A DNA stretch of 62,390 bases, from positions 1 to 62,390 of the forward strand of contig JAINDK010000038.1 of NCBI GenBank assembly GCA_019931185.1, given 5' to 3'. The position numbers and the translations under genes are program-made. The stretch is from Bryobacter sp. CoA8 C33 (GTDB lineage Bacteria; Acidobacteriota; Terriglobia; Bryobacterales; Bryobacteraceae). Under the pieces are notes generated by a model. That model saw nothing but the letters and a program-made list of their open reading frames with translations. It was not told the DNA's origin and did not search any database. Below are positions 1 through 62,390 of the stretch, one piece after another (position 1 is the stretch's first letter; the number at the start of each line of letters is the position of its first letter).

Positions 1-1
1 C

Positions 2-316
2 GCCGCCCAACACGAACGCCGCGCCGACCGCGCCCTCAACGAACTCCGCAAACTCCAGCGCGACCGCTCCGTCGCCGCCGAAGTCCAAAACGAAATGTTC
101 ACCATGGACGAACAGTGCGCGATCCCCGTCTCACTGCCCCTCCACGAGATGCGCCGCACCCACTCCCGCTTCCTCCTCGCCGTCCAATGGCTCAGCGCCC
201 AGCCCGACATCCAACTCCAGTTCGCCGAACTCCGCGACCGCTGCGCCCAACGCCCTCTCACCCCAAAAAACGAAATCGAACAAACGAACCCGGCCGCCTC
301 CAGCCTACGCATCTGA
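2..316 (+). CDS. Unknown protein, C-terminal fragment
   Basis: An open frame enters from the left edge and ends at the TGA at 314-316; the start lies outside the window. The visible 104 residues begin with a charged, probably helical stretch rich in Arg, Glu and Gln (AAQHERRADRALNELRKLQ), followed by a less charged part and a polar tail. The frame has the C-ending codon bias of the neighbouring plus-strand genes, which supports real coding. I do not recognise the family. The first in-frame ATG is at 95, but coding character upstream of it argues that it is internal. Confidence 0.5.
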   Translation, partial: AAQHERRADRALNELRKLQRDRSVAAEVQNEMFTMDEQCAIPVSLPLHEMRRTHSRFLLAVQWLSAQPDIQLQFAELRDRCAQRPLTPKNEIEQTNPAASSLRI

Positions 317-466
317 CCGCCCGGGCCAACCCCAAACTCTCAACCCAAAAAACCGGCCTCACAAACGAAGCCACGCTCCTTGACATCCGCATGCCCCCCT
401 CTCACAACCGGCGCCCGTAGTGTCCCCGCGCGCTGCCGCCCCACCCCAGGGGGGAGAGGCCTCCCA

Positions 467-472
467 TACAAT
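467..472 (+). promoter_or_regulatory. -10-like hexamer TACAAT before the ceramidase-like gene
   Basis: TACAAT at 467-472 lies 10 nt before the ATG at 483. Its last bases also create a spurious ATG at 471. No convincing -35 is visible. The spacing implies a very short leader or none. Confidence 0.35.
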
Positions 473-482
473 GGTCCGCAGA

Positions 483-1805
483 ATGACTCCCCTCCTGCTC
501 CTCGCTCTCGCCTCCCCCCTCCTCGCGCAAACGCCACCCCCGCTCCGCGCCGGCCTCGCCACCACCATCATCAATCCCCCTACCCCCGCCTGGCTCGTCG
601 GTTTCGCCGCCCGTTCCCACCCCGCCACCACCATCTCCCTCGACCTCAAGGCCAAAGCCCTCTACCTCGAACAAAGCCCCTCCCGCCGCGCCCTCATCCT
701 CACGGCCGACCTGCTCGGCTTCACCGAACGCATCACCAATACCCTCGCCCAGCGCGCCCTCTCCAAACACGGCCTCGCCCGCCACCAACTCTTCTTCTTC
801 GCCTCTCATACCCACTCCGGCCCCGCCGTTCTCGACCGTCTCACCCTCACCGTCGCCGACTCCCCCGCCTTCCACGCCGAAGCCGAAGCCTATACCGCCA
901 GCCTCATCGACAAGCTCGACCGCCTCATCACTCAAGCCCTCGCCAAACCCAAACCCGTCACGCTTTCCTCCGGCTGGTCTTCCGCCCCCTTTGCCTTCAA
1001 TCGCCGCACCGAACAGCTCGCCGCCATCCGTCCCGGTGAATCCCTCCCCGCCCCCGTCGACCACCGCGTCCCCGTCCTCCGCCTCTCCCGCCCCAATGGC
1101 CAACCCCTCGCCACCCTCTTTGGTTACGCCTGCCATTCCACTGTCCTCACCGGTGACACCTATGAAATCAATGGCGACTATCCCGGCTATGCCCAACAGG
1201 CCATCGAGGAAGCTCTCCCCGGTTCCACTGCCTTCTTCGTCCTCCTCGCCGCCGGCGACCAGCGCGCCACCCCCCGCGGTACCCTCCTCCTTGCTCAGCA
1301 GCACGGCCGTACCCTCGCCCGCGCCGTTCTCGATGCCTCCCTTTCGCCCCTCCCTCCTACCCTCACCACCGCGATCGAAAACATCCGCCTCCCCTTCGCT
1401 TCCCACACCCGCGAAGCCTACCTCGCCGAGGCGAACTCCTCCGACGTCTTCGCCGCCCGCCGCGGCAAGGCCATGCTCGCCGCCATCGATGACAGACGCT
1501 TGCCCCTCAACACCCCCTACCCCATTCAGGCCCTCCGCCTCGGTACCCTCACCCTCCTCGCTCTGCCCGGTGAAGTCGTCGTCGATTACGCCCTCACCCT
1601 CCGCGACAAGTATGGGCCAAATCTCATCACCGCCGCCTATGCCAGCCATCTCCCCGGCTACATTCCTTCCCTGCGCCTCCAACGCGAAGGCGGCTACGAA
1701 GCCGGTGACGCCATGATGTACTTCCTCCAGCCCGGCTGGTTCACCGACGAAGTCGAACCCCTCGTCCTCTCCGCTATCCAACGTCTCCTCGCCCGCCTCC
1801 CCTAG
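483..1805 (+). CDS. Secreted neutral/alkaline ceramidase-like hydrolase
   Basis: A 440-residue protein with a clear signal peptide (MTPLLLLALASPLLAQ) and the layout of the neutral/alkaline non-lysosomal ceramidase N-terminal domain. It has an early R-A-G-x-A motif, a region ending LTADLLG, then SHTHSGP, the metal/active-site His motif typical of the family, and later YACHSTVL. Such enzymes hydrolyse amide-linked lipids; many bacterial members are uncharacterised secreted hydrolases, so the substrate is unknown. At about 440 residues it lacks the C-terminal domain of full ceramidases. ATG 483 is preferred over ATG 471 because it starts the signal peptide directly and sits 10 nt after a TACAAT hexamer. 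It converges on the phosphatase gene with a 4-nt overlap. Confidence 0.75.
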   Translation: MTPLLLLALASPLLAQTPPPLRAGLATTIINPPTPAWLVGFAARSHPATTISLDLKAKALYLEQSPSRRALILTADLLGFTERITNTLAQRALSKHGLARHQLFFFASHTHSGPAVLDRLTLTVADSPAFHAEAEAYTASLIDKLDRLITQALAKPKPVTLSSGWSSAPFAFNRRTEQLAAIRPGESLPAPVDHRVPVLRLSRPNGQPLATLFGYACHSTVLTGDTYEINGDYPGYAQQAIEEALPGSTAFFVLLAAGDQRATPRGTLLLAQQHGRTLARAVLDASLSPLPPTLTTAIENIRLPFASHTREAYLAEANSSDVFAARRGKAMLAAIDDRRLPLNTPYPIQALRLGTLTLLALPGEVVVDYALTLRDKYGPNLITAAYASHLPGYIPSLRLQREGGYEAGDAMMYFLQPGWFTDEVEPLVLSAIQRLLARLP

Positions 1806-2383
1806 CGCCCCTCCCGCGTCACGTTCCACCTCCGGATTACCCGCTGATCCTTTTCCCACCCAAGCACGCTCACGCTCGCCGTCGACAGCGCCAACAACCG
1901 CGCCTCCCGCGGCGCCAGCCCCAAGTAACAACAAGCCAGGATCCGCAGCAGATGCCCGTGCGCGAACAGCACTACATCCCCCGGCGCCCCCAGCGCCCTC
2001 TCAATCACCCGCCCCGCCCGCGCGGACACCTGCTCGATTGTTTCCCCGTCCGGCGGCCCCTCCCGCCAAACGCTCCACCCCGGCACTCTCTCGCCCATCT
2101 CCTTTGCCGTGCGCCCTTCCACCGAACCGTAGTTCCACTCCTTCAGGTTCTCTTCCCGCTCCGCCCGCTCCCCATACCCCGCTAGCTCACAGGTCCGCCA
2201 CGCTCGCTTTAACGGGCTCGAGAACACGGCCGCAAACTCCTTGCCCCCCAGCAGATCCCCCAGTCCGCGCGCCTGCTCCTCTCCCTCCCCCAGCAGACCG
2301 AGATCCGTCCATCCCGTATGCTGGCCGCTCCGGCTCCATGCCGTATCCCCGTGCCGTACCAGCCAGATTTCATTCCTGTTCAT
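1802..2383 (-). CDS. Histidine phosphatase family protein (phosphoglycerate mutase-like)
   Basis: A 193-residue cytoplasmic protein with the RHG signature at residues 10-12 (LVRHGDTAWS; the phospho-accepting His is H11). It also has the downstream WNYGSVEGRT segment and a C-terminal FAHGHLLR motif supplying the second catalytic His. This is a complete branch-1 histidine phosphatase of about the usual length for small phosphatases. The family includes phosphoglycerate mutases, alpha-ribazole phosphatase and broad-specificity phosphatases; sequence alone does not fix the substrate. Its ATG overlaps the 3' end of the aquaglyceroporin gene by 14 nt, so the two are probably co-transcribed and translationally coupled. 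Confidence 0.88.
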   Translation of the reverse strand: MNRNEIWLVRHGDTAWSRSGQHTGWTDLGLLGEGEEQARGLGDLLGGKEFAAVFSSPLKRAWRTCELAGYGERAEREENLKEWNYGSVEGRTAKEMGERVPGWSVWREGPPDGETIEQVSARAGRVIERALGAPGDVVLFAHGHLLRILACCYLGLAPREARLLALSTASVSVLGWEKDQRVIRRWNVTREGR

Positions 2384-3143
2384 GGTGCGCCCTGCGTATC
2401 GTGAAGTCGTAGGCGGCCGCCCCCACGATCGCTCCCAATACCGGAGCCACTACCGGAATCAGCCACACTCCACTGCCATCCGTCAGCCCGTTATTGCGAA
2501 ACCCCGCTACCACCATCATCAGCCGCGGTCCCAGGTCCCGCGCCGGGTTGATCGCATACCCATGCAGCGCGCCAAAGCTCATCCCGATCCCCACCACCAC
2601 CAGCCCCACCAGCATCGGTGTCATCCACGCCGGCGCCCCCAACGTGTTCTCATCCGTCAGCGCCGACACCACAAACAACAACAACGCCGTCCCAATCACC
2701 TGATCCATAAAGCCCGCCAGCGGCATCTCCGGAAACGCCGGAAAGGTCGCAAACACCCCCGCCGTCTTCTCAAGCATCGGGTCCACCTTCAAAAATGCCG
2801 GTCTGTAGTTCAGAAACACCACCCCCGCCCCAGCAAACGCCCCCGCCATCTGCGCCGCCACATACGGCCCCACCTTGCTCCAAGGGAACCCCCGCAACAG
2901 TGCACTCGCAATCGTCACCGCCGGATTCAAGTGCCCCCCGCTGATCTTCCCGCTGATTGCCACCCCCAGCGCCACCGCTACCCCCCAGCCCAGCGTAATG
3001 TTCGTATAGCCGCCGTTGACGATCTCCCCCGGCGCTCCCCCCCCGAACAACTGCACCATCGCTACCACCCCCGCGCCAAATAGCAGGATCACCATCGTGC
3101 CGATAAACTCGGCCATCACCTCTTGCAACAGTTTGTTGGTCAT
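2370..3143 (-). CDS. MIP family channel, glycerol facilitator-like
   Basis: A 257-residue inner-membrane channel of the major intrinsic protein family, with six predicted membrane helices and both half-helix NPA boxes: GGHLNPAVT near residue 70 and GYAINPARDLGPR near residue 200. The Asp after the second NPA-R is typical of glycerol facilitators rather than water-selective aquaporins, so glycerol or another small polyol is the likely solute. It is the first gene of a two-gene unit with the histidine phosphatase. It is divergent from the CocE-type hydrolase across only 23 bp. The start has no Shine-Dalgarno; a TATAGA hexamer lies 8 nt upstream. Confidence 0.88.
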   Translation of the reverse strand: MTNKLLQEVMAEFIGTMVILLFGAGVVAMVQLFGGGAPGEIVNGGYTNITLGWGVAVALGVAISGKISGGHLNPAVTIASALLRGFPWSKVGPYVAAQMAGAFAGAGVVFLNYRPAFLKVDPMLEKTAGVFATFPAFPEMPLAGFMDQVIGTALLLFVVSALTDENTLGAPAWMTPMLVGLVVVGIGMSFGALHGYAINPARDLGPRLMMVVAGFRNNGLTDGSGVWLIPVVAPVLGAIVGAAAYDFTIRRAHHEQE

Positions 3144-3151
3144 TCCCGGAT

Positions 3152-3159
3152 TCTATACT
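3152..3159. promoter_or_regulatory. Overlapping divergent -10 elements sharing one TATA core
   Basis: In the 23-bp gap between two divergent start codons, the plus strand reads TATACT at 3154-3159, 7 nt before ATG 3167. The minus strand reads TATAGA (complement of 3152-3157), 8 nt before the ATG at 3143. Both hexamers use the TATA at 3154-3157. Neither has a good -35. The two promoters would exclude each other and give leaderless transcripts. Confidence 0.45.
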
Positions 3160-3166
3160 GTGAACA

Positions 3167-4972
3167 ATGTCCGTGCTTCTTGCTCTGTTGCCTCTCCTGG
3201 CCCAAACCCCCTCCGCCGAATACGTCAAGGCCAACTACACCAAGTACGAACACCGCATCCCCATGCGCGACGGCAAGCGCCTCTTCACAGCCATCTACGT
3301 GCCGAAGGACGCCACGAAAACCTACCCCTTCCTCCTCTCCCGCACTCCCTACAGCGTCGCCCCCTACGGCGTTGACAAATACCGCACCTCCCTCGGCCCA
3401 AGCGAACTCTTCCAGAAAGCAGGCTACATCTTCGTCTACCAGGATGTCCGCGGCCGTTACATGTCCGAAGGCCTCTTCGTCGAGATGACCCCCCACTTGG
3501 GTCCCAACCGCGGCCCAACCGGCATCGACGAATCCACCGATACCTTCGACACCATCGACTGGCTCGTCAAACACATCCCCGGCAACAACGCAAAGGCCGG
3601 CATCGTCGGCATCTCCTACCCCGGCTTCTACGCCGCCGCCGGTATGATCGACGCTCACCCCGCCCTCAAGGCCGCCTCGCCCCAGGCCCCCATCATCGAC
3701 CTGTTCGGCGGTGATGACGCCTACCACAACGGCGCTTTCTATCTGGCCGCCAACTTCGGCTTCTATGCCTTCTTCGGTAAGAAAAAGTCCGAGCCCGAGC
3801 TGCCTAACCCCAACGCCGAACGCTTCGACTTCGCTACCCGCGACGGCTACGACTTCTACCGCCGCCTCGGCCCGCTCGCCAATGCCAACGAAAAGTTCTT
3901 CAAGCAACAAAGCCCCTACTGGAACGACCTGCTCGCCCACACCACCTACGACTCCTTCTGGCAGGCGCGCAACCTCGCCCCCCACATCCGCAACATCTCC
4001 CCCGCCGTGCTCACCGTCGGCGGCTGGTACGACGCCGAAGACCTCCAGGGTCCGCTCCGGCTCGATTCCGCGCTCACCGCGCAGAGCAGCCAAACACCCC
4101 ATACCCTCGTCATGGGCCCCTGGGTTCACGGCGGCTGGTCGCGCGGTGATGGTGACAAGCTCGGCTCAGTCAGCTTCAACTCCAAAACCGGCCCCTCGTT
4201 TCGGGAAAACGTCGAGTTCCCCTTCTTCGAGCACCACCTCAAGGACAAGGCCGATCCCAAACTCGCCCGCGCCATCGTCTTCGAGACCGGTACAAACCGC
4301 TGGCGCCATTTCCCGCAATGGCCACCGGCCGGTGAAGCCAAAACGCTTTACTTCCTCCCCGGCGGCAAGCTCTCCCTCACTCCGCCCGCCGCCGCCGACT
4401 CCTTATCCGAATACACCGCCGACCCCGCCAAGCCGGTTCCCTTCGTCGGCTACACCACCCTCGGCATGGCGCAAGAGTACATGGTCTCTGACCAGCGCTT
4501 CGCCGCGACGCGCCCCGATGTGCTCACCTTTGTCTCCGACGTGCTCGAAGAAGACCTCATCCTGGCTGGCCCCCTCCGCCCGCGGCTCTATCTGCAGTCC
4601 ACCGCCACGGATGCTGACTTCGTTGTAAAACTAATCGATGTCCTCCCCGACGATACCCAGCAGTTACTGCGCGGCGAACCGTTCCGGGCCAAGTTCCGCG
4701 ACAGCATGTCCGCCCCCAAGCCGCTGGTCCCCGGCCAGGGCTTTGAAATCAACTTCACCATGCCCGACATCTGCCACTCCTTCCGGCGCGGCCATCGCAT
4801 CATGGTCCAAATCCAGAGTTCCTGGTTTCCCCTGGTCGACCTCCATCCACAACGCTTTGGAGACATTCCCAATATGAAGCCCGCTGACTTCCAGAAAGCA
4901 ACTCATAGGCTCTTTCACGACTCCCGCCGTCCGAGCGGCATCCGTTCCACCAGCGTTGGGATGATTCCCTGA
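3167..4972 (+). CDS. CocE/NonD family hydrolase (X-Pro dipeptidyl-peptidase S15-like)
   Basis: A 601-residue secreted serine hydrolase with a short signal peptide ([13 protein letters not shown]). The alpha/beta-hydrolase core carries the nucleophile elbow GISYPG near residue 150, a likely catalytic Asp in VGGWYDAED near residue 288, and a likely His in [10 protein letters not shown] near residue 322. The C-terminal third matches the jelly-roll X-Pro dipeptidyl-peptidase C domain. Family members hydrolyse acyl or peptide bonds, including cocaine esterase, glutaryl-acylase and X-Pro peptidases; the substrate here is unknown. Its stop overlaps the start of the sensor kinase (TGATG), so the two are probably expressed together. 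Confidence 0.88.
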
Positions 4973-7900
4973 TGCTGCCCTGGATCTGTCTGATGGCCGG
5001 CCTCGCGCATGCGGCTGAACAACAAGACCTCTCGCACCTGTCGATTCAGTTCTGGAATGGCGCGAACGGCTTACCCGAAGAGGCCATCTTTGGCATGGCC
5101 GAAACCGCCGACGGCAACCTCTGGCTGGCGACGCGAGATGGCCTCATTCGCTTCGACGGGCAAAGCTTTCGTGTCCTTTACCCAGGACAATCGCCGGGCT
5201 TTCGCGATAACTCCTTCGGCAGCGTGCTGCGAGTCGGGGATTCGCTCTGGCTCGGCGCCCGCGACTTCATCGCCGTCTCCGAGCCCGACGACTACCAGTC
5301 CCATCTGAATCCGCACTATCGCTTTCTTTCCTTCCCCCGCACCAAGCGCGAACCTTTTGGCGTCATTGCCCTGTACTCTCCCAAGCCAGACCAGATTCTG
5401 GTCCACCGCTCCGATGGTATCTATGAATTGAACCCGCGGGCGCTTGCTGCCCCCCGGCTATTCCTGCCGCAGCCGGTGAAGGGCGAGCGGATCCGCGCCT
5501 TTCACGCCGCGCGTGATGGCGCTTACCACGCCTCCTCCTCGGCCGGCGTCTTCCGCTGGGATGGTCTGTCCTGGCAGAAGCTGCTGGATACCCCCGACGA
5601 AGTAACCAGCATTCATGTAAGCCGCGATGGGGCCCTGTGGTTTTTCGGCAGGGAGGGGCTCTGCCGCCAGACCCAGGGCAAGACTCTTCACATCCCCATG
5701 CCCGGCGTAATCGGCCCCGAATTAATCCGTTCGATGGCCGAGGACCGGCACGGCAATATCTGGGCCGGCTTGATCGGAGGCATTGCCCGCGTCCGGGACG
5801 GTAAAGCCGAATTCATCAGTCTCAAGGGCCGTTTGCGCGATGACGACATGATTCAGACGATCATCGAGGGCCGCGACGGCTCCATATGGGCTTCCTCGAA
5901 GTGGGGCTGCCTGATCCGCATTTCCCAGTCCTTGTTCCAGTCGGTGGATCTCCGCGATGGTATCGAGGATGCCGCCATCTCGGCACTGGCCGAATCCCCT
6001 GACGGACGTCTCTATATCGGAACCCGCTCGAGAGGGGTCTATGTGATCGAAGGCCGGCGCGTTGCCGCTAAACTTCCCGGCACGGATACCCCGTTTCTTT
6101 CCGGTCTCGAAGCCCTTCCAGGGAGAGACTTACTCATGCTGGACTTACGCGGACTTTCCCTCATTGGAAATCATGGAGTGAGACCGGTCATGAAGTATTC
6201 CTACAATCTTGCGGGCCGGTACAAAGCGTTGTCCCGCCCCGCTCCGGATCACGTCTACTTCGGCGATTCGGATCATCTGCATCGCATTGCCCTGCCACTG
6301 AGCCAACCCGCCCGAACCGAGCGGCTGGCTCCCTTGTCGCTGCCACGGGAGATCCTGGACCTCGCCGATGGCATCTGGGCCGCCAGTTGGGATCAGGGTG
6401 TGTATCACTATCGGGATGGCCGGCACAAGGTCTATCCTTTTGAAGATACCGGCGAAATCAAGTACTTCTCCCTAATGGAGCTAACGAGCCGCTATCTCTT
6501 GGTAGGCACCTTAAAGGGGGCTTTGGTGTTTGACCGCCATAACCGAATTTATGTAGCACGTACCCCGATTTTTCCGCTTGAGCAGGTCATGGCGATCGAG
6601 GACGATGGAGCAGGCAAGATTTGGCTGGGCTGCCGCCGTTCATTGTTGGCGGTTTCGCGTACCGCGCTATTGGACTACCTCGAAGGTAAGGTCGATGCGG
6701 TGATCCCATTACGCTTCACAAACCAAAACGGGCTGCCCAGTTCGAATTTCGGTATCGCCACGTCCGCGCCTTCGCTGCGAAGCAAGAATGGAGAATTGTG
6801 GTTCGCCTCGATGAACGGCGCTGTCTATTTCAACCCCAGCAGACTCAATTTAGCCTTTCCTCCGCTGCGCTGCGCCATCGCTGAGATTCTCATCGACGGG
6901 ATCCGGCAGCCGGTCCGTTCGTCCGTGCAGGTGCGGGCCGGCGCCACCAATATCGAAATCCGGTACGCAGCGCTGGGCGGGCACGCCGGCGAGAACCCCG
7001 TATACCGATATCGGCTCGCGGGATCCTCTCCGTCCTGGACGGAGACCTCGTCAACCGGCGCCCTCCTTAGCAAATTGCCGCATGGCAAACACCGCTTTGA
7101 GATTCAAGCTCGCTCGACGGCGATCGAGTGGACCACGCCTATCGCCGTACTGCAAATCGACTTGAAGCCTTTCTGGTTTGAACGCACGGAAGTGCAGGCG
7201 CTGCTCGTGGTGATTCTGGTTGCTTCGACGATTGGCTTCGGTCTTTACCGGCGCCGGCTGCGGCTTGCGTATCAGGCGGAGTTGGAAGCCAGGGTCTCGG
7301 CTCGCACGGCCGAGTTGGCTCAAGCCCGGGCCGTTGCCGAAAACGCGGCGCGCGTCAAGTCGGACTTTCTGGCCACGATGAGCCACGAGATTCGAACACC
7401 GATGAACGGCGTGATTGGCATGCTCGAGCTTCTTCGCCAAACCCCGCTCGGGGAGGAACAGCGCCGGTTGATCTCCGTGATGGAGCGCTGCGGCAACTCC
7501 CTGGTCGGCATTGTCAATGACATACTCGACCATTCCAAGATGGAGGCGGGCAAGCTGACGATCGAGTCTGCTCCTTTCTCGCTGTTGGAGATCTGTTCTG
7601 ACCTCGAGGAGCTCTTTGCGCCGCAGGCGGCAGTGCGGGCTGTCAGCTTCCGCTGTGAGTGCCCGGAGGTGGTCCATCCCTGGCGCAAGGGAGATGCCGC
7701 GCGAATCCGCCAGGTGTTGTTGAATCTGCTCTCGAATGCGATGAAGTTCACCGAGAAGGGTTCGGTGTGTCTGAGCGTTTCGGAAACGAAGCCGGGAGAG
7801 ATTGTCTTCGAGGTTACCGATACCGGCATCGGCATCCCGGCCGACAAGCTAAAGGATATTTTTGAGCCTTTCACCCAAGCGGAGTGCTCGACGACGCGCC

Positions 7901-8463
7901 GATACGGCGGCACCGGTCTTGGACTGACTATCAGCGTGGGTCTGGCTCAGGCGATGGGTGGCGCTCTCGAGGCATCGAGCCAGCCGGGGGAGGGCTCCAC
8001 GTTTACGCTCAGGCTGCCACTGCCGCCTTGTGAGGAGCCGGCGGCGATGGCGGTCGAACCGCAGGGCAGTCACGCTCCGCCCGACGGACTTCGGGTGCTC
8101 GTTGTAGAGGACAACGCTGTCAACCGCCATCTTGTGGTATCCCTGCTCAAACGCATGGGCTGCCACGTATTGAGCGCCAACGACGGCCTCGAGGCCCTGG
8201 AAACAGTTGCCTCGGATGATTTGGATCTTGTGCTGATGGATTGCCACATGCCGCGTCTGAACGGCTATGAAGCCACGCGCCAGATCCGCTTGACTTCGAG
8301 TGTGCCGATTGTCGCTCTCACGGCCGGAGTTCTGGATGAGGAGATAGCCCGCTGCTATGCCGCAGGCATGAATCAGGTCCTCCCCAAACCGATTCGGGCC
8401 GAGGCGCTCAGGCAGCTGTTGCTGACCTTTTCGCCAATGGAAAAAGGCCAGCTTTCCAGCTAG
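4972..8463 (+). CDS. Hybrid sensor histidine kinase with Reg_prop beta-propeller sensor
   Basis: A 1163-residue one-protein two-component system. Domains in order: signal peptide; about 600 residues of two-component-regulator propeller repeats (for example [17 protein letters not shown]); a Y_Y_Y domain around 650-725; one membrane helix near 735-757; coiled linker; HisKA with [15 protein letters not shown] (phospho-accepting H805); HATPase with [18 protein letters not shown] and GGTGLGL; and a C-terminal receiver with phospho-acceptor D1090 (LVLMDCHMP) and a conserved Lys in LPKPI. The sensor half should lie in the periplasm. Unlike Bacteroides HTCS proteins it has no AraC output domain, so a separate partner or a phosphorelay is needed. 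Its stop codon overlaps the upstream hydrolase by 1 nt in reverse order. Confidence 0.93.
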
Positions 8464-8468
8464 CCTTT
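8443..8468. terminator. Bidirectional intrinsic terminator between the sensor kinase and csp
   Basis: The arms AAAGGCCAGCT (8443-8453) and AGCTAGCCTTT (8458-8468) form a stem with one internal mismatch and the loop TTCC. Read on the minus strand it is followed by TTTTTCC and would terminate the cold-shock gene. On the plus strand the stem spans the kinase stop codon. Confidence 0.6.
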
Positions 8469-8497
8469 TGTTCCATTTCCTGTTTGCGGCAAGATGA

Positions 8498-8701
8498 CTA
8501 GGCGCGAACTACGTTCTCCGCCATCAGTCCCTTGGGACCCTGCTTGACCTCAAATTCCACGTCGGCACCCTCATCGAGAGAGCGGTAGCCGCTCATTGTG
8601 ATCGCCGAGAAGTGCACGAAGACATCCTCACCCGTAGAACGCTGAATGAAGCCGAAGCCCTTCGCGTTGTTAAACCATTTCACCTTACCTTTTTCTTTCA
8701 C
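8498..8701 (-). CDS. Cold-shock domain protein (CspA family)
   Basis: A 67-residue single cold-shock-domain protein that binds single-stranded RNA or DNA. It has KGKVKWFN at the start, RNP1 as KGFGFI and RNP2 as VFVHF. The start is the GTG at 8699-8701: it places KGKVKWFN five residues or fewer from the N terminus as in other Csps, and it is preceded by AGGAG 9 nt upstream. An upstream ATG at 8791 would add 30 non-family residues and is rejected. The gene has a long AT-rich leader, as many cold-shock genes do, and ends before a T-tract terminator. Confidence 0.93.
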
Positions 8702-8826
8702 CAATATTTCTCCTGACTCAACAGGACTCCGCGGAGAGGGAGCCTGTGTAAAACTTCGCTTGATTCTCTCAAAAGAGCTTTTTTCGTGCAATAAAAAAAT
8801 GAATCCAAATTTTCCAATAAAAAACT
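8702..8826 (-). promoter_or_regulatory. AT-rich leader/promoter region of the cold-shock gene
   Basis: The 125 bp between the methyltransferase stop and the csp start is far more AT-rich than its surroundings, with runs of A and T and a short near-palindrome around AAAAGAGCTTTTTT (about 8770-8783). It contains the csp Shine-Dalgarno AGGAG and probably its promoter and a structured 5' UTR. I cannot assign a single -10/-35 pair with confidence. Confidence 0.4.
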
Positions 8827-9483
8827 TTAACTACGGCACGGGACCGTGATGAAGTAGCGGAAGGAAGGGAAGTGCCAACGGATTCGGGCAGGATAGCTGG
8901 AAAAGATGTCTTCAAGTTCGTGGCGGCGCCAGCCGGCGGCAACGCTTTTCATGCCATCGCCGACGGTGATCTTCTGCCAGCCGAGCAGGGGCTGGGTGGC
9001 GGGCAGGAAGTAGTAACTGAGCCAGTGGCGGTGAAGATCCTGAACGATCAGGGCGCGGCGGCAAACCCGGTGCATTTCGGCGATGATCCGGCGGCATTCC
9101 TCCTCGCTGAAATGATGCAGGAATAGCGAGCAGTGAGCGATATCGACGCTGGCGTCGCGAAAGGGAAGGGAGAAGGCGTCGGCGGAGAGTTTCGGAGAGG
9201 GGGCGCGGCGAAGGTTGCGCAACTGGAGATCGACGCAGAGGGAGGTGCTTTGGGGGAAGCGGCGCTGGACGGCGGTAGCGAAGTCTCCCGAGGCGGCGCC
9301 CACATCGAGAAAGCGAAAGGGCTGATGGATGGGGAAGAAGCGGCGCAGCTCGGCCAGCAGGCGGGCGCGAGCGCCGGTGAGGCGGTTGATGCGGGCGATA
9401 TCGGCGAGGTTTTGAGCGGCGAGTTCATCGCTTGCCTGGTCGAGGATTTCCTGCTCGCGCACCCGCTGTTTGGCAATTGTCAT
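8827..9483 (-). CDS. Class I SAM-dependent methyltransferase
   Basis: A 218-residue cytoplasmic protein. Residues about 57-68 ([12 protein letters not shown]) form the glycine-rich SAM-binding motif I. CVDLQ about 25 residues later is the acidic motif II, and [16 protein letters not shown] matches the post-motif region typical of methyltransferases of the Methyltransf_11/25 type. About 55 helical N-terminal residues precede the Rossmann fold. The substrate is not evident. The gene diverges from thymidine kinase across only 15 bp and is followed by csp on the same strand. Confidence 0.82.
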
Positions 9484-9498
9484 GTAACACTAACCCGT

Positions 9499-10098
9499 AT
9501 GGACTTCATGGCAGGGAACATGGGCTGGATCGAGGTGATCTGTGGGCCGATGTTCTCGGGAAAAAGCGAAGAACTGATCCGCCGCCTCCGGCGGGCCATG
9601 ATTGCCCGGCGCCGGGTGCAAGTCTTCAAGCCTATCATTGACGACCGGTACTCGAAGGATGAAATCGTAAGCCACAGCGAGCAGCGGATTCCCTCAACCG
9701 TGGTGCAGGGGGCGGGGGAAATTCTGAAACTGCTTGACTGGCGCACGCAAGTGGTGGGGATAGACGAGGCGAACTTTATTGGGCCTGGTCTCGTGGATGT
9801 GTGCAATCAACTGGCTGATTCCGGCAAACGAGTGGTAGTGGCCGGCCTGGACACGGATTACATGGGGCGGCCGTTTCCGCCGATTCCGGATTTGCTGGCG
9901 CTGGCTGAATCGATCACGAAAACGTTGGCGATTTGCATGCGTTGCGGGAATCCGGCAAAACAGACGCAACGATTAATCGAGAGCGCGGATCTAATTGTTG
10001 TAGGGGCGGCGGGAATGTACGAGGCTCGCTGCCGGGCCTGTTTCGAGGCTGGGGCGCCGAAGCAGGAATACCTGCCGTTTGTCCGGCCCCCGGGCTGA
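9499..10098 (+). CDS. tdk: Thymidine kinase
   Basis: A 199-residue type II (TK1-like) thymidine kinase that phosphorylates thymidine in the salvage pathway. The Walker A is GPMFSGKS at residues 16-23, the DEANF-type motif (GIDEANF) supplies the magnesium-site Asp, and [14 protein letters not shown] is the conserved segment before the lasso. The C4 zinc site is formed by CMRC and CRAC. ATG 9499 is taken as the start; 9508 and 9520 are also in frame and would still keep the whole kinase fold. Upstream coding in this frame (from 9133) is the antisense shadow of the methyltransferase. The start has no clear Shine-Dalgarno. Confidence 0.95.
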
Positions 10099-10133
10099 AG
10101 TCTGTTAAATTGATGAGTCGAGGAGAATCAAAT

Positions 10134-11006
10134 ATGTCGGAAATGAACTATGGCCAGCCGCAGGGCGGCGGTGGGGTAAAGATCCCAATCCTGTTTGGCG
10201 CGGTGATTGCTTTGCTGGCCGCCAATGTATGGCTGTACCTGCAACTGGATCGCTTGCGTGGCGAGATGGATCGCGTGCAAGTGCAATTGGAAGAAAAGTT
10301 GAGCGATGTTCGCCAGACGGCGACAGCAAGCAATCAAACCAGCCGGCGTAATCTGGAAGCCATGCAGGAGCAACTGGAAACGGCCCGCCGTCAGGCGGCC
10401 CTGGCCGTCGGCCAAGCCAAGGTGGAAGCCGAACAAAAGGTCTCGCAGGTAGCAGCCCGTCTTGAAGCCGAGCAGAAGAAAACCAAGGAGCAACTCTCAA
10501 CCGAGATTACCCAGAAGGTGGGTGAGGTGTCGGCTCAGGCTGAGTCGAAAGTCGCTGAAGTCAAAAGTGAGGTTTCAGCGGTGAAGACCGACGTTTCCAC
10601 CACTAGATCGGAACTGGAGAAGACGATTGCCGATCTCAAGAAGGTTTCTGGTGACCTAGGGATTCAAAGCGGCTACATCGCCACCAATTCCAAGGAGCTG
10701 GAAGCACTCAAGCGGCTAGGAGAGCGTAACTACTTCGAGTTTAATTTGGGCAAGACGAAGACTCCGGTCCGCGTGGGCGACATCATGGTTTTGCTGAAGA
10801 AATCAGACATGAAGAAGAATCGTTACACCATCGAGGTGACGGTGGACGACAAGCGTGTGGAAAAAAAGGATAAGACGGTAAATGAGCCCGTTCAATTCCT
10901 CACCTCGAAGGCGCGTCAGCCCTACGAACTTGTGGTCAATGAAGTCAAGAAGGACGTCATTGTCGGTTATCTGGCCACACCGAAAGTGATGGAACCCCGC
11001 AAGTAG
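10134..11006 (+). CDS. Membrane-anchored coiled-coil protein of unknown function
   Basis: A 290-residue protein. A short Gly/Gln-rich N terminus leads into one membrane helix at about residues 20-40 (IPILFGAVIALLAANVWLYL). About 170 residues of Glu/Lys/Gln/Ala-rich heptad-like coiled coil follow (residues about 45-215). A C-terminal domain of about 75 residues contains a beta-rich stretch with VDDKRVEKKDKTVNE. This looks like an envelope-anchored periplasmic coiled coil, but I do not recognise a named family. The start is fixed by GAGGAG 8 nt before ATG 10134. It follows thymidine kinase by 35 bp and ends before a strong hairpin. Confidence 0.75.
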   Translation: MSEMNYGQPQGGGGVKIPILFGAVIALLAANVWLYLQLDRLRGEMDRVQVQLEEKLSDVRQTATASNQTSRRNLEAMQEQLETARRQAALAVGQAKVEAEQKVSQVAARLEAEQKKTKEQLSTEITQKVGEVSAQAESKVAEVKSEVSAVKTDVSTTRSELEKTIADLKKVSGDLGIQSGYIATNSKELEALKRLGERNYFEFNLGKTKTPVRVGDIMVLLKKSDMKKNRYTIEVTVDDKRVEKKDKTVNEPVQFLTSKARQPYELVVNEVKKDVIVGYLATPKVMEPRK

Positions 11007-11029
11007 TTTCGCTAAAACCGTTCTGGAAA

Positions 11030-11056
11030 CGCCGCTTTCCTGACAGGGAAGCGGCG
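11030..11056 (+). terminator. Rho-independent-like terminator after the coiled-coil gene
   Basis: The 11-bp arms CGCCGCTTTCC (11030-11040) and GGGAAGCGGCG (11046-11056) pair with a single G-U and the loop TGACA, followed by CTTTGCTT. The stem is strong but the T tract is short. The remaining DNA to 11212 holds no convincing gene, only an 8-bp inverted repeat (11108-11115 with 11131-11138). Confidence 0.65.
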
Positions 11057-11212
11057 CTTTGCTTACGGTTCCTGTTAGGCCTTCTGATTGCCATGCAGGG
11101 ACGTTGACCAATGGTTTCGACTGTTAGCGCACCATTGGCCCAAGGGCTTGCCTGGCACGATGCGGTTTGGGGCTTGGGCGGCAGGCTCTCAGGGCGGCAA
11201 AGACTTCAATTC

Positions 11213-11221
11213 TGTTATCTT
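11213..11221 (+). promoter_or_regulatory. Extended -10 promoter (TGtTATCTT) of the rhomboid gene
   Basis: TG-T-TATCTT at 11213-11221 is an extended -10 element, 11 nt before ATG 11233. There is no Shine-Dalgarno between them and no clear -35. The leader would be about 5 nt. Confidence 0.45.
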
Positions 11222-11232
11222 AGGACTAGTGA

Positions 11233-12003
11233 ATGCGGTATCCCGGCGGTAGCTACTATTCGACAACGTCTTTTTCGGTCCCTCCAGGAGTGAAGTGGCT
11301 ACTGATCGCCAATACGGCGGTTTTCGTACTTTATTACTTGGCGGCAGTGTTTGGCATAGGATCCTTGTTTGCTCCCTTCCGGCTGGTGCCGGAGCAAACG
11401 GTTGAGGGATTGCGCGTGTGGCAGCCCCTGACCTATCTTTTTCTGCACGATCCGACTGGTTTCAGTCATATCTTGCTCAACATGCTGTCGCTATTCATGT
11501 TTGGAAATACGCTTGAAGAAACTTGGGGTACGGACTTATTTCTGCGCTTTTACTTTATTTGCGGGGCTGGGGCGGGCTTGTGTGTCATTTTGGCCGGGTA
11601 TTTAACGGCGACGCCGTTTGTGCCAACCATCGGCGCCAGTGGCGCGATTTTCGGCTTGCTTGTTGCTTTCGGCATGCTTTTTCCCGACGCCACGGTGCTG
11701 TTCAGCTTTCTGTTCCCGATCAAGGCCAAGTACATGGTGATGATTATCGGGGCGATTACTTTTCTGAGTTCGCTGCAGGTGAATAGCGGCGTGAGCCACA
11801 TCGCTCATCTTGGTGGGATGCTGTTTGGATTCCTGCTGCTGAAGACGCCGCAGGGACAGAGCATTATGTACCGTCAGCCTGGCTTGTCGCCACGCCGGCG
11901 ATGGAATCAGTTCTGGGCTGAGTACAAACTGCGGCGGGCACGGAAAAGATTTCAGGTTTATATGTCGAAGCATAACCGCAAGAGTGGCCCGTACGTCAAC
12001 TGA
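11233..12003 (+). CDS. Rhomboid family intramembrane serine protease
   Basis: A 256-residue polytopic membrane protein. The catalytic Ser is S136 in GASGAIFG, and the catalytic His is H192 in HIAHLGGMLFG. The SHILLNMLSLFMFG segment gives the conserved His/Asn pair of helix 2. Rhomboids cleave transmembrane substrates within the bilayer. The C-terminal 50 residues are Arg/Lys-rich and presumably cytoplasmic. The length is typical of six-helix bacterial rhomboids. It stands between the coiled-coil protein and the VWA protein on the same strand, 7 nt from the latter. Confidence 0.92.
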   Translation: MRYPGGSYYSTTSFSVPPGVKWLLIANTAVFVLYYLAAVFGIGSLFAPFRLVPEQTVEGLRVWQPLTYLFLHDPTGFSHILLNMLSLFMFGNTLEETWGTDLFLRFYFICGAGAGLCVILAGYLTATPFVPTIGASGAIFGLLVAFGMLFPDATVLFSFLFPIKAKYMVMIIGAITFLSSLQVNSGVSHIAHLGGMLFGFLLLKTPQGQSIMYRQPGLSPRRRWNQFWAEYKLRRARKRFQVYMSKHNRKSGPYVN

Positions 12004-12009
12004 GTTAAA

Positions 12010-13179
12010 GTGAAAGCCATGAAGTCGAAGGCCCTTTTCTCGCATCCGCTCACGGCGGCGGTGCTCGTGGGCGTGTTAGCCGCGGGAGTGCTCACCTGGA
12101 TTCCGAAGGCTTCGGCACAAGCCGGCCCGAAGAAGGAAAGCGGCGAGACGGTCGCGCGACCGCGCAAGAAGGACGCTCCGCCGGAGCCGGAATTGCAGAA
12201 GATCCCCTCGAAGTTGAACAAGAAGGGAGCGGAAGCTCTGCCGGAAGGGGTACCGACGTTTCGTTCGGATTCGGTGAGCGTGAACGTGGATGTTGCCGTG
12301 CTCGACAACAAGGGGCGGTTCATCCCGGGGATTCCCGCGGGAAATTTCCGGATCCTCGAGGACAACGTGCCGCAGAAGATCAACCAGTTCGCCATGGGCG
12401 AGGCGCCGATGACGATTTGCATGGTGATCGAGTTCTCCAACCTGTATCAACAGTATTGGTCGAGCGGCTGGTATGAGACGCTGCAGGCTTCCTATGGATT
12501 CCTGGAAACGCTGAAGCCGGAAGACTACGTGGCCGTGGTGGCCTATGATCTGCGCCCGGAAATTCTGAGCGACTTTGCCACGGACAAGCGCAAGGCCTAT
12601 GAAGCGATGCAGCGCTTGCGCATCGCCGCATTTTCGGAATCGAACCTGTATGACGCACTGACTGATACGGCGGAGCGGATGAGTGAGATCGAAGGGCGTA
12701 AAGCGATCGTTGTAATCAGCTCAGGAGTAGATACGTTTTCAAAGCAGACCTTCGATCAGGCGCGTAAGCGGCTGCAGAGCGCGGGCGTGCCGATTTACGC
12801 GATCGGGATCATGCAGGCGCTTCGGGAGATTTTTGATGCGCGGGGTTGGATGGGCCCGATCCAGCGGCTGGACTTTTTGCAGGCCGATAACCAGATGCGC
12901 ACCTTTGCCAAAGAGTCTGGCGGGATGAGCTTTTTTCCGCGTTTTTTTGGGGAATTTCCGGGGATTTACGGGGCGATTCACCAAGCTTTGCGCAACCAAT
13001 ACTCCATCACGTATACCCCCACGAACCAGGCCAAGGACGGAAAGTTCCGCAAGCTGAAAGTGGAGTTGGTGAACCCGGCGACGAATGAGCCATTGCGGGT
13101 TCTCGACGAGAAGAACAAGCCGATCAAGTACCAAATCGTGGCCAAGGCCGGGTACACGGCGCCGCGTGAAGTTGAATAG
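12010..13179 (+). CDS. VWA-domain secreted protein (acidobacterial VWFA-related type)
   Basis: A 389-residue protein with an N-terminal signal or anchor segment (about residues 10-37, ending ASAQA), a charged Lys/Pro-rich linker, and then a von Willebrand A-like domain from about residue 100. The segment SVNVDVAVLDNKGRFI and the RILEDNVPQKI strand are the hallmark of the acidobacterial VWFA-related family. The MIDAS strand reads VIEFSN, so the usual Asp of DxSxS is Glu and metal binding may be altered. GRKAIVVISSGVDTFS is the second MIDAS loop. Function is unknown; such proteins are thought to mediate protein contacts outside the membrane. GTG 12010 or ATG 12019 could start translation. Confidence 0.8.
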   Translation: MKAMKSKALFSHPLTAAVLVGVLAAGVLTWIPKASAQAGPKKESGETVARPRKKDAPPEPELQKIPSKLNKKGAEALPEGVPTFRSDSVSVNVDVAVLDNKGRFIPGIPAGNFRILEDNVPQKINQFAMGEAPMTICMVIEFSNLYQQYWSSGWYETLQASYGFLETLKPEDYVAVVAYDLRPEILSDFATDKRKAYEAMQRLRIAAFSESNLYDALTDTAERMSEIEGRKAIVVISSGVDTFSKQTFDQARKRLQSAGVPIYAIGIMQALREIFDARGWMGPIQRLDFLQADNQMRTFAKESGGMSFFPRFFGEFPGIYGAIHQALRNQYSITYTPTNQAKDGKFRKLKVELVNPATNEPLRVLDEKNKPIKYQIVAKAGYTAPREVE

Positions 13180-13239
13180 TTTGTGACTAGTGGATGTCAA
13201 GCAAAAAAAATCTCTTCGAATGAAGTGATTAGGGTGTGG

Positions 13240-13269
13240 TTGACGGGAGAAAAAGTTCTCTGCTAATTT
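13240..13269 (+). promoter_or_regulatory. Sigma70-type promoter of the response regulator gene
   Basis: TTGACG at 13240-13245, an 18-bp spacer, and TG-C-TAATTT (extended -10; hexamer 13264-13269). The ATG at 13281 is 11 nt past the -10, so the leader would be about 5 nt without a Shine-Dalgarno. Confidence 0.6.
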
Positions 13270-13280
13270 GCAATGGTCTC

Positions 13281-13742
13281 ATGAGAACTGGAAAGTCTTC
13301 CGCCCCGCAAGCCAAAGCAACGATTTTGCTGGTGGATGACAACAAGATGGGGTTGGCGGCGCGGCGCGTGGTGCTTGAGGAATTGGGTCACGAAGTGGTC
13401 ACTGCGGCCAATGGTTTCGATGCATTAACGATTGCCGGAAGCCAGCCTTTTGATCTGCTGATTACGGACTGGAAAATGCCGAAGGTAGACGGAATTGAGC
13501 TAATTCGCCGTCTTCGTGAAGGGCAATTTTCGGCTCCGGTCATCTTGCTGAGCGGCTTTGCCGATAGTGCTGGCATGCGGGAAGACAAAACGGGCGCGGA
13601 TGCGGTTGTGCAGAAGAGCGCGAACGAAGTGCAGGTGCTGCTGAGCACTGTGAAGCGATTGTTAAGCCGAAAGCCGGCCCGCAAGATGCCGGCAAGCCAG
13701 AGGCAACGCTCCGTTGCCCAAAACCGCAACAAAGCGGTCTGA
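13281..13742 (+). CDS. Single-domain response regulator (CheY-like receiver)
   Basis: A 153-residue protein consisting of one receiver domain and a basic tail. The acidic pocket is D19-D20 (LLVDDNK), the phospho-acceptor is D63 (LLITDWKMP), and there is a Ser in LLSGFAD. The conserved Lys lies in VVQKSAN. There is no output domain; the last 25 residues are rich in Arg, Lys and Gln and could touch nucleic acid or a partner. The ATG 13281 start is chosen because a good promoter ends just upstream, which rules out the GTG at 13236. No kinase is adjacent. The GH3 gene starts at the base after the stop, so the two are probably co-transcribed. Confidence 0.88.
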   Translation: MRTGKSSAPQAKATILLVDDNKMGLAARRVVLEELGHEVVTAANGFDALTIAGSQPFDLLITDWKMPKVDGIELIRRLREGQFSAPVILLSGFADSAGMREDKTGADAVVQKSANEVQVLLSTVKRLLSRKPARKMPASQRQRSVAQNRNKAV

Positions 13743-15266
13743 GTGCTGCCGATTCTGCTCAGCCTAGCCGCACTGGCGGCGCCGGATGTGCGCCGGATGA
13801 CAGTGCGCGAGTTGGCAGGGCAGATGATCCTGGTTCCGTTTTACGGAGAAAACCCGGTGGAGCAGAGCAAGCCGTATCGCGAGTACGCCCGGTTGGTACG
13901 TGGCGCGAATGTAGGCGGCCTCGTTTTGTTGAACCGTGTGCGGAACGGATCAGTGCGGTATGCCGAGCCGCTTGAGGTGGCCTTGTTTCTGAACCGGATG
14001 CAGAAGCTGGCGCGGGTGCCGCTGGTGGTGGCGGGTGATTTTGAGCGGGGAGCGTCGATGCGGGTGGCGCGCACGGCGAAGTTTCCGCACGCGATGGCAT
14101 ATGGCGCGGCAAACGATCTGGAGTTGACGCGGCGTACCGGGGAGGCGACGGCGCGGGAGGCGCGGGCGATGGGGGTGCACTGGCTGCTGGCGCCGGTGGC
14201 CGATGTGAACAGCAATCCGGACAACCCGGCGATCAACATTCGCAGCTATGGGGCGAAGGCGGGGGAAGTGGCCCAGCACGTCCGGGCGTTTCTTGAAGGT
14301 TGCCGTCGGGGAAAAGCGCTGTGCACGGCGAAGCATTTTCCCGGGCAAGGGGATGCCAGCGTCGACACGCACGTTGAATCGGCCCGGGCCGGAAGAATTG
14401 AACTGCTACCCTTTCGGGAAGCGATCAGCGCGGAAGTGGATGCGGTGATGACGGGCCATCTGTATGTGCCCGAATGGGAAAGCCGCAACATTCCCGCCAG
14501 CGTCTCGCACAAGATCGTCAGTGGGCTGCTGCGCGGGCAACTGGCATTTCAGGGTTTGGCCGTAACGGATGCGATGGACATGGCGGGCTTGACGAAGCTA
14601 TACCCGGCGCGGGAGGCGGCGGTGCGGGCCGTGGAGGCGGGTAATGACCTGCTGGTTGCTCCGCAAAATCCCGATCAGGCGATCGCGGGAATCGTGGCGG
14701 CGGTGCGCGGGGGAAGGCTCAAGATCGAGCGTTTGCGGCAAAGCGTGGCCCGGATATTGGCGGCGAAAGAGCGGGTGGGTTTGTTTGAGCGGCGGCTGGT
14801 GGAGGTGGCGCGGGTAGGGGAAGAAATCGGTACCGCGGAACACGCGGAGTTGGCGGAGGCCGTGGCGGCCAAGGCAATCCGGGTGTTGAAGGACGACCAG
14901 AAGCTGTTGCCGCTGAAGGCGGGGGCCTGCGTCGCGGTGATGGCCGAGGCGCGGAACACGAATTCGGGCAAGGGGCTGATCGAGGCGCTACCGGCTCGCG
15001 TGAAGTCGGTTTGGCTCGATCCGACTTTGCGGGAGGAAGAACTGGAAGCAACGGCGCGGCAACTCGACGACTGTGGCACGGTTGTGGTGGCGGCGTGGCG
15101 AATGTACGGGAATTTTCTCGAACGGCTCAAGCCGCCGGTGGTGCTGTGTGGGATGGGGAGCCCGCAGTTACTGCGTGGAGCGGCGGCGATGGTGGCCACC
15201 TTTTCTTCGACGGTGACCAGCGAGGTGGCGCTGGCCAAGTGGCTCTTCGGCGATTTGCGAAAATAA
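13743..15266 (+). CDS. Glycoside hydrolase family 3 (beta-N-acetylhexosaminidase/beta-glucosidase-like)
   Basis: A 507-residue secreted enzyme with a short signal peptide. The TIM-barrel domain carries KHFPGQGD near residue 198, the KHF(I/P)G(D/H) substrate-binding motif of the family. GLAVTDAMDM near residue 278 contains the catalytic nucleophile Asp. THVE near residue 212 resembles the D-x-H loop region of NagZ-like members. A shorter C-terminal alpha/beta part follows (from about 375), as in two-domain GH3 enzymes. It probably releases terminal beta-linked sugars, possibly from peptidoglycan or chitin fragments. The GTG start directly abuts the response-regulator stop. Confidence 0.88.
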   Translation: MLPILLSLAALAAPDVRRMTVRELAGQMILVPFYGENPVEQSKPYREYARLVRGANVGGLVLLNRVRNGSVRYAEPLEVALFLNRMQKLARVPLVVAGDFERGASMRVARTAKFPHAMAYGAANDLELTRRTGEATAREARAMGVHWLLAPVADVNSNPDNPAINIRSYGAKAGEVAQHVRAFLEGCRRGKALCTAKHFPGQGDASVDTHVESARAGRIELLPFREAISAEVDAVMTGHLYVPEWESRNIPASVSHKIVSGLLRGQLAFQGLAVTDAMDMAGLTKLYPAREAAVRAVEAGNDLLVAPQNPDQAIAGIVAAVRGGRLKIERLRQSVARILAAKERVGLFERRLVEVARVGEEIGTAEHAELAEAVAAKAIRVLKDDQKLLPLKAGACVAVMAEARNTNSGKGLIEALPARVKSVWLDPTLREEELEATARQLDDCGTVVVAAWRMYGNFLERLKPPVVLCGMGSPQLLRGAAAMVATFSSTVTSEVALAKWLFGDLRK

Positions 15267-15270
15267 GGGC

Positions 15271-15954
15271 ATGGCTGAATTGAAGTGGTTGGGCCATAGC
15301 AGCTTTGAGCTGAAACTGGCCAATGGCGAGACGTATCTTCTGGATCCCTGGTTGGACAATCCCAAGGCTCCGGCCGGCTATAAACCGGAGCGGCTCGATG
15401 GGATCCTGCTCTCGCACGGGCACGGGGATCATATCGGAAGCGTGGTGGCGCTGGCGGCTGAGTTTGGGGCACCGGTGGTGGGTATCTACGACCTCATCGC
15501 CTGGCTCGAGACCAAGGGCGTCAGGCGAGGCCTGGGGATGAACAAGGGGGGCAGCGCGCAAGTTGGTTCGCTGCGCGTGACACTGGTTTTTGCTTCACAC
15601 TCCTCGACGACGATCGACAACGGCCAGTTTGTCGCATTGGGTGATCCGTGTGGATTGATTCTGGCTAGCGAAGGAATGCCGGTGATCTACTTTGCCGGGG
15701 ATACGGACGTTTTCGGCGACATGCGACTGATTGCCGAACTGTATCAGCCGGAGATAGCGATGTTGCCGATCGGGGATCTGTATACGATGGGCCCGCGGCA
15801 GGCGGCGTTAGCTTGCCGATTGATCGGGCCGAAGAAGGTGATTCCGATGCACTATGGCACCTTTGGGGCACTGACGGGCACGCCAGAGGAATTAGCGCGG
15901 CTAGTGGATTGCGAAGTGATCGCACCGGAGCCGGGCGGCGTTGTGGTGCTTTAG
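15271..15954 (+). CDS. Metal-dependent hydrolase, UPF0173/UlaG-like MBL fold
   Basis: A 227-residue cytoplasmic metallo-beta-lactamase-fold protein. The HxHxDH metal motif is SHGHGDHIG at about residues 49-57. Further metal or structural residues are in FASHSS and YFAGDTDVFGD, and the last His is in VIPMHYGTF. The order and length match the UPF0173 metal-dependent hydrolase family related to UlaG. The physiological substrate is unknown. It follows GH3 by 4 nt in the same direction, making a three-gene unit with the response regulator, and converges with a 4-nt overlap on the unknown secreted protein. Confidence 0.88.
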   Translation: MAELKWLGHSSFELKLANGETYLLDPWLDNPKAPAGYKPERLDGILLSHGHGDHIGSVVALAAEFGAPVVGIYDLIAWLETKGVRRGLGMNKGGSAQVGSLRVTLVFASHSSTTIDNGQFVALGDPCGLILASEGMPVIYFAGDTDVFGDMRLIAELYQPEIAMLPIGDLYTMGPRQAALACRLIGPKKVIPMHYGTFGALTGTPEELARLVDCEVIAPEPGGVVVL

Positions 15955-17789
15955 TCCTGCAGCCAGGGGAACTGGAAGGTAGGCGGATTGGCGTAGCGCT
16001 TCATGCCGAATTCGAAGCGGGCGCCAGCGCCCGGGGCGAGGCGCAGCGTAATGTGGCGTCCGGTGAGAGGCATGGTTTTTCCATCCCATTTCATGCTGGT
16101 AAAGGCATGTTCGCCGTAGCCGCCGGCCTGGATGGTGATAACGCGTTCAGCTACCTGGTTGGTATTGACGAGGGTGACGGTGGCGTCGTCCGGGCCGATT
16201 TTGTTGACGAGGGCGGCTACATCGGGTGGCAATCCAGCGCGGCGCTGTTCGGGGTCGAAGTAGCGGAAGCGCGAGTGCAGGACCCAGATGCGACCCTTTG
16301 AAAAATAGCCGCCCACGGTGAGGTTGAGCAGGGCGTCGGTGCTGACGGGCTGGACATCGAGCAGGTAGTCGGCGAGGCGCGTGTCGGGGGTGGTGGGGTC
16401 TTGCTCCATCTGGCGGACATTGTCGCGGATGCTCGAGAAGGCGCTGCGCAGAGCCTCTTCGGGATAGCCGGGATTGTTGCCTTCGAGGAACTGGAGCCAG
16501 GGGGGAAGTTGGGGGATGCGGCGGAAGTCCTCGCGGTCCATCGACCAGAGGTAGATCTCGGCCATGCGGTCGGCGAAAGAATTTTCGGTGAAGTGATACC
16601 ACTCGGGTTTACCGGAATGTTGATAGCCTTTCGGGTCGCCGTACATTTGGGGGTAGAGGGTTTTGCCATTGACGGTCTTGCGCTGGGCGTAGAGCAGTTC
16701 CATTTGCTTGCGCAGGACGCCGACATAGCTCATGTCGCCGGTGAGCAGCAGGGCGTTGCTGAAGCCGGGCCAGGAGCCGTGAACGAAGTAATTGCGATGG
16801 GCGATTTGTTCGAGTTCGCCGTCGAAAATCGTGAAGTTCCAGCCGTAGGTACCCTTCCACCACTGGCCGTTGTGATCTCCGCCGAGCTGGCCGTTGAGGC
16901 CGATCTGAGAAGGGATCATGCCGCCGGTGGCGGCGGTGTGGGCCTTCCAGGAGTTAACGTAGTCGAGCAGCCAGTTGCGGTACTTGGCCTCGCCGGTGAG
17001 CAGGAAGGCGTTGAGGGGAAGAATGGTAGCGGCGAGATTGAGGTTGTGGTCGCCGACGGAGTCCAGGTATTCCTTGCAGTGGGCGAGCATCTTGTCGTAG
17101 TAGGAACTCATGCTGAGCAGCTTGCCGCGGGAGGCGGGATTGTGCAGGAGGTGGAAGCTGCCGGGGACGGGATCGCCGACCCAATCATAGACGGTGGCTT
17201 TGTTGAGCATGGGGCCTTTCGCGCCGGTCCAGATGCTGCGGATGATCTTGTGTTGGGGGTCGAAGTTGGGGGCCTCGGGATCCTCATTCAGGTAGAGGCC
17301 GGCGAAGCGGCGGGTGCGTTCGCGGTACAGTGAGTCGTTGGGCTGGGACAGGCCGGCGAGCAGGAAGGCGCGCATGCCTTCGCCGGTGTGGAACCAGTCC
17401 GACATGGTGATGAATTCCTTGTAGTAGGCGCCGTTTTCGGCCAGGCGGGTGAGCTTGGTGCGCAGCTCAGCATACTGCCGGAGGTGGCCTTCCTGAGCTT
17501 TGCGATAGAGATCGAGAATGTCGTTGTCACCGCCGAGGGCATGAAGCAGGGTCCAATTGTAGAAAGTTTCAATGGCGTCGTCGGGGCCATCGAGGGTGCC
17601 CCAACGGGGTGTGTGCAGGAGGTAGCCGCGCTCATCGACATAGCGCTGGTAGAAGGCGCGGGCGGCGTCGGAATTTGCCTGGAGCAGGGCGCGCTCCATG
17701 ACGGCCCAGGCGGGAGGGGGCATGGGTGAATTGATTTGTATGGCGGGCGCCTGAGCGAAGGCGAGGCAACAGAAGACGAAAGAGAACAT
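15951..17789 (-). CDS. Large secreted protein of unknown function, probably alpha-helical toroid
   Basis: A 612-residue protein with a signal peptide (MFSFVFCCLAFAQA). It contains repeated helical segments rich in Trp, Tyr, His and Asp (for example TFYNWTLLHALGGDN, MSDWFHTGEGMRAF, DHNLNLAATILPL), a pattern reminiscent of (alpha/alpha)6 toroid enzymes such as polysaccharide lyases or glycosidases. The last about 120 residues (from TDALLNLTVGGY) look beta-rich, as in accessory sandwich domains. I do not recognise a named family or a catalytic signature. It is the last gene of a minus-strand directon, 12 nt after the membrane protein gene. Confidence 0.75.
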   Translation of the reverse strand: MFSFVFCCLAFAQAPAIQINSPMPPPAWAVMERALLQANSDAARAFYQRYVDERGYLLHTPRWGTLDGPDDAIETFYNWTLLHALGGDNDILDLYRKAQEGHLRQYAELRTKLTRLAENGAYYKEFITMSDWFHTGEGMRAFLLAGLSQPNDSLYRERTRRFAGLYLNEDPEAPNFDPQHKIIRSIWTGAKGPMLNKATVYDWVGDPVPGSFHLLHNPASRGKLLSMSSYYDKMLAHCKEYLDSVGDHNLNLAATILPLNAFLLTGEAKYRNWLLDYVNSWKAHTAATGGMIPSQIGLNGQLGGDHNGQWWKGTYGWNFTIFDGELEQIAHRNYFVHGSWPGFSNALLLTGDMSYVGVLRKQMELLYAQRKTVNGKTLYPQMYGDPKGYQHSGKPEWYHFTENSFADRMAEIYLWSMDREDFRRIPQLPPWLQFLEGNNPGYPEEALRSAFSSIRDNVRQMEQDPTTPDTRLADYLLDVQPVSTDALLNLTVGGYFSKGRIWVLHSRFRYFDPEQRRAGLPPDVAALVNKIGPDDATVTLVNTNQVAERVITIQAGGYGEHAFTSMKWDGKTMPLTGRHITLRLAPGAGARFEFGMKRYANPPTFQFPWLQD

Positions 17790-17801
17790 GCGCTCGTGAT
17801 C

Positions 17802-18875
17802 TTATCGAAATACGGGGAAGTATTCGAGACAGTAGATCCAGGCACAGCAGGCGAGGAGCAACCAGGCAGCGTCGCGGGGGAGGCAGCGGCTGGCGCGCTG
17901 CCAACAAAAGACGAGGCTGACGGGGAGAGAGCCGAGCAAGATGGCCCAGAGCGGATGTGTTTGATGTAGATCGAGGCAGGCGGCAGCCAGGGTGGCGCCG
18001 AAGGCGAGGAGCCAGCCGGTTTGGGGAAAAGCACTGAGCAGCACGATGGAAATGGCGACGACGGCGGAATAGGCATAGCGCACGGGCAGATGGAGACCGA
18101 CCGCGATGATGACGGCGCACCAGAGCGGATAAAAGAGCGCGTGCTGCCAGGATGGCGAGGGGGAATCTTTTGGTGTGGCGGGGGGTACGGCGAAGTGAAG
18201 GGCGCCGCCGAGTATGGCCCCGAAGGTGAACTCCATCATCTTCCAGCCGGGAAAGCCGGTCAAGGGGACGAGGTTGAAGAATGCGCCGCCGCCGAAGCCG
18301 AGGGCGCCGCCGGCGAGGCCAAGCAGGGCAAAGCGGCCGGTGAGGGGATGGCGGAGCGCGAGGAGCAGGACGAGGGCGGAGAGGAGGAGGCCGGCCCACA
18401 CTTCCTCCCGCGGGCGGTCGAGGGGGTTGGAGAAGTAAAGGAGCTTGGGGTGATTGACCCAGCGCCAGCCGATGTCGGTGGCGGCGAGCAGGAGGAGGGC
18501 GAGGCGAAGCGGTTTGGCGGGCATGAGCCAGGCGAGGCTGAGGATGACGCCGCCGAGGAGGCCCCAAATGGCGCCTTTGAGGCTGAGGCCGGCGAGGCCC
18601 CAGAGACGAGTGTTGGGGTCGCGAAACAGGCCGATGGTTTGGCCGTAGGTCATTTGTCCGCCGAGACCGATGCCCAGGGCAGCGAGGGCAACGAAGAAGC
18701 TCGCCTCGCGGCCGGACCAGCCGCGGCGCCAGGCCATGCCCATGGCCCAGAGCGCACCGGGGATCATTGCGCCGAGGGGGCCGCCGCCGATCGAGCCGCG
18801 CAAGGCCCAGCCGACGGACATGAGGGCGATACTGAGCAAAAGATCAAACAATGCGGGCTGCCTCGGCGAAATCAA
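17802..18875 (-). CDS. Polytopic membrane protein of unknown function
   Basis: A protein of up to 357 residues with about ten predicted membrane helices, including LFDLLLSIALMSVGWALRG, a GGGALGFGGGAFFNLVPL glycine-rich stretch and a C-terminal WLLLACCAWIYCLEYF helix. I do not recognise a family. The open frame begins at a TTG (18875) inside the nitroreductase gene. A TTG at 18851, 9 nt after a GAGG, is an alternative that removes eight residues and starts directly in the first helix. Overlap with the upstream gene suggests translational coupling. Confidence 0.72.
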   Translation of the reverse strand: MISPRQPALFDLLLSIALMSVGWALRGSIGGGPLGAMIPGALWAMGMAWRRGWSGREASFFVALAALGIGLGGQMTYGQTIGLFRDPNTRLWGLAGLSLKGAIWGLLGGVILSLAWLMPAKPLRLALLLLAATDIGWRWVNHPKLLYFSNPLDRPREEVWAGLLLSALVLLLALRHPLTGRFALLGLAGGALGFGGGAFFNLVPLTGFPGWKMMEFTFGAILGGALHFAVPPATPKDSPSPSWQHALFYPLWCAVIIAVGLHLPVRYAYSAVVAISIVLLSAFPQTGWLLAFGATLAAACLDLHQTHPLWAILLGSLPVSLVFCWQRASRCLPRDAAWLLLACCAWIYCLEYFPVFR

Positions 18876-19431
18876 GCCGGGGCCCCCGCGGGTGCAGCTT
18901 CGAGCGGTCTCCGTAGCCGAGATTGCACAGGAAGTTGGACTTCCAAGTGGCGCCGGTCAGAAAGGCTTCGTCAACGGCGGCATTGTCGAAGCCCGACATC
19001 GGACCGCAATCGAGGCCGAGTGAGCGGGCGGCCAACATGAAGTAGGCTGCCGAGAGCGTGCCGTTGCGAAAGGCAAAAGTTTCGATGGCGGCGGGCTTAC
19101 CTTCGAAAAGCTGCCTTGCCGGGGAGTGGGGCCAGAGATAATCCATGCGCTCGTAGAAGGCGAGGTCGTGACAGAAGATGGCGGTGACGGGAGCCTGCAT
19201 GGTCTTGTTGACGTTGCCTTCCATGAGGCAGGGTTTCAGCTTTTGTTTGCCCTCCGGCGTGGATACGAACACGATGCGGAGGGGGCTACCGTTCATCGAG
19301 GTTGGCCCGAGGCGCGCGAGCTGGTAAATGTCTTCGAGCAGATTGTGTTCAACGGGCCGCTCCTGCCAGGCGGAAAAGGTACGGGCTTCGCGGAAGAGCA
19401 GGTCGAGCGCGGCTTGATCAAAGGGTTGCAT
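18844..19431 (-). CDS. rutE: RutE/HadB-like nitroreductase family protein (malonic semialdehyde reductase type)
   Basis: A 195-residue FMN-dependent flavoprotein. The sequence follows E. coli RutE from end to end as I remember it: ARTFSAWQ near the start, LGPTSMNGSPLRIVF, APVTAIFCHD, FRNGTLSAAYFMLAARSLGLD, CGPMSGFD, and KSNFLCNLGYGD near the C terminus. RutE reduces malonic semialdehyde to 3-hydroxypropionate in pyrimidine breakdown. No other rut genes are here, so the physiological substrate is uncertain and a general aldehyde or quinone reductase role is possible. ATG 19431 matches the family N terminus better than TTG 19449. It lies 33 nt after the FKBP-DinB locus. Confidence 0.85.
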   Translation of the reverse strand: MQPFDQAALDLLFREARTFSAWQERPVEHNLLEDIYQLARLGPTSMNGSPLRIVFVSTPEGKQKLKPCLMEGNVNKTMQAPVTAIFCHDLAFYERMDYLWPHSPARQLFEGKPAAIETFAFRNGTLSAAYFMLAARSLGLDCGPMSGFDNAAVDEAFLTGATWKSNFLCNLGYGDRSKLHPRGPRLDFAEAARIV

Positions 19432-19464
19432 CAAGAGAAGGATAGCCAATTGCCTGAGGCGGCC

Positions 19465-20327
19465 TCAGGGCGGCGTGAGACCGTTGAGGCTGGCATAGAC
19501 GATGAGCTGGCCGAGCTTGATGGCGAGGTTCTCATTGAGAAGAATGTAATAGCCGCGAGTGGAAGAGGGCTTGCCGAAGACGGTGGTTTCGCGGTCGAGG
19601 ATGGATTGGCGGAGTTCGGGTAGAGTTTTGCGAACCGCCGCGAGGCTGGCCTGGAGGCGGACGGTGAGCTCCGGCTTGGAGGCTTGGGTGTTGCGTTCGT
19701 TGACGAGGGCGTTGCGGCGCGCGGTTTCGGCCTCGGGGGTGCGTTCGGACTCGGCCAGCCAGAGCATGAATTCGGTTTCGCCGGCGAGTTGGGAGTAAAT
19801 CTCTCCGAAGCTGGGCCGGAGCGGGGCGGGGCGCCAAGAGAGCTTGTCCTCAGGAAGGCGGCGAGCAGAGCGGAGAGGCGGCCGGCCAGGGCTTCGAAGG
19901 GATGCATGAGGTCCTGGGCCGGGACGGCGGGGCTGACGTTGGAGACGGCCAGCAGTTCGACATCGAAGATGAGCTCGGCTTTGGGGGGAATGGCGCCCCG
20001 GCCGATTTCGCCGTAAGCCATCTGATAGGGGATGAAGAGGCGGCGCTTGCCGCCGGTGCGCATACCTTCGAAGCCGGCTTCCCAGCCGGCAATCACCCGG
20101 CGGCGGCCCTGTATGAATTGAAGGGGCTGGTTGCGGTCGCGCGAGCTATCGAACTTCCTGCCGTCGCGGAGCCAGCCCGTGTAGTGAACGGTGTATTGCT
20201 GGCCGGGCCGGGCAGGGCCTCCCGTTCCGGGTTCGATCTCGAGTATGCGCATTTCGCTGAAGGGCACAGGAGTGCCGGGAAGCTCAGGAATCTGAGCGAG
20301 ACGGAGGAAGAGCAGGAGCGTCAGCAT
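19465..20327 (-). pseudogene. FKBP peptidyl-prolyl isomerase / DinB-like fusion with a frameshift
   Basis: The 5' part encodes a signal-like start and a complete FKBP PPIase domain: YTVHYTGWLRDGRKFDSS, GWEAGFEGMRTGGKRRLFIP and LIFDVELL. The frame then continues through a linker with LMHPFEALAGRLSALLAA. A DinB/YfiT-like helical domain (LPEDKLSWRPAP, SFGEIYSQLAGE, and a C terminus QLIVYASLNGLTPP) follows in a different frame. Supplying one nucleotide near 19855-19857 joins the two as ...LLAA-LPEDKLSW.... Without it, translation runs out of frame to 19431 through low-complexity Ser/Pro/Ala sequence. This is a one-base deletion or a sequencing error; a truncated FKBP could still be made. The start overlaps eutC by 44 nt. 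Confidence 0.8.
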
Positions 20328-20985
20328 CAGCCTTCAGCGTAACGCCGGTGAGTTGGCGGAGGCGGGCGGCGCGCATGAGGGCGAGGATGAGCGCGGCGGC
20401 GGCTTCATAGGGTAGACCCTCGGGGCGGATGTTGGAGACGCAGTTTCGTTCGGCATCGGTGCGGCCGGGCCGTGGGTCCCAGGTGAGGTAAGCGCCGAGG
20501 CTATCGGGTGAGGTGAGGCCGGGGCGCTCGCCGATTAACATGAGGCAGAGGCTGGCGCCGAGTTGATGGCCGATGGGATCGCCAAGGGCAACCCGCGCTT
20601 GGCGGGCGACGATGGTGGGGCCGAGCCGCCAGCCGGTGAGGGCCGCCTCGAGCAGGGCGAGCAGCGGCGGGCCGTGGCGGTGCGCGGCGAGAGCGGAAAG
20701 GCCATCGGCGAGGACGATGACGGCGTCGCAGGGGTAGGCGGGGAGGGGCGTTGCGAGTTGACGGCCGAGATCGGGACGAAGCAGGAAGGTGCGGCGGTCT
20801 GGGGCGCGGCTCGCGACGAGCAGGTGGGGGAAGGGAAGCGAGGAGGGGTCTAACTCGGCCTGCACGGCATCGCGGGCGCGGGCGTGATCGAGATCGAATT
20901 GCAGCAATTCGGCCGTTGGCAGGGAAGTGCCGCGGCGGCCGAGAGCGACGCGTGCTGGAGTGTAGAGCTTTAAGTCAACAGCCAT
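20284..20985 (-). CDS. eutC: Ethanolamine ammonia-lyase small subunit
   Basis: A 233-residue small subunit of the adenosylcobalamin-dependent ethanolamine ammonia-lyase, which converts ethanolamine to acetaldehyde and ammonia with EutB. Diagnostic segments are FDLDHARARDAV near residue 26 and, near the C terminus, RTDAERNCVSNIRPEGL, the EutC signature with the Cys near the cobalamin site. ATG 20985 is the start; it lies 16 nt inside the eutB 3' end, so translation is probably coupled. The protein is at the short end for EutC and lacks the targeting extension that sends EutC into microcompartments, in agreement with the absence of shell genes. Confidence 0.93.
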   Translation of the reverse strand: MAVDLKLYTPARVALGRRGTSLPTAELLQFDLDHARARDAVQAELDPSSLPFPHLLVASRAPDRRTFLLRPDLGRQLATPLPAYPCDAVIVLADGLSALAAHRHGPPLLALLEAALTGWRLGPTIVARQARVALGDPIGHQLGASLCLMLIGERPGLTSPDSLGAYLTWDPRPGRTDAERNCVSNIRPEGLPYEAAAALILALMRAARLRQLTGVTLKADADAPALPPSRSDS

Positions 20986-22253
20986 GATGAATCGAGAAGG
21001 GAAGGACGGCGTGAGAGCCAGGCTTCGAACTCCGGTGCGGGCCGCAATTGAAACAGTTGGCGGAGGTAGAGGGCATCGTGGAAGCTGGTGGACTGGTAGT
21101 GGAGCATGATGTCGTCGGCGCCGGGGATGCCCATGATGTAGTTGCAGCCGGCGGCGGTGAGGGCGGTCATCAGCAAGTCCATGTCGTTGCTGTCGGCCTC
21201 GGCATGGTTGGTGTAGCAAATATCGCAACCCATCGGGAGGCCGAGGAGCTTGCCGCAGAAGTGGTCTTCGAGGCCGGCGCGGATGATCTGCTTACCGTCG
21301 GCGAGGTATTCCGGGCCGATGAAGCCGACGACAGTGTTGACCAGCAGTGGGGAGTAGCGGCGGGCGACGGCGTAGGCCCGGGCTTCGGTGGTTTGCTGGT
21401 CGATGCCATGATGGGCGTTGGCGGACAGGGCGCTGCCCTGGCCAGTTTCAAAGTACATGACGTTGGCGCCGGGATGGCGTTCGCTGGCCATGTGGTGTGC
21501 TTCGTCGAGCATGGAGAGAGAGATGCCGAAGCTTTGGTTGGTGGCCTCGGTACCGCCGATGGACTGGAAGATGAGATCGACGGGAGCGCCGGCGAGCAGA
21601 GCCTGCATCTGGGTGGTGACATGGGCGAGCACGCAGCTTTGGACGGGGGCATCGAGACGGAGGCGGATTTCCTCGATCAGGCGCAGGAGCGTGACGGTGG
21701 ATTGCACGCTGTCGGTGGCCGGATTGATGCCGATGCAGGCGTCGCCGCTATCGAGAGTGAGGCCGTCGAGGATGCTGGCGGCGATGCCGCGGGGGTCATC
21801 GGCGGGATGGTTGGGCTGCAGACGAGTGGAGAGGCGGCCGGGCAGGCCGATGGTAGTGCGAAAGCGGGTGACGACGCGGCGGCGTGAGGCAACGAGAATC
21901 AGGTCCTGGTTGCGCATCAGTTTGCTGACGGCGGCGACCATTTCGGGGGTGAGGCCGGGGGCGATGCTTTCAAGTTGGGTCGGGGTGGCTTCGAGCAGCC
22001 AGTCGCGGAATTCGCCGACGCAGAGGGAAGAAATGGGGGCAAAGGCAGCGCTGTCGTGGGAGTCGCAGATGAGGCGCGTGACGTCGTCTGATTCGTAAGG
22101 GATAGGGGGTTCAGCGAGAAATCGTTTGAGAGGAACTTCGGCGAGAGCCATGCGGGCGCGGATGCGCTGTTCGCTCGAAGAGGCGGCGACACCGGCCAAT
22201 ACGTCACCGGAACGCAAGGGACTGGAGGCGGCGAGAAGCTCGAGGAGATTCAT
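20970..22253 (-). CDS. eutB: Ethanolamine ammonia-lyase large subunit
   Basis: The 427-residue catalytic large subunit of ethanolamine ammonia-lyase, a TIM-barrel B12 enzyme. Recognisable family segments are the GDVLAG start, GLPGRLSTRLQPNHPADDPRG, GDACIGINPATDS, QSIGGTEATNQSFGI, YFETGQGSALSANAHHG and GCDICYTNHAEADSNDMD. The substrate-binding Glu of the family (E287 in E. coli) is expected in YFETGQGS. The reaction splits ethanolamine for nitrogen and carbon. No EutA reactivating factor, cobalamin adenosyltransferase or aldehyde dehydrogenase is adjacent. The ATG overlaps the permease stop (ATGA). Confidence 0.95.
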   Translation of the reverse strand: MNLLELLAASSPLRSGDVLAGVAASSSEQRIRARMALAEVPLKRFLAEPPIPYESDDVTRLICDSHDSAAFAPISSLCVGEFRDWLLEATPTQLESIAPGLTPEMVAAVSKLMRNQDLILVASRRRVVTRFRTTIGLPGRLSTRLQPNHPADDPRGIAASILDGLTLDSGDACIGINPATDSVQSTVTLLRLIEEIRLRLDAPVQSCVLAHVTTQMQALLAGAPVDLIFQSIGGTEATNQSFGISLSMLDEAHHMASERHPGANVMYFETGQGSALSANAHHGIDQQTTEARAYAVARRYSPLLVNTVVGFIGPEYLADGKQIIRAGLEDHFCGKLLGLPMGCDICYTNHAEADSNDMDLLMTALTAAGCNYIMGIPGADDIMLHYQSTSFHDALYLRQLFQLRPAPEFEAWLSRRPSLLDSSWLLT

Positions 22254-23659
22254 GGTGCGGTGCGGTGGGCGATGGCGAACTCTTCTTCCGGAGAGAGTAT
22301 CAGGTGGTGCCGGGCGTGGAAGGCAAACCAGATGAGGCCGAGCAGGAACCAGACGGCCGCGCCATAGACGCCCTTAGCGTAGCCGGGATCGAGAAAGAGG
22401 GTCAAAAGGGTGAGCAGAGCGATGGCCATGCTGACCCAGGCGCCGAGCAAGCCGAGGGGGCTGCGGTAAGGGCGTGGCAGGCGGGCGAGTTGGCGGCGGA
22501 GCAGGAGGAAAGAGGCCATCTGGAGGACATAGGCGATGACGGCGCCGAAGACGGCCATGTTGAGCAGGATGGCGCCGACGGGGCTGTCATGAGGGGATAG
22601 TTGTATGGCCAGGGCCGCGCCGAAGCCGAGGACGGCGCCGGCGATGAGGGCGCGGTGCGGAGTTTTGCGGCGGGCGTGGGTTAAGGACAGCCAAGCGGGG
22701 AAGTAACCGGCGCGGGAGAGGGAGTAAATCTGGCGGCCGTAAGCAAACAGGATGGTGTGAAAGCTGGCGATGAGGCCGATGCAGGCGATGGCCGCCAGCC
22801 ATTTGCTGCCGGCGGATTTACCCCAGGCAGCGGTGAAGCCGAGGAATAGGGGTTCAGTGGAGGCGCCGACGGCGGCTGCCCCGGGGGCGGTGGAGGCCCC
22901 GAGCGTTAAGGTCAGAAAGGCACAGAGCATCAGTGTGGCGAAGCCCCAGCCGAGGCCGCGCGGGATGTCGCGGACGGGGTCGTGGCTTTCCTCGGCGGCA
23001 AGCGGGAGCTGTTCAATGGCGAGATAGAACCAGAGCGCGAAGGGCAGGCAGGACCAGATACCATTGATGCCGCGTGGAAAGAAAGGGGCTGCGTAACGGT
23101 TGGGGTCGAAGCTGGGGTAGACGGCCCACCAATAAGTGAAGAGGGCGAGCAAGGCGGCCAGAGTGATGAGGAGAGAAAAGCGAAAGCTCAAGTCGACGCC
23201 CCAGATGTTCAGGGTGACGAAGAGGACGTAGCTGAGGATCCACCAGAGAGGTTCCCAGGATTTGGGTGTTTCAAAAATGGCGCCGAGATAGCCGCCGATG
23301 CCGACGACGATGACGGCTGGGGTGAGAATGTACTCCATGTTTTCGGCCAGGCCGGTGATATAGCCGCCCCAAGGGCCCATGGCGGTGCGGGCGAAGGAGT
23401 AAGCGCCTCCGGTGTGAGGGAGGGCTGCGGCCATTTCGGCGATGGAGGAACAAAGGCCGGCGTACATTACGGTTACGATCAGCAGGGCGACAAGCATGCC
23501 GCCGAAGCCGCCGCTGGTGAGCCCGAAGTTCCAACCGAAGAAATCGCCGGAGATAACGGCGCCGACGCCGAGGGCCCAGAGCTGCCAGACGCCGGCGTGG
23601 CGCTTGAGTTGACGGGCCGCGAGGAATTGTTCCGAGGGGGGGCGATGAGTTGTTTTCAC
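22250..23659 (-). CDS. eat: Ethanolamine permease (APC family)
   Basis: A 469-residue inner-membrane transporter of the amino acid-polyamine-organocation superfamily with about 12 helices. Diagnostic parts are LWALGVGAVISGDFFGWNFGL, the APC helix-1 unwound region of ethanolamine permeases, and GGAYSFARTAMGPWGGYITGLAENMEYILTPA in helices 3-4. The family imports ethanolamine, and the overlap with eutB confirms the role by context. The start is a GTG at 23659 without a Shine-Dalgarno; a TACAAT -10-like element lies 17 nt upstream. This appears to be the first gene of the eat-eutB-eutC unit. Confidence 0.92.
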   Translation of the reverse strand: MKTTHRPPSEQFLAARQLKRHAGVWQLWALGVGAVISGDFFGWNFGLTSGGFGGMLVALLIVTVMYAGLCSSIAEMAAALPHTGGAYSFARTAMGPWGGYITGLAENMEYILTPAVIVVGIGGYLGAIFETPKSWEPLWWILSYVLFVTLNIWGVDLSFRFSLLITLAALLALFTYWWAVYPSFDPNRYAAPFFPRGINGIWSCLPFALWFYLAIEQLPLAAEESHDPVRDIPRGLGWGFATLMLCAFLTLTLGASTAPGAAAVGASTEPLFLGFTAAWGKSAGSKWLAAIACIGLIASFHTILFAYGRQIYSLSRAGYFPAWLSLTHARRKTPHRALIAGAVLGFGAALAIQLSPHDSPVGAILLNMAVFGAVIAYVLQMASFLLLRRQLARLPRPYRSPLGLLGAWVSMAIALLTLLTLFLDPGYAKGVYGAAVWFLLGLIWFAFHARHHLILSPEEEFAIAHRTAP

Positions 23660-23676
23660 CGGAAGTGGATGGCTCT

Positions 23677-23682
23677 ATTGTA
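23677..23682 (-). promoter_or_regulatory. -10-like TACAAT upstream of the ethanolamine genes
   Basis: The minus strand reads TACAAT at 23682-23677, with 17 nt to the GTG start at 23659. No matching -35 is evident in the GC-rich DNA upstream. Confidence 0.3.
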
Positions 23683-23716
23683 GCGGTCCAGATTCGGCGG
23701 CCCGGGCCGGGGGGTG

Positions 23717-24697
23717 CTATTCGGCGAAGCCGTGTTGCTTGCGGTGGTAGCCGGCGTCGTAGCGTTGGGTGGTTTTGAAGTGTTCGTAGCGGCCGTCGCC
23801 GGCAACGTCCTTGAGCCGGGTGCTGAGGGTTTGCAGAGCGGCGGGCGTCATGGGTTTGAATTCGCGGGCGATCTTGAGGGCGCGGTTGAGGTCGTCCATA
23901 TTGGCCAAGCCAACGACCTGGGTGCTGACCGGCTGGGAGAGGAAGTAGTTGTAGCATTCCTCGACCGTCACGACGCCGTCGCGGAGCATGCGGCCGTCGC
24001 CGCCGCAGCCCTTCATGCCGATCACGCCGACGCCTTTGCGGGCGCACTCGGGCATGACCTCGTGCCGGAAGCTCTCGAAGCGGTAGTCCATGGGATTGTT
24101 GGGCATCTGGCAGCTATCCCAGGGGAAGTTGAGGGCGAGCATTTTGCGATGAATGCGGGGGTGTTTGTGGCCGGTGAAGCCGATGAAGCGGACCTTGCCC
24201 TGCTTTTTGGCTTCGATGGCGGCCTTGAGGCCGCCTTTTTCGACGATGTATTCGGGGTCGTTGTAGTAGTTGCACTCGTGAAACTGCCAGAGGTCGATCA
24301 CATCGGTGCGGAGGCGCCGCAGGCTGTCTTCGAGGTGCTTCATGGCGCCGGCGTAATCTCGATCGCAAACCTTGGTCATGAGGAAGGCTTTCTTACGGTA
24401 GCCATCCATGGCGAGGGCCTTGCCCATTACTTCTTCAGCACGGCCGTCGTGGTAGTCCCAGGCATTGTCCATGAAGGTGATGCCGTTGTCGATGGCGGCA
24501 TGAACGAGATGGAAGGAGTCCTTTTCATCCTTGGGGCGGGCCTGGTGGTGGCCGCCGAGGCCGAGGATCGAGACTTGCACGCCGGTCTTGCCGAGAGGGC
24601 GCGTGGGTATGCCGGCGGGGGTGTTTTGCGCAGCCAGAGAACCGGCCAGGGGCAGGGCGGCTGCGCCGGCGATAAAGTCCCGTCTAGTATTGTCCAT
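23717..24697 (-). CDS. Aldo/keto reductase with Tat signal
   Basis: A 326-residue protein. The N terminus has a twin-arginine signal (TRRDFIAGAAALPLAGSLAAQ), so export of the folded NADPH-binding enzyme is likely. The aldo/keto reductase catalytic tetrad can be placed as Asp and Tyr in DNAWDYHDG, Lys in LMTKV and His in QFHECNYY. The RRLRTDVIDLWQFHE strand is typical. The enzyme would reduce an aldehyde or ketone; substrate unknown. It lies 57 nt upstream of the ethanolamine permease in the same direction, so acetaldehyde or its products are possible substrates by context only. A weak Shine-Dalgarno (AGGAG) lies 12 nt upstream. Confidence 0.88.
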   Translation of the reverse strand: MDNTRRDFIAGAAALPLAGSLAAQNTPAGIPTRPLGKTGVQVSILGLGGHHQARPKDEKDSFHLVHAAIDNGITFMDNAWDYHDGRAEEVMGKALAMDGYRKKAFLMTKVCDRDYAGAMKHLEDSLRRLRTDVIDLWQFHECNYYNDPEYIVEKGGLKAAIEAKKQGKVRFIGFTGHKHPRIHRKMLALNFPWDSCQMPNNPMDYRFESFRHEVMPECARKGVGVIGMKGCGGDGRMLRDGVVTVEECYNYFLSQPVSTQVVGLANMDDLNRALKIAREFKPMTPAALQTLSTRLKDVAGDGRYEHFKTTQRYDAGYHRKQHGFAE

Positions 24698-24800
24698 GTT
24701 GAGAGAAGGCTCCTTTTCAATGGAGATTGTATGCTGATTTGGTGGACCGGGGCGGAGGCACTTGGGCGCACTGATCGCATAAAGTAGTAGAGGAACTACT

Positions 24801-25922
24801 ATGATCCGGCATTCGCTGATTCTTTTCGCCAGTGTGCTTGTGGCACAAACCTGGCCTGGAACTTACTCCCAATCGCAGGTGAAGCTGCAATTGGAGGCGA
24901 ACCTTACCGGCACGCTTACTGTTGAAGGGCGCACTTACCCGGTAACAGCGCGGGCCAGCGGGGCGATGCTGAAGGGAGATTTCAGCGCCGAAGGGCACTC
25001 TTTTGGGTTTACGGCGATGCTTGTGGGCGATGAGTTGATACTAAGCAGTGGCGAAGCCACTTATACTTTACGGCGGCAAGGTGGGGGGGATTCGCGGCGA
25101 TTTACTCACAGCTCGGGCTATAGCGTCGTATTGCCGGCGGGATGGACGGCGGTGGAGCAAACCGACGGCGCGCTACTGCTGCCGCCGGGAGTTACATTTA
25201 ACCCGAATTCCCAGGACAATCCGGAAACATACATCATCACGGCGCGGGAAGGTTATGACCCGCGCGAGGAGGCGAGCGTGGTGGGGAATCTAAGCGAGGC
25301 CGTGACGCGGGCGGGTGGTTCGGGGGGGCAGCGTCAGTCAGCCCGCTTTGGCAGCCGGCTTGGTTCGATTTACCGTTGGGACTTTCCCAATCCAGCTAAC
25401 GGTCAGCGCATGGGCTTTGATATCTACATTGCGAGTGAAGCCTCGACCGGCTATGTGGTGGTGGCTGTGGGCCAGTCGGCTTTGGTGCGGGCTCAGGATA
25501 TGAATCTGCGCTCGCTGGTGGGAGCGATCAGTCCACCGAAGGCACCGCCGCCGGCGGAGGCTGGGTCGCTGGCCGATAATACGGCGTTGGCACAGCGCTG
25601 GCTAAATAAACTGCGGGGCAAGCGTGTGCGGCAGTTCTGGGCGAGTCAGGGGATGAGTTCCGATAAGAGCCACTGGTTGAATTCCAATGGAACATACCGT
25701 TTTGAATCGAGTTCGATGGTTGCCGTCGATGTGGCCGGGGCCAGCGGATCGTCTGTTGGCCGTGGGGGTAACACGGGCCGCTGGCGCATCCGTGATCTTG
25801 GGGGCCGGGTTGTGCTGGAGGTTCGCTACGACAATGGGGCCACGGCGCAAATGCGTATCGAAGAAGGATCCCCCAACTGGTATTTGAACGGCGAAAAAGC
25901 TTTCGCCGTGGATCCGCGTTAA
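24801..25922 (+). CDS. Secreted protein of unknown function upstream of a caspase-like gene
   Basis: A 373-residue protein with a signal peptide (MIRHSLILFASVLVAQ). The first about 95 residues look beta-rich. A central region resembles a secreted alpha/beta module (YSVVLPAGWTAVEQ through QDMNLRSLVGAI). The C-terminal 100 residues contain a lipocalin-like strand pattern ending NWYLNGEKAFAV. I do not recognise a named family. The start has AGAGGAA 6 nt upstream of ATG 24801. The caspase-like locus begins 3 nt after its stop, so they were probably one transcription unit. The gene appears intact, unlike its neighbour. Confidence 0.72.
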   Translation: MIRHSLILFASVLVAQTWPGTYSQSQVKLQLEANLTGTLTVEGRTYPVTARASGAMLKGDFSAEGHSFGFTAMLVGDELILSSGEATYTLRRQGGGDSRRFTHSSGYSVVLPAGWTAVEQTDGALLLPPGVTFNPNSQDNPETYIITAREGYDPREEASVVGNLSEAVTRAGGSGGQRQSARFGSRLGSIYRWDFPNPANGQRMGFDIYIASEASTGYVVVAVGQSALVRAQDMNLRSLVGAISPPKAPPPAEAGSLADNTALAQRWLNKLRGKRVRQFWASQGMSSDKSHWLNSNGTYRFESSSMVAVDVAGASGSSVGRGGNTGRWRIRDLGGRVVLEVRYDNGATAQMRIEEGSPNWYLNGEKAFAVDPR

Positions 25923-25925
25923 GAA

Positions 25926-27152
25926 ATGCTGCCTCTATTGCTACTCCTAATAACGGCTCAGGCGCCGCGGGACCTCAGTGTCACGGCCGCCCATAGCCGT
26001 CATGCACTGGTGATTGGCAACGCCGCTTATCCGACGTGGCCGCTGAAGAATCCGCTGAACGATGCGCGCTCGGTTTCCGCTTCGCTGAGCGCAGCCGGAT
26101 TTCAGACCACCACTGCCACCGACCTCACGTTGCGTGTATTGGAAGGGTCTGTGAACCGGCTGATCGGAAAGGTGAAGGACGGCGACCTGGTGTTGTTTTA
26201 TTACGCGGGGCATGGGCTGCAGATCCGATACCAAGAAGGGGGTGGATGCGAAGTATGCTTCCTACTCGGCCACGTGAGTGCGGGAAAGGCTGGAGCGGGC
26301 GGGAGCCCGGGTGGTGATACTCGTGCTGGATGCCTGCGGGAACAATCCCTTCGAGGCCACCCGAGCAATGGGTAGCGGACTGGCGGCGATGGGTTCGGGA
26401 AAGGGTTCCTTTATCGCGTTTGCCACGACGCTGGGCAAGACGGCGGACTACAATCCGCGGGGGGAGAATGGTCTGTTTACTTCGCATCTTGTGGAAGCAA
26501 TCACCCGGCCAGGGCTAACGCTGGATCAGGTTTTCAATCGCGTGCGCGAGCGGGGGAACCAGGATTCTCAGGGCCGACAGATCCCGTGATCGGTTTCGAG
26601 CGTGATCGGTGATATTTACCTGATGCCAGGGTCGGCGGCGGTGAGTCAGATTCGTGAAGCGCCCGCGCCTGGGAACCCCTTGGTGCGTCTTCGCAGCCAG
26701 ACCACGACGGTGGCCCCGCCACAGCCGGTAGCTCCGGCTGCTCCGGCGGTCGCGCCACCGCGGCTCGCCAAGCCCTTGCCACCGGATCGTCAATCCCTAT
26801 AGCTGTTGGGCGACATCACAGCCTGGTGGCCCCCCACGGCGCGATACTGACCGTGAGACGGGACACGATCGGCTACCGGTCTTTGACCGCTGGTTGCAGC
26901 CAAGCGAACTTTTCTTATCCGCTGCGGAATCTCATCTCCGCGCAGGTTGTGACCAATGGGCGCGGGGAAGTTTTTCTGACCGTGAAGGTGATGGATGAAA
27001 AGGGTAAACAGCGCAATCTCAACTTTGCCGATCCGGATTCGCAGGTGACGCAGGATGCTAACGGTCTGCCGCAGGTGATTTCACCGGCGAAGGCGACTTC
27101 ACTGCTGAATTCGCTGGCTCAATTGTTGAAATCGGTGCGGGTGGCGCCTTGA
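25926..27152 (+). pseudogene. Caspase-like (peptidase C14) protein, multiply disrupted
   Basis: The pieces reconstruct one secreted caspase-fold protein. A signal peptide is followed by HALVIGNAAYPTWPLKNPLNDA and the catalytic His in FYYAGHG, all in frame from 25926. A change of frame near 26225 appears to have lost about a dozen codons. DAKYASYSAT is then followed by TGA (26275-26277) where Arg is expected. VRERLERAGARVVILVLDACG holds the catalytic Cys, with the usual Arg after it replaced by Gly. A second TGA (26587-26589) stands where Trp is expected in RQIPW. A Pro/Ala-rich linker and another frame change near 26795 lead to a C-terminal beta domain ending at 27152. A functional full-length protein is not expected. 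Confidence 0.85.
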
Positions 27153-27168
27153 TGGCGGCGAAGAAACG

Positions 27169-27190
27169 AAAAAACCCGCCAGTCGCGGGT
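27169..27190 (-). terminator. Intrinsic terminator of tRNA-Lys
   Basis: On the minus strand, ACCCGC (27190-27185), loop GACTG, GCGGGT (27179-27174) and then TTTTTCG form a compact hairpin with a T tract, 21 nt downstream of the tRNA 3' end. Confidence 0.8.
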
Positions 27191-27210
27191 CCCTAAGTCA
27201 TTGATTTTAA

Positions 27211-27286
27211 TGGTGAACGCGGAAGGAATCGAACCTTCAACCTATTGATTAAGAGTCAATTGCTCTGCCAATTGAGCTACGCGTCC
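27211..27286 (-). tRNA. tRNA-Lys (anticodon CTT)
   Basis: A 76-nt cloverleaf on the minus strand. Acceptor arms are GGACGCG and CGCGTTC (one G-U pair), discriminator A and encoded CCA at 27213-27211. The D arm is GCTC...GAGC, the anticodon arm ATTGA-CTCTTAA-TCAAT gives anticodon CTT for AAG codons, and the T arm is GAAGG-TTCGATT-CCTTC. It lies 20 nt downstream of the Hdr-like gene on the same strand and is followed by its own terminator. Confidence 0.97.
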
Positions 27287-27306
27287 ACGCCGAGTAGATT
27301 CAGACA

Positions 27307-29187
27307 TCAATTTAGCACACGGAGTCTGTCGGCGGCCAGTTCAGCGACATCTTTTAGCGCGGGTTTAGCGCCATCGATCTGAGTCAAGGCTGCCTGGAAC
27401 ATGGTTTGGCAGAACGGGCAGCCGGTGGCGATGGTTTCGGCTCCGGTGGCGACGAGTTCGCGGGCGCGTGTTTCATTGACGCGCTGGCCGGATTCTTCGC
27501 CGAGAAAGGCGAGGCCACCGCCGGCGCCGCAGCAAAAGCTTCGCTCGTGATGGCGCGGGGCCTCGAGCAGTTCGCTGGCTGAAGCGGCGGCTATCTGGCG
27601 CGGTTGCTCATAAACATTCTGATAGCGGCCGAGGTAGCAGGGGTCGTGAAACACGGTGCGCTTGCGCTCGGTGGGGGCGGGAAGGAGATGCTCATGGCGG
27701 GCCAGGAATTCGCTGTGATGTTCGATTTCCGGCGGATCGCCGGCGGACTTCCAGTCTTGCCGAATCGTGCGCACACAGTGTGGGCAAATTGAGATGAGGC
27801 GGAAGCGTTTTGCTTCGCCGCGGAAGGGCTGCATCTGGGCGAGGTTGGCTTCGGCCAATTGGCTGAAGCTGAAGTCGTTGCCGAGGCGGCGGGCGGGGTC
27901 GCCAGTGCATTTTTCTTTTTTCAGCACGCCGAAGCTCTGATTGAGGTGGCGCATGACGCGGACGAGGGCTTCGATAATCTCGCGGCCGCGGCCATCCATG
28001 CTGCCCATGCAGCCAAGCCAGAGACAATAATCCTGGCTGCCGTCGAACAGGGGGAGTTCGAGACGCTTGACGAACTTGTCGCGCTCGGCGGCGGCGAGTC
28101 CGAGGGGATTGCCATTCTTTTCGAGGTTGCGGAACAGCTTAGCGCCATAGGCGTCATCCCACTCGCCGGTGTTGGTTGATCCGCGCCGCAAACCGATGAT
28201 GAGGGGGAGATGTTGAACGCCGACGGGGCACTGGAATTCGCAGGCGCCGCAGGTGGTGCACTGGTAGACGGCCTCGGCGGAGAGGTGGGCGGCAAAGAGT
28301 GGAACCTCGGACTGGGCGCCGTGCTCGTTGAGGTAAGAGCGCACGCCGAGGGCGATTTCCTTCGGATTGAGGACTTTGCCGGTGGCGAAGGCGGGGCAGT
28401 GTTCGGTGCAGCGTCCGCACTCGACGCAAGAATAGGCCTGGAGGGCGGTGATCTGTGTGAGGTCCTTGCCCGTCACGAGGCCGAAGTCCTCGTCGCCGTC
28501 GAGCGGCGGGATTGCGGAGAATCCCTCGCGCACGGCGAGAATGGCCACGGGGCTCAAGACCAGGTGCAGGTGTTTGGTGTGGGGGATCAAGGGCAGGAAA
28601 ACGAGCAGGGAGAGGGTGTGCAGCCACCAGTTGGCCCAGCCGCCGACGGGATGGTTCCACCAGTCCCAAAGGTAGGTCAGCATGAGCACGAAGATCAGCG
28701 AGGCGATTACGCCGCTTTCGATGGAAACCTTTTCGCCGAGCCAGGGCGGGCGCACGAGGAAACGGCGTAGGAACAAACCAGCGATACCGGCCGCGGTGCC
28801 GAGGGCGAAGAGAGCGGCGAGGGCGAAATAAGCGCGGGAGAAGCCGCCGCCGGGGTTGAGCAAGTGGAGGCCGAAGCCGCGGGCGAAGTGATCAATCGTC
28901 ACGAGGCCGAAGGCGAGAAAGCCCCAGAAGACGAGGGCATGGGCGAATCCGGGCAGGGGGCGTTGGGCAATCACTTTGGACTGCAGCAGCACCTCCCAAA
29001 AGAAGACCCACAGTCTTTTAGGCCAGTCGCGGAGGTTGTAGCCTGGTTCGGGCCGTGAATCCCGGATGCGGCCCAGAATCGGCAGGAAACGCCAGCAAAA
29101 GCCACCTAAGCTGGCGGTCATCAGGGCGGCGAGTAACAGCTTGAATCCTAGTGTTGGCTCTGTCATCTTGCGCAAATAATCTAGCAT
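27307..29187 (-). CDS. Membrane-bound (Fe-S) oxidoreductase, HdrD/heterodisulfide reductase-like
   Basis: A 626-residue protein with an N-terminal NarI-like membrane part (about five helices to residue 230, with His residues for possible heme). Two [4Fe-4S] motifs follow, CVECGRCTEHCP near residue 255 and CTTCGACEFQCP near 310. Two CCG-type domains come last, with HDPCYLGR, SFCCGAGGG and ATGCPFC. This architecture is common in respiratory chains as a quinone-linked Fe-S reductase of uncertain electron partner, often beside electron-transfer flavoproteins or fatty-acid oxidation genes, which are absent here. ATG 29187 is the longest start; ATG 29166 is in frame, 11 nt after a TAGATT hexamer, and may be the true one. 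Confidence 0.87.
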   Translation of the reverse strand: MLDYLRKMTEPTLGFKLLLAALMTASLGGFCWRFLPILGRIRDSRPEPGYNLRDWPKRLWVFFWEVLLQSKVIAQRPLPGFAHALVFWGFLAFGLVTIDHFARGFGLHLLNPGGGFSRAYFALAALFALGTAAGIAGLFLRRFLVRPPWLGEKVSIESGVIASLIFVLMLTYLWDWWNHPVGGWANWWLHTLSLLVFLPLIPHTKHLHLVLSPVAILAVREGFSAIPPLDGDEDFGLVTGKDLTQITALQAYSCVECGRCTEHCPAFATGKVLNPKEIALGVRSYLNEHGAQSEVPLFAAHLSAEAVYQCTTCGACEFQCPVGVQHLPLIIGLRRGSTNTGEWDDAYGAKLFRNLEKNGNPLGLAAAERDKFVKRLELPLFDGSQDYCLWLGCMGSMDGRGREIIEALVRVMRHLNQSFGVLKKEKCTGDPARRLGNDFSFSQLAEANLAQMQPFRGEAKRFRLISICPHCVRTIRQDWKSAGDPPEIEHHSEFLARHEHLLPAPTERKRTVFHDPCYLGRYQNVYEQPRQIAAASASELLEAPRHHERSFCCGAGGGLAFLGEESGQRVNETRARELVATGAETIATGCPFCQTMFQAALTQIDGAKPALKDVAELAADRLRVLN

Positions 29188-29225
29188 GGCGCGCCCCGGG
29201 TTAGCCAGGCAAAGCGCGCATTCTG

Positions 29226-30092
29226 ATGTCTGGAGCGGCGGGCTTTATCGGCAGTCATTGGGTGGATCGCTTATTGGCGGAAGGCTGTTCCGTTGTGGGT
29301 GTGGACAAACTCATCACCGGATCGCGGGCCAATGTCAGGCATCTTGAAAGCCACTGCCGATGGCGCTTTGTTGAGGCTGACGTGAATGATTCCGGTTTTC
29401 CGGGGCGGGCTCAAGGCTGGGGAGGCTTTGACGGGGTGCTGCACCTGGCCCCGTTGGCGAGCCCCAAGGAGTATCTCGCCCATCCGATTGAAACGCTCGA
29501 GACCGGCTCGACGGCCACGCGCCACTTACTCGAAATTGCACTCCGGCACGAGGCGCGGTTTCTGTTGACCTCGACAAGCGAATGCTACGGGGATCCGCTC
29601 GAGCACCCGCAGCGGGAAAGCTATTGGGGCCATGTAAACCCGGTCGGCCCGCGGTCCTGTTATGACGAATCGAAGCGCTTCGCCGAAGCGATAACGATGG
29701 CCTTTCATCGGCGCTATGGGCTGCGCACGAACATCGCCCGTATCTTCAACACCTACGGGCCGCGGGTGAAGATGGAGGATGGCCGGGTAGTGCCGGCGTT
29801 GCTGTCGCGGGCCCGCGCGGGCAAGCCGTTGACGATCTTCGGGGACGGCCGGCAAACGCGCAGCTTCTGTTACGTGGATGATCTGATCGAAGGGCTCAAC
29901 CGGCTGCGGCTGTCGGAGGAGCGCGAACCGGTCAACCTCGGCAACCCACACGAGATCACGCTGCTCGAACTCGCCGAGGAAATCCAGCGGCTGCTGGGCA
30001 CGAAGAGTCCGATCGAATTCCAGCCATTGCCGGAGAACGATCCGGCGCGGCGGCAGCCGGATATCAGCAAGGCCAAACGGATTCTTGCCTAG
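29226..30092 (+). CDS. NAD-dependent epimerase/dehydratase (UDP-glucuronate decarboxylase-like), truncated at both ends
   Basis: A 288-residue extended SDR. The NAD motif is GAAGFIGSH, the active-site segment is STSECYGDP with YDESK as the YxxxK dyad, and RIFNTYGPR is followed by FGDGRQTRSFCYVDDL, as in UDP-glucuronate decarboxylases. Two lesions are visible. The frame is open upstream (K-A-R-I-L) but has no ATG/GTG/TTG where the first beta strand should start, so ATG 29226 omits it. The TAG at 30090-30092 stands where Trp is expected; the frame continues EPVVDLETGLRRMIAAL to a second stop at 30144-30146. Activity is doubtful. It is an isolated gene. Confidence 0.72.
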   Translation: MSGAAGFIGSHWVDRLLAEGCSVVGVDKLITGSRANVRHLESHCRWRFVEADVNDSGFPGRAQGWGGFDGVLHLAPLASPKEYLAHPIETLETGSTATRHLLEIALRHEARFLLTSTSECYGDPLEHPQRESYWGHVNPVGPRSCYDESKRFAEAITMAFHRRYGLRTNIARIFNTYGPRVKMEDGRVVPALLSRARAGKPLTIFGDGRQTRSFCYVDDLIEGLNRLRLSEEREPVNLGNPHEITLLELAEEIQRLLGTKSPIEFQPLPENDPARRQPDISKAKRILA

Positions 30093-30142
30093 GAGCCGGT
30101 GGTGGACCTCGAGACCGGTCTGAGGCGGATGATCGCGGCGCT

Positions 30143-30799
30143 CTAGCTGGCGGAGACCCAAACTTTTTGCGCGGCGGGCTGACCGAGCGGAACCCGTTCG
30201 CCGTTGACTTCGAGGGTGACGGTTTCGTCGACGTTACGGCCCAACATGCGCAAGTGAGCGCCGGGCCGGATGCCGAGAACATGGAGGTATTCGAGCAGGT
30301 CGCGGTCCCGTTCGAAGGCGCTTTCGACGCGCACCTCGCGGCCTGGGGAGACCTCGGCGAGCGGCAGCCAGCCCAATTCGCGGCGCTCGCGCGGGGAATC
30401 GATGCCCATGCGGTTGCCATGCGGACAGAGCGGACTTTCGCCGAGTTTTTCGACCAGCCGCTTTTCAAACTCCTCGCTGACGGCGTGTTCGAGTTGTTCG
30501 GCCTCTTCGTGCACGCGGTACCACTCCATGCCGAAAATTTCGGTGAGCATGCGTTCGATGAGGTTATGGCGCCGGATGAGGCGCTGGGCGATTTCGCGCC
30601 CCTCGGCGGTTAAATGAATCACGCCGATTTCGTCGACCTTGATGAGCCGGTCGCGTTTCAAGCGCTTGAGGGCCATGGTAACGGCCGGTGCGCTCACCTT
30701 GAGCCAGCGCGCCAGCGTGGCGGCAATTACGATCTCGCCTTCGCTTTCGGCCTCGGCGATGGCTTTCAGATAATTTTCCTTCGAGATCGTGATTTTCAA
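30143..30799 (-). CDS. DtxR/MntR family metal-dependent transcriptional regulator
   Basis: A 218-residue repressor-type protein with an N-terminal winged helix (LARWLKVSAPAVTMALKRLKRDRLI), a dimerisation/metal domain (HNLIERMLTEIFG, HEEAEQLEHAVSEEF, CPHGN) and a C-terminal FeoA/SH3-like domain. At the position of the DtxR/IdeR metal Cys the sequence has Glu (HEEAEQLEH), as in MntR, which hints at manganese rather than iron. The start is taken as TTG 30799, 6 nt after GAGGGAG; ATG 30814 lies inside a TACAAT -10-like element. No metal transporter is adjacent. It is divergent from the M28 peptidase and converges on the damaged SDR. Confidence 0.87.
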   Translation of the reverse strand: MKITISKENYLKAIAEAESEGEIVIAATLARWLKVSAPAVTMALKRLKRDRLIKVDEIGVIHLTAEGREIAQRLIRRHNLIERMLTEIFGMEWYRVHEEAEQLEHAVSEEFEKRLVEKLGESPLCPHGNRMGIDSPRERRELGWLPLAEVSPGREVRVESAFERDRDLLEYLHVLGIRPGAHLRMLGRNVDETVTLEVNGERVPLGQPAAQKVWVSAS

Positions 30800-30813
30800 G
30801 CGGGTCTCCCTCA

Positions 30814-30843
30814 TTGTAGCTGCCAGGATCGGGCTGTTACACT
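30814..30843 (+). promoter_or_regulatory. Sigma70-type promoter of the M28 peptidase gene
   Basis: TTGTAG at 30814-30819, an 18-bp spacer, and the extended -10 TG-T-TACACT (hexamer 30838-30843). ATG 30857 is 13 nt beyond, without a Shine-Dalgarno. The -35 overlaps the opposing TACAAT of the DtxR-type gene, so the regulator could influence this promoter. Confidence 0.5.
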
Positions 30844-30856
30844 CGCAGTAATTCCC

Positions 30857-32467
30857 ATGCGCAGACGCAATTTCCTTTCTCTTGCCGCCCTACCCGCCGC
30901 GGCGCCTTCGCTTTTTCCCTTGGCGGCTCAAAGTTCGGAAGCCGTCGATCTCAGCGTGATTCACATGATCAAGCAGGAGGCCTTCTCCCACTCGCAAATC
31001 ATGGACACCATGTTTTATCTTTGCGATGTCAATGGACCGCGTATCACGGGTTCACCGGGCTACCAGCGGGCGGCGGACTATATCAAGAAGCGTTTGACCG
31101 AGCATGGAATCCCCGATGTGCGATTTGAGGATTTTGAATTTGGCCGCGGCTGGCAGCACTCCAAGTTTGCCGGCCACATGATCGAGCCGGCCTACTCGGA
31201 GTTGATTGGGTTTCCGCTTGCCTGGACGCCCGGCACGAACGGCCCGGTGAAGGGGGAGGCGATGCATGCCGTGCTGAACACTCCAGCCGACCTGGAGCGC
31301 TACAAGGGCAAGTTGAAGGGCAAGATTGTACTGGTTGATCCGCCGCGCACGCTCGAGATGCCGGATAAGGCCCAAGGGCGCCGTTACCAGGCCGAAGACC
31401 TCGCCAAGCTGGCCGAAGCGCCGGAGCCGGGGGCCAGTCCGTTTGGCGCTCCGCGTCCGGGGCAGGCTGCGCCGATGAGCCGGGAGCAGATGCTGGCCTT
31501 CCGGGACAAGCGCAATCAGTTTCTGAAGGATGAGGGTGTGCTGGTGGTGGTGCGCACCAGTTATGCGGGGGATGGGGGTGCGGTGTTTGGCAGCTCGGGC
31601 GGCCCGTACGAGAAGGACAAACCGGTTCCGCCGCCGTCGGTGGCGATTGCGGCGGAGAACTACAACCGGGTGATTCGTCTGCTCGACAAGAAGGTTCCTG
31701 TGCAGCTGGAGTTCGATATCGCCGCGCAGTTTTACGATCAAACGACGAAGAGCTTCAACGTTGTTGCCGAAATACCGGGCACGGGCCGCAAGGATGAGTA
31801 TGTGCTGCTTGGCGGGCATCTCGATTCCTGGCAGGGAGCGACGGGGGCGACGGATAACGCGACCGGGGTAGCGGTGATGATGGAGGCGGCGCGTATTCTG
31901 AAGGCGCTCAAGCTCGAGACTTCGCGTTCGATTCGGCTTGGTTTCTGGAGCGCGGAAGAGCAGGGCCTGCATGGTTCGCGGGCTTACGTAAAGCAGCATT
32001 TGGCCGACCCCGCCGACATGAAGCTCAAGCCGGAGCACAACAAAATCACGGCTTACTTCAATATCGACAATGGCTCGGGCAAGATCCGCGGCATCTACAC
32101 GCAGGGCAACGACATGACGCGGAGCATCTTCGCCCAGTGGTTCAGCCCCTTTGCCGACCTGGGCGCGACGACGATCACCAACCGGAATACGGGCGGCACG
32201 GACCATCAGGCGTTTGATGCCGTTGGTATTCCCGGCTTTCAGTTCATCCAGGACCCGCTTGACTACATGGCCCGCACGCATCACTCGAACATGGATACGA
32301 TGGACCGCGTGCCGAAGGGCGACCTGATGCAGATGTCGGCCATTCTGGCCAGCTTTGCTTATCATGCGGCGAACCGGGACTCGATGCTGCCACGCAAGCC
32401 GCTGCCGAAGGCGCAGCCGGCGCGCTCGGGGAATCCGCCGGCTACGTCCTCGGCGGGCGGAGAGTAA
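30857..32467 (+). CDS. M28 family zinc aminopeptidase with PA domain
   Basis: A 536-residue secreted metallopeptidase with a twin-arginine-like signal (MRRRNFLSLAALPAAAP). An N-terminal cap is followed by a PA insert (VLVVVRTSYAGD region, about residues 140-270) and then the M28 core with two zinc sites: HLDSW, TDNATG, EEQGLHG, the Asp in FNIDNG, and a final His in THHSNMD. Such enzymes remove N-terminal amino acids from peptides or cleave small acyl peptides outside the cell. The open frame extends upstream to 30614, but that part is antisense to the regulator gene. The hydrolase gene follows by 37 nt. Confidence 0.9.
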   Translation: MRRRNFLSLAALPAAAPSLFPLAAQSSEAVDLSVIHMIKQEAFSHSQIMDTMFYLCDVNGPRITGSPGYQRAADYIKKRLTEHGIPDVRFEDFEFGRGWQHSKFAGHMIEPAYSELIGFPLAWTPGTNGPVKGEAMHAVLNTPADLERYKGKLKGKIVLVDPPRTLEMPDKAQGRRYQAEDLAKLAEAPEPGASPFGAPRPGQAAPMSREQMLAFRDKRNQFLKDEGVLVVVRTSYAGDGGAVFGSSGGPYEKDKPVPPPSVAIAAENYNRVIRLLDKKVPVQLEFDIAAQFYDQTTKSFNVVAEIPGTGRKDEYVLLGGHLDSWQGATGATDNATGVAVMMEAARILKALKLETSRSIRLGFWSAEEQGLHGSRAYVKQHLADPADMKLKPEHNKITAYFNIDNGSGKIRGIYTQGNDMTRSIFAQWFSPFADLGATTITNRNTGGTDHQAFDAVGIPGFQFIQDPLDYMARTHHSNMDTMDRVPKGDLMQMSAILASFAYHAANRDSMLPRKPLPKAQPARSGNPPATSSAGGE

Positions 32468-32504
32468 GTTTCGATAAGCTAGGGGCACCAGTGAGGTGGC
32501 CCGA

Positions 32505-33281
32505 ATGCTTTTGCCGATCCTTGTTTTGCTCGCCGCTGAACCGCTGCGGGACATTGAGTTCGCCCGGCCGGGGGGTGTCGCCTTAACCCTCGACGCTTCC
32601 ATTCCCGATGGCCCGGGCCCCCATCCCGCCGTGATCATCGTGCATGGTGGCGGCTTTATTCGCGGTGACAAACAAACCTATGTTCCGCCGTTATTTCCTC
32701 CGCTGTCGGCGGCCGGATTTGCGTGGTTTTCGATCAATTACCGGCTGGCGCCGCAGCATCAGTTTCCCGCTCCGATAGAAGACTTGAAGGCGGCAATGGA
32801 TTTTGTTCTGCGTAACGCCAAACAATATCGCGTCGATCCCAAGCGCATAGCCATTGCCGGGGAATCGGCGGGAGGCACGATAGTGGCGTACTACGGCGCC
32901 ACGGCGAAGGGGCGGCTGCGTCCGCGCGCGGTGATCGATTTTTATGGCGTGAGCGATTGGGAATTTCACCGCGACATGCTCGGCCAGTTGAGTGAGAATG
33001 CGCTGTCCTGGCTCGGCAAAGCGGATCTGAAGCCGGCATCGGCGATCAGCCACATCCGCAAGGACATGCCGCCCTTTCTGTTCATCCATGGGACGGCGGA
33101 CAAGCAAGTGCCCTTTCCCCATAGCCCGCGGATGTGCTCGGCCATGAGGGAGGCGGGCGCTTCCTGCGAGGTCTATGTGGTCGAGGGGGGAGCGCACGGC
33201 GTTGGCTCCTGGGAGAAGGAACCCACGCAACAAGGCTACAAGCGCAAGATGGTGGAGTGGCTGAAGGAGACGCTGCGCTAG
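32505..33281 (+). CDS. Alpha/beta hydrolase (BD-FAE/HSL-like esterase), secreted
   Basis: A 258-residue esterase with a short signal peptide (MLLPILVLLAAEP). The oxyanion motif is VHGGGFIRGD, the nucleophile elbow GESAGG is near residue 124, and the catalytic Asp is probably in HGTADKQVPF with the His in GGAHGVG. The HGGG plus GxSxG arrangement is that of the hormone-sensitive-lipase/BD-FAE group acting on acetyl or short acyl esters. ATG 32505 has AGGTGG 5 nt upstream, which decides against GTG 32496. It converges on the TonB receptor with a 4-nt overlap. Confidence 0.88.
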   Translation: MLLPILVLLAAEPLRDIEFARPGGVALTLDASIPDGPGPHPAVIIVHGGGFIRGDKQTYVPPLFPPLSAAGFAWFSINYRLAPQHQFPAPIEDLKAAMDFVLRNAKQYRVDPKRIAIAGESAGGTIVAYYGATAKGRLRPRAVIDFYGVSDWEFHRDMLGQLSENALSWLGKADLKPASAISHIRKDMPPFLFIHGTADKQVPFPHSPRMCSAMREAGASCEVYVVEGGAHGVGSWEKEPTQQGYKRKMVEWLKETLR

Positions 33282-36200
33282 AAATTGAGCCGCGCGTTGA
33301 GGATCACGATGCGGGGTCCGTTGTCGGTGCCGGTGATCTGTCCGAAGTTCACGTTGTTGATATTCTTCGACAGAAAAGTATCCATGTCGGTGAACCAGGC
33401 GCGGTTTAGCACGTTGTCGATGGTTGTCCCGATCTGCAATTGAACCCGTTCGCGAATTGTGATTGTCTTGAGCAGGTTCATGTCGAGCACGAAATAGCCG
33501 GGGCCGTAGAAGTAACGCAGGGGTGAGCTGCCGAGGGTGCCGGCCACGGGATTGACGGCGATGACGCGGCCGTCCTTGTCAGCGATAGCGCGCAGGGTGC
33601 TGCGATCCCGGACGCTATTGAGGTTGGTGATCGAGGCCACGCTTGGGTCTGTTACGCTCTGCAGGCCGCCGTAGAAGAATACGCCGTTGCCGCGCTTCTC
33701 AATGCGTCCGAGGTGGGCGCTCACGGGCGCGGTGAAGGTGGCGGTGTTGTCGCCCGAGAAATTGTTGAAGGAACTGCGGCCGCTATCCCAGGAAATCGGA
33801 ACGCCGCTGAAGATGTTGTGGATGGCCCCGATCTGCCAGTGTTCGAGCAGGCGGCCGAGCAGGCCGCGCGTGCCAGCGAAGAAGCGCCGCTTCGGTCCGA
33901 CGGGCAAGTCATAAAGCCAGTTGCCGCGGTACACGTGCGGGGCGCCGAAGCTGAGCAGCCGTTTTTCGATCGCACGGTTGCGCCAGGTACGATAACTATC
34001 GAGCATTTCCTGTCCGGCGCCTTCTTCTTCGCCGAGGGCCTTGGCCCAGGTATAGTTAGCCTGCACGCTGAGGCCGTTGCCGAAGCGCTTGCTCAGATCG
34101 ATTTGCAGGCTGTGATAGCTGGAGTTGGCGAAGTTACCGGCCAGCGTGGCGGCGGCGAACTGGGGGTTAACGACGACGAAGTTTTCGGGAAATCCGCCGA
34201 CGGTGAGTAAGCCGCCGTTGCGCCCGGCCACGGGTTGGGTATTGATGTAGTTGGCAAAAGCGCCGACGCTCTGGCCCGCCAGAAAGCCGGCCAGGGTGGC
34301 GTTGGTGCGCATGAAGGTGGATCCGCTGGCGCTGCCGCGGAGGCCCTGCAGCAGACGGTCGAGCAGCGGGCTCTCCTGGCCGGCTTGGGCGAGGCGGAAG
34401 GCGTCGAGGATACCGTTCTCGAGGATGTTCGTCTCGTTCAGGTTGGTGGCGCGAATGCCCCGCGTTCCTTTGTTGCCGACATAGCGGATGTCGAGCAGGA
34501 GGCCGCCCGGCAGTTGTCGTTGCAGGCTGGCATTCCAGTTCTGCACGTAAGGCTGGCGCAGGTTTTCGTCGAAGGCGCGCAAGGTTTGCTGGCGATCGCT
34601 CAAGGGGACCACCTCGAGCGGGGCCGCCGTGGGCACCAGAGGCAAGCGCACACCGGCGAGGGTCGTGAAGGTGGCCACGGGCTGCAGCACGCGATTGCGC
34701 AGCCCAGGCTGATCGCCGCTGAAGACATCGATGATGCGCAGGGAATTCCGCTCATAGCCCATGCTGTAGCCGGCGCGGAAGATCGTCTTGTTCTCGCCAA
34801 ACCAGGGTAGGGACCAGCTCAAGCCGACGGCCGGGGCGAAATTATTGCGGTCGGGCCGGAACAGCAGAGCGTCGGGATTTGCTGTTTTGGGCCCAATCAA
34901 TTCGACGCGGGACAGGCTGCCGCCCGTGGCGCCAGGGCGGAACATCGCCGTCTCATCGCGGCCGGAGATGCCGAACAGCCCCGCCTGTCTGCCCACGGTG
35001 GCCGCGGTTTTTCCGCTCTTGTCGTGCGGCACCTGGTAGAACTCATAGCGCAGGCCGATGTTCAGCGTGAGACGGCGGCTCACCCGCCAATCGTCCTTAA
35101 AGAAGAAATAGTGTTCGCGCGAGCGCCAAACCCGCGCCTTGAATTCTCCGGCCAGGTATTGCGGATTGGCGCCGCCTGGGGCGTTGAAGGCCTGGATGAG
35201 GCTGGCCACCGATCCGCTCAAGTCATTGAGCATGTTCTCGGCGGCAGTGCGGTTGGCGCCGAGGCCGGGAATGTTTTGAAAGTTCGCCACGGGAAGGATG
35301 CCCTGGCCGATGTTGACGCGCGGCATGACGTCGAAGCTGTTGAATCCGTTCGTCGAGGTAAACCAGACCGCCGCCCCGGCCTTGAAGTTATGCTTGCCCC
35401 GAATCCAACTCAGATTGTTGCTGTACTGATAGTTGGGGCTCAAACGGCCTTGGGGATCGTTGTCGGTAAGTACCGGGTCGGTGATGCTGACGAAGTCGAG
35501 CAGAAACGGTTGGTTGTTGATGCGCGGCAAGGCCGCCGCGCCGCCTTCGACTTCCCAGGGCGCGAGACTGCGGCTGCGGCTGCGCAAAACCCCCACGGTC
35601 ATCTCATTGGTCAAATTCGCCCGCACCACGCTGAACAGCTTGAAGGCATAGGCGCTGTCGGGGGAATCGACCGCGCCACCGGGGGTATTGGGAAAACGCT
35701 GGCTCTGGAATCCATTCGGGGATTGAGACGTCTCGCGATTCCAACTGAAGGTGAAGCGCTGCCGTTCGCTGAAGTTGTGGTCGAGCTTCAGGCTGATTTG
35801 GTTCGTGTCCGAGCCCGAGGGCTGGATCCATGTAAAGCCCGCCGTGTTGAGGCCATCGCCGGCGTTGAACACGTTCGGCAGCGGCATGAGATCGAGAGCC
35901 GACCGTACGAGGCCGCTTGCGTCGGGGCGTGTCCGGTTGGGGTCGAATTGGAAGAGATTGACAGTCTGCAGGGCGCCTGTCGCCCCGGCTGGTGCGACCG
36001 GGTTGCCGGAGAAATCGACGACGGGGCGCAGCGCGCTGGCATTGCCGTTCTGTACGCCGGGGAAAAAGCGGAAGATGCCTTGCCGGGCCTGTTCGGTGAA
36101 GACGGTACGGGTGACGCGCGAGCGCTGGCGGATGCGCTCGCCTTCGAACAAGACATGAAAGAAGGTCCGGTTGCGGCCGTTGTAGAGCTTTGGCAGCTCC

Positions 36201-37039
36201 ACCGGGCCGCCCAGCCGGGCGCCAAACTGATTGCGCACCAGGATGTTGCGGGGAGCGATCGCCGTGCCATCGGCGTTGCTGCCCTGCAGATTGTTGAAAA
36301 AGGTATTTGCATTGAGAACGGTGTTGCGATGGTACTCAAACAAACTGCCGTGATACTCGTTAGTGCCGCTGCGGGTGATCATCTGGATTTGGCCGCTGCC
36401 GCGTCCGAGTTCCGCGTCTGCCGGGGAGGTGACCACGCGGAACTCGGCGATGCGGTCGACGCTGAGGAAGAACGGGTTCGACCGGCCCTGGTTGAGGCGT
36501 GCGTCTTGTGTGTTGACGCCGTCCACCTGGATGTTCAAGGTGCCGATGCGAGCACCGGAAAAGTAGCTGCCGAAAGTCCCGGCCTGGGTGGTGGCCAGTG
36601 TGAGGGCATTGCGGCTGGTGATGGGCAATTCGAGCACGCGCTTGCTTTCGACAACGCCGCCTACCGAGGAGGTGGCGTAGGCAAGATCCGTGCGTGCCTC
36701 CGCGACGACTTCGACGCTGCCCGCCGCCGTTGCCACCTCGAGCGTGACATCGAGGGTCAGCTTGGCGCCTACATCGAGTTGGATCCTTTCGAGCGTCGAC
36801 TTCTTAAACCCGATCATCTCGACGCTCAAGCGGTACTGGCCGGGGTTCAGGGCGGCGAAGGAGAAGAGTCCCTGACGATTGGACCGTACGGCCGTTACGA
36901 CTCCCGTGTTGCGGTTGACCGATTCCACTTTCGCCTCGGGCACGATGGCCCCTGAGGAATCGCGGATGGTGCCGGAAATCGAGCCGTCCGTCATTTGCGC
37001 CAGAGCGCTTGCGGCGGTAAACACGAGCACAAGATACAT
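33278..37039 (-). CDS. TonB-dependent receptor with carboxypeptidase-regulatory-like domain
   Basis: A 1253-residue outer-membrane protein of the large acidobacterial OAR/TonB type. The signal peptide ends ALAQ, a CarboxypepD_reg domain (SISGTIRDSSGAIVPEAKV) covers about residues 18-105, and a plug-like domain with IQVDGVNTQDARLNQG and GSGQIQMITRSGTNEYHGSLF lies at about 115-235. The remainder is a beta-barrel ending in a short aromatic C terminus (RLNF). It probably imports a large or complex nutrient using TonB energy. The substrate is unknown. The start has no Shine-Dalgarno; TATTCT lies 8 nt upstream. Confidence 0.88.
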   Translation of the reverse strand: MYLVLVFTAASALAQMTDGSISGTIRDSSGAIVPEAKVESVNRNTGVVTAVRSNRQGLFSFAALNPGQYRLSVEMIGFKKSTLERIQLDVGAKLTLDVTLEVATAAGSVEVVAEARTDLAYATSSVGGVVESKRVLELPITSRNALTLATTQAGTFGSYFSGARIGTLNIQVDGVNTQDARLNQGRSNPFFLSVDRIAEFRVVTSPADAELGRGSGQIQMITRSGTNEYHGSLFEYHRNTVLNANTFFNNLQGSNADGTAIAPRNILVRNQFGARLGGPVELPKLYNGRNRTFFHVLFEGERIRQRSRVTRTVFTEQARQGIFRFFPGVQNGNASALRPVVDFSGNPVAPAGATGALQTVNLFQFDPNRTRPDASGLVRSALDLMPLPNVFNAGDGLNTAGFTWIQPSGSDTNQISLKLDHNFSERQRFTFSWNRETSQSPNGFQSQRFPNTPGGAVDSPDSAYAFKLFSVVRANLTNEMTVGVLRSRSRSLAPWEVEGGAAALPRINNQPFLLDFVSITDPVLTDNDPQGRLSPNYQYSNNLSWIRGKHNFKAGAAVWFTSTNGFNSFDVMPRVNIGQGILPVANFQNIPGLGANRTAAENMLNDLSGSVASLIQAFNAPGGANPQYLAGEFKARVWRSREHYFFFKDDWRVSRRLTLNIGLRYEFYQVPHDKSGKTAATVGRQAGLFGISGRDETAMFRPGATGGSLSRVELIGPKTANPDALLFRPDRNNFAPAVGLSWSLPWFGENKTIFRAGYSMGYERNSLRIIDVFSGDQPGLRNRVLQPVATFTTLAGVRLPLVPTAAPLEVVPLSDRQQTLRAFDENLRQPYVQNWNASLQRQLPGGLLLDIRYVGNKGTRGIRATNLNETNILENGILDAFRLAQAGQESPLLDRLLQGLRGSASGSTFMRTNATLAGFLAGQSVGAFANYINTQPVAGRNGGLLTVGGFPENFVVVNPQFAAATLAGNFANSSYHSLQIDLSKRFGNGLSVQANYTWAKALGEEEGAGQEMLDSYRTWRNRAIEKRLLSFGAPHVYRGNWLYDLPVGPKRRFFAGTRGLLGRLLEHWQIGAIHNIFSGVPISWDSGRSSFNNFSGDNTATFTAPVSAHLGRIEKRGNGVFFYGGLQSVTDPSVASITNLNSVRDRSTLRAIADKDGRVIAVNPVAGTLGSSPLRYFYGPGYFVLDMNLLKTITIRERVQLQIGTTIDNVLNRAWFTDMDTFLSKNINNVNFGQITGTDNGPRIVILNARLNF

Positions 37040-37047
37040 ATCCGTTC

Positions 37048-37053
37048 AGAATA
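37048..37053 (-). promoter_or_regulatory. -10-like TATTCT of the TonB receptor gene
   Basis: TATTCT on the minus strand at 37053-37048, exactly 8 nt before the ATG at 37039. No clear -35 is visible. The spacing predicts a leaderless transcript. Confidence 0.4.
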
Positions 37054-37146
37054 GCGAACCGCCCCGTGTGATCCTCCTGTCAGCCTGCGCGCCATTCCGC
37101 CGGGTTTTATGGCATCCTACAAAGCGTTGCCACTTTCGGAGGCTTT

Positions 37147-37428
37147 ATGATCACTTGCCCGGCTTGTGGAGCCGATATTGACATTGAAGAAGATGACCTG
37201 GACGAGGGCGATCTGTTTGACTGCACCGAGTGCGGGGCCAATCTTAAAGTTGCGAGCCTGAAACCGCTCGAGCTCATCGCCATCAAGGACAACGGAAGCT
37301 TCGAGCAAGACGAAGAAGACGAAGATTTCGAGGACGAGGACGAGGACGAGGACGAAGAGGAAGAGGAAGACGACGGCTACGAGGATGAGCTCGAAGAAGA
37401 AGAGGATGAAGAGGACGACTGGAATTAG
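37147..37428 (+). CDS. LysW-like zinc-ribbon protein with hyperacidic tail
   Basis: A 93-residue protein. The first about 40 residues resemble the carrier protein LysW/AmCP: CPACGADIDIEEDDLDEGDLFDCTECG, two CxxC knuckles for one zinc, followed by LKPLELIAI. The last about 40 residues are almost only Asp and Glu, ending EEDDWN, similar to the EDWGE end of LysW. In LysW the C-terminal Glu carries the substrate in lysine/arginine synthesis, but here the protein ends in Asn and no lysX/argX-type ligase is nearby. A carrier role is therefore unlikely or altered. GGAGG lies 4 nt before ATG 37147. Confidence 0.8.
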   Translation: MITCPACGADIDIEEDDLDEGDLFDCTECGANLKVASLKPLELIAIKDNGSFEQDEEDEDFEDEDEDEDEEEEEDDGYEDELEEEEDEEDDWN

Positions 37429-37759
37429 GCGGCGTAGCTTTCTGGGAATCGCCGTAATCCTGTTCGCGGAGAATTCCCATGCCGTGATTGCTGGTACTGT
37501 CTTTCGTGAGACGGGTCATGCGTTTGCGGGAGTTGAAGTTTCCCTGACGCCGGATTCGCCCTCGAAAAAGAACAAAAAACAAACATTCCGCTGCAATACC
37601 CGGGGTGAGTTTGCTTTTCGCGTGCCGGCTTCGCCGCAAGAGTACACGCTTGCCGTCAGCCCCGATGGCTATCGTGGGGAGCAAAAGCGCGTCAAAATAT
37701 TAGGGGACGAACGCATCGAGCACAACTTTTTGCTCGACCGTGCAACCAAGGAGAAGTAA
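37406..37759 (+). CDS. Secreted carboxypeptidase-regulatory-like domain protein
   Basis: A small protein (117 residues from ATG 37406; 124 from ATG 37385) with an N-terminal signal (RRRSFLGIAVILFAENSHA) followed by one beta-sandwich of the carboxypeptidase-regulatory type: GTVFRETGHAFAGVEVSLTPD and GEFAFRVPASPQEYTLAV. ATG 37406 starts close to the signal peptide. The gene overlaps the acidic tail of the LysW-like gene in another frame (23 or 44 nt), so translation is probably coupled. It is the second gene of a five-gene plus-strand cluster to 39185. The function is unknown. Confidence 0.75.
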   Translation: MKRTTGIRRRSFLGIAVILFAENSHAVIAGTVFRETGHAFAGVEVSLTPDSPSKKNKKQTFRCNTRGEFAFRVPASPQEYTLAVSPDGYRGEQKRVKILGDERIEHNFLLDRATKEK

Positions 37760-37761
37760 TC

Positions 37762-38157
37762 ATGGCCAAGCGCTCTATTCTGAGCCTGTTGGTGTTAGCG
37801 GCGATCGCCGCCGCTCAGCAGCTACCAGCCCCCACACCCAAGAATCCGCCTTTGTTCAAGGGCGACAAGAACAAGAAGGATGATGGTTCGCGAGTCCTGC
37901 GGGGAGTGGTTCGCGATCCCGCCGATAATCTCGCCGAAGGCGTCGTTGTCAAGCTGAAGGACACCAAGTCGCTGACGATCCGTTCCTTCATCACCAAGGC
38001 TGATGGCGCTTATCACTTCCAGGGACTTTCCGCCGGCACCGATTATGAACTGCGCGCCGAGAAGTCCGATGGCGCTGTGAGTTCAACGAAAACGCTGTCG
38101 GTGTTCGATACCCGGCGGGAACCGGTCATTAATCTCAAGCTCGAAGCCAAGAAATAG
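37762..38157 (+). CDS. Secreted carboxypeptidase-regulatory-like domain protein
   Basis: A 131-residue protein with a signal peptide (MAKRSILSLLVLAAIAAAQQ), a Lys-rich linker, and one CarboxypepD_reg-like sandwich: VLRGVVRDPADNLAEGVVVKL, GAYHFQGLSAGTDYELRA and a final strand VINLKLEAKK. AAGGAG precedes ATG 37762 by 8 nt. It follows the related small protein by 2 nt; the two may have arisen by duplication, although sequence similarity between them is low by eye. Likely periplasmic or attached to the envelope. Confidence 0.78.
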   Translation: MAKRSILSLLVLAAIAAAQQLPAPTPKNPPLFKGDKNKKDDGSRVLRGVVRDPADNLAEGVVVKLKDTKSLTIRSFITKADGAYHFQGLSAGTDYELRAEKSDGAVSSTKTLSVFDTRREPVINLKLEAKK

Positions 38158-38166
38158 GAGTCGACC

Positions 38167-38709
38167 ATGCGCACACGGCGTACCGTTTTGGCGGCAATTT
38201 CCGCCGCCACGCTGCTTCCGGGGGCTGACCCGATGACCGTGCGGGACCTCGCCGGCAAAGCCGTGACGATCATGCCCGGAAAGGACGTCACGGTGGTCAC
38301 GTTCATTTCGACGCAGTGCCCGATCTCGAACGATTACAACGATCGGATGATCTCGCTACACAACAAATTTACGGGGAAGGGAGTCAAGTTCTTCTTCGTG
38401 AATGCCAATTCAACAGAGCCCCTGGCGGTTGTCGCCGAGCATGCCAAGGCGGTTGGATTTCCGTTTCCGGTCTATAAGGACGAGAACGCCGCCGACAAGC
38501 TGAATGCGCAGGTGACTCCCGAATCTTTTGTTTTCGACAAAACGGGTGAGCTTCTCTATCACGGCTATGTCGATGATGCCCGCAACGCAGCGCGTGTGCA
38601 GAACCATGGCTTGCGGGACGCCATTGAAGCCGCACTGGCCGGCAAAGGTGTCTCCCAAGCCAACACGAAGGCCTTTGGTTGCACGATCAAGCGAGCGAGG
38701 CGGAGTTGA
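38167..38709 (+). CDS. Thioredoxin-fold redoxin family protein
   Basis: A 180-residue exported protein (signal MRTRRTVLAAISAATLLPGA) with a thioredoxin fold of the AhpC/TSA-redoxin kind: VTVVTFISTQCPISNDYNDRM carries a single active-site Cys (CPIS) in place of CxxC. TPESFVFDKTG holds the cis-Pro. A C-terminal FGCTIKR gives a possible resolving Cys. This suggests a peroxiredoxin-like or atypical thiol role. GGAG lies 6 nt before ATG 38167. The TlpA-like gene overlaps by 1 nt (TGATG), so the two redox proteins are made together. Confidence 0.85.
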   Translation: MRTRRTVLAAISAATLLPGADPMTVRDLAGKAVTIMPGKDVTVVTFISTQCPISNDYNDRMISLHNKFTGKGVKFFFVNANSTEPLAVVAEHAKAVGFPFPVYKDENAADKLNAQVTPESFVFDKTGELLYHGYVDDARNAARVQNHGLRDAIEAALAGKGVSQANTKAFGCTIKRARRS

Positions 38710-39185
38710 TGCGGAATCTGCTTTTGTTGCCGCTGGCCGGGTGTCTGCTGGCGGCGCCCCCCGTCAAGCTGAATCCGGTGGACGAGGCCGGATATCAGAA
38801 ACAGGTTGCCGCCCGGAAGGGTAAAGTGTTGCTCGTTAATTTCTGGGCCACCTGGTGTGAACCGTGCCGCAAGGAAATGCCGGAACTGGGCCGCATGCAG
38901 ACCAGCCTGCGCTCGCGGGGTTTTGAGCTGCTGACGATTTCCGCCGATGAGCCGGAAGATGAGAAAGCCGCGGTGGCTTTTCTGGTCAAGGCGGGCATAC
39001 CGGACCCTGCGTATCTGAAGCGTGTGAAGAACGACGACCGCTTTATCAACTCAATCGATGCGAAGTGGTCTGGCGCGCTGCCGGCTCTGGTGCTTTACGA
39101 TCAGAGTGGTAAGAAAGTCCGGACTTGGGTCGGTGAATCCGATCTGAAGGCGGTGGAGGCCGCGATCAAGAAGTTGCTGCTCTAG
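38709..39185 (+). CDS. TlpA/ResA-like thiol-disulfide oxidoreductase, possible lipoprotein
   Basis: A 158-residue thioredoxin-fold protein with CxxC at C50 and C53 (FWATWCEPCRKEMP), the usual WCxxC of TlpA/ResA that reduces disulfides in the periplasm. The N-terminal LAGC (C12) matches a lipobox, so it may be membrane-anchored. The cis-Pro region reads GALPALVLYD. The start ATG 38709 shares bases with the redoxin stop. It ends the cluster begun by the LysW-like gene and converges with lnt. Confidence 0.87.
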   Translation: MRNLLLLPLAGCLLAAPPVKLNPVDEAGYQKQVAARKGKVLLVNFWATWCEPCRKEMPELGRMQTSLRSRGFELLTISADEPEDEKAAVAFLVKAGIPDPAYLKRVKNDDRFINSIDAKWSGALPALVLYDQSGKKVRTWVGESDLKAVEAAIKKLLL

Positions 39186-39196
39186 GGCGGGAGGAG

Positions 39197-40678
39197 TTAG
39201 GAGAAGCGCCCGTCCATCCAGTGGGCCACCAGCAGGCTCAAGAGCCCGAGAGCGAGGGCATTCCAGGCGAAGACATCGCCCAACCTGCTATAGAGAGTTT
39301 TCCGAAACGCAGTGGCGTACTGCAGCCTCCCCTCGATGAGGCGATTCGGGGTCAACTCGTCGATCACGCGGCCCGCGGGATCAATACTTACTGTGTAGCC
39401 GTCGTTGGTGGGACGCAGCAGCCAGCGCTCATTCTCGGCGGCCCGCATGCGCGCGAGCAGGAGGTGCTGATCCCGCGCCGCTGATTGGCCGAAGTAGCCA
39501 TCGTTGGAGAGATTGATAAGTACTTCGGCGCCCTTGTCGACAAAGGCGCGCACATGATGGGGAAACGCCGATTCATAGCAGATAAAGACACCGAGCTTGC
39601 CGGCCGGGGTGCCAAAGACTTTAAGGTCCGTGCCTCGCTGAAAGGTGCCTGCTTCGTGAGATACTTTCCCGACCACGGCGCTGAAGACGGGAGGGACAAA
39701 CTCCCCGAACGGCACCAGATTCATCTTGTCGTAAACGCCAGCGGGGTCGCCTGAGGCAGTGAGCAATTGGGCAGAGTTGAAGGGGTTGCCTTCTGAATCG
39801 AAACGCACCGTGCCCAGCAGGAACGGCGCCTCGACCAGACGCGCCACGCTGCCCACCTGCTCGCGGAACTCGCTGTCAATCTCGTAATACAAACTAGCTG
39901 GCACCTCGGGCCAGAGAAGGAGAGAGGGTTTGCGCCTTTTCGCATCGAGCCCGCCGGCAAGGGTGATCCGCGCCAGCCGGTCATAGATGCGCTTGACCTG
40001 CTCGTTGGTCAGCCGCTCGTCTTCCGGCAGATTGGGCTGCACAGCCAGCGCGTTCATGTCTCCGGCCTTGACATCGGGCAACGCGGGCAGGAGGTAAAGC
40101 GCCAGAAGCGGGGCGCACCAAGCCAACTGCAGCCGGTCCCATCGCAGGTACCAGCAGGCGACCGAGGACGAGAGCAGGGCAAAGACGAAGCTTAGGCCGT
40201 AGACCCCGAAGAGGGGCGCGAGCCGCATGGGTATACCCATGTCGATGCCGGCATTGCCGAGCAGCAACCAGGTAAAGCCCAACTCCGCATGCGTCCGCTC
40301 CAGGCCCACCCACAACAAGGCCAACGCCGGCGGCGCCCATCGCGCTCCGAGCAGATTTCCCGCCGCCAGTCCGTAAAGGCCGAGATGCAGTCCCTTGAGC
40401 AGGGCGAAGCCGGCAAACAGCAAAAGGGCTACCCATTCCGGCACGCCCCCGTGGCGGGCGAGCGTACCTTCGATCCAGTAACAGGTGCCGCCCCACTGCA
40501 CCATGCCCGCCACCCATCCGAGCAGGAAGCGCTGCCGTGCCGAGTACTCCCCGGCCACCGCAATCAGAATCGGCGCCAGCGCGAAGGGCGCGAAAATGCG
40601 TAGCGCCGGAGCGGGCTGGATCAGCACAAGTAACAGCCCCGTGGCCAACGCCAGCGTCCACTTAGCAGCCGGCTTCAT
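39197..40678 (-). CDS. lnt: Apolipoprotein N-acyltransferase
   Basis: A 493-residue inner-membrane enzyme that adds the third acyl chain to lipoproteins. It has an N-terminal set of about seven membrane helices, then a nitrilase domain with the catalytic Glu in LLLWPEVPAS, Lys in YDKMNLVPFGEFVP and nucleophile Cys in LGVFICYESAFP. One C-terminal helix precedes the end. ATG 40678 is the start; the longer open frame to 40849 is antisense coding of lipA. It overlaps lipA by 17 nt and forms the operon SPOR-lipA-lnt. Confidence 0.95.
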   Translation of the reverse strand: MKPAAKWTLALATGLLLVLIQPAPALRIFAPFALAPILIAVAGEYSARQRFLLGWVAGMVQWGGTCYWIEGTLARHGGVPEWVALLLFAGFALLKGLHLGLYGLAAGNLLGARWAPPALALLWVGLERTHAELGFTWLLLGNAGIDMGIPMRLAPLFGVYGLSFVFALLSSSVACWYLRWDRLQLAWCAPLLALYLLPALPDVKAGDMNALAVQPNLPEDERLTNEQVKRIYDRLARITLAGGLDAKRRKPSLLLWPEVPASLYYEIDSEFREQVGSVARLVEAPFLLGTVRFDSEGNPFNSAQLLTASGDPAGVYDKMNLVPFGEFVPPVFSAVVGKVSHEAGTFQRGTDLKVFGTPAGKLGVFICYESAFPHHVRAFVDKGAEVLINLSNDGYFGQSAARDQHLLLARMRAAENERWLLRPTNDGYTVSIDPAGRVIDELTPNRLIEGRLQYATAFRKTLYSRLGDVFAWNALALGLLSLLVAHWMDGRFS

Positions 40679-41564
40679 GCGCCACCAGATCCGCCATGTA
40701 GCTGGATCGCACAAAGGGACCGGCGAAGACGGCGCGGAAACCGATCGATCGCCCAAAGGCCTTCCATTCTTCGTATTCCGCCGGCTCGACAAAGCGCGCC
40801 ACGGCACGATTGCGCCGCGTTGGTTGCAGGTATTGGCCAATCGTGGCAATGTCGGTCAGTCCATCCCGCCGCAAATCCCGCAACAGCTGCTTCACTTCCT
40901 CGTGTTTCTCACCAAGTCCGACCATGAGTCCCGATTTTGTCAGAATCGCGGGATGTGAAGTCTTGGCGTAGCGCAGCACGGCGAGACTTTGGTTGTAGTC
41001 TGCCTGCGGGCGCACGCGCCGGTAGAGCCGCGCGATGGTCTCCATGTTGTGGTTAAAAACGTGGGGTCCGGCGGCAAGCACGCGCTCGACGGCGCTGGTA
41101 TCGCCATTGAAATCGGGTGTCAGGGTCTCTATTTGCGCCTCCGGCAGCGCCTGACGCACCGCGAGCACGGTCTCGGCCCAATGGCCTGAGCCGCCGTCGG
41201 GCAACTCGTCCCGGTTGACGCTGGTGATCACCACGTAGCGCAAAGCCATCTCAGCGGCTTGCCGGGCGACATTGGCCGGTTCCTGGGCATCGAGGCCGAA
41301 GGGCTTTTTTTTCGGGTCGCCTTTGGGCACGCTGCAAAAGGTGCAGCCGCGGGTGCAAAGATTCCCGAGAATCATGAAGGTTGCCGCCCGCCGCGAAAAG
41401 CACTCATGCAGATTCGGGCAACGCGCCGACTCGCAGACAGTGTGCAGATACTTGCCGCGCAACTCGCGCTTCAGTTCGGTGACGGCACGGTAATCCGATT
41501 GCGGCTTACGCAGGAACTCTGGCAATCGCCGCCGGTTCGCTGTACTTCCGATTTGAACGAGCAT
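40662..41564 (-). CDS. lipA: Lipoyl synthase
   Basis: A 300-residue radical-SAM enzyme that inserts two sulfurs into octanoyl groups to give lipoyl cofactors. The auxiliary [4Fe-4S] Cys are C44, C49 and C55 (CESARCPNLHEC), and the radical-SAM cluster is C70, C74 and C77 (CTRGCTFC). SVNRDELPDGG and the C-terminal RSSYMAD (Ser ligand) are diagnostic. ATG 41564 has a GGGA-type site just upstream; an upstream ATG at 41744 lies within the SPOR gene. It follows the SPOR gene by 10 nt and overlaps lnt. Confidence 0.97.
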   Translation of the reverse strand: MLVQIGSTANRRRLPEFLRKPQSDYRAVTELKRELRGKYLHTVCESARCPNLHECFSRRAATFMILGNLCTRGCTFCSVPKGDPKKKPFGLDAQEPANVARQAAEMALRYVVITSVNRDELPDGGSGHWAETVLAVRQALPEAQIETLTPDFNGDTSAVERVLAAGPHVFNHNMETIARLYRRVRPQADYNQSLAVLRYAKTSHPAILTKSGLMVGLGEKHEEVKQLLRDLRRDGLTDIATIGQYLQPTRRNRAVARFVEPAEYEEWKAFGRSIGFRAVFAGPFVRSSYMADLVAHEAGC

Positions 41565-41574
41565 CTCGTCCCGG

Positions 41575-42207
41575 TTAGAATGAGCGCGGGAAAGGCTTGA
41601 AGCCCAGCCCGGTGAGCTTGTCGAGAATGTCGCCTTTTTCCGAGCGCTCCATGGGGCCCACGAGCACCCGGAAGATCTGGTCGTTGTCGCTGGGCGCGAT
41701 CCAGGTGTTGAAGCCTTTGCCCTTGAGCACCTTGGCCACGACATCGGCTTCAGCCCGGCCCACAGCCGCTACCTGAAGGAAATAGCTGCCTTTCGGTGGT
41801 ACGCCAGCGCCAACCTCTGCCCCCGAGGCGGCCGTTTTTGGCTCTTCCTTCCTGGCTTCTGCCTTGGGGGCCTCCTGCTTATTGGGGGGAGTCTCTTTCT
41901 TGGGTTCTTCCTTGCGAGGTTCTGGCTTGGCCACGACTTTTTCGGAAGGCGCTTGTGCTGCTCCGCCTGCCGCCGCGCTTGCCTTCGGTCCCGGCTTGTC
42001 GATGATGATCGGATTCGTAGTGGCGGGTGTCTCCGCCGGCTTCCGCGCGCTAGCGACATCGGTACCGGGCGCGGGTGAGGAGTTCTTGCCCAGGATATAT
42101 CCCATGACAAAGAAGACCCCCAGCAATACGACTACGATGAAGAAAACACTGAGCAGTTGACGATTGCCCAGCACCAGTTCAAATTCGCCTTCTTCGTTAC
42201 GCGGCAT
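41575..42207 (-). CDS. SPOR-domain membrane protein
   Basis: A 210-residue bitopic inner-membrane protein. A short cytoplasmic N terminus leads into one helix (LLSVFFIVVVLLGVFFVMGYILG, about residues 19-41). A long Lys/Pro/Glu/Ala-rich periplasmic linker follows, and a C-terminal SPOR domain (SYFLQVAAVGRAEADVVAKVL, FRVLVGPM) completes it. SPOR domains bind denuded septal peptidoglycan, so a cell-division or envelope role is likely. It is the first gene of the SPOR-lipA-lnt operon. A complete promoter (TTGACG, 17 bp, TATACC) ends 8 nt before the ATG. Confidence 0.88.
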   Translation of the reverse strand: MPRNEEGEFELVLGNRQLLSVFFIVVVLLGVFFVMGYILGKNSSPAPGTDVASARKPAETPATTNPIIIDKPGPKASAAAGGAAQAPSEKVVAKPEPRKEEPKKETPPNKQEAPKAEARKEEPKTAASGAEVGAGVPPKGSYFLQVAAVGRAEADVVAKVLKGKGFNTWIAPSDNDQIFRVLVGPMERSEKGDILDKLTGLGFKPFPRSF

Positions 42208-42215
42208 ACGTCTAG

Positions 42216-42244
42216 GGTATAACGAGTGCGGAACCCGCCGTCAA
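42216..42244 (-). promoter_or_regulatory. Sigma70-type promoter of the SPOR-lipA-lnt operon, leaderless spacing
   Basis: Minus strand TTGACG (42244-42239), a 17-bp spacer, TATACC (42221-42216), then 8 nt to ATG 42207. This is the best-formed promoter of the set, and its predicted start point falls at the start codon. Confidence 0.65.
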
Positions 42245-42289
42245 CCCAAACTTGCTGATTCCAAAATGTTTTCCTGGGCGATCCCGCGT

Positions 42290-42295
42290 GATAAT
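42290..42295 (+). promoter_or_regulatory. -10-like GATAAT before the thioesterase gene
   Basis: GATAAT at 42290-42295 is 7 nt before ATG 42303. It contains an in-frame ATG (42294), which is therefore probably not the start codon. No strong -35 is visible. Confidence 0.4.
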
Positions 42296-42302
42296 GACAC
42301 TT

Positions 42303-42764
42303 ATGATGCTTGAGCGCATCCAGCAGTGGATAAAAGCAGGGGGCCCGATGCCCGTCTGCCAGACCCTTGGCATGAGCGTAACCAGTGTGGAGTCTGGTCT
42401 GGCGCGCTGCCGGCTCGAAGCTGATGCCCGCCACTTCAACCCGTTTGGCACGGTACATGGCGGCATACTTGGTGACTTGGCTGATCTGGCGATGGGTATG
42501 GCGTTCATGTCGACGCTCGAGCCGTCGCAGGCTTTGGCCACGATCGAGTTGAAGATCAACTTTGTCCGGCCGGCGCGCGTGGGTCCGTTGATGGCGGAGG
42601 CGCGTGTTGTGCATCGCGGCCGCACAACCGGGCTGATCGAGTGTTCGATTCTCAATGCCGAGGCCAAGCTCGTGGCCCGCGCCAGTTCGACCTGCATGGT
42701 CGTCGAGGATGAGCGGGCACAGGTCTGGCAGACCCAAATCGCCACTGAGGAATCTCCCGAATGA
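42303..42764 (+). CDS. PaaI family hotdog thioesterase
   Basis: A 153-residue hotdog-fold acyl-CoA thioesterase. RHFNPFGTVHGGILGDLADLAMG holds the HGG motif and the catalytic acidic residue region of the PaaI/YbgC-like group. ATIELKINFVRPA is the central strand and LVARASSTCMVV the last. The family hydrolyses aromatic or medium-chain acyl-CoA thioesters. ATG 42303 is chosen over 42294 because the latter sits inside a -10-like element. Its stop overlaps the GNAT-BstA gene (ATGA), so they are co-transcribed. Confidence 0.9.
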   Translation: MMLERIQQWIKAGGPMPVCQTLGMSVTSVESGLARCRLEADARHFNPFGTVHGGILGDLADLAMGMAFMSTLEPSQALATIELKINFVRPARVGPLMAEARVVHRGRTTGLIECSILNAEAKLVARASSTCMVVEDERAQVWQTQIATEESPE

Positions 42765-43801
42765 TCATTCGTCCCGCACGTCCTAATGATGCTCCGGACA
42801 TCGCCGCGATTGCGGAGAGCGTCCGTTTTCACCGTTTCACGGCCGACCCGGCCCGCGGCTTTCTGGTCTACGTCGGTGAGCCAGAGGACTATGCCGCGCG
42901 GATCCAGCTGAACCCTAGCAATTTGGTGGCGGAAGTGGACGGCGCAATCGCCGGTTTCCTCTTCTTCACCACGGAAATGGCCAATACCGCCACGCACGCT
43001 GACCTGCCCGAAGTACAGTCCTTGGTGTTCGGACCCGACACGACGCTGATCGACCAGATCGGCATTGCACCGGAGGCGCGGGGGCAGGGAATTGCTCCGG
43101 CTTTGTTTGCCCGCATGCGGGACAGCCTTCAGCCCCGGCGCCTGACGGCCGCGATCATGCACGGCCCGATGCGCAACGAGCGCAGTATCGGATTCTTCGC
43201 GGGCCGCAATGGCTTCCGCTGTGCCGGCGAATACCAGGATGGCTTGGGGTTTCTTTGGGGAGTTTATGAGTGGCGCGCCGACAACAACCAAGGAGACGAG
43301 CGCTATCCGATCGGGCGCTTTCTTTACTCCGGCCCCTCGTCTCAGGCTGATTTCGATGCGCGCATTGAACGGCTCGAGGGGGTTCCCGAACAGTTGCGCG
43401 CCGCGGCCGAAGCGCTGCCGGCGGCCGTCCTAGACCGTCCGATTCGTCCCGGGGCCTGGACGGCCCGCCAGATCATCCACCATGTTGCCGACGGCAACAC
43501 GGTCATGGCGAATCGCGTCCGCCTCATCCTGACGGAATCGACGCCGATGGTGAAAACCTTTGACGAAAATCTTTGGGTAGAACTCGAGGATGCCCGAAGC
43601 GCTCCGATCGAAGAGAGCCTGCTGATCCTTTCCGGGGTCCATGCGCGGCTCGGCCGCCTGCTGCGTTCGCGTCCGCTGTTTGACCTGAGTCTCACGATGC
43701 GCCATCCGGAACAAGGAATTGTGAAACTGGACCGCCTTTTGAGTTATCTAGATTGGCATGGTCGTCATCACACCGCTCAACTCCGCGCTCCTTTGTCTTA
43801 G
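42761..43801 (+). CDS. GNAT acetyltransferase fused to BstA/YfiT-like DinB domain
   Basis: A 346-residue two-domain protein. Residues about 1-170 are a GNAT acetyltransferase with the acetyl-CoA loop EARGQGIAPAL. Residues about 180-346 begin YPIGRFLYSG and continue IRPGAWTARQIIHHVADGN, TPMVKTFDENLWVEL and LSYLDWHGRHHTAQL. These track the bacillithiol transferase BstA/YfiT from B. subtilis, including the three metal-binding His. The fusion suggests one polypeptide that both acetylates and conjugates or detoxifies a thiol-reactive or amine compound. That role is inferred. The last 44 nt overlap the dehydrogenase gene in another frame. Confidence 0.88.
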   Translation: MIIRPARPNDAPDIAAIAESVRFHRFTADPARGFLVYVGEPEDYAARIQLNPSNLVAEVDGAIAGFLFFTTEMANTATHADLPEVQSLVFGPDTTLIDQIGIAPEARGQGIAPALFARMRDSLQPRRLTAAIMHGPMRNERSIGFFAGRNGFRCAGEYQDGLGFLWGVYEWRADNNQGDERYPIGRFLYSGPSSQADFDARIERLEGVPEQLRAAAEALPAAVLDRPIRPGAWTARQIIHHVADGNTVMANRVRLILTESTPMVKTFDENLWVELEDARSAPIEESLLILSGVHARLGRLLRSRPLFDLSLTMRHPEQGIVKLDRLLSYLDWHGRHHTAQLRAPLS

Positions 43802-45575
43802 CTTGGTTGTGGCTGGCGGGCTGCCGCTGCGGGGCCAGATCCGCCTCGAGCGAATTGCCACCGGCATGCGCCAGTGTACCGACATCCAGGCGGCCGGCGA
43901 CGGCTCGGGCCGCCTCTTCTTCGTTCGCCAGGAAGGCACGATCTGGATCTACCGTAATGGACAAGTGGACAGCCGTCCCTTTCTCGATATCCGTTCCCGC
44001 ACGGTCGGCGGCGGGGAGCGCGGTCTGCTGGGGCTGGCCTTTCCGCCGAACTACCGGGAAAAGCGCTGGTTTTACTTGAATTACACCGACCGCTCGGGGG
44101 CGACGGTGATCGCCCGCTACCAGTTGCTCAACAACGATCCCGATCTGGCCGACCCGGCAAGCGAGCGCATCCTGCTCACGATCCCGCAACCCTTCGCCAA
44201 TCACAATGGCGGCCAGATTCAATTCGGTCCCGACGGCATGCTGTACATCGGCATGGGGGACGGTGGCGGGGCCAATGATCCTGTCAACGCCGGGCAGGAC
44301 CGCCGCACCCTGCTCGGCAAAATGCTGCGCATCGACGTGGAATCGAACCAGAACCGCTATGAGATTCCGCCCGACAATCCCTTCGTAAACGATGCCAGTT
44401 ACCGGCCGGAAATCTGGGCCCTTGGCTTGCGCAACCCGTGGCGCTTCAGCTTCGATCCCGCGACGGGCGATCTGTACATCGCCGACGTCGGCCAGAACGC
44501 GCAGGAAGAAGTCAACCACCAGCCGCGTTCGAGCCGTGGCGGGGAAAACTATGGCTGGGTCACGATGGAAGGCAACCGTTGCGTGCGTACAGGCTGTGAT
44601 CAAACGGGGCTGACGCTTCCTGTTCACATTTATCCGCGCAGCGAGGGTGTCTCCATCACGGGAGGCTATGTGTGGCAAGGCGCGTATTACTTTGGCGATT
44701 TTGGCAGCGGTCGCATTTGGGCGCTTCGCCGCCAGGCGGGCCAGTGGATCCATGAGCTGGTGTTCGATGGCCGCGGGGCCTTGCCCATTTCCACGTTTGG
44801 CCTGGGCGAGGACGGCGCGCTGTTGCTGGCCAATCATAGCTCGGGAGAGATTTTTCGCGCGGTGGCGCAGGACCGGCCCGCCTTTTCCGCCGCCAATGTC
44901 GTGAATGCCGCCAGCTTTGGCCCCACGCTTGCCCCCGGAGCACTGATGACGGTTTTCACGCGGCATGCTCTGAGCCAGAACGGAATTTTTGCCGCCAACA
45001 GCCTGCCGCTTCCTCGCCTTCTTGGTGGCGTCGAGGTGCGCATCAATGGCGTTGCCGCCCCTTTGCTGGCCGCCGTGCGCAATGGCGACGCCGAACAGAT
45101 TAACTTTCAAATTCCCTGGGAATTGCAGCCCGGATCCCGGGCCCGCATGGAGGTCGTCTCGGGGGCTGCCCGCAGCGAAGCCGTCGAGATCCCAGTCGAG
45201 CCGGTATCACCGGGTGTTTTCGGCCGGAACGCCAGCGATGCCCTGATCCTGCAGGCGTCGGATTTTGCGCTGACCAGCGGGCCCTTGCGCCGCAATGAAC
45301 CGTACATCCTCTACGCGACTGGCCTTGGCCCGCTCGATGCGGCTGTTGCCACGGGGGCCGCTCTCAGCCAGCCCTCGCGGCTGCGCCGCTCCGCATCCTT
45401 GCGCGTCGGCGGCGTACTTTGTGATCTTGACTACGCGGGGGCCGCACCGGGCTTCGTCGGCGTCTACCAGATCAATTTCCGTTTGCCGGCCGGTATTCCT
45501 TCCGGCTCACAGGATCTCGTGCTCAGCGTCGATCAGGTGGACGCAGTCGCGCGAAAAGTGACTGTCGCCAACTGA
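43758..45575 (+). CDS. PQQ-type glucose/sorbosone dehydrogenase with Solibacter C-terminal domain
   Basis: A 605-residue secreted protein. After a signal peptide, residues about 28-375 form the six-bladed propeller of soluble glucose/sorbosone dehydrogenases: GGGERGLLGLAFPP, FANHNGGQIQFGPDG, MGDGGGANDP, ALGLRNPWRFSFDP and VGQNAQEEVN. PQQ or Ca2+ binding is known for relatives but unproven here. From about 385 (NVVNAASFGPTLAPGAL) the protein carries the repeat domain first described in Solibacter usitatus, found at the ends of many secreted acidobacterial proteins. The GTG/ATG start overlaps the BstA fusion by 44 nt. Confidence 0.9.
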   Translation: MVVITPLNSALLCLSLVVAGGLPLRGQIRLERIATGMRQCTDIQAAGDGSGRLFFVRQEGTIWIYRNGQVDSRPFLDIRSRTVGGGERGLLGLAFPPNYREKRWFYLNYTDRSGATVIARYQLLNNDPDLADPASERILLTIPQPFANHNGGQIQFGPDGMLYIGMGDGGGANDPVNAGQDRRTLLGKMLRIDVESNQNRYEIPPDNPFVNDASYRPEIWALGLRNPWRFSFDPATGDLYIADVGQNAQEEVNHQPRSSRGGENYGWVTMEGNRCVRTGCDQTGLTLPVHIYPRSEGVSITGGYVWQGAYYFGDFGSGRIWALRRQAGQWIHELVFDGRGALPISTFGLGEDGALLLANHSSGEIFRAVAQDRPAFSAANVVNAASFGPTLAPGALMTVFTRHALSQNGIFAANSLPLPRLLGGVEVRINGVAAPLLAAVRNGDAEQINFQIPWELQPGSRARMEVVSGAARSEAVEIPVEPVSPGVFGRNASDALILQASDFALTSGPLRRNEPYILYATGLGPLDAAVATGAALSQPSRLRRSASLRVGGVLCDLDYAGAAPGFVGVYQINFRLPAGIPSGSQDLVLSVDQVDAVARKVTVAN

Positions 45576-45590
45576 GTCCTCGGCTCCGCT

Positions 45591-48158
45591 TCAACGCCGC
45601 GACTTTTTCTCCTCGCGTTCCTCCCGCTCCTCGTCCCCGGTCTCAATTGCCAGGGGTGAAAAAGCCCGCTGTTTGAATTGTGGATAAGGCTGATTCCATC
45701 CCTTGATCTGGCCCCAGACAATCCGGTTTAGCCTGTCGGTTGGCGCCGCGTCGGGCACATCGAAGCGCATCTTCGCGGAATCGATCGCCGCCTGGCGTGC
45801 CGGCCCGTTCAAAGCCCGTACCTGCGGGTTGCGTGCGTACAGATCGGTTTTGGGTTGCTCGGCCGTGAAGGGCCGCAAGTCCGGTGTTGCCGTGAAGCTG
45901 TTCCGCATGTCGTGGGCGATCAGATCAAAAATCGACATGGTCGGCAGGCCCAGAATCAGCTCAATCGATTTCAGCATGCTTTGGTGGGCATAAAACGTCG
46001 AGTCAATGTGTCCCCGACGGGCATACGGGCTCACCACGAATGCCGTTGTGCGGTGACCGTCGACATGGTCGACGCCGTTCTGCGCGTCGTCTTCCACCAC
46101 GAAGATCGCCATTTTCGGCCAGAACCTCGACTTCGACAGAGCTTCCACGATCTGGCCCAGAGCGAGATCGTTGTCGGCGACCATGGCCTGTGGCGTCGAA
46201 GCGCCGGGGGAGGCGCCGTTGGTGTGATTGGACGGCAATTGCAGGAGGATCAGATGGGGCAGCTTGCCTTCGGCCTCGAAGCGCTTCAGATCGGCGAGAA
46301 AGATCCGCGCCCGCACCACATCGGGTATGTTCGTGCTGTAGGCTGGGTAGTTCTTGGCGAGGATCCGGTTCATGGGCTCAATCGGTGCGGTGATGTTCCA
46401 GGTTCGCGTGAAGTCGGCGCCATTCTTCCATTCCTCAAGCATCCGCGCCCGTGTTTTTCCCTGCATCTCGCGCGTCGAGCCGGCGTACTCGCCATAGACC
46501 TTGACGGTTTTGCCGCGGGCGAGCGCGTAGTCCCAGAGAAAGCCGCCAGAGGAGTAAGCCATGGGGTCTGAGCCATCGAAGGGATAGCTGCGGCCGGCAT
46601 AACCGGGCCAGAGGCAATACTCCACTTCATTGGCTTGCGTCGCCCACTGGTGCCCATCGGCGCTGTTGCCGCCGGTGGCGTAGAAGTTGTCGAGCAAAAC
46701 AAAGTCTTCGGCCATGCGGTGCTGATTGGGAGTTATGTCACGCCCGAACATCACCAAGCTCGGGTCGCCATTGCCCTTGCCGATATCGCCGAGCACCTGA
46801 TCGTAAGTTCGGTTCTCCTTGATGATGTAGACGACATGTTCGATCAAAGAGGGCTCGCCGCTTCGCTCCGGCACCGGGATGGGCTTGGCCGCGGGATTGG
46901 GCAGCCGCTGCGCCGTGGCGCTGCCAGCCAGGCGCAGGTGATTGTTCTCCGCCACGGCTGTTGTGTAGCTGGCCAGTTGCGCCGCTTCCGGTATCTCTAC
47001 GACCGCGACGCTTCCGCGGTAGCTGTGCACAAAGCGCTTGCGCGGTTCCTCCCGCCAAGCCGATCCCGGCCCGAGCAGCGAGGCCACCGCCAGGTGTTTG
47101 CCCTCGCCGTCGAGTGAGACCGCATTCGGATACCAGCCGGTTGGGATCATCCCGGCGATGCGGCCCGTGTCCGTCTCGATCACCATCACGGCATTGATGC
47201 CTCCGCAGGCGACATACAGCCTGGTCCCGGCCGGATCGACGGCGACGGCCGTCGGTGCGATTCCCTTGACGCGCTCGGAGAAGGGCTGCAGGGCGAAGGT
47301 GCGCATCGCCCTGTTGGTGGCGGTATCGATCACCGTAATGCTTTCCTGGTTGCCATTGGCCACATAGAGGCGCTGTGACGGCTGATGCCAAGCCATGCCC
47401 GCCGGATGCAGCCCGGTCGCGATTGTATGTGTCACTTGGCCCGATTCGAGACCGATGCGCACCACTGTGCCGGTGGCGGCGATGCCGCGCCGGTCGACGG
47501 TGACCTTTTCGGCTGCCTTCTGCGCCGGGCTGGCGAACAACTCTCCCGGCTTCGGCGGCCGGCCGCCGAGGTTGCTCACATAAGCTACCTTGCCCTGGCT
47601 GTCGATGACAGCGGCAAACGGAGCGATACCGCCGGTGTCTACTTTGCGTAACTCCTTGCCGGTCTCGCGGTCGAGTACCGCCAGTTTGTTTTCCCAGACG
47701 AGCGGCACCACGATCCGGTTGCCGCCAGCGGCCAGTGCCCCCGCCAAATGGCTGCCCAGGCCCGCGGCCATGACGCGCAACTCTCCACCCTCCACCGTTG
47801 TGACTCGCGCCTGCACCGGACCGGAGCCGCCTCGCACCGAATTGGCCGCGTACACCTTGCCCTCGTAGGCCGTGAGCCCCTGCAGCCCCGGCGCCCCCCC
47901 GTGGGGGATTCGTTCGCGAATCTCGTTGGTCTTCCAATCGAGCCGGTACAGTTCGCTGGCATGCAGCACCCACAGTTGTGAACCCGCGCCCCAGGCTACT
48001 CCAAACACACGGCCGTCGAAGACGCTGGGCACGCCGGCGGGACGAATCTCCTGCCGTGTCGTGATGACTCCCGGGTCATTCACGGCCCGCACCGGCTGGC
48101 CTGTCTTTTGCCCCAGCGCCAGCGCCGGGATCATCACCAAGAGAAGATTACGATTCAT
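45591..48158 (-). CDS. YncE-like beta-propeller fused to phosphoesterase (phospholipase C/acid phosphatase type)
   Basis: An 855-residue secreted protein. The signal peptide is MNRNLLLVMIPALALG. The N-terminal half is a YVTN/YncE-type seven-bladed propeller with repeats such as GTRLYVACGGINAVMVIETDTGRI. The C-terminal part (from about residue 440, HVVYIIKENRTYDQVLGD) is a PF04185-type phosphoesterase with a metal-binding ENRTYD motif, FYATGGNSADGHQW and VVEDDAQNGVDHVDGHRT. It probably releases phosphate from organic phosphates or phospholipids outside the cell. ATG 48158 has a TATATT 14 nt upstream. It converges on the sugar dehydrogenase. Confidence 0.9.
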   Translation of the reverse strand: MNRNLLLVMIPALALGQKTGQPVRAVNDPGVITTRQEIRPAGVPSVFDGRVFGVAWGAGSQLWVLHASELYRLDWKTNEIRERIPHGGAPGLQGLTAYEGKVYAANSVRGGSGPVQARVTTVEGGELRVMAAGLGSHLAGALAAGGNRIVVPLVWENKLAVLDRETGKELRKVDTGGIAPFAAVIDSQGKVAYVSNLGGRPPKPGELFASPAQKAAEKVTVDRRGIAATGTVVRIGLESGQVTHTIATGLHPAGMAWHQPSQRLYVANGNQESITVIDTATNRAMRTFALQPFSERVKGIAPTAVAVDPAGTRLYVACGGINAVMVIETDTGRIAGMIPTGWYPNAVSLDGEGKHLAVASLLGPGSAWREEPRKRFVHSYRGSVAVVEIPEAAQLASYTTAVAENNHLRLAGSATAQRLPNPAAKPIPVPERSGEPSLIEHVVYIIKENRTYDQVLGDIGKGNGDPSLVMFGRDITPNQHRMAEDFVLLDNFYATGGNSADGHQWATQANEVEYCLWPGYAGRSYPFDGSDPMAYSSGGFLWDYALARGKTVKVYGEYAGSTREMQGKTRARMLEEWKNGADFTRTWNITAPIEPMNRILAKNYPAYSTNIPDVVRARIFLADLKRFEAEGKLPHLILLQLPSNHTNGASPGASTPQAMVADNDLALGQIVEALSKSRFWPKMAIFVVEDDAQNGVDHVDGHRTTAFVVSPYARRGHIDSTFYAHQSMLKSIELILGLPTMSIFDLIAHDMRNSFTATPDLRPFTAEQPKTDLYARNPQVRALNGPARQAAIDSAKMRFDVPDAAPTDRLNRIVWGQIKGWNQPYPQFKQRAFSPLAIETGDEEREEREEKKSRR

Positions 48159-48172
48159 GTGGATCAACAGCA

Positions 48173-48178
48173 AATATA
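48173..48178 (-). promoter_or_regulatory. -10-like TATATT before the YncE-phosphoesterase gene
   Basis: TATATT on the minus strand (48178-48173), with 14 nt to ATG 48158. No good -35 is apparent. Confidence 0.3.
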
Positions 48179-48224
48179 TCCGACCATGGATGGCAATCTA
48201 ATGAATGGCGCCCCAGAAACGCAA

Positions 48225-49403
48225 CTACCACTGCAACCAGTCTTTTGCCGCCGCGATCAACTCACTGGCGCTCATCTTGTCACGAAGACTGAAATCGGCG
48301 GGTGCGATCACGAGTGCCTCATCCATGCCCGCAGCGCAAAACAGATGCACCGTGTTGCGCGCGTACTCGGCGTACTTTTCGAATTCCTGCCAGATGTAGA
48401 GGTATAAGATCTCGAGATCCACATAGGTTCCCAGGGTATCCGCCTGCGTCGGTATGGGATTGGTTTTCTCCGGGTCGGCGTGGATCAGCAGCGAGGAAAA
48501 CGGCTTCATTTTATTGCGAATTCCGAAATTGGCCACGACCAGCGTGGGGCGGGCCCGCCGAATGGCCTGCAAGGCGGCCCACTCGACGAAGGTGTTGTTG
48601 ATGAGCAATGTGCCGTTGCCGGCGAGGAGAACGGCGCGGGTAAATTCCGCGAGCACCGGGTCGGCCCCGAGAGGCCCCTCGCCCGGCATGAGCCGCATCT
48701 TCTTCAGCCGTGCCCCCAACTCGCGGGGTCCGCGGATTTGCTCTTTTTCGACGACCTGTTGGACCTGCTCGGTCAGCCGCAGCCGGTAAGCCGCCAGTGC
48801 TTCATAGCTCAAGCAAACCATGCCCGGCCCGGGTTGCAATTCCGTTCCCGCCTCAATCAGCCAGCGTTCGTATGGTGTTGCCGGGCCTGATTGGAGCAGA
48901 GCGGGCAGGTGCTCGACGGGGTCGAAGGAATCCCGCAACGGCACGCGCCGTCCCTTCAGCTTCAACCACAGGCGTTCGGCGCCCACGGGCAATTCCGCTG
49001 GCGAGACCACCACGTTCAGCCTGGGTCTCCCCCGCCGCCGGACCTCCGCTTCGAGCACCGGATCGAGACGCGAAAAGATTCCCGCGATCACCTGGCGCCA
49101 CTCGGCGTAATGCGGGTTGCGGTTGAGAAAGTCCACCTGTTCGAGGGTAAAGGTTCGTTTCGGCCAGCTCTGGGAGTTGACTCCCATCCTTGCCTCCACG
49201 GTCCGCAACGCGCCGAACAAACCGGTGAATTCTTCTTCCGGGATCTGGTCGATGAGCGTGCACATCCGTTCGAAGTATCCCCGTTCGGCGGGAAACAGCG
49301 TTTCCCAGTCGCGCAGTTGATCGAACACGAAGGTGGAAAAAGTCGGCGGGATCCGTTCAAACAGACCTTTGTCGATCAACGCTTGTAATAACGGGCTCAA
49401 CAT
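48225..49403 (-). CDS. Uncharacterised 392-residue cytoplasmic protein
   Basis: A soluble protein without signal or membrane segments. The N-terminal 150 residues are helical (LIDKGLFERIPPTFSTF, DWETLFPAERGYFERM). The centre has several amphipathic helices, and the C-terminal part contains a beta/alpha pattern (GNGTLLINNTFVEWAAL, ARPTLVVANFGIRNKMKPFSSLLIHADPEKTN). I cannot name a family or catalytic site. It stands alone on the minus strand between the phosphoesterase and a gene-poor stretch. Coding bias is normal for the region, so it is probably real. Confidence 0.7.
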   Translation of the reverse strand: MLSPLLQALIDKGLFERIPPTFSTFVFDQLRDWETLFPAERGYFERMCTLIDQIPEEEFTGLFGALRTVEARMGVNSQSWPKRTFTLEQVDFLNRNPHYAEWRQVIAGIFSRLDPVLEAEVRRRGRPRLNVVVSPAELPVGAERLWLKLKGRRVPLRDSFDPVEHLPALLQSGPATPYERWLIEAGTELQPGPGMVCLSYEALAAYRLRLTEQVQQVVEKEQIRGPRELGARLKKMRLMPGEGPLGADPVLAEFTRAVLLAGNGTLLINNTFVEWAALQAIRRARPTLVVANFGIRNKMKPFSSLLIHADPEKTNPIPTQADTLGTYVDLEILYLYIWQEFEKYAEYARNTVHLFCAAGMDEALVIAPADFSLRDKMSASELIAAAKDWLQW

Positions 49404-49874
49404 CCGCTTTTACACAATATCGCGCAGCGCCTTGCCAAGCGTCTTCATCTTCACGCCCAACGGCGGTGCGATGGTTGCCGGTGCACCTTCTTCCAGTCCG
49501 CCACTGCCAGACCGGTGGCCACGCCGATGGCCGAAAGACTCTTGTTGGCGCGGATCGCCCAGGCATCCATAAGCCTGGATTTCCACCGCTGGCGGCTGCA
49601 AGCCAATACCATCCACGCGCTGCCATTGCCTCGTCAGGATGGAAGCTGTCGAATTGAAGCGCGGGAGTAAGCTCCGGTTGCGGCAGTCCTGGCACAAGAG
49701 CCCTGAGCCTCTCAAGGCCGTCAGCCGCCGAAGGTTTTGCCGTTGCGAACGTTCGCCGCCGAAGTTCACTACGGTGACCTTGCGAGTGGCTTGGTCCAGT
49801 TTCGCTCCCCGCACCAGAATCCGGTCCGCCCAGCTCAGTCCCGCCGCCCGCGGAAATTGCCACTCGGAGAACCT
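49404..49874 (-). other. 471-bp stretch without an intact gene; possible coding remnant
   Basis: No convincing gene spans this interval. On the minus strand short open pieces in different frames look protein-like (EWQFPRAAGLSWADRILVRG near 49860-49800; LSAIGVATGLAVADW near 49540-49500), separated by frame changes and stops. This could be the decayed end of a gene that followed the molybdopterin oxidoreductase. I could not assign a family. Nothing else (no RNA, no repeat) is evident. Confidence 0.35.
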
Positions 49875-50579
49875 CTAATACTCCGTGATCTCTCCGCCCC
49901 GAATCTTCCGCCGCGCCTTGGACTCCAACTTCCAGCCCGGCTTGGCCGCCTCGGGATGCAAGTCGAGCGGGGTGTCGTAACCGGCCAGAATCTCACCGGA
50001 GGGCGAATAATAGGGTCCGATGTCGCAAGCCATCGACCCCTTGCCTTCCTCGACGAAGGTGATCTTCGTAATCAGCTTCGCGCTCTTGTAGCCATACTTG
50101 GAGGGGTCGAGCAGGCGCAATGGCGCCCCGTTCTTGTCCGGCAATGGCTGTCCCGCGCGGTCGAGCACCATCATCACTCGCGGATTGGTCATCTCGGTGA
50201 GCGTCATGTATTCATACCACTTGTCGGCGCAATCGATGCGGATCGCCTTTGCTGTCTTGCGCGGCTTGACCAAATCGAGCAGTGAGCCGAAGCGAAATCC
50301 GCCCCAGGTGGTCCGCGCGCTCCAACACTGCACGCATTTCATGCGCGCGCTCTGTGTCTCCCGCGGCAAGCTACGCAATTGCTGAACGGTGAACTGCCGT
50401 GGCTTCTCCACCAGCCCCCCCACCTCGAGCCGCCATTTCGTCTGGTCGATCGCTGGCACCGGGTTGTACCACATCGTGCGAAAGCCCGCCCCGTCGGGCA
50501 AGTCCGACGGCATCATGATTTTCTTTTGGCCGTGGGCCAATCCGGCGCTTGCCGCCATCAGCCATTCCCGCCTTCTCAT
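49875..50579 (-). CDS. Molybdopterin-dependent oxidoreductase (sulfite oxidase/MsrP-like)
   Basis: A 234-residue protein with a short twin-arginine leader (MRRREWLMAASAGLAHG), suggesting Tat export. The SUOX fold is recognisable: FTVQQLRSLP, then RMKCVQCWS, where the first Cys matches the molybdenum ligand of sulfite oxidase-family enzymes. YEYMTLTEM and GAPLRLLDPSKYGYKSAKLITKI follow. Relatives oxidise sulfite or reduce methionine sulfoxide in the periplasm. No cytochrome partner is adjacent. The ATG overlaps the TPR gene stop by 4 nt. Confidence 0.88.
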   Translation of the reverse strand: MRRREWLMAASAGLAHGQKKIMMPSDLPDGAGFRTMWYNPVPAIDQTKWRLEVGGLVEKPRQFTVQQLRSLPRETQSARMKCVQCWSARTTWGGFRFGSLLDLVKPRKTAKAIRIDCADKWYEYMTLTEMTNPRVMMVLDRAGQPLPDKNGAPLRLLDPSKYGYKSAKLITKITFVEEGKGSMACDIGPYYSPSGEILAGYDTPLDLHPEAAKPGWKLESKARRKIRGGEITEY

Positions 50580-51343
50580 GGTTGCTCCATCCTCAAATCC
50601 AGATGCTTTGTCGCCGCTTGCCGCCGGTCGGCTTCGGCTTTTTCGGCCGCCTCGAGTTTGGCGTGCAAGGCCCGGTGCGCTTCTGCCTTCGGCTTTTGTC
50701 CCAGCCGCGCATAAAGCCGGAAGAGCCGAAAGTGGGGCGCGGGAAACTTTGGCGCCAGCCGCGCGCACTTTTCGAACTCGACGATCGCCCCCGCCGCCTT
50801 GCCCTGCGTTTCAAGCAATTGCCCCAGTTCGAAGTGCGCATCCGGGGTCGGCCGCAGCGCGATGCTTTTGCGCAGTTCCCCCTCATCCCCAGTTGCCTTG
50901 CCCAGCAGAAAATGTCCTAATGCGCTGCGCGGCGCCGCCAGCGAATAGGCGCGAAAACGCTCCACCACCTCCGCCTCGTGCTCCCCGGCATGTTCCCAAA
51001 TTCGTCCGAGGAAGAGCACCGGTTGCTCCACATCGGGCGCCAGTTTGCTTGCCTCGACAAAACCCTTCACCGCATCCTCAAATCTTCGCGCCCCATAGTA
51101 GGCAACTCCCAGCGAGAGCGCTGCTTGGGCACTGGCCGGGAACTTGGTCCGGGCATACTCGAGAACCACAATCGCCTCGCGAAAGTTTTGCGTGCTCAAC
51201 AACAGATTGCCCAACTGCGTGTAATTTTCTTCCACCAAAGGATTGGCCCGGATGGCTGCCTGTAGTTCGGAAACCGCCCGGGCCGGATCATTCGAGAGTT
51301 GCGCCGCGAGTAGCCAACTGCTTAAGACAATCGCGGCATGCAT
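50576..51343 (-). CDS. Secreted TPR-repeat protein
   Basis: A 255-residue protein with a signal peptide (MHAAIVLSSWLLAAQ) and about five tetratricopeptide repeats, for example AVSELQAAIRANPLVEENYTQLGNLLL, AIVVLEYARTKFPASAQAALSLGVAYY and AIVEFEKCARLAPKFPAPHFRLFRLYA. The tail is charged and helical. It probably scaffolds protein contacts in the periplasm. It lies between the TonB receptor and the molybdopterin enzyme, overlapping the latter. TAAACT lies 7 nt before the ATG, another leaderless-type spacing, although an operon with the receptor 14 bp upstream is also likely. Confidence 0.85.
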   Translation of the reverse strand: MHAAIVLSSWLLAAQLSNDPARAVSELQAAIRANPLVEENYTQLGNLLLSTQNFREAIVVLEYARTKFPASAQAALSLGVAYYGARRFEDAVKGFVEASKLAPDVEQPVLFLGRIWEHAGEHEAEVVERFRAYSLAAPRSALGHFLLGKATGDEGELRKSIALRPTPDAHFELGQLLETQGKAAGAIVEFEKCARLAPKFPAPHFRLFRLYARLGQKPKAEAHRALHAKLEAAEKAEADRRQAATKHLDLRMEQP

Positions 51344-51357
51344 AACCCGTAGTTTAT

Positions 51358-54300
51358 CTAGAACATAATGCGCAGAGCGAACTGCACATTACGGGCCGTG
51401 CCGGGCAGTGTCGCCGTGACGCGGCCGAAGTTTCCCGCGCCCTGCGTGACACCGATCGAGCCCACGGCGAAGCGCGGCGTGTTGCCCATGTTCAGCCATT
51501 CGCTGCGGAACTGCATGCGGACCCGCTCGGTCAGGTTGAATGTCTTGAACATCGACATGTCAAGCGCCGCAATGCCCGGGCCAACACCCGTCTGCGGGCC
51601 CAGGTTGCCGCCCGTGCCTGGGGCCGGGTTCTGCATGGCCGTCACGTCAAACCATTGGTCTGGCGTGCGTCCACCGGCCGGCGCATCCATCGGATCTTTG
51701 CCTCGCACCGCGTCCGGACGGCAGGAGTTGAAAGCCCCAACGCAGTTGGCCGAGCGGAATGTGAAGGGCTGTCCGCTTGAGAAGGTCAAGATGCCGTTCG
51801 TCTGCCAGCCGCCAATGAACACATCCGCCATCTTGCTAATGTTGTTGCCGATCGCCTTGCCGCGGCCGAAGGGCAGGTCATAGTTGAAGCTGGTCGCCCA
51901 ACGGTGCCGGATGTCCCAGGCCGCGTTGCCATACTCACAACGGAAGCCACAAGTGATGTCGTAAACACCCGCACCGCTTGAGCCGCTGAGCGTCGTGCCT
52001 GTGTTGGCGAAGGTATGTCCCCAAGTGTAGGAAGACACCATGGTCATCCCGTGGCTCATGCGCTTTTCAAACTTGGCCGTCATCGCGTTGTAGTTCGAGA
52101 GGCCAAAGGTTGAGGTCAGCGACAAACCACCACGCAGCCAGGGATACATGCGCCGCGAGTTAACGTCCGCGTTCGGGATCGGGCTATTGATCGGCGTATT
52201 CGGGTCCCAATTGATCAACTGGCGGGAACCCTTCGAGCCGATGTAGCTCACTTCGAGCGCTGATCCCCAACCCAGATCCTGCTGGATCGAAACATTCCAC
52301 TTTTGCACCAGCGGGTTGCGGAAGTTTTCTTCCACTCCGCGGAAGCTGATGTTCGCCGGCAAGTTGAACGTGTTCAACGGGAAGCCGTTCGAGAAGCGTT
52401 GCAGGAATGGATGTCCCATCTGGAACGCGCTATCGAGGTTCAAGTCCATGATCTGGTTGAAGGGCACGCTCAATCCGCGGTTCGGACTGCCGCCCTGGTT
52501 CTCTTCTCCGCCGTAGAACAAGCCGTAGCCGCCGCGCAGCACCGTCTTGGTGAACATCTGGTAGGCCACACCGATGCGCGGGCCGATATTGGTCTTATCC
52601 CACGGGATCAGGTGCTTGCCAACTTGGCCGCGCTGCACGCGAATCAACGGAAATGCCTGGGCAAAGTTGCTCGGCAGAGGATCGTCCTGATTTTTACCGG
52701 CCGGGATCTGCAGCGTTGCCGTTTGCGGAACATAATTGGCCTGCCGCGCGAAGCGTTCCGCGATCGGCGAGAACAATTCATAGCGCACGCCGAGATTGAA
52801 AGTCAGCTTCGAGGTAGCCTTCCAGTCATCCTGCCAGTAGAAGGCGTGAGCACTCTTTTCGGAGGAAACGAAGTTGGTCGTCGTCAGCCGCGCAAAGCCA
52901 GGGAAGCCCAGCAGGAAAGAGGCCGCGCCGTCACCGGTCTGGCCTGGTTGTTCCGGAATGCCCGTACGGTTCAGCGGGAACTGCATTTCCCCGCGCGCCG
53001 AAGGCACCTGGAAGAACGGGAACTGGATCGGCCGGTATTCGTAGCCCATCTTGACGTTGTGCTTGCCCTTGGTGATTGAGACGTTTTGAATGAAGTCCCA
53101 AACGTTGTTGTATTCGCGGGTCGGAAGCCAGTTGGAGCCACCAAATGCCGAATAACCGCCCATGCCGATCTGTGGCAGGCCGCCATTGCGGTCTGTCGCC
53201 TTGGTCGGGTTGATGCCGCCAATGCCAAAGGCCGAGAACTGATCTACTGTCGAGTTGGCCTGATAGCGCGCTGTCACCAACCGGGTAAAGGCCAGACGGG
53301 TTTCCGTCAGAAAGGCCGGCGACCACACGCGGGTCCAACTGACCATCGCGTTGCGGCCCAGGTTCTGCTCTTCGGCGCCGTTAAAGCCAGCCGCGTCGAG
53401 CGCGCCGGGCAGCGGGGCTGAGATGACCTTATCTTCGTTCGACCAGCTCACGCTGCCGAACAGCGAATCCTTGTCCGACAAGCGGTGGTCGATGCGCACG
53501 TCGAATTGATCGTTGTTCTGCCGTGCCGGAGCGGTGGGCAGATAGTTCGCCCCGGGCAGCCGGTCCGCCAGATTCTGGTTCGGGTTCGGGAACAGATCCA
53601 TCAACTTCTTGGCCGCGGGGTCAAAGCGCGCCGCCGGAATTTGGTTGCCGGGGAAGAGATCGCGCACCACGCCGCCATTCGGCGCCGTCCGCTGCGTCAT
53701 CATGTCGTAGATGCCGCCTTGCGGGATGCCCCGGCCCAGCGCATCGACGCCGAGGTTGCTGCCACTGAGCAGGCTCGCGAAGTTACCATTGCGGAATTCC
53801 GGTTTCGGAATCGTGATCGGATTGGTGATGCCGCCCAATCCCGGCACGATACCCGACAAGGACCGCACGCGCGTCCCCTGCCAGTCGGCGAACCAGAAGG
53901 TCCGGTTCTTCACGATCGGTCCGCCAATCGCCGCGCCATACTGATTCTGTCGCACATAGGGCCGCACCGCGCCCGCGCGGTTCCGCTCCCAACTGTTGGC
54001 ATTGAACCGGTCGTTTTGAAGAAACTCAAACACCGCGCCGTGGATCTCATTGGTGCCCGATTTGATCGTGACGTTCACGACGCCGCCGGCGCCACGGCCA
54101 TATTCGGCCGAGTAGCCGTTCGTGACCACTTTCATTTCACCGATCGCTTCCACCGAGGGGCCGATGACATAGGCCGTCTGGTTGAGGAAGTCGATGACAT
54201 TGACGTTGTTGTCGACGCCATTCAGAAGAAAGTTGTTTTGCCCGTTGGACCGCACGCCGTTGGCGGAAAATCCGCCGCCCGCCGCGTCACGCGCACCCTG

Positions 54301-54798
54301 TTCGGCCGGCACTACGCCTGGGGCCAGCGGCGCCAGGAAGGTAAACTTCCTCTGCCCGCCCAGCGGCAATTCGCTTACCTGGCGCGCGCCCATGGTGTTG
54401 CCCAAGGCTGTTGTTTCCGTCTGCAGCAGTGGCGCGGCCGAAGTGATTTCAATCGACTGTGTAATTTCACCGATTGTCAAACTGATATTCACACCCACGC
54501 GGTCGCCGCCCGCCAGCGCGATGTCTTTCTGAATCGCCTTGCGGAAGCCAGTCGCGCTGACCTCCATCCGATAAACACCCGCTTTGAGCAGCGGCCGAAT
54601 GTAGACGCCGTTGGCGTCGGATTCGGCGTTGAAGGTTAACCCCGTTGACTGCTCTGTAATCGTAATTTTGGCCCCGGCGATCACGGCGCCGGTTCCATCT
54701 GTAATTGTTCCTGTGATCGCACCCAAGTCACGTTGTGCCCAAAGCGCACCCGTGAGCAAAAGTGTGATCAGGATCAACACGGATAATCGTCTGATCAT
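51358..54798 (-). CDS. TonB-dependent receptor with carboxypeptidase-regulatory-like domain
   Basis: A 1146-residue outer-membrane receptor of the same type as the one at 33-37 kb. The signal peptide is MIRRLSVLILITLLLTGALW-AQ. The CarboxypepD_reg domain starts LGAITGTITDGTGAVIAGAKI (residues about 25-110). A plug with NNFLLNGVDNNVNVIDFL and GRGAGGVVNVTIKSGTNE follows, and a barrel ends NVQFALRIMF. ATG 54798 follows GAGGAAG by 5 nt, so the longer frame to 54885 is rejected. It is divergent from a CRTAC1 protein and followed by a TPR protein, an arrangement repeated at the right end. Confidence 0.9.
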   Translation of the reverse strand: MIRRLSVLILITLLLTGALWAQRDLGAITGTITDGTGAVIAGAKITITEQSTGLTFNAESDANGVYIRPLLKAGVYRMEVSATGFRKAIQKDIALAGGDRVGVNISLTIGEITQSIEITSAAPLLQTETTALGNTMGARQVSELPLGGQRKFTFLAPLAPGVVPAEQGARDAAGGGFSANGVRSNGQNNFLLNGVDNNVNVIDFLNQTAYVIGPSVEAIGEMKVVTNGYSAEYGRGAGGVVNVTIKSGTNEIHGAVFEFLQNDRFNANSWERNRAGAVRPYVRQNQYGAAIGGPIVKNRTFWFADWQGTRVRSLSGIVPGLGGITNPITIPKPEFRNGNFASLLSGSNLGVDALGRGIPQGGIYDMMTQRTAPNGGVVRDLFPGNQIPAARFDPAAKKLMDLFPNPNQNLADRLPGANYLPTAPARQNNDQFDVRIDHRLSDKDSLFGSVSWSNEDKVISAPLPGALDAAGFNGAEEQNLGRNAMVSWTRVWSPAFLTETRLAFTRLVTARYQANSTVDQFSAFGIGGINPTKATDRNGGLPQIGMGGYSAFGGSNWLPTREYNNVWDFIQNVSITKGKHNVKMGYEYRPIQFPFFQVPSARGEMQFPLNRTGIPEQPGQTGDGAASFLLGFPGFARLTTTNFVSSEKSAHAFYWQDDWKATSKLTFNLGVRYELFSPIAERFARQANYVPQTATLQIPAGKNQDDPLPSNFAQAFPLIRVQRGQVGKHLIPWDKTNIGPRIGVAYQMFTKTVLRGGYGLFYGGEENQGGSPNRGLSVPFNQIMDLNLDSAFQMGHPFLQRFSNGFPLNTFNLPANISFRGVEENFRNPLVQKWNVSIQQDLGWGSALEVSYIGSKGSRQLINWDPNTPINSPIPNADVNSRRMYPWLRGGLSLTSTFGLSNYNAMTAKFEKRMSHGMTMVSSYTWGHTFANTGTTLSGSSGAGVYDITCGFRCEYGNAAWDIRHRWATSFNYDLPFGRGKAIGNNISKMADVFIGGWQTNGILTFSSGQPFTFRSANCVGAFNSCRPDAVRGKDPMDAPAGGRTPDQWFDVTAMQNPAPGTGGNLGPQTGVGPGIAALDMSMFKTFNLTERVRMQFRSEWLNMGNTPRFAVGSIGVTQGAGNFGRVTATLPGTARNVQFALRIMF

Positions 54799-54856
54799 GA
54801 AGACTTCCTCGAATTCTTGATTCGCGAAGACAGAATCCCCGTTTCGCGTTAGGGTA

Positions 54857-54862
54857 TATATT
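54857..54862 (+). promoter_or_regulatory. -10-like TATATT before the CRTAC1 gene
   Basis: TATATT at 54857-54862, 8 nt before the GTG at 54871, in the 72-bp divergent interval with the TonB receptor gene. There is no Shine-Dalgarno and no clear -35. Confidence 0.35.
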
Positions 54863-54870
54863 TCAAAAGC

Positions 54871-56529
54871 GTGCGTTGGAGTCAAGCCACCCTCGTCTTT
54901 TATGCGGGATTATTCATCCTGGCGGTTGCGCAATCGCCCGAGATTTTCGCCGACAGGGCCGAGGCTTGGGGCCTGGGGCGAGCGATTCCCTTCGGCACCT
55001 CGACGGCCACCCGTCTGCTGGTGGAAACCACCGGCGCCGGCCTCGCGGTGCTGGACTTCGATGGGGACGGCCGCAACGACCTGCTCTTTCTGGCCGGGGT
55101 CCGCTCGTCCGATTCCCAGCCCCAGGCTCCGCTGCTGTATCGCAATTTGGGAGGCGGGAGATTCTCGGAAGTGGCTGGGCAGGCCGGACTGACGGCCCAA
55201 GGCTGGGCCCAGGCGGTCTGCCATGGTGACATCGACAACGATGGTGATGCGGACCTTGTTCTCACCCACTATGGTGTGAGCCGCATTTACCGGAATGACG
55301 GCGGCCGTTTCCGCGATGTCACCGCCGCGCTGGGTCTGCCCGCCAGCGGCCACTCCTGGGGCGCCGGTTGTGCTCTGCTCGACTACGACCGCGATGGCCG
55401 ACTTGACCTGTTTCTATCGCGTTATGTGAATCTCACTCCGGAAGCTTCTCCCGCTCCTGGTTCCCGTCCCGAATGTTTGTGGAAGGACGTGCCTGTAGCC
55501 TGCGGCCCGCGCGGTCTGCCGATGGCCACCAACTCTCTCTATCGTCAAACTGCGCTGGGCCAATTCGAGGACGTCTCGGCGAAGGCGGGCATTCTGAAGC
55601 CGGGCGGGCGTTACGGCCTTGGCGTTGCCGCGGCTGATTTCAACAACGATGGCTGGCCCGATCTCTATGTTGCCTGCGACCAGACGCCGAGCTTGCTTTA
55701 CCAGAACACGGGCCAGGGGGCTTTCCTAGAGCGCGGCGTCGAGGCTGGTGTTGCCTTCGATAGCAATGGCCGCGCCCAGGCCGGCATGGGTGTCGCGGTG
55801 GCGGACTTCGATGGCAATGGAACCCTGGACATCGCCAAGACGAATTTTTCCGGCGATCTGCCCTCGCTGTATCTCAACGAGGATGGGCAGTTCTTCCATG
55901 ATGCCGCTGCTTCGGCCGGCCTCGGCAAACATCTTCTCCTCGGCTGGGGTATCGCCTCCTACGATCATGATGAGGACGGCCGTCCCGACCTCATCCTCGC
56001 CAACGGTCATGTTTATCCCGAAGTGGATCGCGCCGGCCTGGGAGAGTCCTACCGCCAGCCCACCCTCGTGTACCGCAACCTCGGCAATGCAAAGTTTGCC
56101 GACTTGAGCGGTCTTCTCGGCAATGCGTTGTCCAGCCCGAAGGCCTCGCGCGGCCTTGCCCTCGGTGACCTAGACGGCGACCACCGCCCCGAGATCGTCA
56201 TTACTAACCTAAACGCCACGCCCACGGTTCTGCGCCGCACCGGCGCGCGCCGCAACCTGCTCAAGCTCTCACTCCGAGGCTCCCGCTCGAATCGCTCCGC
56301 CTTCGGGGCCCGAGTCACGGTGATCAGCGCTAAGCTTTCCCAGGTGCAGGAGTTGGCAAGCGGCGGCAGCTACTTCTCCCAGCACGAAACGGCGCTGTAC
56401 TTTGGCCTTGGGGCCAGCAGGGTCGCTGATCGAGTCGAAATCCGCTGGCCCAATGGCGCAAGAGAAACTTGGCGCAATCTCGACGCCTCCCGCCCCCACC
56501 ACCTCATCGAAGGCGCCGCGCCGCGCTAG
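54871..56529 (+). CDS. CRTAC1 family FG-GAP/ASPIC-UnbV protein
   Basis: A 552-residue secreted protein with a signal peptide (LVFYAGLFILAVAQ) and about seven FG-GAP/VCBS calcium-binding repeats, such as LDFDGDGRNDLLFL, GDIDNDGDADLVL, DYDRDGRLDLFL, DFNNDGWPDLYV and YDHDEDGRPDLIL. It ends in an ASPIC/UnbV domain (GARVTVISA, VEIRWPNGARETW). It probably folds as a beta-propeller and binds calcium. In acidobacteria these proteins often accompany TonB receptors and TPR proteins, as here. A role in nutrient binding is inferred. It starts with GTG. Confidence 0.88.
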   Translation: MRWSQATLVFYAGLFILAVAQSPEIFADRAEAWGLGRAIPFGTSTATRLLVETTGAGLAVLDFDGDGRNDLLFLAGVRSSDSQPQAPLLYRNLGGGRFSEVAGQAGLTAQGWAQAVCHGDIDNDGDADLVLTHYGVSRIYRNDGGRFRDVTAALGLPASGHSWGAGCALLDYDRDGRLDLFLSRYVNLTPEASPAPGSRPECLWKDVPVACGPRGLPMATNSLYRQTALGQFEDVSAKAGILKPGGRYGLGVAAADFNNDGWPDLYVACDQTPSLLYQNTGQGAFLERGVEAGVAFDSNGRAQAGMGVAVADFDGNGTLDIAKTNFSGDLPSLYLNEDGQFFHDAAASAGLGKHLLLGWGIASYDHDEDGRPDLILANGHVYPEVDRAGLGESYRQPTLVYRNLGNAKFADLSGLLGNALSSPKASRGLALGDLDGDHRPEIVITNLNATPTVLRRTGARRNLLKLSLRGSRSNRSAFGARVTVISAKLSQVQELASGGSYFSQHETALYFGLGASRVADRVEIRWPNGARETWRNLDASRPHHLIEGAAPR

Positions 56530-56534
56530 ATCTG

Positions 56535-57488
56535 TCATAAATTCTGAATCAGCCCATATTCCGCTGAGTTGATCACGCCCCCCGTCACCAGCACCGCGCG
56601 TGAGGTCACCGCATCGGCTTGTGCCGTGATCGGCGTGAGCGAGTTTGTTCCCTGAACGGCATTCGCGGCATATTCCTTCGTACCGAAGAGGTTGGCCCGC
56701 ACACAGTTATCAGCGTCAAACCCCATGACAACCACCGTTGCATAAGCTGTTACGAATTGATTGAAGGCCGCGTGAAAGCTGCCCATGTGCCGGTGTCCCT
56801 GCTCATTAACGATCACGCGATTGACTCCAAATGCATTGAATTCCATCGCTAGGGCTGGCAATACGGGTGGGGTGTTGCCGATATGCAGGGCGCAAGCATT
56901 TCCACCACGGTGCCGGACCGCTACCAGCACATTCTGCATGTGATCGATGACGCGAATACCATCCACCCGTTCGTGCATCCCATTTTGATAACCGTCCAAA
57001 TGGATCAGTACGACTCCTATCGGACCCGCCGCGGTGTAAACGAAGTCCTCCACGCTTTGCGCCGCGGCCCCCTCCCACTGGTTTTGAGGTTGTAGCCGGG
57101 TTACGTTTCCGTTTGCATACATTGCTGGACCATAGGGATTGAAAACACCCGGCATCGGCGTTTGGGTGAAGCGAATTGCTCGCCCGCGCTGTGCTCCGAA
57201 TGTCACCCATTGTGCCAGCGGAATGGGATATGTACGCTGCAGAAAATGCAAAGCACTCTTGTACTTGTTCGCTTTGTTCACGAAGAGCACGTCGGCGGTT
57301 GAGCGGATCCGAGTGATCGCCAATGCAACTTGATTGGCGTTGCCATTTGGACTGTTGAGTATAGCTACCAATGGTTGCAGCGAACTGGACTTTAGTCGCG
57401 AGTAGGTTGGATTAGCCGCCCTCACCATTTGTAGGAATTGTGTTGTTTGCGGGAATACTGGCAAGATCTTGATCCTCTCCACGGCCAA
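56535..57488 (-). CDS. Isochorismatase-like domain protein, lower GC
   Basis: A protein of up to 317 residues. The C-terminal half resembles isochorismatase-like cysteine hydrolases: an Asp at about D165 (VVLIHLDGYQN), a region VLVAVRHRGGNACALHI, and TVVVMGFDADNCVRANLFG with C262 at the nucleophile position. The usual catalytic Lys before SxF is missing (HRHMGSFHAAF). The N-terminal about 150 residues match nothing I know. GC is about 50-53% by eye, below the neighbours at 60% or more, so recent transfer is possible. The start is a TTG (57488) or nearby GTG and is uncertain. Twin palindromes lie upstream. Confidence 0.6.
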   Translation of the reverse strand: MAVERIKILPVFPQTTQFLQMVRAANPTYSRLKSSSLQPLVAILNSPNGNANQVALAITRIRSTADVLFVNKANKYKSALHFLQRTYPIPLAQWVTFGAQRGRAIRFTQTPMPGVFNPYGPAMYANGNVTRLQPQNQWEGAAAQSVEDFVYTAAGPIGVVLIHLDGYQNGMHERVDGIRVIDHMQNVLVAVRHRGGNACALHIGNTPPVLPALAMEFNAFGVNRVIVNEQGHRHMGSFHAAFNQFVTAYATVVVMGFDADNCVRANLFGTKEYAANAVQGTNSLTPITAQADAVTSRAVLVTGGVINSAEYGLIQNL

Positions 57489-57548
57489 GTTTAATGCACC
57501 AAGGGTGCGCAGGAAATCGAGTAATGTTCTTGTTGCCTTCGCGAAGCG

Positions 57549-57570
57549 TTCTGATCAGATTCTGATCAGA
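57549..57570. promoter_or_regulatory. Tandem 10-bp palindromes (TCTGATCAGA), candidate operator
   Basis: Two copies of TTCTGATCAGA stand directly in tandem (57549-57559 and 57560-57570). Each contains the perfect palindrome TCTGATCAGA, and the centres are 11 bp apart, one helical turn. They lie 61 bp upstream of the isochorismatase-like gene and just beyond the end of the rraA-like gene. A transcription-factor operator is the simplest reading. Confidence 0.5.
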
Positions 57571-57586
57571 TTCTCACTAATTGGAA

Positions 57587-58276
57587 CTAGCTTTCGCAAC
57601 ACACGCTATCCGCGCTGACGACTCTCAACTGCGGCAGAAAAGTCCCTTTCGCTTTCTGCTCGAGTACCTCATCGCAACGCAGGATCTCTCCCATTTCGCG
57701 CCCCTGCTTGATTTGGCGGGCGATCTCTTTTTCCGCGATAAGAATACTCTCCGCCGTCGCTATTGCCTGCTCGATCTTCGCCCGCGGCACCACCACGACA
57801 CCATCTTCATCCCCCACTACCCAGTCTCCCGGGCAGACCACGACGCCGCCGCACTGCACCGGTTCGCCTACTACTCCGCGGTATTCCGCCCCGCCCGCAT
57901 TCGGCACAATCGCTCGGGCAAACACGGGCAACTTACTGCCGCGGATATCCGCGGCATCGCGAATCGCCCCATCAATCACTACTCCAGCCAAACCCTTTCG
58001 CTGCGCCGCCATCGTCGTAAGCCCGCCCCAGAGAGCCGTGTTTCTTTCCCCCTGGCCATCAATTACCAGTACATGCCCCTTGGGACAAAGCGAAAGCGCC
58101 TTGGCCACCATCAAAATGTCGGCCGTGTGCACGCGCAAGGTAAACGCCGGCCCGGCCATTCGCGCCTCGGCTGAACGGCAATGCATATCGTGGTCCATCC
58201 CACCACCCTTACCAATCGCATCCGACAACGGTCCCGTTCCGATCTTGCGCAGCCGCGCTACTTGCCTCTGAGTCAT
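57587..58276 (-). CDS. RraA family protein (aldolase/demethylmenaquinone-methyltransferase-like fold)
   Basis: A 229-residue protein of the RraA-like superfamily. The order of segments LSDAIGKGGGMDHDM, GHVLVIDGQGERNTALWGG, GVVIDGAIRDAADI, GDWVVGDEDGVVVVP is that of HMG/CHA (4-hydroxy-4-methyl-2-oxoglutarate) aldolases and their relatives, with the R-D pair for metal binding (AIRDAADI). It is usually a trimeric or hexameric cytoplasmic enzyme acting on 2-oxo acids. Its ATG overlaps the dehydrogenase stop by 4 nt, so the two likely act on the same substrate family. The C terminus ends in CCES. Confidence 0.88.
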   Translation of the reverse strand: MTQRQVARLRKIGTGPLSDAIGKGGGMDHDMHCRSAEARMAGPAFTLRVHTADILMVAKALSLCPKGHVLVIDGQGERNTALWGGLTTMAAQRKGLAGVVIDGAIRDAADIRGSKLPVFARAIVPNAGGAEYRGVVGEPVQCGGVVVCPGDWVVGDEDGVVVVPRAKIEQAIATAESILIAEKEIARQIKQGREMGEILRCDEVLEQKAKGTFLPQLRVVSADSVCCES

Positions 58277-59361
58277 GCCACCACCACCTGAGCCGGATTC
58301 ATTGCCTGATATTTCGACTTATTCGCCGTAATCTCGAAGGCCTGCGGAACCTGCTCAAGCCCTTGCAGTACATGCCGGATCGCCGGCTTCAACCTCACGC
58401 GCCCCGAGGCGACCAGCCCCACCGTATGCTCCAAATGCTCGAGCGTGCTGATGTCCGGAAACAAATAGCGCACACTCCTTTCCCGCAGCAGGTCGATATC
58501 CACCTCAAGCGGAGCACCAAACCACGAGACCCCCACCAGCTTGCCCCCCGAGCGCACCGAGTCGATCGCTTGCATCAGGCTCCGCGTTCCCGCCAAACCC
58601 TGCTTCGGGCTACCCCCGGCACACTCAAACACCACATCCGCTCCATTACCTCCCGTCAGGTCGAGAATCGCCGCCACGGAATCTGTTTCGGCCGCGTTGA
58701 TCACATGGTCGGCCCCCAACTCGCGCGATACCTCGAGGGCTTCCCTTCGTACATCCACGGCGATGATCTTGCCCGCCCCGCTCACCCGCGCGATCTGCAT
58801 GCATTCGAGCCCCATGCTCCCCTGGCCGAAAAAGACCGCCGTATCTCCGATGCGCAACTCCGCCGTCTCCACCGACGCCACACTGTCGCTCAGGGATTGC
58901 AGGCAGGCTGCCTCGCTATCGGAAATCCGGTCATCCACCAGCGTCAAGGCAATTTCCGGCAAAACCGCATATTCGGCAAAACACCCCGGCAATTGAAACC
59001 CGATGATCGGACCTTTGCGGCACAAAGCCGATTTGCCCGACTCGCAAAAACTGCACTGCTGGCAAGGCAGCTTGGCCCGCGCCGCCACCCGGTCTCCCGC
59101 CCGGAAACGCCCGACCCCGGGACCCGTCTCCACAATCCGCACGCAATACTCATGCCCGAACAACTGCACAGGCGCCTCGGTCTCCAGGCGCTTCTTGATT
59201 TTCTCGTAAGCCAGCGTCCGGATTCCGAAGGCCAACTGCGCCTCCGTCACGCTCGGCTGTACGCACAAGACCTTCACCAGCACATGCCCCGGCTTCAACT
59301 CCGGAACCGGAACCTCGTCCATCCGCATGTCTCCAAATCCGTAAAAACGCCAGGCTTTCAT
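58273..59361 (-). CDS. Zinc-binding alcohol dehydrogenase, MDR superfamily
   Basis: A 362-residue medium-chain dehydrogenase. The structural zinc lobe is CQQCSFCESGKSALC near residue 100, GHEYCVRI is the GHE motif near residue 68, and the Rossmann dinucleotide site is FFGQGSMGLECMQIAR near 172 followed by AVDVRREALE. The catalytic-zinc Cys context at residue 33 (LCVQPSVTEAQL) departs from the usual CGSD, so zinc ligation or substrate differs. By coupling with the RraA-like gene it may make a 2-oxo acid for aldol cleavage. A TATACT -10-like site lies 48 nt upstream. Confidence 0.88.
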   Translation of the reverse strand: MKAWRFYGFGDMRMDEVPVPELKPGHVLVKVLCVQPSVTEAQLAFGIRTLAYEKIKKRLETEAPVQLFGHEYCVRIVETGPGVGRFRAGDRVAARAKLPCQQCSFCESGKSALCRKGPIIGFQLPGCFAEYAVLPEIALTLVDDRISDSEAACLQSLSDSVASVETAELRIGDTAVFFGQGSMGLECMQIARVSGAGKIIAVDVRREALEVSRELGADHVINAAETDSVAAILDLTGGNGADVVFECAGGSPKQGLAGTRSLMQAIDSVRSGGKLVGVSWFGAPLEVDIDLLRERSVRYLFPDISTLEHLEHTVGLVASGRVRLKPAIRHVLQGLEQVPQAFEITANKSKYQAMNPAQVVVA

Positions 59362-59409
59362 TGCTGCTTACCCCACTGCCCCGACCTCAAACCGATCCCG
59401 GGCTCGCCC

Positions 59410-59415
59410 AGTATA
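59410..59415 (-). promoter_or_regulatory. -10-like TATACT before the dehydrogenase-rraA pair
   Basis: TATACT on the minus strand (59415-59410) in the short AT-rich gap after the TPR gene, 48 nt upstream of ATG 59361. No good -35 is seen. Confidence 0.3.
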
Positions 59416-59440
59416 TAAGAATTAACTCCTCATCTCCTCC

Positions 59441-60478
59441 TCACCGCCGCTTGCGCAATTGCTGCAACTTCTCCATCACCCGGGCCGCATCGCCCCCCCG
59501 TCCCAGCTTTCGGTACACCGTGTTCAACTGCAAATAGGCCGCCTCGGCCAGCCCTGATTCCGGCTCCCACTCCACGGCCTTCTCCAGCATCCGCGCCGCG
59601 TCCCCATCCCGTCCCGTCGCCATCAGAGCCTTGCCCAATTCCAGGGCTGTTTCCGGCATCCCGGGGCGCAACTGCAGTGCTCGCTCGAACTCCGTCAGCG
59701 CCGCCGCGGGCTGGCCTAAATTCGCCAGACACAAGCCCAGCTTATAGGCCGCCTCAGCCGATGCCGGCGCCACTTGACTCTCGGCCCGGAACTCCTTCTC
59801 CGCTCTCGCAAAATCGGCATTCAGCAAATACAGTTCTCCCAGCGCCAGATGCACTCCGCGCAAGTCGGGCCGCGCCCCGAGCGCCGCCCGGAAATGTTTT
59901 TCAGCTTCGGCGCTCCTGCCTGCACTCATCGCCGCTTCGCCCCGCGCCTGCTCAGCCCTCGCCCCCGTTCCCGCCATCAGACGGCCAAACAAGCCTCGCG
60001 AAAGTTGCGCATGCGCCTGCCCCAGGTAATACAGCAAATCCGGATCGCCGGAGTGCTGCGCGAGCGCCGCCTCCAATCGGTCTACTGCCTCTCGCGCCCG
60101 CCCTGCCTCCACCAGCGCAATTCCAAGTAAATCCGTTGCCTTCACCTTCTCAAGATGAGCAATCGCCTCTCCCGCCAGCCCTTGAGCCAGCAGCGCCGTG
60201 CCGAGCATCTGGTGCACTCCCGCCAAATCCGGATTCAAGTTCAACGCCCGCCGCAAAGGCCCAATCGCCTTCCCATAATCCTTGTTTTCAAACAAAACGC
60301 TACCCAGGTTGGCGTGCGCCGCCGCCAGATCGGGCGCCAATTCCGCCACGCGCGAAAATTCCCGGATTGCCCGGTCCAAATCACCAGCGGCTCTTGCCTT
60401 CAGGCCCGCCTCCGCATGTTGCCGCAACTCGGGCGAGACCCCTTGAGCCCATAGCAGAATCATCACGGCGGCGATCAT
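59441..60478 (-). CDS. Secreted TPR-repeat protein
   Basis: A 345-residue protein with a short signal (MIAAVMILLWAQG) and about eight tetratricopeptide repeats, for example AIREFSRVAELAPDLAAAHANLGSVLF, AIGPLRRALNLNPDLAGVHQMLGTALL and ALTEFERALQLRPGMPETALELGKALM. ATG 60478 has GGAG 6 nt upstream and overlaps the CRTAC1 stop (ATGA); the longer frame to 60550 is antisense/overlap and rejected. Last gene of the receptor-CRTAC1-TPR unit at the right edge. Confidence 0.88.
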   Translation of the reverse strand: MIAAVMILLWAQGVSPELRQHAEAGLKARAAGDLDRAIREFSRVAELAPDLAAAHANLGSVLFENKDYGKAIGPLRRALNLNPDLAGVHQMLGTALLAQGLAGEAIAHLEKVKATDLLGIALVEAGRAREAVDRLEAALAQHSGDPDLLYYLGQAHAQLSRGLFGRLMAGTGARAEQARGEAAMSAGRSAEAEKHFRAALGARPDLRGVHLALGELYLLNADFARAEKEFRAESQVAPASAEAAYKLGLCLANLGQPAAALTEFERALQLRPGMPETALELGKALMATGRDGDAARMLEKAVEWEPESGLAEAAYLQLNTVYRKLGRGGDAARVMEKLQQLRKRR

Positions 60479-62070
60479 GGTTTCTCCGTTATTGTAGCCA
60501 CCGGCCCAGGCCCGATCACCGCACTCTGCACTTTTCCGCCCGGCCAGCACACCTCCACACGCTCTACCTTTCCAGCCAGATGCACCCTGCCATCGCTGGC
60601 CGAAAGATAACTGCCCCCCGTGCTGACGTAAACGGTTTGCCCCTTCGCCTTCACCGTCGCCCCTGCCCCGTCGCGGTTCGATTTCGTACCTCGCAGCCGC
60701 ACGGTCACACCCGGTGGGCCCGTCCGGTTCATCAGGATCATGGGCTTGCCGCCCAATACCGACACGGCCACATCCACGCGCCCGTCATTGTTGATATCTC
60801 CAAATGCCGCCCCCCTGCCCGCCACCGGCGCCAGCCCGAGCGCCGCGGCCTGAAACTTACCGCCGCGATTCCAATAAAGGCCTGGCTCCTCTTCGTACCG
60901 CAACCCGGTCTGGATCCGTTCGACGTTGTCCAGCACGTGGCCCTGCGCCGCGAACAGATCCTTATTGCCATCATTGTCAAAGTCGTGCAAACCCACCCCC
61001 CACCCGGAATGCCGCGCCGTCTGTGCCGCCAGCCCGCTCTCGAGCGTTGCGTAACGGAAACTCCCGCCTCCCTCGTTCCGGTACAGTGCATATTTTTCCA
61101 GCGCCAGATTCGTTACCACGATGTCCGGCCGTCCATCGTTGTCATAATCGGCAAACGCCGCCCCCATCCCCGCGTAGCTCCGCGCATCTCCCGATAACGC
61201 TACTCCCGCCTCCAAGCCCACTTCGCGAAACGCCGCCCCCTTTTCGTTATGCAGCAAATACTGCTCCATCCCATCGTTGGCCACGAATATGTCGGCAAAT
61301 CCGTCCCCGTCATAGTCGTTCACCGCCACTCCCATCCCCTTTCCCACGATCGCGCCGATGCCGGTCTCCCGGCTCACATCCCGGAACCTGCCTCCGCCTT
61401 CGTTGCGGTACAACACGTTCGTCACGCCGCGAAACTTGTCCGGCCGGCAATAAGCGTGAAAGGGCGTCCCGCAGAGTATGTTTGTCGCAATACTCCATTC
61501 GAGATACCGTGCCACAAACAAGTCCAGCCAACCGTCGTTGTCAAAGTCGAGGAACGCAGCTGATACGCTCCAGCCGCCTGCCTTGGCCTCCCCGGTTCCG
61601 CGGAAGGTCCCATCACCCTGGTTCCGGTACAAAGTGTTTTCCCCATAGCCGGTCAAGTAAAGATCCACATCCCCATCGTTGTCGATGTCCCCGGTCGCCA
61701 CGCCCATGCCATACACATTCGGCCCGTCCCGCAACCCCACCCGTTCCGTCACGTCCTCAAAGTTGCCGCTGCCTGTTTGACGGTAAAGCCGGTTGCCATA
61801 TGCTGGCTCTCCCCGTGCGAAGTCCGGCTTGGGCCCCGATGGGTCTTCCAGCTTGCCCCCATTCACCAAGAACAGATCCAACCGTCCGTCTCCGTCATAG
61901 TCGAGCAGTGCAATCCCGCCGCCCATCGTCTCGATCAGATACTTCTGCGAGGTGGGCGAATTCCGGTGCTCAAACGGCAATAAAAGCGGCTCAAAAACGA
62001 AGAAGGTCTGTGCGAGCGCCAATGCCGCACAGACCCCCCCAGTCCAAGCTGAAATCAAACCCGCGCGCAA
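60475..62070 (-). CDS. CRTAC1 family FG-GAP/ASPIC-UnbV protein
   Basis: A 531-residue secreted protein, paralogous in layout to the one at 54.9-56.5 kb. The signal peptide is AWTGGVCAALALAQ, and about seven calcium-type repeats include LDYDGDGRLDLFL, GDIDNDGDVDLYL, DFDNDGWLDLFV, DYDNDGRPDIVV and DFDNDGNKDLFA. An ASPIC/UnbV end (GATVKAKGQTVYV, VEVCWPGGKVQ) closes it. TTG 62070 is the apparent start, 2 nt after the upstream receptor stop. Probably one operon with the receptor and the TPR gene. Confidence 0.88.
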   Translation of the reverse strand: MRAGLISAWTGGVCAALALAQTFFVFEPLLLPFEHRNSPTSQKYLIETMGGGIALLDYDGDGRLDLFLVNGGKLEDPSGPKPDFARGEPAYGNRLYRQTGSGNFEDVTERVGLRDGPNVYGMGVATGDIDNDGDVDLYLTGYGENTLYRNQGDGTFRGTGEAKAGGWSVSAAFLDFDNDGWLDLFVARYLEWSIATNILCGTPFHAYCRPDKFRGVTNVLYRNEGGGRFRDVSRETGIGAIVGKGMGVAVNDYDGDGFADIFVANDGMEQYLLHNEKGAAFREVGLEAGVALSGDARSYAGMGAAFADYDNDGRPDIVVTNLALEKYALYRNEGGGSFRYATLESGLAAQTARHSGWGVGLHDFDNDGNKDLFAAQGHVLDNVERIQTGLRYEEEPGLYWNRGGKFQAAALGLAPVAGRGAAFGDINNDGRVDVAVSVLGGKPMILMNRTGPPGVTVRLRGTKSNRDGAGATVKAKGQTVYVSTGGSYLSASDGRVHLAGKVERVEVCWPGGKVQSAVIGPGPVATITEKP

Positions 62071-62072
62071 GC

Positions 62073-62390
62073 TCAGAACTGCAACCGGAGCGCGAATTGG
62101 ATTAGCCGCGGATCGTTATACTGCCCGCTCACCACGCCAAACTGCGGGTTCCCCAGAGCCGTCCCCGGGTAATTGAATTGCACCCGGTTGAACAGGTTGA
62201 AGATTTCCGTGCGGAACTGCAAGCCCACTCTCTCCGTGATCGTCGTGTTCTTGAAGATTGTGAAGTTGTAATTCGCTATCCCGTGCGAGCGCACACGCGT
62301 GAGTGAACGCCCCACGTTTCCAAACTGGAATGCGGGTGTGGGCGTAAAAGCGGAGGTATCAAACCACCGGTTCAAGCGCGACTGCGCCGA
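62073..62390 (-). CDS. TonB-dependent receptor, C-terminal fragment
   Basis: The visible 105 C-terminal residues of an outer-membrane receptor; its start lies beyond the right edge. FDTSAFTPTPAFQFGNVGRS, RTEIFNLFNRVQFNYPG and the end RLIQFALRLQF are characteristic of the barrel ends of the large acidobacterial TonB receptors and resemble the two complete ones in this window. It heads the unit receptor-CRTAC1-TPR. Confidence 0.88.
   Translation of the reverse strand, partial: SAQSRLNRWFDTSAFTPTPAFQFGNVGRSLTRVRSHGIANYNFTIFKNTTITERVGLQFRTEIFNLFNRVQFNYPGTALGNPQFGVVSGQYNDPRLIQFALRLQF

Follow-up and report, generated by a model that had tools for sequence, protein, structure and literature searches.

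Analysis of a 62,390-nucleotide stretch of DNA from Bryobacter sp. CoA8 C33 (contig JAINDK010000038.1; hereafter the window) confirmed that five small genes form a real, conserved, operon-like cluster, in which a LysW-like zinc-ribbon gene is followed by two CarboxypepD_reg genes (CPD1 and CPD2) and two thioredoxin-fold genes (TRX1 and TRX2). We tentatively propose that in Terriglobia the LysW-like protein is a cytosolic adaptor, derived from LysW and no longer a carrier, that is co-expressed with an envelope module, a reading whose mechanism we infer. The features of the cluster are as follows.

37147..37428, plus strand: LysW-like gene, 93 aa; four-Cys zinc ribbon (residues 1-45) and polyacidic tail
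37406..37759 (about), plus strand: CPD1, 117 aa, CarboxypepD_reg; PF13620 37.7 bits, scored on 37409-37756
37762..38157, plus strand: CPD2, 131 aa, CarboxypepD_reg (transthyretin-like); PF13620 39.1 bits
38167..38709, plus strand: TRX1 (redoxin-like), 180 aa; PF08534 38.1 bits; TQCPIS motif, C-terminal GCTIKR
38709..39185, plus strand: TRX2 (TlpA-like thiol-disulfide oxidoreductase), 158 aa; PF00578 52.4 bits; WATWCEPC motif
37040..37146, no strand: intergenic region between the LysW-like gene and a divergent 1253-aa gene at 33278-37039

The preliminary description had reported five small plus-strand genes at 37147-39185 that overlap or nearly abut, and the coordinates bear this out: neighbouring genes overlap or are separated by 2-9 nt, the CPD1 start overlaps the LysW-like gene, and the ATG of TRX2 overlaps the TRX1 stop codon. 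Judged by eye, CPD1 most likely starts within the LysW-like gene at the ATG at 37406; a start at 37385 is less likely. A sigma-70-type promoter was not matched in the intergenic region. The assignment of two CarboxypepD_reg and two thioredoxin-fold proteins also stood, all four scoring above their Pfam cut-offs (PF13620, 32.3 bits, for CPD1 and CPD2; within the AhpC/TSA-redoxin superfamily, PF08534, 26.6 bits, for TRX1 and PF00578, 26 bits, for TRX2). The best NCBIfam model for TRX2 was TlpA (NF047696), with 80.8 bits. An AlphaFold2 model of CPD2 had a mean pLDDT of 84.7, and Foldseek gave fold matches to it. A role for CPD1 in nickel handling was considered and rejected, the NikL match being weak (19 bits against a cut-off of 100). 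As first described, CPD1, CPD2, TRX1 and TRX2 are predicted by eye to be exported, each having a hydrophobic N-terminus (CPD1 proteins from the window's genus begin with a twin-arginine-like stretch), and a signal sequence is absent from the LysW-like protein. Comparison of the window with five genus mates showed purifying selection on all five genes: pN was 0.09-0.15 in the ribbon, 0.13-0.20 in the tail and 0.15-0.28 in the other four genes, compared with a pS of 0.48-0.92. The computed charges of the full-length proteins are -44 for the LysW-like protein, +7.8 for CPD1, +7.6 for CPD2, +5.8 for TRX1 and +4.5 for TRX2.

The ribbon of the window protein has the LysW fold. It is the sole PF21344 match in its own genome (44.2 bits; cut-off 27) and falls under the TIGR01206 equivalog cut-off (36.2 versus 53.2 bits). 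The four ribbon Cys were invariant among 29 sequences, the closest solved structure was Thermus LysW (2.1e-11), and a Foldseek search returned LysW at all of ranks 1-6 (rmsd 0.9-1.4; E 0.0018 to 0.22), with nothing at E 0.001 or better. Two long frames that might have been fusions of the ribbon to other domains (L268 and L269) were set aside, since by eye they look like read-through of upstream DNA, and no phage family matched the LysW-like, CPD1 or CPD2 proteins. The tail ends EDDWN, as first described, and its acidic residues, originally put at about 40, number 35 Asp/Glu among the last 48 residues. Outside the end of the tail, it is mainly composition that is conserved. Among 38 LysW-like proteins of relatives, 33 have a Trp as the last or the second-last residue, in the latter case before a final K, R, N, H, S or Q, and just two Trp occur elsewhere in the 2872 residues of the set. 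By family, the terminal Trp is found in 33 of 34 proteins of the window's family and in none of the four from other families; in a second family, f8, 13 of 16 proteins end in Asp or Glu and the remaining three in A or S. The restriction of the Trp to the window's family, together with the different f8 ends, indicates that it is not essential to a common role.

LysW serves as a carrier in lysine and arginine synthesis, and also in some natural-product clusters. Its C-terminus is EDWGE, and the terminal Glu bears the substrate, according to the accessible portion of PMC10433800. The preliminary description had held the tail end of the window protein to be distinct from this, rightly: it lacks the terminal Glu, as do 36 of the 38 proteins of the set. 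In 33 of the 38, the Trp is last or has a single residue after it, which is never Glu, and two of the remaining five end in Glu. As a control, nine LysW genes lying on contigs with LysX were collected from the phylum, of which eight end EDWGE and one EDWGQ; seven are directly adjacent to LysX and two are 1.2 and 4.1 kb away, the EDWGQ protein being the one at 4.1 kb. A tenth canonical LysW (locus L203) ends EDWGE. No LysX/ArgX ligase scored over the TIGR02144 cut-off in any of 61 genomes, the window's own included, where the best LysX match (37.5 bits) lies within a 1072-aa frame and DapF is over its cut-off. In a draw across the phylum, 92 genomes had a LysX match at 1e-30, none of them belonging to Terriglobia, and LysX and LysW-type genomes overlapped at 26/43, assuming that both searches drew the same 396 genomes. 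The earlier statement that no ligase is nearby thus holds for the locus, and above cut-off for the genome. Nor are lysine or arginine synthesis genes constant companions; none lies beside the LysW-like gene, its neighbours being CPD1, CPD2 and TRX. A carrier function in lysine or arginine synthesis is rejected on the absence of LysX over cut-off, the presence of DapF and the missing terminal Glu, and the label 'carrier-like' was not sustained.

Of the 61 genomes searched, 38 carry the LysW-like gene, and the surroundings proposed for a search in relatives proved not to be random: the CPD2 gene follows the LysW-like gene at all 38 loci, at 77 of 80 named loci and at all 16 f8 loci (we infer the assignments of relatives to Terriglobia, Bryobacteraceae and Acidobacteriaceae, and some intergenic gaps depend on the start codon chosen or extrapolated). 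The three named loci lacking CPD2 are L102, with 65 nt left downstream, L125, with no CPD within the next 1001 nt, and L090, which is of the larE type. Within the 38-locus set, families f1, f2, f4 and f6 all show the adjacency, as does f8, with reshuffled flanks. Gene families outside the operon are each common to at most 10 of the 38 loci, except one antisense cluster of 58 ORFs that was read as reverse-strand shadows. Since the cluster recurs across the class while the flanking genes change, it goes beyond chance. The other genes are optional (CPD1 at 28/38 loci, TRX1 and TRX2 at 20/38 each). The tie to envelope redox proteins claimed at the outset is right only in part: the partner that is always present is the exported beta-sandwich protein CPD2, and a related family has the exported proteins but no LysW-like gene.

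In soil Acidobacteria, a LysW fold with a long acidic tail that lacks both the attachment residue and the partner enzyme, and that is encoded beside genes for small exported proteins, suggests that an old carrier fold has been re-employed for a new task. On the adaptor reading, the first gene would give a cytosolic zinc-ribbon protein that keeps the LysW fold and has lost the carrier function, and the later genes an envelope module built from CPD2, with or without CPD1, both of them small and basic beta-sandwich proteins of transthyretin-like type, joined at about half of the window relatives' loci by the redoxin and the TlpA-like thiol oxidoreductase, all probably on one transcript. The ribbon may act as a protein-binding platform, and the putatively disordered polyanionic tail may, together with its terminal Trp, dock onto a basic partner. 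The likeliest candidates would be the export precursors, which are basic (predicted pI 9-10) and co-translated and would be held until export, or else a regulator of the module. The envelope proteins, for their part, would keep surface proteins stable or protect them against redox change.

It is nearly as plausible that the neighbourhood is stable without any functional contact, the LysW-like protein having a cytosolic job of its own, the same in all classes, and merely being co-transcribed in Terriglobia. Consistent with this, a family of 18 genomes within the window's order gave no LysW-like match; CPD2 is kept in 17 of them, and CPD1-CPD2 at all 13 loci inspected. The CPD proteins therefore do not need the LysW-like protein, and the link between the LysW-like gene and CPD2 is not obligatory. 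Locus L125 without CPD points the same way, as do the other classes, where CPD2 is adjacent to the LysW-like gene in none of 24 loci and the gene often lies beside larE. However, the adjacency has survived in f1, f2, f4, f6 and f8 despite the reshuffling of their flanks, and at three loci of other classes a double-domain CPD1-like protein starts 1.2-1.6 kb from the LysW-like start, both of which count against this reading. In the family without a LysW-like match, an acidic remnant of the gene ahead of CPD1 was considered and rejected, as no ORF of at least 40 aa with more than 22% Asp/Glu was listed there.

A zinc or thiol sensor, whose ribbon would shed zinc under thiol stress and whose tail would control the expression or stability of an envelope redox module, appears doubtful. 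A ribbon with four invariant Cys, encoded in the window upstream of a redoxin and a TlpA-like gene, would suit such a role, but the redox genes are the most dispensable of the cluster, neither TRX1 nor TRX2 was matched at any of the 16 f8 loci, and the LysW-like protein has no visible DNA-binding part.

In other classes of Acidobacteriota, acidic LysW-like genes lie directly upstream of larE at 17 of 36 assessable loci. These derive from 38 non-canonical loci outside Terriglobia, selected by family rather than at random and with L090 included, from which L196 and L217 (less than 300 nt downstream) were excluded; L266, with larE at 747 nt, was scored as not adjacent, L261, without larE, has just 387 nt downstream, and ten canonical loci (L203 and L252-L260) were kept apart from the count. 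Of the 17 larE-linked proteins, 14 have a long acidic tail (72-89 aa in total) and three, of just 55-56 aa, are near-canonical, with DEWEE or DDWEE at the C-terminus; Trp is near the end in 12, and the last residue is Glu in 15 and Asp in two. The larE-linked group shares the ribbon of the window protein, but its members end mostly in Glu and precede larE, whereas the window protein ends EDDWN and precedes CPD1. Group labels were clustered (0 of 500 shuffles as low) on a poorly resolved tree of 71 ribbons with just 46 columns, which is as compatible with a single origin of each group as with several. Matches to larE were confined to loci outside the CPD-linked set, and the window's LysW-like gene is not followed by one. 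Elsewhere in the genome, larE was found in 59 of the 61 genomes and was not detected in the window's own assembly; as it occurs with or without a LysW-like gene, the co-occurrence profile is uninformative, and the idea that LarE acts in trans as a partner in Terriglobia was rejected.

LarE inserts sulfur sacrificially into the nickel-pincer cofactor. On a reading that we consider quite improbable, Acidobacteriota have derived from the LysW fold a second system, one that does not serve amino acids. In several families outside Terriglobia, where the co-encoded LysW-like protein still has an acidic last residue, mostly Glu, LarE would activate this terminal Glu, and the LysW-like protein would carry sulfur or an intermediate and so spare LarE its suicide chemistry; in Terriglobia, the LysW-like gene would have left larE and been recruited to the module of exported beta-sandwich and thioredoxin proteins, and in the window's family the Glu would have been lost and the Trp dock kept, turning the protein into a non-covalent adaptor.

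A true amino-group carrier served by an unknown ligase, with its cargo on another tail carboxylate or on the alpha-carboxyl group, is highly unlikely. The LysW fold, an acidic, W-ending tail that recalls EDWGE and the LysW-like carriers reported from natural-product clusters in the accessible text of PMC8346489 speak for it, but the terminal Glu is absent, the last residue is variable, and the LysX and DapF results given above stand against it. That the tail codons serve mainly translation, with the purine-rich gene end as ribosome-binding site and coupling element for CPD1 and the protein end as a by-product, is very improbable: in the window and in several relatives a possible CPD1 start falls inside these codons, but tail pN is low relative to pS, and 9 of 10 loci without CPD1 keep the terminal Trp, for which an origin as a by-product of the CPD1 overlap is likewise rejected.

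The class-wide gene set replaces five loose annotations in the window. If a conserved LysW relative has kept the fold and the Trp but dispensed with the attachment residue and the ligase, it would be a case of a carrier fold put to new use as an adaptor, and one phylum may contain the intermediates. The C-terminus tracks its context (EDWGE near LysX, Glu or Asp beside larE and, in the window's family, a Trp next to CPD that is last or has one polar or basic residue after it), so that its role can be tested directly. Through the larE link, a sulfur transferase whose self-consuming chemistry is puzzling gains a specific candidate for a partner. Neither the window cluster nor a link between LysW and LarE was described among the matches listed from the mainly non-subscription literature; the one listed paper that names both LysW and LarE, PMC8305020, does so in unrelated places of its accessible part.

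Several known systems resemble parts of the cluster. TRX2 shares the WCxPC active site of the TlpA/ResA/DsbE thiol oxidoreductases and has TlpA as its best match, but falls below the 230-bit TlpA cut-off. CPD1 and CPD2 have the transthyretin-like beta-sandwich of the CarboxypepD_reg or N-terminal extension domains of TonB-dependent transporters (PDB 9hfj was among the Foldseek matches), but are small, free-standing proteins with a single such domain. LysW-like carriers in natural-product clusters, described for family 3 encapsulin operons in the text accessible from PMC8346489, likewise lie outside lysine and arginine synthesis; as described there, they sit in biosynthetic clusters, whereas the window set shows no biosynthetic enzyme. 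With LysW/ArgW (TIGR01206, PF21344), the window protein shares the four-Cys zinc-ribbon fold, the acidic C-terminus and the Trp near the end; it differs in its length (93 aa, against 53-55 aa), in its 48-residue acidic tail, in having neither a terminal Glu nor a LysX over cut-off, and in its operon-like arrangement with exported proteins.

The preliminary description had correctly placed a cluster of five genes on the plus strand of the window, between 37147 and 39185, and a long divergent gene lies beside it:

33278-37039, divergent: 1253-aa gene, by eye Oar/TonB-receptor-like, with a CarboxypepD-like start
37147-37428, plus strand: LysW-like protein, a zinc ribbon with an acidic tail
next within 37147-39185, plus strand: CPD1, a small CarboxypepD_reg (transthyretin-like) protein
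next, plus strand: CPD2, a second small CarboxypepD_reg protein
next, plus strand: TRX1, redoxin-like
last, plus strand: TRX2, TlpA-like

Several genus mates have relatives of the 1253-aa gene upstream of their operon. All five products of the cluster matched Pfam families above the curated cut-offs (LysW-type ribbon, CarboxypepD_reg for both CPD1 and CPD2, redoxin for TRX1 and AhpC/TSA-thioredoxin for TRX2). The nearest NCBIfam model to the LysW-like protein was LysW (36.2 bits, under the equivalog cut-off of 53.2), and the nearest to TRX2 was TlpA, at a score far under the TlpA cut-off. The LysW-like gene was the sole PF21344 match in its own genome (5.05 Mb, 97.7% complete). CPD1, CPD2, TRX1 and TRX2 look exported when their sequences are judged by eye. 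Comparison of the window genes with those of five genus mates showed pN far below pS for the ribbon, the tail and the other four genes, the ribbon being the best-conserved part (pN 0.09-0.15).

The family profile searched against solved structures gave Thermus LysW as the top match (2.1e-11). The AlphaFold2 model of the LysW-like protein was confident for the ribbon (block means of 86-90, residues 1-40) and low for the tail (48-65 from residue 51). Foldseek placed LysW chains at ranks 1-6 (rmsd 0.9-1.4) with nothing reaching an E value of 0.001, the weak values perhaps being due to the short domain. CPD2 was modelled as a confident beta-sandwich, with fold matches including the N-terminal extension of a TonB-dependent transporter, carboxypeptidase accessory domains and CnaB-type domains.

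The LysW-like gene was found, as a single match per genome, in 38 of the 61 genomes searched (own genome counted): 34/37 in the window's own family, f1, 2/2 in f2, 0/18 in f3 and 2/4 of the other genomes of the class. The neighbourhood proved conserved: in all 38 loci (the window's own and 37 from other genomes) a CPD2 relative followed the LysW-like gene on the same strand, with CPD1 in 28, TRX1 in 20 and TRX2 in 20. Gene families from outside the operon recurred in 10 loci of the 38 at most, except for one antisense cluster of 58 ORFs, taken for reverse-strand shadow frames. Named genomes, whose record titles were Acidobacteria lineages and one Bordetella, held 141 loci, and in the best 80 of these CPD2 was downstream in 77. 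The three exceptions were L102, with 65 nt of sequence remaining, L125, with no CPD in 1001 nt downstream and a regulator-like ORF next, and L090, with larE, the sulfur transferase gene, in place of CPD2. The Bordetella record (CALQCC020000006.1, titled a Bordetella parapertussis MAG) has a Bryobacterales-type locus and is probably mislabelled. In f8, probably Acidobacteriaceae (class and family names of relatives are those we inferred), CPD2 was present in 16/16 loci and a TRX match in none of these 16, and 41 of the 43 f8 genomes in a draw from the phylum had the LysW-like gene. The emphasis placed earlier on a tie to envelope redox proteins was not upheld. Among 28 loci with titles of f8 and similar, L181 included, the commonest flank was a gene for a rhomboid-like membrane protease (by eye), which 23 of them have upstream in the opposite orientation.

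The f3 genomes, of the same order as the window's genome, had a CPD2 relative in 17/18, and in the loci inspected CPD1 preceded CPD2 in 13/13, with a TRX2-like match too in 6 and no small acidic ORF among those listed ahead of the pair. As f3 keeps CPD1-CPD2 with no LysW-like match, the envelope pair can do without the LysW-like gene. One genus mate, G005, also had no LysW-like match; its CPD1-CPD2-TRX locus is close to a contig end, so the missing gene may be an assembly effect.

According to one paper (PMC10433800), LysW and ArgW hold their cargo on the last residue, Glu, of a C-terminal EDWGE motif recognised by LysX/ArgX, and replacing the terminal Glu with Ala in a haloarchaeon caused arginine auxotrophy. 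Nine LysW genes from other classes that share a contig with LysX served as the positive control: seven directly adjoined LysX and two lay at 1.2 and 4.1 kb, and their products were of 53-55 aa ending in EDWGE (8) or EDWGQ (1). A tenth control, L203, ended in EDWGE. The window protein ends in EDDWN and the ligase LysX was over the cut-off in 0/61 genomes; the attachment residue is gone, and the carrier identity stressed in the preliminary description was not upheld. The best LysX match in the own genome (37.5 bits) fell inside a 1072-aa open frame that by its size is probably carbamoyl-phosphate synthase; DapF is present. LysX exceeded the cut-off in 43 of the 396 genomes drawn from the phylum, none of the 43 being from the window's class. 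LysW-type matches occurred in 164 of the 396 and in 26 of the 43, so most LysW-type genes found in the phylum are without a genomic LysX above the cut-off.

Trp occupied one of the final two positions in 33 of the 38 LysW-like proteins, as the last residue in five and before K (10), R (7), N (6), H (3), S (1) or Q (1) in the others, and occurred elsewhere just twice in 2872 residues; of the five other proteins, two were Glu-terminal. A putative CPD1 start lies within the tail codons at some loci. An origin of the Trp end in this overlap was rejected, since it is kept in 9/10 loci without CPD1, and the Trp is therefore a feature of the protein. In the 38-locus set it is limited to f1 (33/34; the other four loci are without it), and the 16 f8 proteins end mostly in Asp/Glu (13; three in A or S), so it is not essential to any class-wide role. 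Outside Terriglobia, the 99-aa LysW-like protein of L265 has a DKDWK end resembling that of numerous proteins in the window's family; the short stretch of sequence around its gene contains no larE and no CPD.

Among 36 assessable non-canonical LysW-like loci from classes outside Terriglobia, larE followed immediately on the same strand in 17, at gaps of -3 to 72 nt (L090, L159, L160, L169, L174, L176, L197, L198, L199, L201, L204, L207, L209, L210, L262, L263 and L264), at 747 nt in one and absent from 18. Two of the products were LarE by TIGR00268 (311-318 bits). The 17 linked LysW-like proteins ended in Glu (15) or Asp (2), 12 had Trp near the C-terminus, and three, of 55-56 aa with DEWEE or DDWEE at the end, were short and near-canonical. 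LysX was over the cut-off in one (G360) of the 16 linked genomes having handles. LarC was present in 10/13 tested, which makes a role of their LarE in the nickel-pincer cofactor pathway probable. Of the window's relatives, 59/61 have larE with or without the LysW-like gene, making co-occurrence uninformative. In the own genome larE was not detected, possibly due to an assembly gap; LarC is present and all seven genus mates have larE. A similar membrane protein of ~740-810 aa, which looks like a glycosyltransferase by eye, follows both genes in L198, L199, L207 and L209; in the L199 copy, the N-terminal 360 aa had no NCBIfam match. LysW-type proteins of ~50 aa with neither long acidic tail nor EDWGE (L205, L206, L208) occur in f45 genomes that also have a larE-linked copy. 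In L212, L214 and L215, of other classes, a double-domain protein with a CPD1-like second half (2e-16 to 1e-24) begins at a distance of 1.2-1.6 kb from the start of the LysW-like gene, and an opposite-strand gene lies between. Beside the LysW-like gene, in the opposite orientation, these loci and L216 and L218 encode a 318-406-aa protein, VWFA-domain-like by eye. A tree built from 71 ribbons over 46 columns had its labels clustered by context, a pattern that fits single as well as multiple origins.

In LysW, the fold serves to offer the acidic C-terminal arm to enzymes whose surfaces are basic. The computed charge of the LysW-like protein is -44, and those of CPD1, CPD2, TRX1 and TRX2 are +7.8, +7.6, +5.8 and +4.5, respectively. 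The most likely reading of a conserved protein that has the LysW fold, has lost the attachment residue and LysX and keeps a conserved end is that of a non-covalent dock, in which the fold would be reused to bind a basic partner with no covalent cargo; the partner would be a regulator, or else the export precursors that the shared message encodes. Nearly as likely, the neighbourhood is stable and the proteins make no contact. The larE pairing offers the most testable lead, and the LysW-like protein is a variant of a known fold family whose context, shared across the class, is new.
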